A model generated the notes under the pieces. That model was not told where the DNA came from. It made no database searches and saw only the letters and a program-made list of their open reading frames with translations. Shown in pieces: positions 1 through 64,000 of a stretch of 64,000 nt of DNA (position 1 is its first letter; every line of letters begins with the position of its first letter). The translations under genes and the position numbers were made by a program. The DNA lies in the NCBI RefSeq assembly GCF_016859285.1, contig NC_053407.1:21347715-21411714 (forward strand), read 5' to 3'. Origin of the DNA: Xiphias gladius (lineage: Eukaryota > Chordata > Actinopteri > Istiophoriformes > Xiphiidae).

Positions 1-3000
1 GGAAAACTTAATGTAGGCCATCCATCTCCTCGAAATGTAATCTATTGACATAAAAGGATCAACACAAATTTGATCTGTTAGAGCCATTGAAAGTGCCTCT
101 TCTGCTGCTGCTGTTATGGCCACTGCAGATGCACTAAAATGCAAAGGAGCTTCCCTGCTGTAGATCTTTTAACAACTTCACAATTCCGGAGATCACAGAA
201 ACTATGAGCATAATCCACTGTACTCTACCTGCACAGCAACAAATGACAGGCAGACAAAGTTAGCGACTAGCTTGCAAACATAGAGGTACATGGTACATTT
301 TACAGCTAAAGAGCTAGATATGGGGTTAACATGAGAGTAAATACCAGACTCATGTTCATCAGGTGGCCAGCAACACAACTCCAAATGAATGCCAATGTTG
401 CTTCAACATGCTAACAAGTTCCCCAAATCAACATCATAAGATGATGTTAATATTGTTCCTGCTGCTAGTGAGCTACTGTGCGGCAATCCCAATGGTCAAC
501 CCTATCCAAAGAGAAATTTATCTGCTGTCTGCAAGCACAGACCTGGCTCCCCCAAGATTCAGGTACGCTATACTTCAACAAGTAAGGGAATTTCTTTCTG
601 CCAACACAACCCGCAAAGTGAACATTTTCTTGGTAAAGAGACAGTGCAGTGCAATATAGTGTCAAAACACTCATCCCATTTGTAAGATTTCAGAAACCAC
701 ATATTTGACTTTACTCATGGTTCATCACCAGGCAGGCCTTTTTTTTTTAATGTGCCTGACACAGCTGAACCGAATGGCCGGTGGCTCGCAACTAAAAAGA
801 GAGGGCAACCTCACACAGGTGACTGCCAGACTCTTGAGTTAACAGGAAAGAAATATTTCTGTGCTTAACTTGGCCGAGGGTCTCAACAGACCTGCCTTTG
901 CTTAGTTTTTCTGTCCTCATGGCTGAACACTGGTACTGGACCAGTATGGGAAGAGCCAAAGACTTCTCAAAAGCCTCCTGTGATGTGCCGGTTGTGACAC
1001 CGCCGTGCCCCTCAACTGTTTCCTCGCCTTCCCGGATGCCTGGGCTCTGAGCTCACAGGCCCCTCACTCAAGCAAGGAGCATCAGCATTAACCATACCTA
1101 ATGACCTGGGAGAAGACAATCAACAGAGACTCAGCAGCACTTGTAAGTACAAGTGCCAGATCAGGGAACATGCCAACAGCTCAGTGCATTCAGCATTTTA
1201 TTGCAATTGTTGGCAGTACTCAGGCTCAATTTTCAATTAAGTACCAAAAAAGAAAAGGGAGTGGGTTTTATCAAAGCTGACAAAGACCTTTCGGGACCTT
1301 TGTATGAGGTGCCTCCATAGACTGACATGACTGTGTTTGTAATTTCCTTACTGTTCGATTTGGGGGCTTTCTGGTGTCAAGTTATTTTAGGTAATAGCTC
1401 TCAGCTCTGTGTCTACTGCAGCCAAACACATTCCCAAAAAACCTGTTACTTCAGCTGATATGATCTTATTCATTCAAACTTGAAAACTGAAACTTCTAGG
1501 CCTCACACTGTCTCGCTGCCTGAATGGACTGCTCTTTAGCTGGACCTACATCAGAACTATTTGGTCAGTGGACTAGGAGGTGCACCATGTGGAAAAAGCA
1601 CTTGTCGTCATGTTTACTGTCCTTCCAGGAGGCAGTCTTGATGGATTCGGCTCTTGTAGCAGCTCATAGTTTTGGGTAGTAAAACACCGGGGGCCTATCA
1701 ATGCTCAGAAGCCTCACAGTGTGGCTCATCCGTGCCAGCGGTAAAGGACAAATGTGCCAAAGTCTGCTGGGTTTGGCTCCTTTCTCACCCCCTGGCTTCC
1801 AACTCTGATGTATCCAGCTGAGGTACAATAATTTGACACCTCTTAAGCAGCTGGACCCTTTAGCGTGACAACCACTGCTTTGTTTTATATTCCTGCGTAT
1901 ATTGAACGCAATAAAAAATTACAGTCAGCAACATCTAAACTGTGTTTTTATCCAGTTTGGACTTTTGCCCCTCCCCACCCCATTCAATCTCCTTTATCCC
2001 TCCCTTTCCTATGTGGGATTTAACGTACACTTTGTGGTAACCTTGCTAAGTTATCAATTTTTTCTATGTTCTCTCTCACTGAATAAAGGCTTGTTTCTCT
2101 GCGCCTGCTTGTTAAGACATCAAGGACAGCTCCCTCCATCTGGCATTAAGTATTCCTGGTGCCAGTGTCGGGTTAACTGACACTCCTGCACTTAAACTAA
2201 TGGCAGCGAACAGTCATCTCCCATGAGGTGCTCACCTTGGAAAAAATCACCCAGTTCCCTCATCCCCAATCATAGTGGTGCTCTCGCCACCCACTGAATG
2301 AAACCATGGGCATGAAAAGAGGGATTGTTTCACTATTGAGGCATATATAAGGGCAAATGAAAACATGTAATACGCATGTCCTGTCTTGGATCTGCCCTCC
2401 TCCTGAGTTCAATGAGACGTTGAGAAGTGGGAAGAGTAGAACAGCATTCAAACAGAAAAAGACAGACTCAGCAAATCGTCATCTTCATGGGGAAGGAAAC
2501 ATGCAAGCTGATTTCTTTAGCAAATAAAGCAAAAACAGTCCAGTATTAAACACTGCTTAAAAGAGTACAGAGAAAGAACACACATCAAATATTCTGATAA
2601 CCAAGTATCACTGATGATAAATGATGCTCTTCTATCTCACAATTTAGTACTTTAATTTCTGAATTGCCCGGTTTTTGAGGGGAGCTTGTAGAGATTTCTC
2701 TTTCACTGTGAATTTTGTCTCACACCTCAAATACAGTGCAGTTTTGTTCTACTTTTTTTTATCTGATATTGTGTTGGTCTGAATTGAGAGCTGTTTCACA
2801 TGTAATTATGACCATCTTTACACGTTAGTCTCCCCTTACAGACTAAATATTCACTTTCCATGTTAATGACAGAGTATATCAAAGGTCAGAAGAAACTGTC
2901 AATTTCAGTTTACACCCAGGTCAAGAAATGGAGTGCATTTTCAGAATCGTCTACATGTTTGAGATATTTTTCACAAACTGTCCGCATCACCTTCTCTAGC

Positions 3001-6000
3001 AGCTGGGCAGCTGTATGACATAACAGTGTCTCTCACTGAATTTCCCAGGACCCATCTTCTTATTTTACCACATTTTACTTGACTATTTCCATCCTAGGCA
3101 AGTTGTAACATAAATATCTTTTACAGGTGAGTCCAGGGCAAAGAGAAGCACCTCTCAGACCACATGAGTGCAGCATCACCACCCGTCCTCCTCTGAACCC
3201 CCTTCTCAATGGAAACCTAAACAGCTTTTTAAGAATGAAGAGGTTTTTCAGTTTGTTGCTAAATATAGGCCAGCCCGGTGGGAGGTGGCAGGTTCCAGAG
3301 CCATTTTCAACAAAGATGAGCCCCAGGTCCTGCCCAGAGCCCGGCGGGTGGTGACTGCCGGTGGTCCGCCTTTCTCTTATGCACCGGCTCTTAAGTAAAC
3401 ACTGCAATCCTGCGGTCAGCTACAGCATGGCAACGAGCAAAAGGACTCACTGTGCAGTTACACACTGCTATGGTGTTGTCTCCTCTGGCCCACTCAATCT
3501 TGGCCCCTCCCCGTCACAGAGGCCTGGGCAGGGGTCGCGTGCCAGCGACAGACCTTGATGTGTGATCCCAGAAGCCTGCTGGGAACTCCTGGTGGGGGCA
3601 GTGTTCAACTTCACCTCCCGGACCCCACTAACTGACCATTTTCCATCTGGAAAAAAAGCTAAAATTAAGAACATTATCATGTTTACTGACATTATGCTAA
3701 TTCATTGTTTTTACACTTCAGAAAACTGCAACATCAGTGAAATCCATCAGGACGGACCATCATTAACAACAATAATGAACCAAGATCCACTCGAGGCTGT
3801 AATGGATGTCATTTGACCATCAGCAAACGGTTAAAGATGTAAAAAGAATTCATTTTAATATTAATGTATTTATTAATGTATTGCGATTGTGTATTTATCA
3901 AATTCAAAAGTTTAGCGTGTTAAGGAATAACACCCAGAAATATCAGGTCCAACCAGGAAATAACTGAAATCTGAATGTTTTTTATCAGAGGGCCAGCATT
4001 ATATCCCATTAATCATCAGGATCATATCCAATAAAGTGCCAGATTAATCAACACAGAGGAAAACTGACAGCCCCAGTCCTTATCCACTGAGGAAAATAAG
4101 AGGCAACAGGTAGGCCTTTATCCATTGAGCTCTGTTCTTGCGTTGCTCCCCTATACACGAAGATCATAATTTGGGGAGTTTCAGTGGCTACCTGTAAGGA
4201 CCACAGGGGTGGCAAATAGCAGGGCTGTGGCTTTCTGAGCTTCTTAGTGGTGCAAGCAGAAGGATTTACGGTAACTCTCAGACAAGCGTTCACAGCTTGG
4301 ACTCTTGGCATTGATTCGATATTGTCCCTGGCTGAGCATCAAACCCACTGAACCTGAGGTCCAAAAGTACCTACACAAAACCCTAGGATGTTTGAATGAT
4401 AAATCGCCGACATTTAGTGGCCGAACAAAAAATATTGGCTTTGCTGGGGATATCAATTTTAATTTTAATTCACAGTGAGAGCGCATACTGGGTGGCTTGA
4501 TTGACCAGAGATCAGCTTCTAGTTTAATTGACAAGCTCTTCTCTTTCAGGCGAGGATATGAGTTTTCCTGCAAATTCAGCACAGGTGCAACGGTAGAAAA
4601 CAACCCTGCTGTGTAAGAGGTGCAACAATTGCCGATGGGGGTGATATTGAATATCAACTATGATTTGAAGTGCACTGACTAAGTTATCTTTAAGTTCATG
4701 TCCAGTCCTTCTGGGACACAATTTATTTCTCTGTGTAACTGGACCTTTTCTCAGTGCCTGCTTTAGCCCGCCATCGCCAGCACTTCTGGTTTTGATAAAA
4801 GAGACCAGCTCCGTGAGATTTCCTGAGTTCAATGATAAAACCATATGACAAAAATAGCTCAAGAAGTTAATACATCTGACATGCAGAGAAGCATAATGGA
4901 TCAATTCATTATACCGTTCTGGTAAGAAGGATTAGTATTGAAACTGAGGGTGTTTTTGAAATCACTGGTATAATTACCTTCTGTGTTACATTCAAGTAAA
5001 AATCATATACAAGGCTAAAGCAGTATTTTATGAATGTGCTGACTGCTAATGATGCCAAGATGTGCTTCACAAAGCTGCAGGACTGAAATTAAGGTCAAAG
5101 AGGATGCACTGAGCCAAACACACCAACCGCCACTCTGGAGAGAAAAAGCCATGTTGCTAATATTAGGGGGAAGACTGATTACAGTGCTACTATTAGGTTT
5201 TGGCGTCAATTATGCTCCAAAGTAGGAACGCCCTCGGCACTTCTCTTTGGTGTTCATGCCCCCGGTCTTCAATGGCACACTACATGATATTATGAAGAGC
5301 CAGACCAAACATGCCGAAGCAGACCACAGGGTTACTCACAGCCCCTGCACATTCTTTTGAGGCTGAAATGTGACCCAGTCCTATTTTTCAGCAGCTTGTC
5401 AGACTCAGTGTGGTGCTGGGAGGTAAACTAGGAGGGAAAACTGTTGTCACCTTTCTATAGCTTTTACTTTTTCTGACTTACAAGATGGCAAACACAGGTG
5501 TCAAAATGAGACCAGATGGGTAGGGTGGGTGAGTGCTGGCAGTCACCACCGATATGTAAAGCAAAGATGTACTTACAACATCAGCGGCAGACAGTAAATG
5601 GAAATTAGTTTATTGGTGAAGCTTTGCAAGTTGATGGACACACTCTGGTAAAGTAATAAGTGCGGTAACCACATACATTAAGACATATAATGCCTTATGT
5701 GAAACTGAAATTGAAGTGACAACATAACGATTTGGCATGAATTCAGTGAAAATATCTGTAGCAGCTTGAGGAAGCTGTACATGTCCAGCTGTGCGTAAGA
5801 TGCAAAAAACGCTGCCTTCATGGATGATGTCTGCTCCTTTTCCAAAAACATTTTCTTCTATATCCTCCCTGTATCCCTGATACTGTTGGAGAGCAAAGTC
5901 TTTGTTGGACAGCGTCATCAGAGACTTGGATTGAAAAACACTGTTGGGCATTCAATATGTCCGAGCTTGTCATCAGATGAAGCTCGTTTTGAAAAATGCT

Positions 6001-6440
6001 TGTTATGACTTCTTCTAACCATATCCGCCCACTCTGTTCCCATTGAGATGGGACAGAGAGGAGGAAGTCTTTCAGTCAGTCAGGTCATACTTCATCTCAG
6101 CAGGCTATCGAGCTGCTGGACGATGGACAGAGCATTAAGTGAAACTTTGCACACCCGAAACCTACTCGTGACGCAAAGTGACAGAGAAAGGTAGCAAAAT
6201 GTTTTCTAAAAAATATCGAAAGGAAAGTGACAGAAAAATTGCCTCAAAAGTGGTAACAACAGACCGTTGTAAGTTAACTTACAGAAATAACTCTTAAATT
6301 AGCATATTTTTTGATGAAAAATAATCAAGTTAATTGCACGTTTAACCCTGTCTCCTAGAAATTACGAAATTACACTGGCTGGATTATGATCAGAGTCAAT
6401 GTTGATTAAATGGAGCACTACATTTATTAACAGTAATGGT
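1..6440. other. Intergenic region, no gene recognised
   Basis: Both strands contain only short open frames without recognisable domains, signal peptides or family motifs. Base composition is AT-rich, with a somewhat GC-richer block around 3120-3560. The repeated arrangement of short frames on both strands there looks like chance. I see no RNA gene and no clear transposon ends. This is the left part of a gene desert that reaches pthlh at 28.4 kb. Confidence 0.6.
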
Positions 6441-6444
6441 CTCA

Positions 6445-6625
6445 TCAGGACGTGGTCAGGGTGGATGGTGGGCTCGGGACTGTCACACCAGAGACCAGGG
6501 TTCGCATCCAAAGCATGTGGTTTTGGTTACATGTAAGTAGACAAGTTGTGTCTGATGCCACTATGAACTTTTTCTTGGTCAAACCAGACCACAGATCTTT
6601 CCCTTTCCCTAACCTTAACTAAGTG
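6445..6625 (+). repeat. tRNA-derived SINE-like remnant
   Basis: The segment has a possible box A-like stretch followed by 'GGGTTCGCATCC', which resembles a tRNA internal promoter box B, near 6499. It continues into a tail with 'CCCTAACCTTAACTAAGTG', a phrase common in fish SINE bodies. Ends and target duplications are not clear, so this is a degraded copy at best. I assign it by resemblance only. Confidence 0.4.
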
Positions 6626-7299
6626 CTGTGAGTGCATAAACTTTCGTTTTCGTTTTGTACGAAAGTAATTTCTGGGAGACAGGGTTGACTTGTTGCTACT
6701 GCTTCTGCAGCCTCTGCAGAACACAATCTAAGACTGAATAATGACGTGAAAAAGAAGTGGCAATTCAGTCTAATTATCGGCTAAAAATGTCTCTTCTGGA
6801 CTGAAGCCACTATGTGAGGAATTAGAATGTGACAAACCTTGGCACTCTCCAATGGTAGCGTTAAAAAAGCTACTCATCCCCCAACATCGCAGGTCTGACC
6901 GTCCTGGTGCTGTCTGCACCATTTTATTTTTCTAAAATCACAAATAATAGCACGAGAATAATTAGCAAGATACAACAATCACATCTACATCTAAAAATCT
7001 ACACAGTGACCTTACACAACAACTAGAGGCATATCCATTTGTCCATCTATGCGTGATCTTAAAAGTATTCTGGAAGTTGTTTTGAAGTATTACGATTTGA
7101 TGCACTCTTCTGTTGTAATAAGGGCCTCTTAAAGCGTATGTACCTTTAAAAAGAAGAATAACACAATCTTCCTCTTACAGAAGAAAAGTTGAATTCATAC
7201 GCAATTAAACGTACCCTTGTCACTACAGCCCTTCTTGGTCTGGTATGACCAGTAGCTTATTGTGACTAATGTTATATATTATACATTCAGACAAATATA

Positions 7300-7754
7300 T
7301 ACACACCAATCAGCCACAACATTAAAACCACATGCCTAATATTGTGTAGGTCCCCCTTGTGCTGCCAGAACTGCTGACCTATCGAGTCTTGGACATGGGA
7401 CATCTGGTGGTGTCCTGCGATGTCCAACATCGGGACATTGGCAGCAGATCCAATGTCATGGACCTGGAGTTTGGAGGCTGGGTCAGCGTCTTAGGCTCTT
7501 TGTCGTGTTCCTTGAGCCAATTCTGAGCAGTTTTTGCAGTCTGGCAGGGTGCCTTGTCCTGCTGGGGGAAACCGTTGCCATGGGGGGGTATGTGCTTGTT
7601 CCTCAACAATGTTAAGGTAGGTGGTACATGTCAAATTAACAGGCAGATGAATGCCAGGACCCAAGGTTTCCCTGCCGAACATGCATAGTAACGAGATGAT
7701 CAGGTTTATTCACTTCACCTGTCAGTGGCTTTAATATTGTGGCTGATGGGTGTA
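7300..7754 (-). mobile_element. Internally deleted Tc1/mariner-like element
   Basis: The left end (from 7300) and the right end (to 7754) are inverted repeats of about 25 bp: 'ACACACCAATCAGCCACAA' on the left and, on the opposite strand of the right end, 'ACACCCATCAGCCACAATA'. TA dinucleotides sit at both edges, as expected for a Tc1/mariner target duplication. On the minus strand around 7490-7600 a frame reads 'FPQQDKAPCQTAK' then 'NWLKEHDKE', close to the conserved region around the second catalytic aspartate of Tc1 transposases. At 455 bp it is far shorter than a full element (about 1.1-1.6 kb), so it is a nonautonomous deletion derivative. Confidence 0.8.
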
Positions 7755-9895
7755 TAAATATATATAAATATAAATCCATCACTTGTTGGCACAGAGGCCA
7801 CTGCTCATGTTGCGTTCACGTGATATGGGGCAACTTGCGAGCATTTATGTCATGGACATTGGTTATATGACTGCAGAGTTAGTCGTGTGAGAATTAAAGC
7901 TACTGAGAATTAACAATGTAGCACTGTATTCATTAAAGTTGTGTCTAATTACTTTGAACACCAGACTTTGGCTAAAATGAGGCATCCACGTTTGTTTGGT
8001 TTCCAGGCACTTCCTTTTTAATAATCAAGTTTCCCAGTATTAATTACGACTTGGACGTTGATGTGAACGCTAGGTACAAGTCGGAAGCTGGTAATTATGG
8101 TAAATCTGGTAGGACATGAACACATTATCTACAAAAGTTACAGAGGCTTGCTTTAAGCTGCCTTCACTACTATTGAATAGTACTTCCTTTAGTAATTTCC
8201 TTCATTTACAGTGGTTGGTTTCATTTACACTGGTTTGGTTTAGTTTGGAGACACAGAAAAAGAAAAGACAGGAAGCATATTTAAGTATTGTAGCTGTGGT
8301 GCGTTATGGACTACTGAAATGGCTGCTAGTGGAGAAATAATATCTCTTTTTCCTCTATAATACATTTCTCTCTGTAACATTGTTGGATATTAATGTACCA
8401 TCTAAAATAAAACCCTTGCTCATTATCACTACAATTACTGATATTTCTGATTGACACATTTGGTGCTTCCATTCTGCACTAAGTAGTCAAATTTGTAGTC
8501 AGTGTGATGCTCTGCTGGACACTTTTTGGCCACTTATCTGCAAGAATAAGGATATAAAAGTTTTCATTTTAAACATGAAAGACTGCTGATCAGTCTATAC
8601 CTTGTTTCCAGCATACCATTACGACTAGTTCCTGTAGCTGCAGGTTTCCCCCAGCCGCAAACCTACACATTCCTCCCTCCAAGCACAGCCACAAAAGCAG
8701 TTCACCTCCTCATCGACCAAAACTCACTGTTAAAGTTTTAAAAAAGCCTTGAGTCTCCAAGAAACACAGCCAACTTTACCACTAAAAATGGATTTCAATA
8801 AATTTTAATTTCCGCAGCTACTTTTCCCGGTCTTGAGAAAGTAATGAATTAGCAAACAAAAGTCTCAAAAGAATTCCCTCCCATTTCTCTTTGCTCAATG
8901 AATTACCATCAACCACATAAGGAAAACAAAAGATGGCACGTTTATTTTTCTGTGGTGGGGCTGTTTCAGCAGGGCGATTATTCACTGACACCACCTTCAA
9001 AGGTTCCTCAATCAAAGGTTTCAAGCACCGCTGATAGTGCTTAGCTACAGTTGAAACATTATTAGTTAAGAGCTCAAAGGTCATATTTTATATATTTTGT
9101 AATAGAAAAGGGTAATACCTGTACAGTATCTGTCTGAGAGGTTTTAGTGCTGTGAAGCTGAGTGGCAAGGTGTTTGACTGCATAATTTCAAGTCACTTAC
9201 GTGTTTATTATTGTTTTCTTAAACAGATGCATGCAAAGAAGATTGTACTCGTATGTAAGATTAAATTATTACAGCGGCAAACATGTAGCATATTTACATA
9301 ACCTCTGAATTACTGCCCACATCTCAAAATTTTCTGGCATAAAGTCTAAAAAAATTTGCAATTCAGTGTGATTCCTGAGAAAATAAAAACAAATTAAAAA
9401 AATATTATATTTATACAATTTTATTTTATAATTATATAATCAAAGGGAAGCAGGAATTCTTAAAAAGCAAGAATAAGAACAAAACTTGGATATGGGAGAA
9501 TCATCAAAGTGTCTGTGAGAAAAAAAATTAGTCTTGAGATGAGATTTATAACACTCAACAAAGTTTGCTGACCTAACAACCAGAGGGAGAGTATTTTATG
9601 ACCTGGGAGTCAGGACAGTAAAATGCATTTTAGAAATACAAACAACACAAATTAAAAACACAAAACTAATTGAGAATATCTAGAAAATGACCAAAAAAGG
9701 GCAAAAAGGCAATATGCCATGCAAAACCAGTACATACTGTAACATATTAAGTTTTATTTTTATTTCACCCCACCCCACATGGGATTACAAGACATTGCGA
9801 TTTTACAAAACGTCCGACAACCAACGTCAGATAGGGGTGTCTGTGTCCATCCATTTCCGTAACTTAAGTGGTAAAATAACAGACATATATTTGTA
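7755..9895. other. Intergenic region, no gene recognised
   Basis: AT-rich sequence. No reading frame with a recognisable domain, no RNA gene and no clear repeat ends were found. Several poly-A and AT-rich tracts occur around 9390-9440. Confidence 0.6.
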
Positions 9896-10150
9896 AGGCT
9901 GCAACAAACAATTATTTTTTTTAATCATTGATTAATCTGCAGATATTTTTTTTCGATTCATTGTTTTGTCTACAAAATGCAGGAAAATAGACAAAAATAC
10001 CCACAGACCAAGGTGACGTCTTCAAATGTCTTGCTTTGGGGCTTGACCAACAGTCCAAAATCCAAAGATATGCAGTTTACTGTCACGTGTGACAAAAAGA
10101 AGCACCAAATCCTCATATCTGAAAGGTTACAAACAGCAAATATTTCAAGA
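9896..10150 (+). mobile_element. Teleost 'GCTGCAACTAAC' short element, left part
   Basis: It starts 'AGGCTGCAACAAACAATT', followed by ATTA-rich DNA, then 'CAAATGTCTTGCTTTGGGG', 'CAACAGTCCAAAATCCAAAG', and 'AAGAAGCACCAAATCCTC'. The same ordered blocks recur in at least ten other places in this window, so this is a dispersed nonautonomous element, probably a hAT-like MITE. The right end is not contiguous: a fragment resembling the terminal 'AATCGTTGC' is found at 12311-12345, after about 2.1 kb of other inserted elements. Confidence 0.7.
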
Positions 10151-10620
10151 TTCAAGACTCAAGATACTTTCTTTGTAAATCAAGCGACAATTTAAGGCAA
10201 TGAGTCCACAAACAAGAAATTCACAACAATCTATAACAGTGTCCAGTCCATATGGCCTACAAAGTCTAACACCACAAAGGTACATATCATGTTAAAAAAG
10301 AGCAGAAGTCAAAATTACAAGTGCATTATCTAAACACAAGGCAAACTGACCATTTCCTGTACTGTGGCTGTTCACGTGTCTAATGGCTTCTGGAATAAAA
10401 CCAAACTTCATTCTATTTGATTCACATGCAGGCAATCAAAAGCGCATTCCCGATTGCTTTAGCTCAAAGTACTCATGGAGGACTGGTGTGGGGTTGTTGA
10501 TAATCTTATATGACTTTTTGAGGGCTTGCTCAGTATTAAGTTGTGCTAGGGATCCTTGTGTTTTGCCAATACTTTTAGAGCTGAGGATAAAAACAACTTG
10601 CAATCAGTTCTTGTTGTTGG
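10151..10620. repeat. Candidate retroelement fragment inside a nested cluster
   Basis: The stretch begins with 'CAAGATTCAAGACTCAAG' and continues through 'AATGGCTTCTGGAATAAA', phrases I associate with dispersed fish repeats. No intact protein is present and the family cannot be named. Its place between two other mobile elements supports an insertion. Confidence 0.35.
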
Positions 10621-11096
10621 GTGTTATGCCTCCAAACCCGACGACAGTCCTGGCCACAGGCATTATGTTTTCGGGCTTTCCGTCTGGCCCATTCTCGTGA
10701 AAGCTATATCTCAAGAACGCCTTGAGGGAATTTCTACAAATTTGGCAAAAACGTTCACTTTGACTCAAGGATGAACTGATTAGAATTTGGTGGTCAAAGG
10801 TCAAGGGTCAAGGTTACTGTAACCTCACAAAGACACGTTTTTGGCCATAACTAAAGAATTCATACGCTAATTATGAAAAAATTTATATATATAAAAAATC
10901 TCTAATAGGATAAAATGATGAAGTGATTACATTTTATATCCAAATGGTCAAAAGTCAACGTCACTGTGACATCATATTGTTCTGTAAATATAATTATCTG
11001 GCTATTATTCAACACCATAACTCAGGAACAGAAGGGGAGATTGTGACCATATTTCCTGCAACATGAGGTATTCAATTACGAGGCGGTAATTCTAGT
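10621..11096 (-). mobile_element. Dispersed repeat, copy 1 (inverted relative to copy at 31.0 kb)
   Basis: The segment runs from 'GTTATGCCTCC' to 'CGGTAATTCTAGT'. It contains 'ATCTCAAGAACGCC', 'AATTTGGCAAAAACG', 'CAAGGATGAACTGATTAGAA' and 'GGTCAAAGGTCAAGG'. The reverse complement of the same ordered blocks is found at 31001-31552, which establishes it as a repeat family. No protein-coding capacity is visible, so it is probably nonautonomous. Class unknown. Confidence 0.7.
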
Positions 11097-11097
11097 T

Positions 11098-12299
<1,202 letters not shown>

Positions 12300-12310
12300 A
12301 ATTTGCGGAT

Positions 12311-12346
12311 TAAGTTTTTGTCGACTGACTAATCGTTGCGTCTCTA
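12311..12346 (+). repeat. Possible right end of the interrupted MITE
   Basis: 'GTCGACTGACTAATCGTTGC' resembles the ATTA-rich right terminus of the element that starts at 9896. If correct, the 10151-12299 material was inserted into one MITE copy. The match is short. Confidence 0.4.
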
Positions 12347-13440
12347 TATATAATTAAATAAAAAAGATAAGGATATGGGAGTATGAAAACAGTAGTGTGT
12401 GTGAGAATACATTTGGGTTTGTTGCATTTTGTTGCCCTGGCAGAGACAGGCTGATTGCAGAAAATGCTTGGGAGTTTGTTTGTGTGTGCTTGTGTAACTG
12501 TGGGTGTATACTGTGTGTGTGTGTGTAAGTGGGCTGTGTGTGGCCAGACTCGCTGGGCTGATCTTGGCCCCTGGCTGTTGCTGGCGTTCAGCATGTCTGT
12601 AAAGAAACAGCTGGAGGCAAAGCCAACACCGGTCCTGCTCAGAAGCTCAGCCCTGCCAGCAGCGACAGAGTCCAGAACTTTCCATGGTCCCACGTCGCCA
12701 TGCCAACAGGTTTTGGCAAGACACAGCTGTCCTGATCTGCACACCTGGCCCACCAAGAGTCCAGAATCACCTCTCCTGTCACTGTGTGATGAACAGGTCA
12801 TTTACAACCCAAGTGTTTGTGTGTTTTTAAGAGTTATGGGCCCAGGTAAAGAAAACATCGTGGCAGTGGACCTCCTGTGTGTTGCCCTAATCAAACAGAG
12901 CTGAGAACCTTAGTACTGTAGAATAGCCGGGTTTGAATTTGTTCAGACTTGTACTGTGGAAAACCCACACAGAGGGATATTCAAAAAGAAACTGCATTAT
13001 GGAAATGGAGCTCGGTAAAGATTTGTTTTGTTTGTCTTTGATAGTGCCACTGAGTTTTGTGGTTTCAGCTTGAACATGGTGTAGAGGAGCAAGTACCAAA
13101 TCTGGGGCAAACAGTAATATCTAACTGCAATGTACAACTTTAGGCAGCCAAAGTAATTATTTGATAGTCAGTCCTCCTAATTATGTGACATATTTATCAT
13201 CTGTAATACTTTCCAAAGTGACACAATGCTCTGGTTTCTCTGGACAGAGAAGTCACTCCCTAGAGAAAGTTAATAAAGTTTCTGTTTTTCATTTCTCCAG
13301 TCTTGTAGGTGGAGAAAAGTACATACTAACCCCTTTTAATGTACTGAGTGCTTTTCCCAAACGCAGACCAAATTTTAGATTTAGGATGTCTACATTACAT
13401 TAGTTTGGCAGAAAACTTTGTCCAAAGCGACTTTCCTTTT
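12347..13440. other. Intergenic; GC-richer block at 12540-12800
   Basis: No recognisable gene. A block of about 260 bp at 12540-12800 is clearly GC-richer than its surroundings. It lacks a convincing frame: long frames exist on both strands but show no domain. It could be conserved noncoding sequence. A short TG run lies at 12512-12526. Confidence 0.5.
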
Positions 13441-13447
13441 TTTTTTT

Positions 13448-13590
13448 TTAATTTTTTTATGTTCCAGTGTCTTGCTCACTGGCACTTCAACATATAGACA
13501 AGTACAGCCAGGGAATCATAACACCAACCTTACGATTAATGAGCTCATCCACCTGAGCTGCAGCTGCCTTGATGGTGGCCATCCCATTAT
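13448..13590 (-). repeat. tRNA-like SINE remnant, minus strand
   Basis: Read on the minus strand it gives 'CAGCTCAGGTGGATGAGCTC', then 'TGATTCCCTGGCTG', then 'TTGAAGTGCCAGTGAGCAAG'. This order (tRNA-like box A, box B-like phrase, then the 'GAAGTGTCCTTGAGCAAGAC' phrase) is typical of a fish repeat family. A second copy of the same type lies at 30460-30600 on the plus strand. It is too diverged to be a functional tRNA. Confidence 0.5.
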
Positions 13591-14062
13591 AAAAAATGGA
13601 TGTGATTTCACATAGAAATCAAGCCTAGTATGACTCCAGTTGGCCACTTTGCTGCCTACCATGGAAGAAGCGATTTTTGTACTACTGTAGGACATGAGAG
13701 TGGATTATCTGAAACAAATACTCAACAAGATAAACCGGTTACAGTAGTTAGCAGGAACTGCAACATCACGTCTGAACAGACGGAGACAGAAAAGAAAACA
13801 AAACAAAACAAAGAACTTTGTATTAAGAGTGGACAGAGAGGTGACAACACAAGTTGATAATGTTTTGACTAACGTGCACTGACTACAAATGGCTCCACAA
13901 GTCGTCAATATAAAATTATTTAATTTCCTTATGTACAGCAGACTACCTGATTTTTCCCTTAGTTACAGTAAATGTAAATCAGTTTCATTCACGGGAATGT
14001 AGCAGAACTTCATTTGAAGCAAACAGATCAGGATGTTTGCCAATGATAGAGTGAACTGTACT

Positions 14063-14390
14063 AGAGCTTCAACCAATAATCAACCAAATTATCAGTTGAT
14101 AAATAGAAAATTAAATCGGTAATTTATTCATCTTTTAAGTCCTTTTTTAAAGCAAAAATACCAAACATTCACTGGTTCCAGCTTCACAAATGTGAAGATT
14201 TGTTGCTTTTCTTTGTCATATATGACAGGACACTGATTATCTTTAGGTTTTGGACTGTTGGTCGAGTAAAACAAGAATTTTGAATACAACTCCTTTTTGT
14301 TGTTATTAAATTATAACAGGCATTTTATACTATTTTCTGACATTTTATAGACAAAGGGATTAATCTAATCATTGAGAAAATAATCAGGAA
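14063..14390 (-). mobile_element. Teleost short element (MITE), minus orientation
   Basis: It contains 'CCAAACATTCACTGGTTCCA', 'TTTAGGTTTTGGACTGTTGG', 'AAAACAAGAATTTTGA' and 'GAGAAAATAATCAGG', the reverse complement of the blocks seen in the plus-strand copies. Its ends are ATTA-rich. Confidence 0.7.
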
Positions 14391-14397
14391 ATGGAAA

Positions 14398-14462
14398 TAC
14401 TCAAGCAAAGTATTACTATCTCAAATATGTACTTAAGTACAGTACTCAGTAAAAGTACACTG
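14398..14462. repeat. Fragment of the 'TACTTAAGTA' repeat family
   Basis: 'AAATACTCAAGC' followed by 'TGTACTTAAGTACAGTACTC' resembles one end of the fish repeat found more completely at 40660-41374. Confidence 0.4.
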
Positions 14463-15654
14463 TTGTTTTGTTATGTAACAACAGTTATGTTCCCGTTAGA
14501 AAGCAAAAATATCTTATCCTTGAAAAGCCCATTGTAATCATAATGTCTCATCACACATGGTCTGTTTTGCAACACAAAAACAAAATAATATTAACTGTGA
14601 GTATGACATCTGGGGATTCTGGTGGGTACAGAACATAAAGACCAGATGATGTTGGTTGGTCTGTAATAGTCATATTTGAATATGCTGAGTTTCACTATAA
14701 TAAACTCCCCAGCTGAAAGAATGATGGACACTAGGTTTCCATTTAAGTTGAAGGATATTTTGTTCCCCGCTTGGCATGCTGAGCACAAACTGACTGCAGC
14801 AGCTCTTACTGCTGAAACGCTCCGTTCCTGGGAGGTATGTTGACAGAATATTAACCATGAAACTCTAATCTGAACAGTCAGATTCATGACAAGCAACATA
14901 TGCAGCCCCTTCGCGTAAGATATCATATATCACCCTTCCAGTATCAAGTGAAAAGTGATAATTTGATTGCGATATTTCAGCGGTGACCTCTGGAGTACTT
15001 CTGATTACAAGCTTGAGTGCGGCAGATAGGACAGTTTTCAGTTCAGCAACTTATCTATTGCTTTGGCCAAGCAATTCCCTGACAGCATCTGGGCTGAAAA
15101 CTCTGCCGATGTGTTTTTGAGTCAGTTTTGACTAGCTACTCTAATTAAATTATGGAAAAAGCATTTCAAAACCCGATATTTAAGGAGGAAAAATAACGGG
15201 TTATGCACATCATAAAAATGCACATTTCACCTGGTGTATCTTGGCTTGATATTTTTAAAAGAAGCCAAACTTTATTGCCATTGGAGAAAAAGTTGTAATT
15301 TTTAAAGTGGTGTGTATATGAGAGGGATTATTTCTTGCTCTGTCTCCCTGAATATAGTTCCCACCCTTGATATCTAAGTCTAAACTTACACACAAATACG
15401 CTAACACATTAGGGGTGGAGTACGGAGAGAAAACATGATTTGTGTATGGATGTCCGACATGTGAACATTTTGATGGATGGGCAGCTAAAGAACACAGGCC
15501 GATCCTTATTAGAGGCTAAATGCTGCCAGCTCTGAGGGATGCGTGGGCATGTCCTCCTTGGTAAGTGATCAGGTGTTTGACTCTGTCTGGTAGGAAGGAA
15601 GTCCTTATTAATGTTGAGGAGAAGGCTGAGGCTCAGCAACCTCAGGCATGCCCG

Positions 15655-15656
<2 letters not shown>
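14463..15656. other. Intergenic region, no gene recognised
   Basis: Only short frames without recognisable domains on either strand. Nothing else supported. Confidence 0.6.

Positions 15657-15733
<77 letters not shown>
15657..15733. repeat. (CA)n microsatellite, about 38 units
   Basis: An uninterrupted CA dinucleotide run. Open frames across it (poly-Thr-His or poly-Cys-Val) are artefacts of the repeat. Confidence 0.98.
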
Positions 15734-15736
<3 letters not shown>

Positions 15737-15954
15737 CCCATCCAAACAGCACAGGCCTGCTCTCGCTGTGGTTCATTACTGTAGAGGAGGGCTGGTGTGC
15801 TCTTACACGAAAAGTCCTGATTGGGAACAGATATCTACAGCTGTGGAGGTGTTAAAATAAATCTATCGACATCTTTTACTGTTTTTACCTCCCCCTGTGA
15901 TTTTCTTCTGTTCTGGCTTTTATTTCATCAAAATATTCATTACTACATTAAGTG

Positions 15955-16625
15955 ATTTTTTTGGCCACTTGGGGGCAGCAGAACAAGCCAAAAACACCAC
16001 AGCTTGTTGTTATGATGAACTTCTTAGCAAGTAATTGATTGTTTACACATCAAGCAGACATGGAGCAACATTAACATTAATTTGGAGTTGTGTTTCTAGT
16101 CTCCTGGTGAATGTAACTGCATTATTCAACCTCCTCTTATCTCTGTTAGATGAGAGTTAGATGATAAGGTTGATACCCAATCTCATGTCTGTACACTAAA
16201 TATGATACAATAGTTATCTTAGCTTAGCATAAACATTGGAGACAAAGGGAAATAGCTAGCATGAGTCTGTCCAAAGGTTACAAAATCCAACTACCAGCAA
16301 CTCTGAAGCTCACTAATTAAAACCTTATAACTTTGTTTGCGTTGTTTGTTTAATCCATACAAAAACCAAAGTGAAAAAAAAAAGTTTTTTTTTCACCAGC
16401 TACACGCTAACTTTTTCTGTCTGCTGTTTGGTGCTGAGAAGGTACTGTACATTGGGTTTTTAGAGCTTGCTGTGCCTGCTGTGGCTAGAAATGACACTGA
16501 TGAGACCGGTGAGAGTGAACCAAAGCAGTAAAATTGCAGGTCTTACAACCGAAAATTAGCGGAAAGACCTTAAAATGCTCCGCAGAGCTGCGGAGAACTG
16601 TAGTCAGGTCATAATTCTGTGGGCT
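15955..16625 (+). repeat. Dispersed fish repeat, copy 1
   Basis: Blocks in order: 'TTTGGCCACTTGGGGGCAGC', 'TTAGCAAGTAATTG', 'TTTACACATCA', 'TTTGGAGTTGTGTTT', 'TTGGTGCTGAGAAGGTA', and 'GGTGAGAGTGAACCAA'. The same order recurs at 22065-22510 with moderate divergence. This shows a dispersed repeat without coding capacity. Class unknown. Confidence 0.7.
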
Positions 16626-18603
16626 CTTCACTGAGAGCCTTACTGCCTTTCACATACAAGTAGTCATGTGATCTGCTATTAATTTAAAATATTGATTAGC
16701 ACAGCTGTGAACTGCAATTTTAACATTAGCAAAAACATTATTTTTGGGCTGGTGTGGGAATCCCCCCTTTCCCTTCGTCGACATGGACAGAAATGCCAGC
16801 AACCTCTGAAATGAACACATCACACCTACACAGCCACTTCACTCCCACCATTAACACTGAACTTTAAAGGTCTACAACAGCTCTTTTCCCCTTGTAATCC
16901 ATCTACACCACAAAGCTCAGCTCTCCTTGGGGACAGTGTAATATAAACATATTCAGCATGCCTCAGTATTTCCAAAGCCACCCACACAAGCAGTACCCCA
17001 TCTGAGAGAAAGGGGATCTAGGTCTGAATCAGTGCTGCTTTATTTACAACTCTTACAAAACAAACTTTTAAAAGCTAATTCCTTTTGCTCATGCAGTGGG
17101 GAGGCAATGAAAGCCTGGCCTTATGTTACAGGGTTGTGAGACCTTGGGCAGCACAAAACAAACAGTTGTGAGCTCTGCCTTCCTTCCTTTGCTTTACAAG
17201 GGGATGCAGATTGGAGAAATATGTTGGCTGTTGTGAGCAAATCCGCTTCATGGATTTAGACTGTTGGAAAACCACAGTCGGACAGAAAACAAGCCGCCTG
17301 GCCAGAGACCATGTTTGAATTACACTCAGTGTTGATTTATCTCCTGCCCAGAGTATGTAATCGAATGTCTAATGGACTCACTGTTCATTAGTGAATTAAC
17401 ACTTTTGAACATTTACATCATCAGGACCGAGCAAGTGTTTTCAATGTATGAAAGAAAAAGTTATTTTAGAGTTTTTGCTCAGAGGGTGGGGACAATTTTC
17501 TCTGTATGAACCATTCTGAAAAATAAAGAATTACAGAACAAGTTTCATCAACTAAAAAGTTCAACACAACAATCTGAAAAATATGCCTTATAAAGATTTA
17601 AAGGGAACATTACTAACAACTTTAAAGGACCCATCTGTACCTGTGATACTGTGTTTTGAAATACTATCATTTCAAACTAATAACAATACTATTGAATTTT
17701 CTGAGCTTGATGGACAGAACTTGATGTGTGGCCTTTTTGCTTTGTGCATTTAGTGTGTATACACAAATGTTCACAAAGCTGTAAGTTACAATTCCATGTA
17801 AAATTCAACTATGTATACACTGTCAGACCCTTCATTCACAGATGAGACTATAGAGTTAAAGATACTGCATTTTTATTTTAGCTCTATTTTTAAAAGTCAC
17901 ATTTTATTGTATATATTTTCAGATTCAGCTATTTCAATCATCAAAAATATTTAGTTGTTTATTGAAATTAATCTGAGGACATTTTTAACAGAAATTATAA
18001 TAGCGGACACGGTTCTGAAAAGTCAGTTGATTTCTAACTTAGGTCTGAAGACGCATGCGTAGTGTATCCATTAACAGTGTCTTCTCGCATGTAGTCATTT
18101 TTTTTAGTGTCGCTCTCAATTATTGCGTCTCAGAGAAAAAACACTTAGATGACCGAGCTCATGTAATTTTAAATGTCTGTGGGTCTGTGTTTGGGGAAAT
18201 CTTCAGTAACAAAAGATGTGGCCTTCAGTAAAGGGACATGATGTCACTGTTCACCACATTTGATAATTTTAGCTCTATAAAACGGGAAAGCATTTTCAAT
18301 AAAATAAAAAAATCCCATCTTTGAATAAAGAGAGTTTGGCTAAATGAGACCACATACTGTAATCTACCAATTAATAATAACTTATCATATATGACATAGC
18401 TCTTCATTATTTAGCACCAGTTAGCCTGACAATGACGTGTCTCCTTCTGAACTTTGCTTTTCTACAGCTATAAAACTTCATTTGTATATCCCCTTCACCA
18501 CTGCACTGACCTAGTTTCATTTCGGATTTTTTCTTTTGGATTCTCCTGTATCGTGATTTATCCACAGTGTGCCACAACAAACTTTTCATAAGCATCGTCA
18601 ATA
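16626..18603. other. Intergenic region, no gene recognised
   Basis: No domain-bearing frame. The stretch 16745-17330 is richer in GC than the rest and carries no detected repeat, so it may contain noncoding regulatory sequence; this is inference only. A 10-bp palindrome ACGCATGCGT lies near 18051. Confidence 0.5.
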
Positions 18604-18858
18604 GAGCTCTGCCTATCAATTATTTTCATTATTGATTAACTATATTAATTTTGTTGATTGACTGATTAATCATTTGGTCTATAAATAGTAAGATAATTGT
18701 TGTTTGTTTTGTCCAACAGTCCAAGACCCCATAAAATTCAGTTTAGTATTACATAAGTCAAAGAAAAGCAGCCAAACATCACATCTGAACTAACAAATAT
18801 TCTGCTTTTTGACTTAAAAATTACATAAATGTCAATCAACTAATTGTTTCACCTCTGA
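18604..18858 (+). mobile_element. Teleost short element (MITE), plus orientation
   Basis: It starts 'CTCTGCCTATCAATTATTTT' and contains 'TTTTGTCCAACAGTCCAAGA', 'AAATTCAGTTTAGTATTA', 'AAAGAAAAGCAGCCAAACAT' and ends near 'CTAATTGTTTCACCTCTG'. The ordered blocks match the other copies. Confidence 0.75.
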
Positions 18859-19765
18859 TTTTAAATGAGGAAGCCAAAACATATTCAGTCATTAATAAAT
18901 AGAATTTTTGCTTTTCAGTCTATCATTTAAATTAGTCTAACTTACTCTAAGGCTATACTTGCTTATAATGTATTCTGCTAAGTTTGAGCCTTCCTATTCT
19001 CTGGTTGGCCTTGATATCCTTTCATGGTCGCAGAGCTCTAAAAAGTGTACAGTGTTCTCCAGTTTTCTTGGAGAAGCAGAAAATTGAGAGGTGAAAACTG
19101 AGGCCGGGGAGCGCCGTGCCAGTCACGGTGCCCTGGTGAACACGAAGCGGGTGGCCTCGCTCGACGCAGGATAAAGCTGTCCAGAGGCTGCCTTCAGCAT
19201 CCGTGTCTGTCTGCCAAGCGCTGCTAGCATGTCCCAGGGCAGGCTGGGAGAACAAGACCGCTCAACAAGGCCTCTGCATTGAGTGCAGTCCATTTAAAAT
19301 AACATATGGATAAATAAATACAGGACCTAAGTTCACTGTACAGTAATTGGTCAGGAAACCAACAGAGACAAGCTCATTTACAGTAAATGGATCGGCTTCG
19401 AGTCAGTGAAGTGCACTTGGCTCACACCCTGCATTATAACGATTTGGAAATTTCAGGTGAAGCATTTTTTTCAGTGTTATAGATATTCACCGAAATGTCT
19501 CATAGATATATTTTCACTGGGAAAACAATAATCAAGTATCTGTGTGTCAGAGCACAAGTAAATATGGAATGATGTTAAATATAGAAACATTACAGCGATT
19601 GCTTATGGATGATGTAAGAGCAAATTGAGACTCGCACAGAAAACAAGGGAAGTCTGAAAAATTCTGATAATATAACTTCAGTTTCTGCAGGTGAACTTTT
19701 TTTTTTCACTTTTCAAGGACATGCAGAAACATTTAAAACACAGTCTCTCTCTCACAGACACACAT

Positions 19766-19766
<1 letters not shown>
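18859..19766. other. Intergenic; GC-rich block at 19060-19270
   Basis: A GC-rich block of about 210 bp (including 'GGGGAGCGCCGTGCCAGTCA') sits in AT-rich DNA, with no convincing frame on either strand. It may be a conserved noncoding element or an old gene fragment. I recognise no protein in it. Confidence 0.5.

Positions 19767-19828
<62 letters not shown>
19767..19828. repeat. (CA)n microsatellite, about 31 units
   Basis: An uninterrupted CA dinucleotide run, preceded by a short CT run. Confidence 0.98.
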
Positions 19829-19830
<2 letters not shown>

Positions 19831-21640
19831 GGTTAGTCTGGCCAACCTTGTTGACCCACTGGCTTAGCTGTGGTTGCACGCTGGACGCAAAGCACTCATT
19901 AACGATTTGAGCCTGCTCTTCACTTGTGCAAACAAACAGACTCAACCCGTCATTACCGTAACACCATGTGTGTGTGGTCTTCCCAATCAGACCTCTATTG
20001 ATTCTTCAATTTTCACCGAGGCTGAGGCAATGCGAAAAAGCACGATTTGTCAAGCGAATTAAAGACGTGGAGCATGCAGACTTGTGGCCTGTTTCAAAAC
20101 AGTTAACACACTGGCAGACACATTTTTCATCAGCCTCAAATACTGCACAGTAGTTGTTGCAGTGGGCAGGAGTCTGTTCCACAGGCAATGCCACGGCATC
20201 ACCACAAGCCACAAAACATAAAACACCACAGTAGGTTTTATTTTGTGTGTAAAATGCACATCATAACCGAGAGCGCTTACCCTTCTCCACCAGCTCCACT
20301 TTCTACCCTCAGACAGAGCTATCTTTACATGGAAGAGCAGTGCAGAGTCTCACTTTATGCTCTGCCGTGTGTGTTGCTTGGCAGCCACGCAGAAGTTTAT
20401 GGTAATGTTTTGGGTGATAGGTCAGGGGCAGGAGGGTGGCGGCTATTGGTGGTGGCTGTGTGGTGACTGTGTGGGGTTTCAGGCCGCGTCCAGCTGGCCT
20501 GGGGTCTGCCTCTGAGGTCAGGAGAGTGAGAGGGGGGCATCAGACATGGGGCAGCTTGTGGTTTGGGTTTGGTGGGGGGCAAGTAAGGAGCAAGGAGCCC
20601 TTCCCCCCTCCCTTCCCCAGGGCCTGGAGCACAGGGCCACTGCAGAGCAGCCGGCCACAGTCAGACACCCCACCATCAACATCTGCCAACAGAGAAATGC
20701 TAATGTGGTGGACACCTCATAAGGCCAGGTCAAAGACATGCTTTGGACTTGTTTTTCTGCTTTTGAATCGTTCTGAATCACTTCTAGGGCATGATCAAAC
20801 ACACAGTTTAATTGTAAGATGGATAACATTTAAGGTTTTCACTAGAAACAAGCTCTAACATTGAATAGATGAGTGTAAAAACACTCCATTTCAGATGAGA
20901 GCAGAGCTGTGCCAGGCAGGAATCATTTCATCTTAGAAATACATTTTACAGGCAAAATGTCCAGTGGCAGATATTTCCTGTCTGAAAAATAATGATTTAA
21001 TGTACCTGTGCTCTAGACTGAGTCTGGACAACATGCTTTTGTCCTGGTAGGACCTCCTCCGACTCACTGTCTCCAGGAGTTTGACATTTATGGTTAACAT
21101 AAAAAATAAAAAAAATCTAGTTGTAAATAAGAAATCGCCCCACACACTACCTTAGGAGGATTATCAAATATCAAGCAGCAGAAACAGAAACAGACAAATC
21201 TTGCAGCTGCTTTCAGATCAAATAAATGCGTAACGAAGGAGGCCATGTTTGGATAACCCTGAGCAGGAATTGTAATGTTCAGGATGTACGGCTCTTAAAG
21301 TGTGGAGCGGTGACCCTTCTCTGACATCCTGACTAAAGTGCCCATTGTGCATTGTCACTCTAAACCTAAAAGTCTGCATTTACTGTTGGAAACATCAACT
21401 GAAAAGCTATAAATTCATGTTTGTAATACAACGGATGTGACAATGTAAAATGGTGTACTAAACAATATTGTTTCAAGTTTGAGAAATACCTTCTCTCAGT
21501 ATATAATAGTTACATCCACAGTATCAGTGGGATCCAGGTTGGGCATTGATGGACCATGACCAACAGAATCAACATATTAGCTGTTGCCCTCATATAAATA
21601 TTTGAAAATCTTATTTATGAATTCTTTGAACATTGTAAAC
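19829..21640. other. Intergenic; GC-rich block at 20400-20710
   Basis: No recognised gene. A GC-rich block at about 20400-20710 contains 'GGTGGCGGCTATTGGTGGTG' and 'GGCCGCGTCCAGCTGGCCTG'. Overlapping frames on both strands give proline/glycine-rich translations without domain features, the usual sign of GC-rich noncoding DNA. Confidence 0.5.
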
Positions 21641-21996
21641 CTGGAACAACTAGTCGATTATTTGATTAGCTGATTGACAGAAAATTAATTGGCCACTATC
21701 TTGATATTCAACTAATGTTTTTTTTCCTGAGCAAAAATGCCAAACATTCACTGGTGCCAGCTGCTCGGATGTGACGTTTTGCTGTTGTTATTGTCATATA
21801 TTATAGTTAACTGACTAGTTAGACCTTCACTTAGACTTAACAAGATATCTGAAGATGCCCACTTGGTTCTGGCAAATTGTAATGGGCAATGTTCACTATT
21901 TTCTAACATTTTATAGACCAAACTATACATCAGTTAACTGAGAAAATAATAAGCAGATTAATCTATAGTGAAAACAAAAGTTATGTGCAGCCATGA
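21641..21996 (-). mobile_element. Teleost short element (MITE), minus orientation
   Basis: It contains 'ACTAGTCGATTATTTGATTA', 'GCCAAACATTCACTGGTGCC', 'TCTAACATTTTATAGACCA' and 'GAGAAAATAATAAGCAG', matching the minus-strand reading of the family. Confidence 0.75.
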
Positions 21997-22064
21997 AACA
22001 GTATTAATATAGTAACTTACCATGGCTAACAATTTCAGCAGTTTCTTTTCTTTAAACCAGCAAT

Positions 22065-22510
22065 GACTGATTTATTTGGCCATTTGGCGGCAGCGGAAAA
22101 AAGTTGGGCATTGATGCGTCATCATCTTTTAAGTTGAGATGGTGAACTTGTTAGCAAACAGTTGCTTATTTACACACCATCATTCATTTGGAGTCGTGTT
22201 TGTGTGCGCCTGATGGGTGTAAGTCCAATATTCTATCAACTCCTGAGGGAAATATCTGTTTCTTTAGCTAATAAATGCTCGTCTCTGTTCACCAGCTGGT
22301 CTCTAACCGTGTGCGTCTGCTGCTTGGTGCTGAGCAGGTAGTGTGCAGAGGGTTTTTTAGAACTTTTATGCCGAAAACGACCCTATGAGAGCGGTGAGAG
22401 TGAACCAAGACAGTAAAGTTACAAACCAGACAGCTACACAATGAGCTGAGGGAGGGGAGCTGCAGATTCCCGTGATAATTCTCTGTAGTTTCATGGGTGA
22501 CTCCTTTCAA
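22065..22510 (+). repeat. Dispersed fish repeat, copy 2
   Basis: The blocks 'TTTGGCCATTTGGCGGCAGC', 'TTAGCAAACAGTTGC', 'TTTACACACCATC', 'TTTGGAGTCGTGTTTGTG', 'TTGGTGCTGAGCAGGTA' and 'GGTGAGAGTGAACCAA' follow the same order as at 15955-16625. The internal 'GCTAGC' part of copy 1 is shortened here. Confidence 0.7.
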
Positions 22511-25269
22511 CTTACATTGTTTTCACGTGGTCTTTTGATACACTGATATCATACAAATATTGATTATTGCCACTATAATGGAATAAGGGGACTAAAACTC
22601 TCTTTCATGTATGTTTACATAATTCTGGATGCTACATTTAATTGGATTTAGAAGCAACCACATTACCGGCAAAGCAATCAGGAAATATTATTAAATAAAA
22701 TTATGCAAAGTTTTAAAATTCAATCATGGTCACTACACAAATGTATAATATGTAATCATGACTTTCTTTGGCCATTTAAATACTTGCATGTGTTCCAAAC
22801 ATATATTATTAGTTCATGGAAATTATGTTGTTTAGCCAAAAATCTTAACTCAAAACCCACTTACTAGCTTTTTCCATCTCACAGTCTTTCCTGGCAGATG
22901 GAGTTTGCTCAGTTGACATAGCTGAGTTCAGCTGCAATCTCTCTGCTGTCATTATGTGACCATAAATATTGAACTTTGGTCATGTGATTACAGGTGATGT
23001 GAAAATATTTTCCTCCTAACAAGTCACAGGTCTGTTTCACCCCACAGATAACAAACAATACAGTGAGCAGCGCTTTACAGCCTCAGCACATACAAAAGCC
23101 TTGCAGTGATTTCATGGAGAGCTCAGAAAACTGATTTCCATTTCCAGAGTTTACCATCTAAACCACATAAATCAAGATTTAAATAAAGTCAGCTGGATAT
23201 CAAAGCATTTCAACTGTAGTTCAAAGTAACATGTTTATGTTTACTGGGTTTTAATGCATGATTTTGCTGATTAAATTTGACAAACAGCTCTCTATCCTTC
23301 AACGTGTCACTGTTGAGCACCCAGGTTTAATGCAGCGAAACCAGCTCCTGAAAAAACAAGTTTTGAGCACCAATAAACCACCGACTGAAAAGAAAACAGA
23401 GTGCATCAATTTTAAATTTGGCCTCCTGAGCTTTTATATTAAAGCGCTGCCTCAGTAGCTGAGCTGTTAAGAAAATAGCTGACCCAGAAGAAGGTAAAGA
23501 GGAATAAAGAGCATTCTTGGGATGACAGTCATGATTGGTAGGTGTGAATGATTAGCAGAAAACTCTTCCAACTGCCCACAGTACGACATTATAAGGCATG
23601 CCTCAAATGAACTAACTGAAAGGGCCCGTACAATAACTCACCGTTAAAAAACCATTAAGAGGGGAAAATAACTCTGCAAAACTCATTTTTCAAGTGAGGT
23701 TTTCCAGGATAACAAACCTGAAGTTCCCATGCGAACAAATGGCCAAGTGATCAAAGTCCCGGCTGCATCATAAAGAGACCACTATCAAATACACAGTAAA
23801 ACCTCTGACTCTTTTCTTTGCAAATAAATATATGGTTACGATCAAATTTGAGTGTCATGTTCAGCAGAAACTGCACTGAATTTTTTTGTTAAAACAGGTA
23901 TTGAATGTTTTTAGTGTACACGTCTTCACTTTTCTGCACTGTTCAAATTTCATTTAAAGCTGGAACAGTGTTCAGAGTTTAAGGGGGGTGGTGCTGTGAC
24001 ATGGTAATAAAATAATCATAGAGGATTCTGACAGCGTCAGAGTGTGACTTGTGTGGGCCTGAACACTGATTTACTGGCACGGACAGAATCAAAATGTACA
24101 AGCAGAGTACACAGTGACTCTGAATGTAACGCCACAACAAAAGCAGGAACTGTTGCTGCAGCTAAAGCCAGGATTTATGACATAATAGGGTGGGCCGATA
24201 TAGGGAATGGGTAAAACACATCCAAAAATAGATGCTGAACTCTGACTTTAAACATGAAATGAGGGTGTTCCTCTGGATGAAGAGTGTGTATGAGCTCGCT
24301 GCTTAGAACTGGAGGGTACAAATTCTTTGAAACTGGGGTGGGTGGGTGTGTATATGGTCTGTATTGTATGTGTGAATGTGAAGTAGGTGCAGTGTGAAAA
24401 GGATGAAAAACGGACAGGAATACTGTTCGGTGTTGAGAGTGCAATTTAGCATGAATCAAAAGCAGCTTTCCTGGCTCCCGTTCCATATGCTGCCGTCTGC
24501 CAGGAAATGGGATTTTTTTTTTTTTTTTTTTTTTTTTCATATTTTTTGCAGGTAAAGTCTTTGCAGAATGGAATCAAATGAGTTATTTTTTCCCTACCGA
24601 ATGTTAAAGTGTTGGAAGTTTGGGGCAGACTCGCTGGAAACAGAAGAAAGCTGAGTTTTGGAGACAGCAGGGGGGGTCTGCCATATATTTGTCCCAGCCC
24701 CCAAACCCTTCTGGACCCCTTTGCTGAATTGAATCTTGACTGCTTTTAAAATACTGAGCCCTCTATTAAGTAATTTACCACCAACTGCTCTGCAGTCTAG
24801 CCTGAAGTGATTTCTACTAATCATCACAGCCCAGAGAAATAATTCACGAGTTTTATTCATGAGGACAAACTGAAATTATTCCATCCAGTTGAACAGTGCA
24901 AGTAGGTACAGTAAGCAAAGAAATGACTCAGGATTTTCAATGGACTGTATTCATCTTAGTCATCAAACTAACAATTTTAACAATGAATCCCTAAAAATAA
25001 GCAAAAATTGTGTTTTCATAATGTATCTATACCAAAGTGGAAAGAGTTAATGTTCCAGAATTACTTTTTTTAAAATAACATTTATCTATGTTACCTTTGT
25101 AATTGTCGAACCAGTATAAGGACAATAGCAGGTGACGCTTCACTAAAAAGAGTGAACAAGTACTGTTTAATAATGTTTATAACAATACAATGTAGAATTG
25201 ATTGCAGGTAAATAGCAGGTATGCATCTGAGGTCTACCATGCAATACTGACTTTTCAAAAAAAAAAAAA
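22511..25269. other. Intergenic region, no gene recognised
   Basis: Short frames only. A run of about 27 T lies at 24512-24538. No supported gene, RNA or transposon end. Confidence 0.6.
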
Positions 25270-25640
25270 ATCTAAATGACGAAAAATCATGGTCACAATG
25301 ACAATGATAACATGCCGATGTTTAGAGGGTATACCATGTTGACCATCTTAGTGGACTGTGTTAGCATGTTAACATTCGTTAATTAGCCCTAAACACAAAA
25401 TACAGCTAAGGCTGAGGAGAATGTCATTGGTTTTTTTACAGATATTTGGTCATAGTCTATGTTGGACAAATTAAAAATTTGACCTGCTGATGGTGCTACA
25501 TGTAAAGACAGGGGATCACAGGAGTGATTACAGTTCATCCTGAGGGGATATAGTGCATATACTGAATGGTAGACCGGCTGAGTGACATCGAGCCACGCTG
25601 CTAACAATGGATCATGGAAGATGAAGATAAGTGTTACGTA
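25270..25640 (+). repeat. Dispersed repeat, plus copy of an inverted pair
   Basis: It contains 'GATAACATGCCGATGTTTAG', 'TTAGCATGTTAACATTCG', 'AATTAGCCCTAAACACAAAA', 'CAGCTAAGGCTGAGG' and 'GACCTGCTGATGGTGCTA'. This order is familiar from teleost intergenic DNA. The reverse-oriented relative is at 26105-26535. Confidence 0.6.
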
Positions 25641-26104
25641 TAATAAAGAGGACATTGGTAGTTTGTACAGGAGGCAGAATTTATACACAAATGTGCTCAC
25701 TTTATCAGCACATGGTGTTCCATTGTTTTTGAACTGATGGGTCATGACCCAGAAATAAATCACAGGAAGATTTAACTGGCTAGATAAAAATCTGCTGCCC
25801 GACCTAAACTGACTCTAACAAAACTGACTCCAACCACAACTGAGGGACTCCCACAAATTCTGAGTACACATGCAGTACTATCCTTTTTCATATTAATTGT
25901 TATCTTTCATGTGAGTCCAATTACATTATACGCAGAGATCCCTTTTTTGCAAACTCATTCAACTCACTTTGCATGTTTTGTGTGACTTAAGTTCCCAGAA
26001 TTTTACAGGTGGAACAACATGCAGAATTTAGGGTCAACTCTTCAAGGAAAATGTATAAGAACAAACACTGGAAGAGTCCGTTATAATACACCCATTTTAA
26101 GCTA

Positions 26105-26535
26105 TGTTAGCAATGCGGCTCTAGCGATAGCAGTGTCAATTGGCTGGTCCACCGTTTTGGTCTAGACTGAAATATTTCAACAACTGTTGGATGGATTGTC
26201 CCGAACTTCTGTAAAAACACTGAAGGTCTCCGGCAGTTGAATCCTACTGACTTTAGCGATCCTGTGACTTTTCCTATAGCACCAGCATGAGCTTGAGATT
26301 TGTGGTTTTGAGAGAAATGTTTTGACAGCTAATGGATTGATTGCCATGAAATTTTTTAAAGACATTCATGTCCCTCAGAATAACCGCAATAACTGTAGTG
26401 ATCTCTAAACTTTCCACCTAGCACCGTCATCAGTTCAAAATTTGAATTTGTCCAACACTTGCTTTTCAGCATCATTACTTTGAGCATTTTAGCATGCTGA
26501 TGTTAACATTTAGCTCCCTGCACCACTGTGTCGAA
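26105..26535 (-). repeat. Dispersed repeat, minus copy of an inverted pair
   Basis: It contains 'GAAATATTTCAACAACTGTT', 'GGATGGATTG', 'CCTGTGACTTTTCCTATAGC', 'GCCATGAAATTTTTTAAAGA', and 'CATGCTGATGTTAACATTTA', which read in reverse complement follow the family order of the copy at 25270-25640. Only parts of the two copies overlap. Confidence 0.6.
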
Positions 26536-27624
26536 GTACAGCCTCTTAGTCTTATTAAGTTATGGACGTATGTCTTTGTTTTCACATCTTCACCTGCAAC
26601 ATTATTTTACAAAAGTGACCAATAAGTTGATTACCAATCATGTGAAAGTTTGTTCCTAGTAATAATGATGTCCAACTGCAACTATACATTATTACAGAAA
26701 AAAACCAATCAATTCCAAATTATAGCGAAATTGCAATGACATTTTCTGTAGCATTAAATATATGGTGCTTGTCGAAATGCCTGAAATCATTATCACAATA
26801 TTAACAGACATTTTCCAATATCACTTTTTATATATTGATACGCCAAATGTATGCAAAATTATAATTACTTTATTTGAAGTGATTTTAAAAGAAACAAACC
26901 ATTATCAACTGTAAAGGAATACATGATTAAAAATAAATAAATACAACTACCAATCCCTCATTGCATTTACTGCTACACTTGGGTATGTAGCATTTTGTTA
27001 ATGTGATACTAAAGAGACATGCACTTTTAGCACCAGAGCTAGCTCTGACATTAGCACACGTAGTTATTATATTTTCAGTAAAATTACATATGTGGCATAT
27101 GTGCTTAAGATTGGATCCAGTGCCTAAACAGACACAGTGAACCTGGGATTGTCTATGGCTGCCTCAAAGCGAAGCTCTCCACTTCCCTTAATAGCTGAAT
27201 ATCAGAGATACCTCAGAGCCCACTGTAACCATTCGGTGGTGAGCTGGTTTGCTGAGGCAGAGTGGAGGTGAATTGAAAGGTCTGCAGTGAGAGGCTGTGG
27301 GTTAGGTTTCTCTGAGGTTATGGTCATTCTCCCCTGGGAAAGTGGTTAGGCCTGGCTGTTTACTTTGGAGTAACCCTGCCCCTCCCCTTATACTGTACAC
27401 TCTTCGGTTGGTAACCCATGATTACCTCCACTGGTGCACACCTGTCATTTTTGACCTCCTCATGATTGATTTATTCATAGACTTCATTTAGAAACTGCTG
27501 CTAAAATCAGTTGAAGTCAATTAAAAATTACTTTTTTTTTTTTTTTAACATGTATGCTCTTTGTTATATGTTGGTTTGGATGCTGCATGGGCGCCACCTT
27601 CTTGTCACAGCAGGTGTGTGCGAA
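26536..27624. other. Intergenic region upstream of pthlh
   Basis: No gene recognised. The 27110-27420 part carries no visible repeat and is moderately GC-rich; it may belong to the pthlh regulatory region, by position only. Confidence 0.5.
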
Positions 27625-27670
27625 GGGTTGGGGGGAGGGAGAGAGGCGAGGGCTGGGAGGTTAGGGAGGG
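27625..27670 (+). promoter_or_regulatory. G-quadruplex-capable G-rich tract upstream of pthlh
   Basis: Seven runs of three or more G (27625-27627, 27630-27635, 27637-27639, then four more up to 27670), mostly separated by short loops, fit the usual G-quadruplex pattern on the + strand. It lies about 740 bp upstream of the pthlh signal-peptide exon, in the area where a promoter or untranslated first exon would be expected. Function is inferred from position. Confidence 0.5.
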
Positions 27671-28398
27671 TGTTAGTACTGGACTTAATGGGTAAAGGCT
27701 AAGGTAGTGCCTGCATCTTCACCCAAAGAGGAGTTGGACTTTCTCTCTGTGCCTCTCTCAGACAGACTCACACAGGCTCGCTCACAGTGCTGGACTGAAA
27801 AACCCTCTCAGCTCTGCTCTCGGCTCCGGCCACCAGAGAAGATGCTTCGGCGTTCCTCTTCATGAGATTACTGCAGGACTGAGTGGAGTGGCAGCTCTGC
27901 AGCTGATGGGCTGCTGCTGCCCTTTCTATCTTTATCTCTCTTTTAATTGGGACGCTGGGGAGAAATAAATAGCTCAACACACACTGTTGGGAGGCAAATG
28001 AATTGAGCAGACTGAAGGGGGATTTCCCCAGGCTGCCTTCACACCAATGGATCTGGATGCAACTTTGGAACTGGCCAAATTGGATTTGGCAGAATAATTT
28101 TTCTTGTTGGTTTGTAAATTAATTTTTGCAACAAGATCATCTCTAAAGAGCTTGCAGACCGATCTTTTTGTGGATTTTCACTGTAAAAATTTACATCATG
28201 TAAGTCCAAGTTTCTTCTTAACTTTGATAAACTATTTTTTTGGCCCAAGTAATGCCACCTGGCATTACCGACATGGGAACAGTCATTTATCTAATAGTGA
28301 CATAAACTAGTAGATAGCAGATAAACAATTTTGTATTAATTCATGAAAAAAAGTTATGCTTTTGAAGTGACTGATATAATATTTCCTGTGTTATTCAG

Positions 28399-29553
28399 AA
28401 CTTTGGCTTAAGGATGTGCTCTATAGTCATGCTTCATCAGTGGAGTCTGGCTGTGTTCTTGCTGTGCTCCCCAGTGACTCTTGATGGGAGACCAGTTGAT
28501 GCACTTAGTAGCAGAACGTGAGTTATTTTTTACATTCATTTTGAAAGAATAGAAAAATAAATAAATGTTACGCAATATGGAACTTTATAAATTGAGAACT
28601 AGTTAATAATTAAACATGGTGAAGCAAAATATTGCTGTTTCCTGATTTCGAAAACACAACCACAGTTTACCTGTACAGATTAAAGTAAGGTACAGGAGGT
28701 TTTCTCTATTTCAGCTCTGGCTTTTTTGAGGTCTTGAGCTCACACTAGTGATGGCTCTCAGACACTTGTTTATGCTGCCACCTACTGTACTGAGGTTTCA
28801 TGGAGCCTGAGTTTGAATTTCGGCTGCCGGCACTTCTAAAACTGTTCCGAACATAAACTCAATGCCACAGTATCATATGATTAAATTGCATCAAATTGCA
28901 ACAAGGGAAAAAATGAAAAAGATAATTATGAGGCTTTGTTGGGGCTAACTCAGAACTGAGAATTTGCTTGATTGTTTCACTGGCAAACTAAGAGAAATCA
29001 GACTGAGCAACAGAAATTAAAACAAGTTTCTAACAGACTAAGAAAAAAGTGAACCATGAACTGTAACTGCTCTTATTAAGGGGTGCTTGTATCTAAGCTC
29101 AAAAGAAGCTTTCTGTTTTCCGTACATGTTGATCTGACTCTGTCTCACTGTTTTGCTTTAAGGAGGAGGTCAGTGAGCCACGCCCAGCTGATGCATGACA
29201 AGGGCCGCTCCTTGCAGGAGTTCAAACGTCGCATGTGGCTGCAGGAGCTGCTGGAGGAGGTGCACACAGCCGATGAGCGAGCGCCACCCCTGCAGAGTGG
29301 AACCCCGAGCCAAACCTTCAGTGGGAATGCTCTACACCAGAAGCCCCCAGGGGCCACCAAAAACCTCCCTGACAGATTCAGGCTGGACAGAGAGGGCCCT
29401 AACCTGCCCCAGGAGACCAACAAGTCTCTGGCTTATAAGGACCAGCCACTTAAAGTGGCCACCAAGAGGAAAAAAAAGGTGAGGTTAGGCCGGCGTAGAG
29501 AGAATGACAAGAAGCGGAGGCGGGCACGGTCTATCACAATGAAGGAGCCATAA
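28399..29553 (+). CDS. pthlh: Parathyroid hormone-like hormone (PTHrP), two coding exons
   Basis: The product is the secreted hormone PTHrP, which in vertebrates acts on PTH receptors in skeleton, calcium handling and development. Coding exon A runs from the ATG at 28414 to 28517 (acceptor 'TTATTCAG' ending at 28398, donor 'AAC|GTGAGT'). Coding exon B runs 29163-29553 (acceptor 'GCTTTAAG'). The junction codon is AC+G, and 104+391 nt gives 164 residues. Residues 1-23 look like a signal peptide with hydrophobic 'LAVFLLC'. A dibasic site R36-R37 precedes mature 'SVSHAQLMHDKGRS' at residue 38. A basic, nuclear-localisation-like segment 'KRKKKVRLGRRR' and then 'DKKRRRARS' lies near the C-terminus, and 'LPQETNKSLAYKDQPLK' matches the conserved PTHrP mid-region. 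Teleosts have two pthlh copies; which one this is cannot be decided. A 5' untranslated exon probably exists upstream. Confidence 0.93.
28518..29162 (+). other. pthlh: pthlh intron
   Basis: A 645-nt intron with GT at 28518 and AG at 29161-29162 interrupts the Thr codon just before the Arg-Arg cleavage site. An intron close to the prohormone cleavage site is known for PTH-family genes. A frame open upstream of the acceptor, starting ATG at 29083, is intronic. Confidence 0.85.
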
Positions 29554-30390
29554 AGGACGCGGCACCCTGGCTGAGAGACTCCCACTAGCCTGTATATGGG
29601 ACTGCACTAAGACACTGACACAGTTCCAGCTAGACCGAGGTCTGACGGACTTGAACCACGGTTGACTCAGTCACAGTCATATCCAAGGGCCCGGGGCTGT
29701 GCTTGTATGATAACATTTTGCTAATTGTGTATTGTTGTGTTTTAAAAAAAATCTCGTACTTCCTGGAGGTTCATCATAACATCTTCTTAGGTCCATATTT
29801 ATTTGGAAACTCTTCACGCCTCTGTAACCCCCATTCAATTCAAAACAATGTGTATGTTATCATCTCTAAACAGTGTGCACAAGTAGAACATCGGTGGAAG
29901 TATTTATTGCCTGAATATAATGTAACTTCACAAAAATTGGGATGCTGAGTGGTCTACTTTTGTTTGGCTCTATACGTGTTGACTATCGTGGACTTACAGT
30001 TACAGACAAACTGTTCAATTAATACATCTGTTCGAACTGTTCTGCCATAATTTATTTCACTTTGAAAGTGTATATTTATTTTGTGAATGTATCATGGTGC
30101 TGCTGACTAAATTCCATAATGCACTTTAGTTATATCCTGTAAATGTTCTTTTGTGGTTGAGTTTTAATTTGATGTTTCTTTTGATGGTCCTGCTTTCCTT
30201 TCCCACCTTAGATCCCTCATGGACTTGTAACTTATTGGATGCTTCATCAAACCCACTCTCATCATCTTACATTATAGTTTATTTTTATAGAACAAGCCCG
30301 AGTCACGGGCTGTCAGCCTCATTTGATGTTCTTCACTTGCACTGAGAACATACTGTACATGTTTCCAGTTAATCAAACATTAAAAATGTA
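29554..30390 (+). other. pthlh: Probable pthlh 3' UTR
   Basis: About 0.8 kb of AT-rich sequence follows the stop codon and ends at an ATTAAA hexamer (30379-30384), a common variant polyadenylation signal. ATTTA pentamers occur near 29796 and 30072; PTHrP messages are known to be short-lived and AU-rich. The exact end is inferred. Confidence 0.55.
30379..30384 (+). terminator. Candidate polyadenylation signal ATTAAA (pthlh)
   Basis: First good polyadenylation hexamer at the end of the AT-rich stretch after pthlh. Not confirmed by a transcript. Confidence 0.45.
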
Positions 30391-30459
30391 GCCATTAGAA
30401 AAATTTGTTTCATGGCGTCTTTGTTCACCAGTCATATCTAGCTACACTGTGCCATTTAT

Positions 30460-30600
30460 ACTACGTAGCTCAGCTGGTAAAGAAGATCGATCATTAATGG
30501 TAGGGCTGATGGTTCAACCGCCGGCTCCTGCTGTCCAGATGTCATACTGTCCTTAAACAAGACACTGAACCACAATAAGTGTTAGACAAAAGCATCTGTC
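30460..30600 (+). repeat. tRNA-derived SINE-like remnant
   Basis: 'TAGCTCAGCTGGTAAAG' resembles tRNA box A and 'GATGGTTCAACCGCCGG' resembles box B. They are followed by 'CTCCTGCTGTCC' and 'AAACAAGACACTGAACCAC', the order seen in a common fish repeat. The anticodon region does not fold convincingly, so it is not a functional tRNA. A more diverged relative may lie at 31880-31960. Confidence 0.55.
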
Positions 30601-30910
30601 AATTGAATTTAATTGTCATAATTTATCATTTATGACAAGTCCAAAACTTGTTTGCCCCATGAGTGCATACATGTACATTGTGAGCCCTGGTGGTCTCAGG
30701 TGTACCTGAACCTCTCAGCCCTCTTTGAGCCAAAGAAGTAGTTTGGTAAAAAACTGAATACTAGTTCTCTGTTTGTTCTTAATGTGTATGAAGTGATGTA
30801 CTACAGCACAATAGAGTGATTGCAAAGCAGATAAATATGCAATATAGTCATCTCTTTTATATCTAAAATCTGAAGATGATATGGAACGGACTTGGATTGA
30901 AAATAAGAGC

Positions 30911-31000
30911 CCAAGGTGATCTCTTCAAATTGCTTGTTTTGTCTAGTTAACGGTCCAAAACCCGAACACGTTCAGTTTACTATCATAAAAAAGACAAAAC
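30911..31000 (+). mobile_element. MITE copy, left part (interrupted)
   Basis: 'CCCAAGGTGATCTCTTCAAA', 'CTTGTTTTGTCTAG', 'CGGTCCAAAACCCG' and 'TTCAGTTTACTATCATAAAA' match the middle of the short-element family. The copy is broken at 31000 by another element and resumes at 31553. Confidence 0.7.
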
Positions 31001-31552
31001 TAGAATTACGGCCTTGCGGCTTTATGCCCCCGACGACCAGTCAAGCAGGAGATCTCTACAATCACCACAGAGTCAAGGTGGGCATCCAAGATTATGTCAA
31101 CAATTCAGTATCTGACCAAATGGGAAATATGGTCACAATCTCTCTTCTGTTTCTGAGTTATGGTGTCGAATAATTGCCAGAAAAGTGTATTTACAGAACA
31201 TTATGATATCAAAGTGAAGTTGACCTTTGACCTTTTGGACATAAAATGCCATCACTTCATCATTTTACCCCATTGGCCTTTTTTGTGAAATTTTGTCATA
31301 ATTAGCAAATAAATTCTTGAGTTATGGCCAAAAAACTTGTTTTGTCAGGTCACAGTGACATTAACCCTCGACCACCAGATTCTAATCAGTTCATCCTTGC
31401 ATCGAAGTTGAACATCCGTGCCAAATTTGAAGAAATTCGCTCAAGGCTTACTGAGATACTGTGTTCACGGGAATGGGATGGAGGGGCACACGGCCAGATG
31501 GATGGACCACCCGAAAAATTATGCCTCCAGCCACGGCTGTCGAGGCATAAAA
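31001..31552 (+). mobile_element. Dispersed repeat, copy 2, inserted into a MITE
   Basis: It starts 'TAGAATTACGGCC' and ends 'GTCGAGGCATAA'. Internal blocks 'CCTTTGACCTTTTGGACATA', 'TGAGTTATGGCC', 'CCACCAGATTCTAATCAG' and 'GTGCCAAATTTGAAG' are the reverse complement of those at 10621-11096. The MITE sequence on both sides reads as continuous once this segment is removed, which supports a clean insertion. Confidence 0.75.
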
Positions 31553-31700
31553 AGAAGCAACTACTCACATTTGACAAGCCAGAATCAGCAACTGTTTGGC
31601 AGTTTTTCTTGAAAAGTGATTTTTAAAAAGATAATCAAAATAGTGGACAATTATTTTTTGTTGCTCAACTAATTGTTTAGTCAACTAATGATTTCAGGTT
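31553..31700 (+). mobile_element. MITE copy, right part
   Basis: 'AAAGAAGCAACTACTCACAT', 'GCCAGAATCAGCAACTG', 'CTTGAAAAGTGATTTT' and 'CAACTAATTGTTTAGTCAAC' continue the element started at 30911. Confidence 0.7.
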
Positions 31701-31726
31701 TATCATGCAAAAAGCAATACAACAAC

Positions 31727-31758
31727 GACTATATAGCAGATTAATCTGCTATATAGTC
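31727..31758. repeat. Perfect 32-bp palindrome
   Basis: The left arm GACTATATAGCAGATT is followed directly by its exact reverse complement, with no spacer. It lies about 30 bp to the right of a MITE remnant. It could form a cruciform or hairpin, or be a fold-back insertion scar. Confidence 0.95.
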
Positions 31759-32554
31759 AGTTACCGTTTTCTTCCCTAAAGCCTTAAGTTGGATAAGGAG
31801 TAGACCTGTATGCATACTACCAGCCCCAATGAAGAACCAAATGGGCTAAACATGGGAAAAGGTAGAAAAAGGGCAACAGGGTGATGTAATGGCCATGGTC
31901 CTGATGGTAAGTATCTGTCCTACTGAAGTGTCTTTGAGCAAGTCATTGACTGCCTTTCAGTGTTTGTGGTACTGGTTCGTAGCTTTTATCATGACCTTTA
32001 ACCTTTCTATAGAGGAGGGGTTCTCTGCTGAGAGAAAAAAATAAGTATAAGATTTAGGTCAAAATAGGTTTTTAAAATTTACTGTAAAAGGTAATGGGTT
32101 GAAACAAAAGCAAAAAAACAACGTTTTGTGTTGACCTTTCAGCACGAACAGAACGCAGTGAAGCTGTTAATGTCCCACTTGAGAACATGTGGCATTTTTA
32201 ACAGCCTCTAACTGAACGGCAGAGAAACTGGTAATGGAGGGGATAGCAAATGCATGTGTCAGCTATATCCTGTGCTAAGAGCAGTAGTGTACACCATAGG
32301 CCATTAGCTGACACAGAGTCATAAATGCTGTGGAAAGCCTGATAAAGCTGCCGTCAGGAGCCTGCAGCTCGCGCCGAAGAAATCAATCAAACAATGGAGA
32401 GAGACATTAATATCTTCAGAGAAGGGGAGGAACACAGAACATAATCAGTGGACTGGACTTTTCTTCAGTGGAGGCTGCCCATTTAATGGTGGTTAGAGGT
32501 GTTGATTTTTAAATATAATTTATACAGTATGAATGAAATTCCAAAAAAATCCAT

Positions 32555-32574
32555 GGGGTGGGGGGGGTAGGGGG
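32555..32574 (+). promoter_or_regulatory. G-rich tract with G-quadruplex potential
   Basis: G runs of 4, 8 and 5 separated by one and two bases satisfy a G-quadruplex pattern if the run of 8 is split. It lies about 1.1 kb upstream of the receptor start codon and 0.5 kb upstream of a candidate untranslated exon. Function not shown. Confidence 0.4.
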
Positions 32575-33068
32575 TTTACAATGACTGTAAAAAGGTCAGG
32601 GAAGGTCAGTACAGGTTTTGACAAACAGCAACACAGCCTCAGCCGGAGAAGTATTGCTAAACTTCACAGAAGTTAGAACAACATGTTCAACCAAAGTTGA
32701 AAATGTCAGATGTAGCTGTTCCTAAAAATAACAGCTACTCAAAAACTAAAGGTACACATACATCCTCTAACAATAATAAAAAAACAGGCATGTATATTCC
32801 GTCAGTGATTTCTCAGCAGCTGGTCAGAGGCGGTTTCTCTTTAAACCTAGTCAACCAGAATCAATTTGACCCAAGTGATGTTTGTCTTTCTTCCCTCCAC
32901 ATTCAGCAGTCACACTTTGTAATGAGTCCTGAGAGGTTGCCGCCTCTCCCTTCTTCAGTCCAGTTTAACAGGATGGACACCAGTAAAAGAGAATACTCCA
33001 GTTTACATGATGAGGACAGTTCACTCACAAACATGATCTACTCTATACTGCTCTGAGGAAAGACTACG

Positions 33069-33676
33069 GTGAGTTTGTCGGAATGATGAATCTGGCACCT
33101 TTTTAAAATGCTATGCTAAACTGTATTAAGACAAGAGAGCTAAAAGCAGCTGTCAGTTAGGTCTCAGAATATTAATCAAAAGATATTTTTGTTCCTGAGC
33201 AGACAGCATATTGTTGCGTAAAAACTCTGTGCCTTATATTTTGGTGATCTTGTGTTTTAACATTAACAATATGAAATGTAACTTACCTCTTCCACTAGGA
33301 GTAACGATTATGTTCATTTTTGTGATTAATTTGCTGATTATTTTCCTCAATTAATCTGTTGTTTCGTCTGAAAATTTGCAAAAAATGCCCATTATGTTCA
33401 GCCACAGCCCAAGGCGATGTCTCCAAATTTCTTTTCCAACAATCCACAACCCAAAGTCATCAAGTTTACTATCATACACTTCAAAGAAAAGCATCAATAT
33501 TATCTAATTTGAAAAGCTGCAACCAGCAAAAGTTTGGAATTTTTGCTGTAAAAATGACAATTACAAACAAACAATTGATTACAAATATAACTGTATAGTT
33601 ATCTTCTGTTTGACTAATCCAAAACATAAATGAATAATATATTTTTTTATTTTTTTATTTAAAAGTTCATGTCAAG
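33069..33676 (+). other. Possible 5' UTR intron of the receptor gene
   Basis: A good donor 'ACG|GTGAGT' at 33068/33069 and an acceptor after a T-rich tract, 'GTCAAG' ending at 33676, could define an intron just before the receptor start codon. The exon upstream has no in-frame ATG that continues through this junction, so it would be untranslated. A MITE at 33297-33592 would lie inside the intron. Confidence 0.35.
33297..33592 (+). mobile_element. Teleost short element (MITE), plus orientation
   Basis: It starts 'AGGAGTAACGATTATGTTCA' and contains 'TTGCTGATTATTTTCCTCAA', 'CACAGCCCAAGGCGATGTCT' and 'AGAAAAGCATCAATATTATC'. The order matches the other copies. Its right end is within 100 bp of the receptor start codon. 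Confidence 0.75.
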
Positions 33677-33687
33677 CCGGTGATAAT

Positions 33688-34611
33688 ATGGCTGTTCCCA
33701 ATACGTATGGGCTGATCTTTGCCTGTACCTGTGGAGTGATCCTGGGCATTGGACTCTGCGCCAATCTGCTGGTGTTCTCTCTGTTTGCAAAGTACAACAC
33801 ATTGCGTAAGAACTGCCTTGACATCTTGCTACTCAGCATGACTCTGGCCGACTTCCTCACCCTCCTGCTCATCCCCTTCACCCTGCACTCTGCCGTCAGC
33901 CACTCCTGGCCTCTGGGCGACACCTCCTGCAAGGTCTACCAGTTCCTGCTGGCCTTTAGCCTGGCAGCCAGCACCTATTCACTGTGTGCTGTGTCCATGA
34001 CCCGGGCCATGATCATCACCAACCCGTACCAGCCGCCAACCATGGACCTGGTCATCCTTATGTTTGCTCTGGTCTGGGCCCTCAGCTTCTTCATCAGCCT
34101 GCCGCTGCGAATGTTTGCCAACAAGGAGAGCGTGGGCCCGAGCCTGGCAAACTTCACCTTCTGCCTTCCAACCATTCATGAGCACCACTACCAAGTGGTC
34201 CTAAGCCAGTTTGTACTTTACTACTTTGTTCCAATGCTGGTCATCGCCTTCAACTATGTCCGTCTGGCTCTTTTTCTCCACAAGAGCCCCGTAATGTCGG
34301 TGTCCAGTGCCAGGAACACCCGCCGAGCCTCCGTCATGGTATTCTTGGCTGCTGCTACCTTTTCAGTGTGCTGGCTGCCTGGTTATGTGCTGGAGCTGTG
34401 TGTGTACCTGGGGCTGTATCACCATGGACAGGCTTGGGAGATGTTCTACTTTATCTGTACTGTGCTCCAATACCTGCACCCCTGTGTCAACCCTGTGCTC
34501 TATGTGTTGCTCTCTAAGCGCTATCGCCACAGGAGGGCAGCCTGGCTCTTCAGCTGTAACAGGAACAGAGTGCAGCCGCAGGTCATCAGTGTCACCACAG
34601 ACAGCTTTTAA
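33688..34611 (+). CDS. Class A G-protein-coupled receptor, galanin/GPR151-like
   Basis: A 307-residue seven-helix membrane receptor in a single exon. Helix 1 has 'GLCANLLVF' with N26; helix 2 has 'LSMTLADFL' with D55. C81 and C159 can form the conserved extracellular disulfide. The end of helix 3 reads 'SMTRAM' (105-107), where most family members have D/E-R-Y. Helix 6 has 'SVCWLPGY' (226-233) and helix 7 'NPVLY' (268-272). N155-F-T is a glycosylation sequon before C159. The helix 6-7 region resembles galanin-type peptide receptors by eye; the ligand is unknown and no symbol is assigned. The N-terminus before helix 1 is only about six residues, unusually short, so translation may start in an upstream exon I could not identify. 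Neighbours are pthlh upstream and an intergenic region downstream. Confidence 0.85.
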   Translation: MAVPNTYGLIFACTCGVILGIGLCANLLVFSLFAKYNTLRKNCLDILLLSMTLADFLTLLLIPFTLHSAVSHSWPLGDTSCKVYQFLLAFSLAASTYSLCAVSMTRAMIITNPYQPPTMDLVILMFALVWALSFFISLPLRMFANKESVGPSLANFTFCLPTIHEHHYQVVLSQFVLYYFVPMLVIAFNYVRLALFLHKSPVMSVSSARNTRRASVMVFLAAATFSVCWLPGYVLELCVYLGLYHHGQAWEMFYFICTVLQYLHPCVNPVLYVLLSKRYRHRRAAWLFSCNRNRVQPQVISVTTDSF

Positions 34612-34699
34612 ATTCATTTGTTTTTGCACAAGGCAATGAGTTGGTAACAGGCAGGTTTTTAACATCTATTGTTTAAACAAATCAAATACTTTTGTGGAC

Positions 34700-34705
34700 A
34701 ATAAA
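34700..34705 (+). terminator. Polyadenylation signal AATAAA of the receptor gene
   Basis: AATAAA lies about 90 bp after the receptor stop codon, followed by T-rich and TG-containing sequence, consistent with a short 3' UTR. Confidence 0.65.
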
Positions 34706-34739
34706 ATGGATGTTTTCTGTGATTATTTTCATATTTCCC

Positions 34740-36465
34740 TTCCATATTTGAGGTATAAATGTACAAATACGCAGACATGAAAAGTAATAGTTAGGGATTA
34801 TTTTTTTCAGGCTTGCCTACAATCAAATTTACTCAAGACATCCACTATCCGCTACAAAAAGCAGCAGGAATCATCAAAATTTCTCTATCTGTGATTATTT
34901 TCCAGGTACACTGTGATGCAGATTGATCACCTTATAAATGCTGTGGTTTTCTGTCTTTTTAAAAGTAATTAGAGGCTTGATTCAATTTCAGGGCAGCATA
35001 TTGATGAAATTTACACTAAGGTTGCACAAGTCTTATTGCTTTGTTTCTTTTCATTGCCCCGGATGTGTCTGTCACTTAAATTAGTAACAAAAAGCCTTGT
35101 GAAACATTTTGCGTAGCATTTGTATGCCTCTTGCTTTTTAGGCTTCTGAGACAATTGTGGGTTAATAACTTAACTAACACTAAAAACAAAGATTATTGCA
35201 ATGAAATTACTTGTTATATTGTAATAATTTCGAATAAGAGTGTGTTGTTAGAATGAGAAAAATAGCTCATAATGCAACAAAATATTCGTTATACTGAGAC
35301 ACTGAGATGTTTTATTAATTTATTTTTTCGCACTTTCCATATGTTTGCATTTGTAGTGAGTGTATAAGATAGTGATACTGGATTAGTTTAGTTTTGGTAA
35401 ATTATGTTTTTTTGTTTTCCCTTTGGGTTGTGTTTATAGTCACAAACTATGTTAGGTTCTGGTAAGTAGGCACGGTGGGCAGCGTGTTTGTCTCTTCACA
35501 AGTGGCATTGAGACAAAATAATGGACATTTACTCTATAGAACAGGATAGCAGGTCTTACTATACTAAAGACATGGGCCTACTGACATGTTCCTACTCCAG
35601 AGCACAGGTGGTCTCCATTTCCTTCATTTCTATTTCACGCCAGCAGTAGATTTTAAAAACATAGACGTGCTATTTAAACACTCTGTAGAGCTGTGTTGCA
35701 GCATCCATCATATTTTAAAATTTGAGCACAACAAGCTGTAAAAAAAAAAAAAATGCTCATGAAAAAATAAACTTTCACAGGGCAGTTATTCTTCCAAGAT
35801 GCAACAAATCATTCAGTAAGTTTTGTTACCTTGGCAGATGATGGTCGTAAAATATGAGCTATATGATCCACTAGTGTTACATTGCATAACTAGTAATGAA
35901 AAACCACGGGGTAAGCAGTAACCTTTCATCTTTATGCAGTTTAATTGAGACATGAAAGGGGACGACTCCATAACTCCGCCAAAATATGACACTGGACAGA
36001 ATGAAAAGATCCTGATCTCGAACCATGTGATTACTATTGCTTCAGTGCAAGTTTCATTGTATTATTACAAGGTTTATAAATTAATCAGATCACTAAATAT
36101 CTACTACAAAAGTGGACACTAAATTGGTTGGTTTTTAATTATATTATCATTTGTGCCCGTACTAGATGCCATCCAGCAAAAATGTACATACATGTAAAGT
36201 AAAGAGGTGGTGAAGAACCATCAGACAAATTGATAATTGTAAAGCAGGAACTGTACCTGTAATGTGGGAGTCATAACTGTAATTCAGGACGTGAAATTGG
36301 GATTTTGTTCAGATATATTTTCCTAAATACAGTTGTACTGTCTTTGGGCTGTCCCTACTCACCTCTAATTACAGCTGTCATTGATTTTTTTTTTTTTAAC
36401 TTAAATTTTCGTGCGGTTACAGTTATTTAGAGCTCGTTTTAGTTCAATACTTTTCCTGCTATGAA
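34740..36465. other. Intergenic region, no gene recognised
   Basis: AT-rich DNA. Only short frames occur on both strands; a poly-A run lies near 35741. No repeat family identified. Confidence 0.6.
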
Positions 36466-36735
36466 TTATCAATTCATCAGTCAATTACTTTCTCACTTAA
36501 TGAAGTAATCATTGCATCTATGAAATGCCAGAAGGTTGTACAAAATCATAATTTCTCACAATAACAGTTTCCAAAAGTTGAATGTGACATATTGACCAGC
36601 AGTCCAAAAACCAAAAGTTGAGACCAAGAAAAGCAGCAAATCCTCACGTTTATCATTTTTGCTTGAAAAATGACTTAAGCTATTAACTGATTAAACAGTT
36701 AATGATTTTTATGTTGATTGACAAATTAATTTATC
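36466..36735 (+). mobile_element. Teleost short element (MITE), plus orientation
   Basis: 'CAATTCATCAGTCAATTACT', 'TGAAATGCCAGAAGG', 'GACCAGCAGTCCAAAAACCA', 'AAGAAAAGCAGCAAATCCTC', and 'TTGCTTGAAAAATGACTTAA' follow the family order, ending in ATTA-rich DNA. Confidence 0.7.
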
Positions 36736-37390
36736 AACAACATAACATCATCCAGTTAGCTGTTGACTGAGGGGTTAATCACATGCTTATTACACAATCA
36801 AATATTAGAAAACCCCCAGAAATGAAGGGTACATTACCAACAGTAAGTTTTTTAGGGATGACTGGTCCTTTAAAAATTACCTTAATCCCCCAGGATCTGT
36901 TGGCTGGAGCTGTTGGTGGATCAACAGTAACACCACCAACTTCATGCCATTCTTTGCTCACTATAGCAAAACACACCAGTGTCCCAACTTTTTTCCCAGG
37001 CCGCTATAGGCCTGAAGTATGGAGTGGTGAGGAGTAAGCAGGGGGCTGTGTAGCAAGTGTATAGTTATACAGAAAGCAAAGGGATTGGGAAAGGAAATAA
37101 CAAGGCTGGCTGAGTTCTGGGGGCCGTTGCAGTAATAGGAGACAACCTGCCCCTCCCTGTGTCAGCTCACCCCCTGACTTTTGGCCTTCTCCTTAGTGTA
37201 AAGCAAGGGCAGCTGGCCTGATTCGTACAGAGCGGTCATCTGTAGCCCATCAGCGTGTCGGATATGGTAAAGCAATAAAGAACACGTGCTCAGGCTCTTC
37301 TATCCTTTAAGTAAAACTACTGAATGTACTTCAGAGTGTAGAGATTGTTGTTCAACCTCTGCGCAAAGCAAAATGATCCATAAACAATAA
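36736..37390. other. Intergenic region, no gene recognised
   Basis: Overlapping frames on both strands at 36779-37037 have no recognisable features. Nothing else supported. Confidence 0.55.
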
Positions 37391-37567
37391 AAGCAAATAT
37401 TAGTCTAGTAGTTCCAGCCCCTCAAATGTGAAGATTTTCTGGTTTTCCTTGGTCTTCAGTGACAGTAAATTGAACATCTTTTTGAGACTGTTGGTTGAAC
37501 AAAACAAGAACTTTTAAGAGTTTGCCTTGGACACTGTGAACTAAATAATTGTTAGCTGCAGCCCTAA
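37391..37567 (-). mobile_element. MITE fragment, minus orientation
   Basis: 'TTCCAGCCCCTCAAATGTGA', 'GTGACAGTAAATTGAACATC', 'GAGACTGTTGGTTGAACAAA' and the terminal 'TTGTTAGCTGCAGCCCTA' match the family read on the minus strand, including its end. Confidence 0.75.
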
Positions 37568-38559
37568 TTTGTTTACAATAAATCCAAGATGGTTACAGGG
37601 CTGTGAATTTCCACCCCTATCAGATCACAGTTCATTTACTTTGAACTTTGCTCTCTCTGCCAAGTGCCTTTCCCTCACTGCCTGTGATCCTGTCATGCTC
37701 ATCATGAGGGATTTCCTGCTTCTCATAGAAAATCCATCCAAGACGGGGGCTCTATTACGTATTAGTGCTTCCTGAAACTCAACTGAGAGTCTGATCAAAT
37801 ATGATGAGTATTAGCATTGGACAAGCTGACATTTATGTAAGTTTGACCATTTATTCTGCTTGACTCCACTGATAATCAGTTGATATTAAACTAATAATTA
37901 TGTGATGTTTCTTGAGTGATGTACACCTCCACCATTACCTCAGGATGCTCTTACTAACATTTCCTCTTTCGCAGAACCACTGGTACTGAACTGATGTTTG
38001 ATTTCTGCATCACTGCATCACTTATAACCATGGAAATAAAACAACTTTGCAGAAACTCAGACTTCTGGGTTTTCATTTCATCAATATTTTGTATGACTCT
38101 TGTTGTGATTAATGTGGAGGGAATTTCAGAGAAGTGATATACCATCTTTATGTTTGCATTAAACTATCAGAGCTTGCACATCCGCAAATTTCTTAGAGTC
38201 AGCATGTCCCTCGGGAGAGGTTTATTAAGTTGATACTACGTCAGTGTTTGCCAGCAATACTTTTGAGTCAGGAAACCCAGCAAAGCACACAATTAAACAA
38301 TTTCTATAATGGTTCGAGGGCCTATTTCCAGAGCATCTACGCCTGAGCTCCTGCCAGAATGTAATTCAGTTACCCTGTCACTTAAAACTCCCTGGCCTGG
38401 TCACTACGCATTTACTACATGAAGCAGCCTTTCCCGACAGATCTAAATTTATGAAGATGATAGCCACCACCCTTTATTAGATATTAGATAAACAAGAGTG
38501 TACAATCTAGTATCTTCTCAATGAAGAGGGTAAATATTAGAGTTTTCCAGAGGCAATTT
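37568..38559. other. Intergenic region, no gene recognised
   Basis: Short frames only, without family motifs. No repeats with clear ends. Confidence 0.6.
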
Positions 38560-38775
38560 ACAACTTTTTGTAAAAGTCTTGGTCCTTCTGGGGTGGAGAC
38601 ACAGAACACAACAGTAAATTTAATATCTTTGAGTTTTGGACTGTTGGTAAGACAAAACAAACAAACTGAAGACATGATCGTGTGCTTAGGGAAACTGTAA
38701 AAAATGAAAAATAATATTTAAAAGTAATAAATAATAAATAAAGAAAGAAAATAATTGTTTGTTGCATTCCAATTA
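38560..38775 (-). mobile_element. MITE fragment, minus orientation
   Basis: 'ACAACAGTAAATTTAATATC', 'TGAGTTTTGGACTGTTGGTA', 'GACAAAACAAACAAACTGAA' and the terminal 'AATAATTGTTTGTTGCATTC' fit the family. The interior is rearranged by AT-rich repeats. Confidence 0.6.
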
Positions 38776-38804
38776 TTATTTAGAATACTTATTATTAATA
38801 CTCA

Positions 38805-38808
<4 letters not shown>

Positions 38809-38840
<32 letters not shown>
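38809..38840. repeat. (CA)n microsatellite, 16 units
   Basis: A CA dinucleotide run directly after a short CG-CA stretch. Confidence 0.97.
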
Positions 38841-38841
<1 letters not shown>

Positions 38842-39010
38842 TTGAGTTTTTCAGCTGTTGGCTGACATTTACAAATCTGATTAATGCTCGAATAAAAATG
38901 AAAAAAAAAGCACAAACGTGTAGGGGCTAATCTGTCAAAAGTTTCTTGCCTTCTCAGATAAAAATTTCGTATATGAGCTAATGAACTACAAAGCAGATTA
39001 CATTTAAAAG

Positions 39011-40125
39011 TACACTCATTGAGCACTTTATTAGGAACACCCATACACCTACTTATTCATGCAATTATCCAATCAGGCAATCATGTGCCAGCAGTGCTAT
39101 AAATCAAATCTTGCAGATACAAGTCAGGAGCTTCAGTTAACGTTCACATCCAACATCTAAATGAGGAAAAAATGTGATCTCAGTGACTTTGACCGTGGCA
39201 TGGTTGTTGGTGCCAGACAGGCTGGTTTGTGAGTGAGCGGCAGTTCTATAGATGGAGGCGCCTTGTGGGTGAGAGAGGTCAGAGGAGAATGGCCAGATGG
39301 GTTTGGACCTGACAAAAGGGCTACGGTAACTCAGATAACCACTCTTTACAACTGAGGTGAGCAGAAAAGCATCTCAGAATGCACAAGACATCCAACCTTG
39401 AGGCAGATGAGCTACAACAGCAGAAGACCACATCGGGTTCCACTCCTGTCAGCCAGGAACAGAAATCTGAGGCTGCAGTGGGGACAGGCTCACTAAAACT
39501 GGACAAATGTAGCCTGATCTGATGAATCTGGATTTCTACTGAGGCAGCAGATAGTAGGGTCAGAATCCGGTATCAACAGCATGAATCCATGGACTCAACT
39601 TGCCTTGTGTCAACAGTCCAGGCTGCTGGTGATGGTGTAATGGTGTGGGGAATGTTTTCTTTGGAAACTTTGGGCCCCGTAATACCAATCAATCATGGTG
39701 TGAATGCCTCAGCCTATGTGAGTATTATTGCTGACCATGTGCATCCTTTATGGCCACAATTTACCATCTTCTGATGGCTACTTCCAGCATAACAATGCAC
39801 CATGTCTAGCAAAAGTCATTTCAAACTGGTTTCATGAACATGACAATGAGTTGGGTGGACTTCAACGGCCTCCCCAGTCACCAGATCTGAATCCAATAGA
39901 TCACCTTAGGGATGCGGTAGAATGGGAGATTCTCAGCATGAATGTGCAGCTGACAAATCTGCAGAAATGATGTGATGCAATCATGTCAACGTGGACCAGA
40001 ATCTCAAAGGATTGTTTCCAACACCTTATTGAATCCGTGCCACAAAGAACTGAGGCTGTTTGGAGCGCAAAGGGAGGAACTACCCAGTATTATTGCGGTG
40101 TTCCTAATAAAGCACTCAGTGAGTA
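39011..40125 (+). mobile_element. Tc1-like transposon with both inverted repeats
   Basis: The left end 'TACACTCATTGAGCACTTTA' and the right end read in reverse, 'TACTCACTGAGTGCTTTATT', are inverted repeats of about 30 bp including TTTATTAGGAACACC. Both edges are TA, the Tc1/mariner target. At 1115 bp the length is close to a full small Tc1-like element. Inside are broken pieces of a transposase in order, so the ends survive but the gene does not. Confidence 0.9.
39160..40085 (+). pseudogene. Tc1-like transposase, broken
   Basis: Pieces in several frames: near 39160 'MRKKCDLSDFDRG' followed by 'MVVGARQAG', the N-terminal DNA-binding part; at 39589-39774 'VMVWGMFSLETLGP'; at 39728-39970 'YFQHNNAPCLAKV', 'LNPIDHLRDAVE' and 'MNVQLTNLQ'; at 39983 on 'STWTRISKDCFQHLIE' and 'EAVWSAKGG'. 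Relatives have an aspartate in 'FQQDNAP'; here it is asparagine. The third acidic position is an aspartate. Frameshifts and a stop at 39968 also break it. It is inactive. Confidence 0.85.
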
Positions 40126-40659
40126 CATTTTACTCATTACAAGCAACCGCATCAGCAGTTGCACAGTAACGTTATGTTCATTCAAACCAGACTTTATGCC
40201 ATCAGGATTTGTACTGGGCATTTAAAACAGTCAATGGTTAACCATTAAAACACCATGGGCCATCACCATGGAGACTGACTGAATATTCAGATTATCATTA
40301 TTAAGAAAACAGCTACAACTCTGGGCTCTTCTAGTATGTTTTAGACACTTTTAGCTCTTTGTTTTGGTTCTTCGGTCTACCAGTAGACATACTGTACAGC
40401 TAAAGCCATTTAAGTTCAGTAAAGGTATGTGTATGCTACATTCTCAGTACAAACCCAAGCATCTGGAATGGTTTAAATACACAGACATTCTTCTCTGGAT
40501 TTACTGAAAAACAAATGTAGAGATAAAAGGTGAGTGAAAATTGGACAATATTCATCAGATGGCCACATATATTAATCAAATAGGATTCTCATGTTGTCTA
40601 AGTTAGTCATGACAGGTTAGCCATTACAACTATAAGCTAATGGTAGTATACTTCCTGAA
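40126..40659. other. Intergenic region, no gene recognised
   Basis: No supported gene, RNA or repeat. Confidence 0.6.
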
Positions 40660-41374
40660 TTACTCTACTTAAAAGTACAGTTTAGAAGTACGTGTACTTT
40701 ACAAAAGTATTTCCATTTTCTACAACTTTATACTAAAATATTTCCTTTTTACTCCACTACATTTATGTAACTGATATAAATTTACAGATAAAGACTCTAC
40801 ATAAAAATATATGGTCAGCTCATAAAATAAAATGCAATCTTAAAATGTACACCTATGGTTCCCCATTTTTTTGGCTCATGACCTCCTACAAAAAGCAGTA
40901 TCTGTTTGTTCAGTTTTCAAGACCTGAAGAGGTAAAACTTTTTTAGTATTTCACAAAGAATACAGAGCCATGTAGCAGGACTTTTTATCTTCTTTCATTC
41001 CTTATTAATCATAATAATCTCAAGACCCCTCAGATTTATCTGGTGACCCTTTGGAGGGGCCTGACCTCTAAGTTGGAAACCACTAGACTTTACTAGCTAA
41101 GTGTATTTAAGGTAGTTAAAGCCAACATACACATTGTTGTATCAATATTAAAAATCTAATAATGTCATATAAAATAATATATCATTGACACAGGACATTC
41201 TACTGCCAAACAAATACTTTTAGTTTAATACTTTGGCTACATTTTTCTGAAAATACTTCTGTACTTTTACTTAAGTAGCCTTTTGAATGCAGAAATTTTT
41301 CTTGTAATGGACTATTTGTACATATGTTGTACTTTTCCTCAAGTAACGGATCTGAATACTTCTCCAATCCCTGG
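40660..41374. repeat. Dispersed fish repeat ('TACTTTTACTTAAGTA' family)
   Basis: The left part has 'TACTCTACTTAAAAGTACAG', 'AGTATTTCCATTTTCTACAA' and 'TTTACTCCACTACATTTATG'. The right part has 'ACTTCTGTACTTTTACTTAA', 'TTTTCTTGTAATGGACTATT' and 'AACGGATCTGAATACTTCTC'. I know this order from teleost intergenic DNA. The interior at about 40850-41110 seems unrelated and may be a later insertion. Confidence 0.6.
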
Positions 41375-43377
41375 CTAATGGCACTTTATCAGAGCTGTGT
41401 TTCAAATGGCAGCTCCCTAGTGGTCAAATATTGCTTGATAAAACTTAAAACTTTGATGCTTCCAGAGTAAATAAGTCATTTTAGGGGTTTATTCCGAAGA
41501 CATTACTCGGCAATCCTGCTAAACCTTTATTTTATGGTAATATATACAGTAATTTGTGCAACAGTATTAATAATTAATACAATTATAATAGCAACCATTG
41601 CATCCATGTTGACCTACCTACATATTCCCTTTATATATGTGTGCTATTCTTTTAATTGCTTTGACAAAATGACCCTGTTACAGCAACATTCATTAACAAA
41701 TGTATGTTTGTGAATTCCTAAGAGACCACATTCTTGACACACTCCACAAGTTAAGCAATGCACATAGCGGACAGAAAATAGTTGTGGCTACACACTGTTA
41801 GATCAGAGGGCTCTTGCCATGAGCTAATCATTCCATGTGCCGTATAGACAAGTGTTGAAGGAGCATTGACTGTTTATTTATAGGAGTCTCTTAGGTTCCA
41901 CAGCAGAGGGTTGCTCTTTGAGTTGGATTCAATTACAGCTCAGCTGAAAGCTCAAAATACACATCTATACAGACAAAAACATGAGTATAAATTCTTAATA
42001 TGGATCTATAGGCGTAGTTTATTGGGGTCTGTTTACAGTAGTGGAAGCAAACGATCTTTTCAGAGAAAATAGTTTGCAAATGAAATATTAAACATATTCA
42101 GGCTACATATCGAATATTTGTATAAACTTCTTATTTCTTCTCTTTGTATGTTGACTGAAATGTAGGCGACTTATGGAAAATAGCAGTTGCATGAAAATAG
42201 GTTGTGAATGGAGAAAAGTAATGTATATATAACATTTATGATGGCTACATTATCCTCCGTAGTAGTCAGCATGTGCTGTCATCATCTCAAAACCAGTTAA
42301 CAGCGGCTGCATGAGGACTCCACGGATCCTCTGTGCTCAAAAACAAACTGTCATGTTAACTTTGCAGTGAGCTACACAACTGAAACACAACAAAATGAAT
42401 AACTTCCCAGCAGCAGCAGTTGAGAATAAATAAACAGACATTAATTCAGAAAACAGGGTGAGAAATCAGCCCCCCTGCTTTGAATTGGCCTTGTTTGTGA
42501 ACAGAGGAAGCATTGAAAGATTTATTAATGAGCAGGCACAAGTTGAATGATTTCAAGGAAGCTATGGATTGAGAAATGCTGTCAGACACATGGCAACAAC
42601 TTGCAGTCCGGATGGTCAGCATTGGCCCCGGCCTGACCTAATATCACGGTTCAACAGTCTGTTTACGTTGTAGAGCTCACTGTAACATGTAGAGACATGG
42701 CAGGTGAGGTACAAAAAAGGAAAATGCTGGAGTTAACACTGAGTAAACTAAGCTTAAGAACAACTGAGGCCTTGTAAGTGACAGTGTAAATATGGCTTTT
42801 CCTATAAAGAAAATAATCAGAAAAAAAGAAAACCTGCACTTCCTTCAAATTATTCTTGAAATTATTTTTACAGGCAGAATGTTTTTTTTGAAGATTTGGC
42901 TGTAGAGTCTTCAACAACTTGACAACATTAGAAACCAGTCAGGATGTAAAGCATAGAAATCTTTCTGCAGAGCAAGAGTTACTGTGTGTGATGATGAAAG
43001 CATTAGTATCAGCAGAAATTGTAATAATAAACTCTCTAGCTGAACTTGCGTGTGGGACATTTAAAAGTCAGCAACATCGCCGGGTGGCTTTGGTCTTGAT
43101 TGTTTTTGGTACAGATGGGTTGCTGAACAGGCTTTTTTTCAATCCAGCAAGGCCAGCAATCCAACTCAGGCCTTGTTAATGCGACCACTAGGGGAATTGG
43201 GAATAACTATGTCATGGTTTAGTATTTATACTGGGTGGTGTAGGAGTAATATTAACATATTATAACCAAGCATAGTACTTATTTGTGTGCAAGAATATGT
43301 TTTTGACTATGGCTCTGATTTTTCACTTAATAAAGTGCTTACCCAAAGCAGCATGAGGGAGTAGGGATTTTGCCTTA
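41375..43377. other. Intergenic region, no gene recognised
   Basis: Only short frames on both strands, none with motifs. No repeat with identifiable ends. Confidence 0.6.
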
Positions 43378-43450
43378 AACTAGCAATTATTTGAATTATT
43401 GATTAATCTCTTGATTATCATTTATTAATTCATTGATTAATTTTCTATAG
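43378..43450 (+). mobile_element. MITE end fragment
   Basis: 'GCAATTATTTGAATTATTGA' followed by 'TTGATTAATTTTCTATAGAG' resembles the ATTA-rich left end of the short-element family. Only the end is present. Confidence 0.45.
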
Positions 43451-44590
43451 AGAGACGAAGTTGATCCAGCAATGGAACAGAGCCTTTCTCAACTGTATGT
43501 CGTGTGGCTCACTTCATATTTTTACATAAGGATGGTAGTTCTTTGAAAAACAATTTAGTATTGCGGTTTATTCAATATTTATGTGTTTAAGCGACCTTTA
43601 TTGAACACCATTTCCCGTAAGGCCTAGCTGTTAACGGGTTAAATGTCTCGGCTCGACAGAAGAGACGAGTCCATGAGCAAGTTGACGGGCCACGGCTAGG
43701 TCCGACATGTCTTTAATAACAACAGGACAAAGAGGACTGAATGCTATAAAAGTTTCTGGACTTCAGAGAACCAGGTGACTGAGTGCTGAAGTTATACCAC
43801 TGGCTGTTGCTCTGTCAAAATGAATTGGTGTGAACAGTTTCTATTGTGTCTTCAGGGAGGCGTTCACAGGCAGTGTTGCTTACTTAGCACATTTGTCTGT
43901 AGATCTACCAACTTTTCTGACCCCTTTAGCTACTTTCTTTTTCACAAAAAGCACTTAGCAAAGACTCTAGCAACTTTTTGGACAAACCCTAGCGACTTTA
44001 CCTAAAAGAGAGTTGCCAGTATTGCCCCGCAAGTATGAGGTCAGGCTTTCCCTCCGCATATGGTCTCATTCAATTTACGGCATGGCAGCCGACACAGATG
44101 TTAATGAGCTTCTAACTTTCTCTCTGAATGATCATTTTACTGGTAAGTGTAGCCAAAATCGCAGCACAGCCATTGTCTTTAACTTATGTGTGTGGTGATT
44201 TTGTCAGACAACGTTGTGGTTATAAAATCAGGATTTTAGCAGTGCAGAGCAGCAGCTTGGGAATGGCTTGGAAGTGACTGCTGGTTAACATGTAGTCTTG
44301 ATGGGTCGCGTTTCAGTCACTATTTCATAGTTGTTCCCTTGTCTGACAGAGGACACAGAGAAACATGTATTTGAGAACAGCTTTATTGGGAATTTGGCTG
44401 TATTAAATTACTGTAAATGTGAGCACAGACAGCAGGAGAGAAGCAAACATATTAAGGGCGGTGGAGCCGTAAACTGGGTTTTGACCTAGTCTTGTTTTAG
44501 AAAGACCAGTGAAAGAAATGCAAAATGAGAGATTGCATTGAGTTACAGATGGTAGCCCGGATGAAACATCATGACTTTGACTCTCTAATA
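43451..44590. other. Intergenic region, no gene recognised
   Basis: Short frames only. A slightly CpG-richer patch at 43620-43700 has no open frame of note. Confidence 0.55.
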
Positions 44591-44821
44591 ATAGTATAAA
44601 ATGTCAGAAAATAGTGAAAAATGTCTACTTCCTAGAGCCCCAAGGCGACATCTTCAATTTGCTTTTTTTGTCCAGCCTACAGTTCAGTGATATAAAACAG
44701 AGAAAAGCAGCAAGTCCTCACGTTTGAGAAGGTGGAACCGCAGAATGTTCGACGTTTTTTTTTGACAGTTTCTTATAGATAGACTACTCAATTAATCAAA
44801 TTCATCGTTTCAACTCTTGTA
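44591..44821 (+). mobile_element. Teleost short element (MITE), plus orientation
   Basis: 'AAAATGTCAGAAAATAGTGA', 'AGCCCCAAGGCGACATCTTC', 'AGAAAAGCAGCAAGTCCTCA' and 'CACGTTTGAGAAGGTGGAAC' follow the family order, ending 'CATCGTTTCAACTCTTG'. Confidence 0.75.
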
Positions 44822-46187
44822 GGGATACTATAGATATATCAAACCCTGTGTATCGTTAAAGTTGTGTGAAAGTATTCTGGTTGAGAAAGAAGACAGCTCA
44901 CACACATAAACTGATACTGATAGAGGTTAACCTGAACTCAGTCAGCCTGATGGTGGCTGTGCAACCAAATGCCAAAACAGTAGAGTCTGAGAGTAGAAGG
45001 ATATAAACATAAAGTTACCAGTAAAAATTCAACTTTGAGATTTTTGAAGTCATCCTTGATTAACAACCCGCGTGTGGTCCTCCTGTGAGCTGATCTCCCT
45101 GCAATTGCTCATGGCCCGGATTTTGGACGACACCGTCTGCTAAAAAAGGGAAAGGCTTGATCAGGGAGTGAAATGATAATCCGAGGTAGGCAAGGGATGG
45201 TAGGTGATTCCAAGGAATCCTGCCCTCCGGATCTGGGGTATCCACTTCATCTCTCACTGCATGTCTTGTTACCTATCAGCAAAAACTTGAACATCAACTT
45301 CAGATGACAGCAGGCTAAAATTGGTGGCTATTAAAACCCAGGAACTGGCATGGAGCTTGGCTGGGGTATCCACTTTCACGAGTGGAAGCCCTGGGTTCAG
45401 ACACCTCAGGGTGAGGAGACCGTATGCAGAGTGGGCAATGGGGACGACATAAACAAAGCTTAGGCACTATTAGGCAAAAACTTTCACACTATTAATCAGT
45501 TGCAGCTGCACACTCTCCTCACATCTCAGCCATATACACTGGCTGATGAGAGAGGATTAAAAGGCGGTGTAATCCACAGAAAGTTCATCCCACAGTATAA
45601 GACTTTGCCGCTGTTTTATTGACTCAGCATAGCCATTGTCACAAAAGCATAGATCTTATGGCGTCATTTGCAGGTCAAAAGATATCTAGGTTTCTACTAA
45701 AGTTGATATAAGGGCCTGTATTAGCTTACTACAGATATATTAATAATACTGAATATATCAGCTGATAAATAAAAGAAAGACTGCAGTAAAGAAATGCCAA
45801 AAAATTGTTTATTTTCCAACTGCAAAATGTCCTGCCTGCTACATATCAAGGTTTAAAAAAAAAACCAAAAACAAATGTAAGGACTCCTTTAAAAAATATT
45901 TGTCAAATGTTTATATCATTATCAGTGTCTATGTGAAAAACCAGGCTAAATGTGGTTGAGAACTGAATTTTTTTTAGATGTCTAGGTTATTTAAAACCAT
46001 TGTTTCAACACTAGTTCAACTGCCTGCTACACATTGAAACAGCTCGTTGAAACCAGTTGTATGCAAACTATGTCTAAAAAGTGCCATTTATCATCTAAAT
46101 TTAGCCCAGGTTCAATTCAGGATAAGCAATATTAATTAAAAAAACTTTATAATGACATACGTAATTTATTACAATATAGGTATACTG
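44822..46187. other. Intergenic region, no gene recognised
   Basis: A moderately GC-rich stretch at 45060-45430 contains the phrase 'GGGGTATCCACTT' twice (near 45236 and 45364). It has no recognisable protein. It may be noncoding RNA or an unknown repeat. Confidence 0.5.
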
Positions 46188-46496
46188 TATAGTTGATTAA
46201 TCGGTAAGTCAGTCGACAGAAAATTAACTGGCAATTATTTTTGATAAGTGATTAATCATTTAGCTAATTTTTCAGGTAAAAATGTCAAACATTTGATGGT
46301 TCTAGCCTCTGAAAAGGGAGAATTTGCTATTTTTCCCCGGCCTATCAGTGTTGTAAATTGAATATATCTCTGTTTTGGACTGTTAATCAGACAAAACAAG
46401 ACATTTGACACCATCAACAAGGATTTTTTTCGGATGTTTGGACGAGACTAATCTGCAGATGAATTGAATAAAAAAATAATCCTTAGTTGCAGCCCT
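46188..46496 (-). mobile_element. Teleost short element (MITE), minus orientation
   Basis: 'GTTGATTAATCGGTAAGTCA', 'CGACAGAAAATTAACTGGCA', 'GTTTTGGACTGTTAATCAGA', 'CAAAACAAGACATTTGACAC' and the terminal 'TCCTTAGTTGCAGCCCTA' define a nearly full copy. It is the last copy before the potassium channel genes. Confidence 0.8.
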
Positions 46497-49440
46497 ATTT
46501 TAGCACATTTTCCAGAAAATCAGCTGAGAAATTGTCAATGGATAAACTAACGCGACAGGAATGCCTGTTTTTGGCTAATCCATCAAACTGAATTCCTGAC
46601 AAATCAAATCACAATCATATTCATTTACAAATCATGTAAATATTGCCATGAACCCAGTTTTGATTAGTGATTTGTAACATTGCCCATAGCGGTCTAATAC
46701 GCCCAGATTTAAGTGATATTTAAGTGACAGCTACCGCAATATAAATGGCATGACAAAATATCTGGTGGTAGAAAAAATCTATATCATCTCGTGGTGTATA
46801 ACATCATATTGTCTGACCCTATTTTTAACCTAATTTTTGCATCTCAGTACTAAATTTTGCGTTTCGTAAAATGTCATTTGAATGAATTACTAGTGATTGT
46901 TCATGAAACTTTTGAGTCTGTAGACTTAACGTAAAGCAGTTTGAATCAGAGGCCTCCCAGATGTAGCGTAACCTCTATAGACTCATTCCACTGTCAGAGA
47001 CGCTGTCATCACCGGAGCATACGTCAGACTGGGTCAAATGCCCCCTATTTCATTTCGAGCAGAGTAGTTGGCACTAGAACCATGTGATCTGAAGGAGCTG
47101 TTGACTAGTGTGGCTGACCTTCTAAAAACTCCTCTTTCAATTTATAACACACTCTCACACACACAAACATGATATGCACATGTGTTCATTCACCATTTGC
47201 ACTAATAGCAGCACCCGGATACACACTTACAAAAATACACACACACACACACACACGCGCTTTGTAAATACTTGGCCTGGGATTTGGGAGGAAGTGAAAG
47301 CCAAGGGGAGTCACTGACATCCTGTGATTACCTCACGTCTGTAATGGGTGAAGAAGGAAACTCATCCCATCTATATTTAGACAAAGACAAGCTTCAGAGG
47401 AAGAAGTACACTTGATCAAAATGGTAATAAACATTGGCTCCTTTTAAAGAAATAAATTGTTGTGTTTCAGAATGTCAGAGTGTTGTGATAATGATTCATT
47501 ATTAGAACACTTTCCATATTATAATTATTTATTTTATTGATATAATGACTATTCATACCATACGTTCATCATGGATATATTTCATCACGCTAACTATGAG
47601 ATAGTTGTGTTTTCATTGTCAAATGATCAGAATTATTAAATCATGATGTCAATCGAGATCGCCGATTTGATGTTTTTCCTTGCTGTGAGCGAATCCACAG
47701 TATCTCGTTACCATGGGGGTCTTCTGCATTCATAGGTCGAGCCATCAATAATGATGGGAGGTTCCTCGCTGTCAGCATTCATGCGCCCGGCAGGCTTTGT
47801 GGCATGCGTCTCCCAGGCTACGTCTCATTACACGCAGTCACTTTTCAGTAGGCACGTACATATCTATCTACGTACAGTATCTCCAAAGAAATGCATGGAC
47901 GGTGGAAATGTGCACACGGCAACGGAGCAGACAGTAAATGGCGCTATACTGTTATTAGATAATCAAACAAGATAATATGAATATTGTGCCAAAATTATAT
48001 TGCTGTACCTACAAAGATGAGATTAAAATACCATTGCTGAATTTTGAAAAAAATATAGGCCCAACTAGAGGTGACAGAGGGAGGCTGCTGTAGATCCTGA
48101 CTGAATGATTCATCTTAAATTCTTTTTGTCTTTGCTCTTGCTTAGTCCTATATATAAGAGTTACGTGTCCATTCCTCAGCTTGTTTGTCATTGTTTGTTT
48201 CCTTGGATACGGTCAAAGCCTTACACTTTGGCTTGACCGAGACAGTCATTCGATGAACGCTATATGCTAACACATTAGCAGCAGGCGGCACTGTGTCCTG
48301 ACACTGACATTTGACTCTGAAATCCAACCCTTTGTTCGGTAATGGAAAGGCCAAAAAAACAAAAAAAACAAAACTGTGCTCCTCTGGGAACCTGTGCTTC
48401 TTAACCTGACTGCAAAGAAAAAAAAAAAAAAACGAAAAAAAACAAACCTCTTTGCATAAAAGTTTGTGATGGCATGTTACACCCGCCAAAGATTGCCTGC
48501 GTCTATGTAACAATGCAAACCGTCCACGTTGGTTTTAGTAACACTGATTAGCACCCCTGTGCTATTATTGTTATGCTCCTGTGTCTACAACTGCTGTGAC
48601 TGGCATAACTGATACAGCTTCATGAAGGCAATGAAAGTGGAAAGATCTGGTCTATAGATAGACCACAATGCTGCAGTGCACATATGCAGGGCCACATCTT
48701 TTAAACTTTTTAATCATTCAATCCTGAAGCGTAGGAGAGTGAAACTCTGATGTGACAGGAAGTAGACCGTGAACCCTTTCAGTTTTGTCCTGACTGCAGA
48801 GTCTGAAAAAGGAACTAATAAGATTGGAAGTACTTGCAGCTGTTTTTTTGTTTTTTTTACACCTCAGTGACCCCAAAGCCTGGTTACTTTTCTTCTGGGG
48901 GTCCCCATGTTCCAAGTTATACAATTGAGCCCTTTAAGTGCAATAAACAGTGAATGTTATTTTGGCTGAGGCTTCCTGAAGACGCTATCCTCACCGGCTA
49001 CTCAAGTGTCAGTCACACCAGCAGTTTCCACTGGCTGGGTCCAGGAGGGCCCCTGGTTATATGGGGCTCTGCGCTTCAAAGCATTCAAGTTATTTCATCT
49101 CATTTATTTCAAGACACATTCATATGTAGCTGCAGAAACAGAAACATCCCCACACTGAACAAGCTAGATCTATTTATCATGTTCACTTGTACCGTTTCTA
49201 AAACTGTGGGCTGTGACCCAAAGTATACGCGGGCCGGGTCCTGGAGGTTCCCCTTGTGACAAGAATAGCCCCATGATTTCATGAATGAGGGACCTGCTGG
49301 GTGAGAGCCCTTCATTTCTGAGCAGACTCTGGATCTGAAAACGTATCGTTCTTCGGCCCTGATCAAAATAAGACTGGGGACTTTCGTATGGGACATTTTT
49401 TAAAATTTGCAATTCAAATGAAAAAAAAGTTTACATTTTT
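46497..49440. other. Region upstream of kcna6
   Basis: No coding gene recognised. A short (CA)n run lies at 47237-47256 and poly-A-rich DNA at 48350-48440. No dispersed repeat of the families found to the left is seen here. The kcna6 promoter and any untranslated exon should lie within or just after this interval. Confidence 0.5.
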
Positions 49441-49890
49441 TTAAGGCTGCATGTTTACTTGGAAATCACTGCGCTGCTCCAGTGAAGTGAGTGAGTGTGA
49501 GAGGGACAGCAGCAACAGCAGCAAGTGTCATCTGGTCTTCCAACTTGGGGAGGGCTTTGGAGTTTAAAATGGTGTGAATATGATAGCCATCTCTAGCCAT
49601 CGGTGTAGCTTATGCAAGTGGAGATCTGTCTGCACCATCGAAAGTTGACAGTTCAGAGGCACTAATCTGACAAAAGCAAGGTGTAAATCAACAACAGCAC
49701 AACGATTTTGGACATCAACAAATAAACTGTTGGGAAGCAACAAAGCAACAAAGGGAAGCAACAAAGGGACTTTGCCTGAATCTCGGGCGGCTGCATGCGA
49801 AAGAGAGTCGGGAGGACGCGCGGGCAAACGGGCAAGAGGAACGCACCAAGGAGGTGAGGGACGGATTTACCCTCGGAGGGGTGAAAAAAG
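49441..49890 (+). other. kcna6: Probable kcna6 promoter-proximal or 5' UTR sequence
   Basis: Directly upstream of the start codon, with rising GC and CpG content ('GGGAGGACGCGCGGGCAAAC' near 49810). An in-frame TGA at 49882-49884 lies just before the ATG at 49891 and fixes the start. A short tandem repeat based on 'GGAAGCAACAAAG' lies at 49734-49769. The transcription start is not identified. Confidence 0.5.
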
Positions 49891-51327
49891 ATGACCGTGG
49901 TGTCCCAGGAGAACCACGACGAGAGTGTGGTCGTTACTCCATTGCTGCAAGATGCTGCTGACTTGGAACCGGCGGACCAGGAGCGCAGCGAGAGGGTAGT
50001 CATCAACATCTCAGGTCTGCGTTTTGAGACTCAATTAAAGACCCTCTCCCGCTTCCCGACCACGCTCCTGGGAGACCCGCGTAAAAGGATGCGTTTCTTT
50101 GACCCGCTGAGAAATGAATACTTCTTTGACAGGAACAGGCCGAGCTTCGATGCCATTCTCTATTATTACCAGTCGGGAGGGCGGCTTCGGAGGCCCATGA
50201 GTGTACCCGTGGATATTTTCCTGGAAGAAATCAAGTTTTATGAATTTGAGGAAGAGGCCATAGAGCTTTTCCGAGAGGACGAGGGCTTGGCGAGGGACGA
50301 GGTGCGCCCGCTGCCTACCAACGAGTTCCAACGCCATTTATGGCTCCTGTTTGAGTATCCAGAGAGTTCAGGACCGGCGCGGATAATTGCCATTGTGTCA
50401 GTTATGGTTATTTTGATATCCATTGTTATATTCTGTTTGGAGACGCTACCCGAGTTTAGAGAAGTCCCTGCGGTGCTGGACAACCACGCCAATGGAAGTG
50501 CTCACGGCAAAGCGCCCAGCCCGTTCACAGATCCGTTCTTCCTGTTGGAGACACTTTGCATTGTGTGGTTCTCTTTTGAATTCACCATGAGGTTTCTCTC
50601 GTGTCCCAGCAAAGCAGCCTTCTTTAAAAACATCATGAACCTGATCGATGTTGTGGCTATAGCTCCATATTTCATCACCCTGGGCCTTGATCTTGCAGAG
50701 CATCAGGGCAGCAGTCAGCAGGCTGCGTCTCTGGCCATACTGAGGGTCATCCGTCTGGTCCGTGTTTTTAGGATTTTTAAACTGTCCCGGCACTCCAAGG
50801 GTCTCCAGATTCTCGGCCAAACGCTTCACGCAAGCCTCAGGGAGTTGGGACTGCTCATATTCTTCCTGCTCATCGGAGTGATTTTATTCTCCAGTTCGGT
50901 TTATTTTGCAGAAGTAGAAGACCCGGAGTCTGGATTTTCAAGTATACCTGATGCGTTTTGGTGGGCTGTGGTGACAATGACCACAGTTGGTTATGGTGAC
51001 ATGTGTCCCTCTACCATTTGGGGGAAATTCGTTGGATCTTTGTGCGCCATCGCCGGAGTCCTCACCATAGCTTTACCGGTCCCTGTTATAGTATCCAATT
51101 TCAATTATTTCTACCATAGAGAGAACGAGGAGGAGGAAAATATCCAGTACGTACACGTGACTTGTGGGCAGGAGAAGCAACCCTCCTTTGATGAATGCGA
51201 TTCAAGCAAAAGTAGCCAGTCGCTCTCCAAAACTGAGTCCTACCAGGGAAGCGACGACCTGGAAACTCTGACATATCCAAACACAAACCCACTGGAGACA
51301 TACACGGGGAAACTGACAGATGTATGA
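49891..51327 (+). CDS. kcna6: Voltage-gated potassium channel, Shaker type, Kv1.6
   Basis: A 478-residue pore-forming Kv1 subunit; four subunits form a voltage-gated K+ channel in the plasma membrane. The T1 tetramerisation domain spans about 34-128 ('[14 protein letters not shown]'). S1 starts near 165. The S1-S2 loop has the sequon N201-G-S. S4 carries R285, R288, R291, R294, K297 and R300. The selectivity filter is TVGYGD (365-370), S6 has '[18 protein letters not shown]', and the C-terminus 'LTDV' fits a PDZ ligand. The post-S6 phrase 'QYVHVTCGQ' resembles Kv1.6 ('QYTHVTCGQ') rather than Kv1.1, 1.2 or 1.5, and the position before kcna1 agrees with human KCNA6-KCNA1. It is shorter than human Kv1.6 because of short N-terminal and S1-S2 regions. 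Unusual: C372 after GYGDM and W377 in place of Gly. The coding region is intronless, as usual for Kv1 genes. Confidence 0.85.
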
Positions 51328-52900
51328 AGAAGATGTTTTTTTTTTTCTGGTGAGTTCTCTTCCTGCGGACATGCAGTTCAGGCTTCTCCATGTCGGATGC
51401 TGCAGGTGTTTTTACGCACGCTGTCTACAGTGGTTCCCAAACGTGGAGCCTCAGATATTCATTATACAACTCGCACCAAAGTGAGGATTGGCTTATTTTC
51501 ACATTAACTTAATTCACCAGATGACAAAATCATTCCTCCCACTGCTACAACTTCTCATGTTTTCTGGTACTGGGGCTACAGGTAGAAATACAAACAGTAA
51601 GTGGGAAGCAGTGGACTAAAGCTTTATACTTGGGAAACCTATGCTGAAAACATTTGGGAACCTCTGGGGCACGCGTTAAAACGCACTGTATGTTTGAAAT
51701 ACAGCAGTAACTTCAGCAGTAAATGTGCCATACGATTAAAAAAAAAACTCCACAGGAGGCAAGTGGTTTTTCTTTGTTCACTCACAAAGAGATGGCAGCA
51801 CAAACCACAAGTTACCCTTCTCATGTTGAGAAAATCGCGTCGCCCGTAGAAAGAGGGGAGCTCATCCGTGCGTCAAAGCAGCAATGACGCACAAGGCAAC
51901 CAGCTCTCCACACAGACACAGGCACATAAACCCCGAAAATAATCTTTTGTCACATTAGATTTTGGGTTTATCCAGGCCATATCTCTGTGAAGATGATAAG
52001 TCATAATCACGAGAGACAGGAGAGAACATCTCTGACTTGACTCTCCTTGGAGCTTGCAATGTGCCTCCAGTGGGCAGAATAAGTGAGCTCTGAGCGCCAC
52101 TCTGTGGATGGTCAATATTCCTGCAGACAACTCCTCTGCTCAGGAAAACAGAGTGCGCAGAATTAACACTTTAGCTCGAGTGTCTTTGCACTGTTGCAGC
52201 TGGCCTTGACTGATTTGACAGGTTTAAGCTGAGACCATGCTCTCTGACTCAGTATATGTATCCGGATGCGCGCCATGGTGAACTAAGCCTGACTTCTTTC
52301 TCTCACCTCCTGATGTTAACATAGTGAGTTTTGTTTTCTGCTTGCTTGCAGGAGGGCAGACGATTAAGTGAAGCTCGTTGTTCCCTCAGAGTCGCAACAA
52401 AATACAAGTGTGGCATTCTCTCTTCTTCCCCAAAATATCGGATCATTTCCTCACCGATTATTCGTGCATTGCCAGTGATGTAGCCCACAGAGACCTCACG
52501 GTGGAAACGCTTGGAGAAGGTTCAGTCTGTCGCAATGGACATTGTGTGTAGCGGCAGTAGAAGAAACAACATTCTTTTGTGTAGGCTTTATAAATGACCA
52601 CGCTTTCTTTGTATAAAAGCCTTGTGTACATATTGCGTTTTTTGTAAACCTGAATCTGAATGTCCCCTTTTCTTATGCAGCGTGTAATGCAAAGTTGGAA
52701 TCGCAACTTACCTCTGTGCTGTTACAAAAACATTCAGATTGCACACAGGCCCGCTGTAAACAACATAGCCAGACGCATTGGAGTGCAAAGTCTGCATGAC
52801 ATGGAATCATTGTGAATGTTAATTGTAATCAAATATTTATTTTTCTAATTTAAACATGTATGTGAACTTAACTTAATCCTTTTTTTTATAAATAAATTAA
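51328..52900 (+). other. kcna6: Probable kcna6 3' UTR and downstream sequence
   Basis: No other gene is recognisable. An AATAAA hexamer at 52891-52896, after a T-rich tract, is a candidate polyadenylation site and would give a 3' UTR of about 1.6 kb. Not confirmed by transcripts. Confidence 0.4.
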
Positions 52901-53389
52901 GAATCAGAAAAACACACCACTCCTTATTTTCCATCGTATTCATTCTCAGGATGACACGGGTCAGACTCAGAGAAGGCGAACGGCGAGTCATTTGTGTATG
53001 AGTTTCCAATCCGTGCCCATGGATTAGTTCAGTGCACTGTGTCTCTGTTGGTGCTGGGTGATGGGAAATAGGCGAGGAAGCAGGGACGTCTGGCCTCAAA
53101 AGCATTTAAGTTAATAAAACGCTAGAGCGATAAACGAAGGGGGGGATTTATTTGGCTGGAGGCAAATTGTAACACATTAGACAGAGGTCTGACAAACCTG
53201 ATTTTGGGTTGAATGTGTGTTTTTAGAAAGTCAGACAACAGCTGTTTTGAGTCAGTTCAGCTCTGCCCCTCTCTGTTTGTAGGCCCTGATTAAACCCCTC
53301 GCACCTACAAACAGTTCAACCATGGACACGAACATCTTAATATTTGCTGAGTAGCATATTTTATCCCAATAATTTGAGTTTGTCCTCGT

Positions 53390-54830
53390 GTTTGTTTTGG
53401 GGGATTTGTGGTTTCCTGAGGCGAAGCAAGCGTCGGCGCTGTCCGTGGTGCTGAAGGGGGGTCCCGCGTCCTCCGCAGAGGGTCAGCCCACTAAACGCGA
53501 AGTTTGGCCACATTCCCGGCGTTTGCCCCACATCTGCTTGGCCTCTGGGGCCGCGTGTGGCAATGAGCGGGGACTGAGAGGATGTTATAACTTAGCCAGT
53601 ATCGTGAAAGTGTCAGATCTTGGGCATGAGACCCGCACAACCTGGACGCGAGCTGCCCCGCAAACGCAATGGGGAGCTTTCTCGCTGCTCATCAGTGAAA
53701 TGATCAGGAGGACAGAGTCAGATCCTGTCTCACATACCCTCAGACACTCTAGCGCACGCCAGTCCTTGACACCTCACACTAACGCCCGTGTAATCCTCAA
53801 ATCCAGGAAAGTCCTCTGAAAAGGTAATTGTTTTAATCTCTCACCAACTGATGCTTGGCCATTTTTTTTTTTTAAATGGTAGATAATCTCAGATGTTACA
53901 CAGTGTGGACCGAGACGTTTTGCTACCAACTGTCCCCCTTTGCAGTCTAATTGCGCCAGTGCTGGCACACAGGCGCTCCTGTTTTCGTGGTGCTATGGAG
54001 AACTTCTGGCGGCGTGCTTTAGTAGAGCCGGTCTGCATTGCGTCGAAACCCTCCAACTCCTCCTCCTCCCGCTGCCCTCCCTCCCCTCCCCTCTCCTCTC
54101 CCCGTCCTCTCCTCTCCCTCACCTCACCTCCCCTGCACTTGCCTGTAAAACGCAGCGCAAAACATGCTTGACATGGTCGAGAAGAAACATTTGGACCTCG
54201 CCGCTGCACTCGACTGCCTCTCCGCTATCCATTCCGGGTTTTTTTTTTTTTTTAAATATTATTGTGCTCCCGAGCCGAGCCACTCTGAAACACGTTCAGT
54301 CCGTCATCTTGTCCACTCGAGAAAAAAAAAAAAAAGTGGCAGATTTCTGCTGATGCAGTGATGCCTGGAAATGTCAAGGGCTCGCTCGTTGCCCCTTAAT
54401 GCATCTCCCCCCCTGAACTGCAGCGCGAGATTTGCTCCTGCGGTAAACTGTAAGCTGCTCACAGCGCCGTGCCGCCGCGCGAGCAACTACCGACGCCGCA
54501 GCTTCGCAATCCTCTCTTTTCGCTCCATTTCCATCTCGGGCTTCCCCCTCACTAGCTTCACCTGATTTCCATCTTGTTTAATCTCATCTTGCTTCACCGT
54601 CTGAAGACGTGTAGACCTATCTGAGGGCACTTTGGCATAAGACGGACACAGTTAGGATGGTGATGAGCACAGTAAGGCTCTAGGGGGGGGTTTTTTGGGG
54701 GGGGAGAGTTTTTTTTTTTTTTTTGGTAGGTGCAATGTAAAGTTGCCACATGACACCCACTGGTGCCGCGCTGTTGGATGGTTTTACTCGAGGATAAGAC
54801 GCATTCAAGACCTTTCAAGACCAACCCACG
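53390..54830 (+). promoter_or_regulatory. kcna1: CpG-rich putative kcna1 promoter and noncoding exon 1
   Basis: CpG density is clearly higher than elsewhere in the window (for example 53440-53530, 54180-54240 and 54420-54500). The block includes a long pyrimidine tract at about 54056-54136 and two runs of eight G at 54683-54690 and 54697-54704. Open frames inside show no domains. It lies 1-2.4 kb upstream of the kcna1 start and ends at a good splice donor, 'CCCACG|GTAAGC' at 54830/54831. Known Kv1.1 genes have untranslated upstream exons, so promoter plus exon 1 is the likely reading; the transcription start is not located. Confidence 0.5.
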
Positions 54831-55476
54831 GTAAGCCTCGAAACTGCTAAATTATACAACAGATATCGGTTGGGTTAATTTTATCGACAGCTGCAGTCAG
54901 TGTAAAGACAATGCACTACTACTGTATTGTTTTCTGTCTTTCTTTCAAGACGGATTGTGCATATTTTTGCCCCGCATCAGGCCTATAGGCTGTGTGCATG
55001 GAGAAACATCAGTTGCTATAATATCAGTATCAGATGTTATGCGTCAAATCATAAGTCAGGCTGTAGAGAGTGGCGTAGGATACATCACTGCTATGCTCCT
55101 TTAAGACACAGAAACACTGCAGTTCTACCACAAACTAAGGTAAACATCTGTATAGAAATGTCAAAGGAGTGTAACAGAGGAACAGGAGATACAATGCCTA
55201 TTGAATTACTTACAGGAATTTTAAAAGGATGTAGAAAATACCATATAGTACAAGAAGATCATTATAAACTCTGAAACAACTGAGTACTACAGAGAGATTG
55301 TAAATGCTTAAATCCTGTTATAGAAATATCACAGAAAACCTCCTTGGGGTAATATTTGTTACCTTTACAACTGGCTAATTGCACTAATTGCAGGCTGAGA
55401 GAAGTAAATAAATAAATAAATAAACTGCAGAAAATGCTGAGCCAGCAAATATCTTGGCAGTTTGATCCCATTATTT

Positions 55477-55527
<51 letters not shown>

Positions 55528-55554
55528 TTCTCTCTCTCTCTTTCTGGGTGACAG
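54831..55554 (+). other. kcna1: Putative kcna1 5' UTR intron
   Basis: The donor GTAAGC at 54831 and the acceptor 'TTTCTGGGTGACAG' ending at 55554 delimit a 724-nt segment. The polypyrimidine tract before the acceptor is the CT microsatellite at 55482-55525 and its interrupted tail to 55541. A frame at 54927-55274 inside it has no recognisable features. Splicing is inferred from site quality and from Kv1.1 gene structure. Confidence 0.5.
55482..55525. repeat. (CT)n microsatellite, 22 units
   Basis: An uninterrupted CT dinucleotide run, followed after a short break by 'CTCTCTCTCTTTCTGGGTG'. Its position just before a putative acceptor makes it a possible polypyrimidine tract. Confidence 0.97.
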
Positions 55555-55810
55555 AGGCAGCAGTAACAACAGCAGCAGATGCACTGGAGAGCAGCAATGG
55601 TCAAGTCAGCGAGAACTGCAGTGGAGCCGCACTGAGGCAAAGCAGCCAACCAGCCCCCTCGTATCTGGGGAGGTCTCCAACAATTTAAGGGGTGTGGGAA
55701 GCTGAGGAGTTGAAAATTTCCCCCCCAAACCTGAATGCCTGCTCATTCAGTCTAATCGACGTCCCAACACAAGTCCTCCTCCTCTTTTACCTCTTCCTCC
55801 TTCCCCCAAA

Positions 55811-57280
55811 ATGACCGTAGTAGCAGGAGATAACATGGACGAGACCTCGGCTGTTCCTGGCCACCCTCAGGACACCTACCCTCCAGACCACAATGACCAT
55901 GAATGCTGCGAGAGGGTGGTCATCAACATAGCCGGTCTCCGGTTTGAGACGCAGTTGAAAACTCTCTCCCAGTTTCCAGAGACGTTGCTGGGCAACCCCA
56001 AAAAGCGGATGCGGTACTTTGACCCTCTGAGAAACGAGTACTTCTTTGACAGAAACCGCCCCAGCTTTGATGCCATCCTCTATTACTACCAGTCTGGTGG
56101 TCGGCTGAGAAGACCAGTGAATGTCCCTTTGGATATGTTCTCGGAAGAAATCAAATTTTACGAGCTGGGAGTGGAGGCGATGGAGAAGTTTCGTGAGGAT
56201 GAGGGTTTCATCAGGGAGGAAGAGCGCCCTTTACCTGAGAGGGAGTTCCAGCGTCAGATTTGGCTCCTCTTCGAGCACCCAGAAAGCTCAGGCACCGCCA
56301 GAGGGATTGCCATAGTGTCTGTGATGGTGATCCTGATTTCAATAGTCATATTTTGTTTAGAGACTTTACCACAGCTGAAAGAGGACCCAACAAGTCGAAT
56401 AGTGGGGAACTCTACTATTTATTACAAGCCAAATATCCTCACTGACCCCTTCTTCGTCATTGAGACACTCTGTATAATCTGGTTCTCCTTTGAGTTGATA
56501 GTACGCTTTCTGGCGTGCCCAAGTAAACCGGCATTCTTCAAGAACATGATGAACATGATCGACATAGTGGCTATCATCCCGTACTTCATTACACTTGGCA
56601 CCGAGCTGGCTGAAGACCCAGACAACGAGGGGGTGGGGGAGCAGGCAACATCTCTGGCCATACTCAGGGTGATCCGCCTGGTCAGGGTGTTTAGGATCTT
56701 CAAGCTGTCACGACACTCCAAAGGACTTCAGATTTTGGGGCAGACCCTCAAGGCCAGCATGCGAGAGCTGGGACTGCTGATCTTCTTTCTGTTCATTGGA
56801 GTCATCTTGTTCTCCAGTGCTGTCTACTTTGCCGAGGCAGAGGAGCAAGGATCCTACTTTGGCAGCATCCCGGATGCATTTTGGTGGGCTGTTGTGTCAA
56901 TGACAACTGTGGGCTATGGGGACATGGTCCCAGTCACTATAGGAGGCAAGATTGTAGGATCTCTGTGCGCCATCGCCGGAGTGTTGACAATTGCGCTCCC
57001 AGTGCCTGTCATTGTGTCCAACTTCAACTACTTTTACCACAGGGAGACCGAGGGAGAAGAGCAGGCCCAGCTGCTCAATGTCAGCAATCCCAACATCCCC
57101 TCTGAAACCAACTCAAGCCGCCGTAGCTCATCCACCGTCAGCAAGTCAGAGTACATGGAGATTGATGGAGACATAAACAATAGCATCGACAACTTTAGGG
57201 AGGCAAACCTCAGAACTGGCAATTGCACTATAGCCAACCAAAACTGTGTAAATAAAAGCAAGCTGCTTACAGATGTTTAG
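55811..57280 (+). CDS. kcna1: Voltage-gated potassium channel, Shaker type, Kv1.1
   Basis: A 489-residue Kv1 subunit of low-threshold neuronal and axonal K+ channels, able to co-assemble with other Kv1 subunits. The T1 domain spans about 35-130. The sequon N200-S-T lies in the S1-S2 loop. S4 has R286, R289, R292, R295, K298 and R301. The filter is TVGYGD (366-371). The C-terminal part, with '[16 protein letters not shown]' and the end '[14 protein letters not shown]', is diagnostic of Kv1.1 and supplies a PDZ ligand. Length agrees with human Kv1.1 (495). The coding region is one exon. An in-frame TGA at 55703 with no intervening in-frame ATG supports this start. V373 stands where human Kv1.1 has the tyrosine that sets external TEA sensitivity. 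Teleosts may have a and b copies; which one is not decided. It lies 4.5 kb after kcna6 on the same strand. Confidence 0.95.
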
Positions 57281-60200
57281 ACACTAGTTAGGAACTTTGG
57301 GATCTCTGTGGGACTGTCATATGTGGAGTAGACCATCAGTTAGGAATGCTTCATTTACCTCCCCAAAGCGCTCTATGGCATTAGGCCTACAGCTATGCTC
57401 AGCTATATAGAAAGGAAAAAACAAAAGCTGGTAGAGTATACGACAGGTAGATAGAATAATTAATTCTTCTGATCCTACAAATATATAGGTATATCAAAAA
57501 GAAAACATTGATTACTACTCATATACATGGCTCCCTGGAGGATGCAGAGCACACACTGTCTTATCAGACGACGGCGTGATAATTAAAATCTTATGCATGG
57601 AGTACAGATAACATTTCAGCAAGTTGCACAATGCACCAGAAAAGTCTGCAGAGACATACAAGCATCTGCAGCCGAGTGGTAAGCACCAAGAAGTTAGGTG
57701 ACGCCCCCCTCCTCTCTCCTCACTCCCTACAAAGGATCTACTATTCAGCAAAGCACCTTATAGGAGGAAGACTGATCTCTCGTTTGGATGTAAACAGATG
57801 GTGATCTACTCGCTTCACGGACATCCGCAATGCTGCTGTTTTCCAGCAGATGCTGTAATTGTGATATCACCAAGTGATTCAATGCCATGCCCTTTAGATG
57901 CAACACAGCACAATGATAAAGTGAGCTTCACACGAGCATGATTAGAGACTTTCCATTTTGATATTGGCATGCATGAGGCATATCTCACATAATGGAAAGG
58001 ATGTTCTTTTGGATATCTGCCTCCATCCCCCCCTTCTCATCGGTTTTCATACTGAGTGCACTGGATGAGTTTTTAATTTGAAATGCTAACCATTTAGAAG
58101 TATAGAAATTGAATGTTAAATCTTAAGGGAACAGTACATAAATGAGATCATAGCATGAAAAAAGTAACCTGCATCATGGTCTATTGACTAAGGTACTTTT
58201 GTATCCTCGTATATTTAATGCATGACATGAGTATACAGCTTGTTGCAATTCAGGCACTTTGCAGTGCCCTATTGTCAAGGAAACTAAGGAAATCAAATTC
58301 TGGATGTTTCCGAATTGCGATCAAATATATCAAAACCCACCTTGAGGATGCAGAGTTTCTAATTTAAAAAGACAATGATACTGAATAAATATTATCAAAA
58401 ATGCATATAATCATAGTAAGCACCAATTACAGTATTACGTCAATAGTGCAGTGCATGGACCTTCTTTGAACAAGAAAAGTTAACATTTTATTAGTCATGC
58501 TTCCATCTCCATGTCCAATTTTAGTACATTTTGTCTCGGAATCCACTGAAAAAGATCATTACCAAATTTCACTTCATATCACAGAGAATTATTCTGACAT
58601 TAGTTGCTAGTGCCTTTAATCCCTTTCACCGACAGGACCAGTGAAAGTGCCTCTGTGTACAATGGTAATTGGGAGGTTGAGCAGAGCTGGTTTACCTTCT
58701 GTTTTAGTGTTGACTCACTGTTGATTATGATCATGATGATGTTAGTGATGCCAGATAAGCCCGGTCGAAATATCAGATGATCGTGGTCAAAAAAAGAAGA
58801 AAAAAAAAAAAAAAAAGATGATCCATGGCTGTCATGCACAACCCAGTTTTCATGCACTTAATTATGCCCTTAAGCAGCAATGTATTGTACTCTGCATGTT
58901 TACCAATCCAATTCAAAAGGGAATATCCATCGGTTTTCAACATATTTTATTTATGTCTGTTGTTTTTGTTGGTGCACCACGCATCCTTTCAGGGTCTCTA
59001 CCTCAGTGAGGTCATTGCAAACTTGCTGCAGAGCTGCAAGCTTCAATGCAGGGCTTCCTATACCATAATGCAAAATGGAACCTTAAGTGTAAACTGCAGT
59101 CATGCAATATTGAATGTGAGAGTCCCAAAGCATAGTCTTTACACAAGCACTTAGGACAAATAGTGTACAAGAATCCTGCTCCTTTTGTTCACCTAAAGCT
59201 ACGCACAATCAGAACATCCATGTATAGAGAGTTTATAGAGATTGCTTGACTCTCCTAACAGGAGGTGGTTGACTGTTTTATATGTTAGTTTCTTTGAAAA
59301 AATGGTATCTAAAGTTACTGTTGTGTCACAGAAGCACACCTTAATGTGTTTCAACCCGTGTGTAGGAGAGAGCCGAGCAGTCCTTGGGCATTACCATGCA
59401 CACCAAAGTGCAGCCCGTCTTTTTGCACAATCATTTTGTTCTGTTGCTTGAACCATTTTTGCTTGTTAGATATTTTACTTTTTCACTATGCTTGCTCATA
59501 CGTAGTGCATTGTTTCTCAGCTCATTGTCCCAGACAGGCTAACTGCTGGTAGACTGGGACGAATTGTAATGACTACTTGAAAATCTCCAGCTATTGTACA
59601 TCCATCCACACTCAGTATTTCTGATGAATTCATTCAAATGATAGTAAGATTTTGTACTGTATGCTCTTTTTTGTTTGTTTTGTTTTTTTAAATTTAGCCC
59701 TCTCTTGACAAGGTCCTGTGAAAAAAAGCTCCACTGCAGTGCTACTTGAATGTCATAGTTGTTTCTGTTGGTGCAATGGCTATACTTTGTGGTGCTAGTA
59801 CAGGACTACCGTTGTTGTCTTGTTACCATCACATGTTATCTGAAGCTGAAGCCTTCATTAATCGTTTTGGACGAGACTTTTTCCCTTCTATGATTCTTGT
59901 TCCTAACTGTTTTGTTTTTGGTGGCTGGTTGGTCAGTTTAGGGCACTGTTTGTTATTTTATTTGGAACTGATCTTTGTACTGTACTGCTGAAGAGTGTCT
60001 GCCTCAGGCAAGGTGAATATTCAAGAGCCTTGCTAGATATCAGTAACTTATCATGAGAGCAAAAAAAGACACACATTTGTGTCAGGGATCCTCAACTTGT
60101 GTAGGGTTTCTCGTACAGAAAGATGCCAATAATACCCAATATCATATATTTAATACCATATATCGGATGATAAAAGGAAATTATAGTCATCTCATAAATG

Positions 60201-61079
60201 CAGCTATCAGGAAATTGTTGGCTTTGGTCACGAGTTTCTCGAATGACTGATGTTTGAAAGTAGCGATGTGTGTAACATGTTCTGCAGCCAACGGTTCAAC
60301 GTGAGGTGAAGAAAATACAAATGATACTCCTCTCATTAGCAGTGCTGTTGCTACTCTGGCTGTGAGGGCATGTATGGATGGTGCTATGCATTCAGTTATC
60401 CAACATAAACATGCATTCCTAACAGCAATAGAATAACAGATATCCTGTTTCTTAGATGCTTTTTTGTAAAAAACTAAACAAAACAAAGAAAAACAAATCT
60501 GTTTTGAATGTCAGAGAAACTGCGATCACTTGACAGATACTCACAACAGGGCTGTTTGTGTACTAACCTCTTACCCTCTGTTCTGTGATTTTGTAAGGTC
60601 AGTGGGGTCAAATGTAGAGGTCGACATTTTGTTGAGAGAAAACCCGTAAAAAGTCCATATGTAGGCTTTGTAATAGTGGCAGTCCCCATTAACCACCCAG
60701 GTCGGACTTGAGTTGTTTTGCAGTCAGGAACAAAGGCTGAACCTTATAACACAGTCCCGAAGGAACAGCCCATGATGCACTTAGAGGGGATCGATCATCA
60801 GTTCGCTGTACTGATCAGCTATGTGAGTGAAAGTCAGAGAAGTTTGATTATTGTTTTTACATATTAATTTGTTTCGCTTACTGTCAGATGTTATGCCTGA
60901 CAAAAAACATAACTGAGAAGATCTAAAAAAAAAAAAAAAATGACGGCATTAATTTAATTCACCTAAGAAAAAACATGAAATGTCATGAGAACAAAATGCA
61001 ATTTAGCTACAATAAGACAGAGAAAAGTAACCACTATATACTGCAATTACGTATGAAAAACTATTTTAATGTGTGTTTT

Positions 61080-61096
61080 TATTTATTTATTTATTT
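61080..61096 (+). promoter_or_regulatory. AU-rich element cluster (overlapping ATTTA)
   Basis: Three consecutive ATTT units after a T, giving overlapping ATTTA pentamers. If the kcna1 transcript extends this far, this fits an AU-rich element that could affect mRNA stability. No function shown. Confidence 0.4.
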
Positions 61097-62326
61097 TTTT
61101 GGTGGCACTGTAACATGACTGATTTTGGAAGAACATGCCATATACTGGAATATCAAAGACAATATGTTCCTCTGGCAAGCCATGATAATGAAACTACTGT
61201 ATTATGATTAATTGCTATAAACTAAATGATATGGACAAGAAGTGTACTATCATTAAAAAAAAAAAAAACATATGGTTTGTCTTTTGGTTTCAAGAGAAAA
61301 AAAAGGGAGGATTCATTCAAACACCATGTTCACATTTTTTCCCAATCTCCACTGCTGAACCAACTGCTATAATGTATCTCTACAGAAACCTACTGATCGC
61401 AAAAAACTGCATGGTCGATGGAAGACTGCATGAGCTTTGCCTTTCAATCTGTGGATCAACTATAATACAGTTGCATCGTTTTAAAAAAGAAACCCTTGCT
61501 TTCATCTGCACCAAGGCTTCGTTTAAAAGGCCCTGTTCAGAAGTTGTTGTGAAACGTGTCCTTCTGCTGGATTTCTTAAAGGCACCTTAGCGCTGACCTC
61601 ATCGTGAGGAGACGCTGGGTATCCACGCCGTACTCAGCGTCTGTGTGTGATGTTCAGGTTGTGCTTGCTATGGCTCTGAATGTGAGCAAGGACATTAAGG
61701 GCTAGTTTCTCAAACTTTATCTCTATTCTAGGACTGAAACGCTCCTTCAAGTGACATTTTGCCCATTCTTATCTCAGTCTAGACTGTAGTGATACTGTGC
61801 TGTGGGAAACATGCCTATCATGTCTAAACAGGGCCTGTGCCACACACCCTCCTCTGTACGACATTGGTTTTAAGGCATTCTTGTTTGCTAAAGGTCTTGA
61901 TATTGGACTGCTTTCTGCCTGCTGAGGAGGCGCTGAACAGGATCAAATGTTGGGATTTCTGTGTACCCGACTCGCCAAAGGTGACTATCAATGAGAAGAT
62001 CTGGTTTGCGTTTGAAGTGTGATGGCTAGGACTTTGTCTTTTCTGTCAAGAACGCACATTTAATTGCTGGTAGGAAAGTTCTGAAGCAAATCGCAAAAGG
62101 ACTGTTGAACTCTTTTGCTCTTCTTTTCATCCACAAGCAAACCAAACTCTGATTGTGTTATCTAATCGAGCCGTCGTTGTCATGTTGTGTTTTACTGAGG
62201 ATTATGCTACAATGTGTTCAGTTTGTCAGATGATGACAAAGGCATGGTCTGTGATCTATGCAAGGGTTATTTGTTTTTTTTTTTTCTTTTCTTATATCAC
62301 TTATGATTTCATCTTACATTAACTTC

Positions 62327-62332
62327 AATAAA
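62327..62332 (+). terminator. Candidate polyadenylation signal AATAAA (kcna1)
   Basis: AATAAA followed by T-rich and then 'GGTGTATGCTC', a GT-containing downstream stretch. It is the last good hexamer before dispersed repeats resume at 62.7 kb. Confidence 0.5.
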
Positions 62333-62698
62333 TTTTTAAGGATCTGCTGGTGTATGCTCATTTTGGCTTGGGATCGGGGACTTAAACCATCTTGTACACA
62401 AAGTTGTCAGAGCCCTTTCTCTACCGCACTAACAGGAGAAATATGCTGCGGTGTTACAGAACTCGGAGTCTCAATCTAAATGTGTCCTACCTCTGTACTA
62501 CCCTCTCGCTGAAGCCATTAGCAGTGATTCACGAGGCTAAGGTAATGGTTCCACACTAATCCTCCGTCCCAGGAGAGGCCCCGCATACCTCTGTCATTCC
62601 CTGTGCATTGTTACGCACCTCAGAGGCCTGAAGAGCTCCCTTCACTTCCTTTTTTCCCTCTCGCGTAAAACCATGAGTGCAGAACAATAAAGTTATCT

Positions 62699-62996
62699 GA
62701 GCTGCAACTAACAGTTATTTTAATTATAGGTTAATGTGCTGATTATTTTCTCAATTAATCGATCAATAAAATGTCAGAAAACTGAAATCTGCCAATCATC
62801 ATTTCCTAAAGAGCAAGGTGACAAGGTGAATATATCCAGTTTAGTCTCATATAAGACAAAGTAGAGCTATTAATCCTCACAAAAGCTGGAACAAGGGAAT
62901 GTTTTGTATTTTTGCTTGAAAGATTAATTCAAATTAGTTTATCAAAATAATTGCCAAATAATTTTCTGTTGCTCTACTAATCGACTAAAACTAAAC
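62699..62996 (+). mobile_element. Teleost short element (MITE), best-preserved copy
   Basis: It starts 'GAGCTGCAACTAACAGTTAT' and contains 'GCTGATTATTTTCTCAATTA', 'AATAAAATGTCAGAAAACTG', 'CTAAAGAGCAAGGTGACAAG', 'GCTGGAACAAGGGAATG' and 'TTTTGCTTGAAAGATTAA', ending near 'CTACTAATCGACTAAAACTA'. It can serve as the reference copy for the family in this window. Confidence 0.8.
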
Positions 62997-64000
62997 TGTG
63001 AAAGTTATCTCCTCAGAGTATATTTGAGATACTCAGCTGACCTGTTACCAGACACCCAAATGTTCGTGGTTACCGTTCTTCACCCTTTCGATTACTCTTT
63101 GTAACTCTTTAAATTTTACAGCCAAACTAGTCAGAATGAGTAGAAGAGATACTGAACCAAAGTTGCAGAGCCACAAACAAGGTAGGAATGTCGTTTTTTT
63201 TTTGCCCCGCATATTTTATTTGGCTTAAAACGGGAATATAAGGCCTGTAGATGTACTTTTGTGTAGAAAACACTTTGGAGCCACAAGTCTGAACTAATTG
63301 TGTCAACAGCTGCTGCAGTGATACGTGGATCGTAAAATTCTTTGCATAGGTAGGATCAGGAGACTTAGAGATTTCAGACAAGGTATAATTTGCCAAGGCG
63401 ATGTGAAGACTGAGTCTGATACAGACAAAAACACACCTGAAGTAAAGCTACCAAGGCCAAAGCGTCCCACCGGTGGGAGGGCGTATTTCAAAAGGTCAAG
63501 TTTAGTTTTTGCCATCCAATTACTTAAATTATATGCTTTTAAAACATACTCTAAAACATCTTGTTTCTAGGAGTGTGATTTTGAAAGCGTGCCAGATAAA
63601 ACCTCATAACGAATATGTCTTAGGTGATCTTAAATACATGCAGCTGTCAAGGACAGTAACCCTAAAAGAGCCGACAAACAAACCCATCCAGTCACAGATC
63701 AGTCAAAGAAAAATCAAGCAATAATGCTGAAATAAGTGGGCGTAATTTTTGGGGTGTTAAAATGATTCAGTCCCACTTCTGTCCTCTGATGGTGTGAAGC
63801 TCAACATTCGACGGCAGAGGCATCATGGTGGATGCTGCAGCTCATCCGTCTCTCTCTCTCTATCTGTCCATCTGTCTCCCTCTCTGTGTCTCTGTCCCTC
63901 TCAGTTTCTCCGTCCACCGTAGGCTCTCTCTGTGTCTGCAGCCCTGCTCTCTATTTGCTGTACGGTGACCTTAACAGAAGTGAGTCTCCTCTTCCCTGTC
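62997..64000. other. Downstream region; pyrimidine-rich right edge
   Basis: No gene recognised. From about 63848 the + strand becomes strongly CT-rich, with CT runs and CTGT motifs. It could be the upstream region of a further gene such as kcna5, expected here by analogy with the human cluster, but no Kv1 coding sequence is visible. Confidence 0.45.

Follow-up and report, generated by a model that had tools for sequence, protein, structure and literature searches.

The stretch of swordfish (Xiphias gladius) DNA analyzed here, 64,000 nucleotides long and referred to below as the window, corresponds to C8:21347715-21411714 of the 690.8-Mb genome. It contains two neighboring genes for Kv1 potassium channels, the first of which has a sister on another chromosome. 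The features discussed are as follows.

49891..51327, + strand: kcna6-like Kv1 channel gene, a single-exon intact open reading frame (ORF) of 478 amino acids, with L009 as its sister
50983..51000, + strand: selectivity filter TVGYGD, residues T365-D370
51004..51006, + strand: TGT codon of Cys372, directly after GYGDM, at the Shaker T449 position
51010..51012, + strand: Ser374, which is Val in the sister L009
51019..51021, + strand: TGG codon of Trp377, a position that is Gly in 12 of the 14 Kv1 genes of the genome
51028..51030, + strand: Phe380, which is Ile in the sister L009
55811..57280, + strand: kcna1-like Kv1 channel gene of 489 amino acids, the cluster neighbor of window kcna6
56927-56929, + strand: Val codon GTC of the kcna1-like gene, at the position equivalent to Cys372
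G000:C2:1310947-1312386: L009, the sister Kv1 gene (the other kcna6 copy)

The protein encoded by window kcna6 has the T1/BTB domain and the six-segment ion-transport domain of a Kv1 channel (BTB_2 PF02214, E 3.3e-27, and Ion_trans PF00520, E 6e-52, in the domain search), and its best relatives with solved structures are Kv1.3, Kv1.2, and Shaker. A TVGYGD filter and PVPVIV in S6 are typical Kv1 motifs. Both are present in window kcna6, and every one of the 14 Kv1 genes found in the genome has PVPVIV. With no more than one mismatch allowed, the pattern GTNGGNTAYGGNGAYATG has two sites in the window, whereas 100 shuffles gave a mean of 0.00; the second site is the kcna1-like gene at 55811-57280. 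An earlier note on this DNA had placed a Cys directly after GYGDM, and this was confirmed, TGT at 51004-51006 being codon 372 of the intact 478-residue frame. Window kcna6 is an ordinary Kv1 gene with a natural Cys at its outer mouth. Elsewhere in the window are an ORF of the parathyroid hormone family (29083-29553, +; PF01279, E 2e-51) and a single-exon ORF of 307 amino acids for a rhodopsin-type GPCR (33688-34611, +; PF00001, E 5.6e-39).

A genome-wide search with the pattern GGNTAYGGNGAYATG returned 70 sites, all of which were read. Two lie in the window and 68 in other loci, and 14 of the 70 are Kv1 genes, which were named from cluster order, the tree, and motifs. The genome protein search, in which 89 of 102 first-look candidates were scored, gave 69 matches. 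Its top 16 rows are the same 14 Kv1 genes at 65-100% identity, with both kcna7 genes split over two exons; among the rest, the longer matches have at most 52% identity, whereas a few fragments some 50 residues long reach 56-60%. The best match of window kcna6 to another gene is L009 on C2, at 78% identity. At the Cys372 position, the 14 genes have Cys (four), Val (three), Tyr (three), His (two), Lys (one), or Arg (one). The four Cys carriers are window kcna6, the kcna6 copy L009, and the two kcna10 copies, L012 and L015 (on C18 and C21), both of which read GYGDMCPITMGG, with GYGDMC. Human KCNA10 also has Cys at this outer-mouth position. Among the 70 sites, another 15 pore frames look channel-like when judged by eye, and none of these has Cys (eight Val, six Tyr, and one Phe); a search of this kind would miss channels with an intron-split or divergent GYGDM. 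When viral contigs were searched for relatives, four pattern matches were obtained, of which none was confirmed. Carried by four genes of the genome, the outer-pore Cys looks like a real trait of the family, probably an old one, and not the oddity of one gene.

In solved structures of Drosophila Shaker the corresponding stretch reads GYGDM-T-PVGVWGKIVGSL, so that Cys372 aligns with Thr449, as had been proposed, and Trp377 with the native Shaker Trp. The picture of a singular channel was consequently not borne out, given Cys in four of 14 Kv1 genes and the Shaker residue at 377. Among solved chains of Kv1.3, 7ej1 has His at the position equivalent to Cys372; two further chains have Asn and Val and were taken for mutants. 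The Trp had been described as replacing a usual Gly, which is true against 12 of the 14 Kv1 genes of the genome but not against Drosophila Shaker, where Trp is native, nor against the kcna7 copy L019. These two occurrences rule out Trp377 as a unique change. The kcna7 pair is itself split at this position, with Trp in L019 (C9) and Gly in L030. After GYGDM, human Kv1.1 and Kv1.6 have Tyr, and human Kv1.2 has Val. The Tyr of human Kv1.6, which is no criterion of orthology, is absent from both kcna6 copies, where Cys is found. The two kcna1 copies also differ at this position, which governs TEA block, with Val in the window gene (55811-57280) and Tyr in L010 on C2; this predicts that the two Kv1.1 channels differ in their sensitivity to TEA.

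In a tree of 14 rows, none of them a named KCNA6 sequence, window kcna6 pairs with L009 at 92/87, short of the starred level of 95/80, apart from kcna1, kcna2, and kcna3. Support for the other pairs is 100/100 for kcna1, kcna2, kcna10, and kcna7 and 97/96 for kcna3, and kcna10 falls in a separate clade with kcna5 and kcna4 (98/97). The name kcna6 comes from cluster order and from a VTCGQ tail, a feature of human Kv1.6. The kcna1-like gene lies 4.5 kb downstream of window kcna6 on the same strand. Gene order is kcna6-kcna1 in the window, kcna6-kcna1-kcna5 on C2, and kcna3-kcna2-kcna10 on C18 and C21; neither the genome pattern search nor the protein search found a third Kv1 gene on C8, and no kcna5 lies beside the window pair. 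The available part of the account by Hoegg and Meyer (PMC1978502) describes tetrapod KCNA clusters in the order 6-1-5 and four clusters in teleosts, with KCNA5a lost. The genome fits this plan, which marks it as that of a teleost. The window gene is therefore probably the kcna6 of a 6-1 Kv1 cluster, most likely the 'a' cluster, from which kcna5 is missing. Like teleost kcna6 of the KCNA 6-1-5 clusters, it has a single exon and adjoins kcna1 in the same orientation, and the lack of kcna5 alongside agrees with the description of the 'a' cluster. It stands apart from its sister L009 in its fast evolution, in Trp377, Ser374, and Phe380, and in its N-terminal part, where the two consecutive Cys that L009 has immediately ahead of the T1 domain are replaced (C32R, C33S).

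How old the Cys is can be approached through the two kcna6 copies. Their synonymous sites are saturated (pS 0.779; dN 0.157), and their nucleotide identity is 0.70 and 0.75 in two 40-codon windows spanning Cys372, compared with 0.71 overall. Nothing here supports the idea that one copy recently converted the pore of the other, since the pore is about as similar as the whole gene. With synonymous saturation and no conversion tract, the pair is old and the Cys probably predates the duplication; parsimony on the two copies would likewise place one Cys, probably, in the kcna6 ancestor. Each copy may also have gained its Cys independently, because Tyr to Cys takes a single transition (TAT to TGT). 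The kcna10 genes belong to another clade, so their Cys either arose on its own or goes back further. The TGT codon of the window is known from the assembly alone, which could be held to favor a sequencing error or a pseudogene. Yet L009 has TGT as well, on another chromosome and among nearby synonymous codons that differ, and the window frame is open for 478 codons with saturated synonymous change and low dN. A Cys shared by four of 14 Kv1 genes can hardly come from faulty sequencing, nor is it peculiar to the window gene; its presence in L009 and both kcna10 copies makes such an error very unlikely, and we regard error or pseudogene together as scarcely credible.

The two kcna6 copies have not changed at the same pace. 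With kcna3 as outgroup, 39 changes fall to window kcna6 and nine to L009, a roughly fourfold difference (p = 1.5e-5), and with kcna2 as outgroup the numbers are 41 and 10 (p = 1.5e-5), while the control kcna1 pair gives eight and 10 (p = 0.81). Branch lengths in the tree agree (0.51 for window kcna6 and 0.11 for L009). When the kcna7 genes were left out, 227 sites did not vary among the other 11 genes, and window kcna6 was altered at 11 of them, including G377W. This is the highest count of 12 rows, with kcna4 (8/224) and kcna5 (7/223) not far behind and L009 at 2/218. With kcna7 included, in a simpler alignment, it was altered at one of 128 invariant sites, and G377W is absent from that count because L019 also has Trp. 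Judged by these comparisons, Trp377, Ser374, and Phe380 are part of a general acceleration of window kcna6, and such private changes may alter its function beyond what Cys372 predicts. Cys372 itself is outside this acceleration, as it is common to the slow sister. The faster pace and the private changes at otherwise invariant sites are what would be expected if the position simply tolerated many residues, the Cys had no selected role, and the window copy were under weaker constraint; the six different residues at this position in 14 Kv1 genes fit as well. However, the residue is the same within five of six duplicate pairs (kcna2, kcna3, kcna6, kcna7, and kcna10), only kcna1 differing, which suggests constraint, and the window ORF is intact. 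We consider neutral drift an unlikely account.

The earlier note had also named the position as a site of C-type inactivation and of Cd2+ action, rightly so according to the parts of three sources that were available. In Shaker T449C, a Cd2+ bridge between subunits favors the C-type inactivated state (PMC6093707, citing Yellen 1994), and KcsA Y82C acts like Shaker T449C (PMC6093707). C-type inactivation is described as depending critically on T449 in Shaker and on H451 in Kv1.3 (PMC9271579). Compared with the wild type, inactivation is 13 times faster in T449A and 1600 times faster in T449A/K456M (PMC4899724); the equivalent of Lys456 is kept in window kcna6 as Lys379. The available portions of these three sources give no TEA affinity and no metal-free inactivation rate for Cys at this position. 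For mammalian-type Kv1.6, the excerpts consulted list a TEA IC50 of 0.92 mM (PMC6213216) and, in a guide, a pIC50 of 2.2 (PMC5650668). The accessible parts of PMC7143316 and PMC3141671 hold nothing on the residue equivalent to Cys372. A search for the exact sequence string returned zero papers, and no report of a natural Cys here was found in the literature searched, a weak negative with figures and most subscription papers outside its scope. Window kcna6 resembles the engineered Shaker T449C in having Cys at the same outer-mouth position and, as in Shaker, Trp five residues on. Unlike in T449C, the Cys is a natural residue of a vertebrate Kv1.6.

The reading we prefer, to which we give a probability of about 0.75, is that of an ordinary Kv1 subunit with an ancestral outer-mouth Cys, weak TEA block, metal-sensitive homomers, and no need for a dedicated role. 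Window kcna6 would make a Kv1 delayed-rectifier subunit with Cys as its outer-mouth residue, which the kcna6 ancestor would already have had when the gene was duplicated. External TEA block would be weak, as the four Cys that surround the mouth offer no aromatic ring, and these residues would help to set the rate of C-type inactivation. In homomers, Cd2+ or Zn2+ could bridge the Cys residues and favor the inactivated state in the manner of the engineered Shaker T449C, and mixing with kcna1, kcna2, or kcna3 subunits would dilute this effect. Weak TEA block and metal-sensitive homomers may reasonably be expected from Cys372, and the earlier proposal of metal or redox sensitivity with low TEA sensitivity is plausible. 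The Cys can be explained without invoking a dedicated physiological role in metal or redox control.

In such a role, Cys372 would be the target through which extracellular Zn2+ or oxidants set the C-type inactivation of native Kv1.6 and likewise of Kv1.8. The recurrence of the Cys in both copies of kcna6 and both of kcna10, its presence even in the fast-evolving window gene, and the engineered precedent of Shaker T449C (PMC6093707, in the part available) are all consistent with a switch of this kind. The kcna10 (Kv1.8) copies resemble window kcna6 in GYGDMC but belong to a separate clade. Zn2+ is also described, in the accessible part of PMC11639194, as modulating how Kv1.5 and Aplysia Kv1 undergo C-type inactivation. 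It acts there through a turret His (Kv1.5 H463 and Aplysia Kv1 H382), not the residue after the filter, and the window channel, unlike those two, has no His in the turret. The authors of a paper on Kv1.8 in hair cells raise the possibility that K+ affects gK,L by relieving C-type inactivation, and the same paper calls Kv1.8 subunits non-inactivating; the words cysteine and TEA are absent from its searched text. In the available part of a rat survey, Kv1.8 is listed as non-inactivating, on two studies, and as silent as a homomer (PMC6710402), which argues against a simple inactivation role in Kv1.8. Heteromers with non-Cys subunits, moreover, would blunt the effect. On balance, we judge a physiological switch distinctly unlikely. 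More speculative still, and improbable, is the idea that a natural 'T449C' ring of teleost Kv1.6 and Kv1.8 predates the teleost duplication, that in the animal it would limit the availability of K+ channels in response to zinc or redox state, and that it was kept despite the rapid evolution of one Kv1.6 copy at other sites.

Work on C-type inactivation has a classic probe in the engineered T449C channel. With a T449C-like Cys native to four Kv1 genes of one fish, natural channels are at hand for tests of metal- and redox-dependent inactivation. The same finding suggests that mammalian TEA sensitivity should not be carried over to the Kv1 currents of fish.
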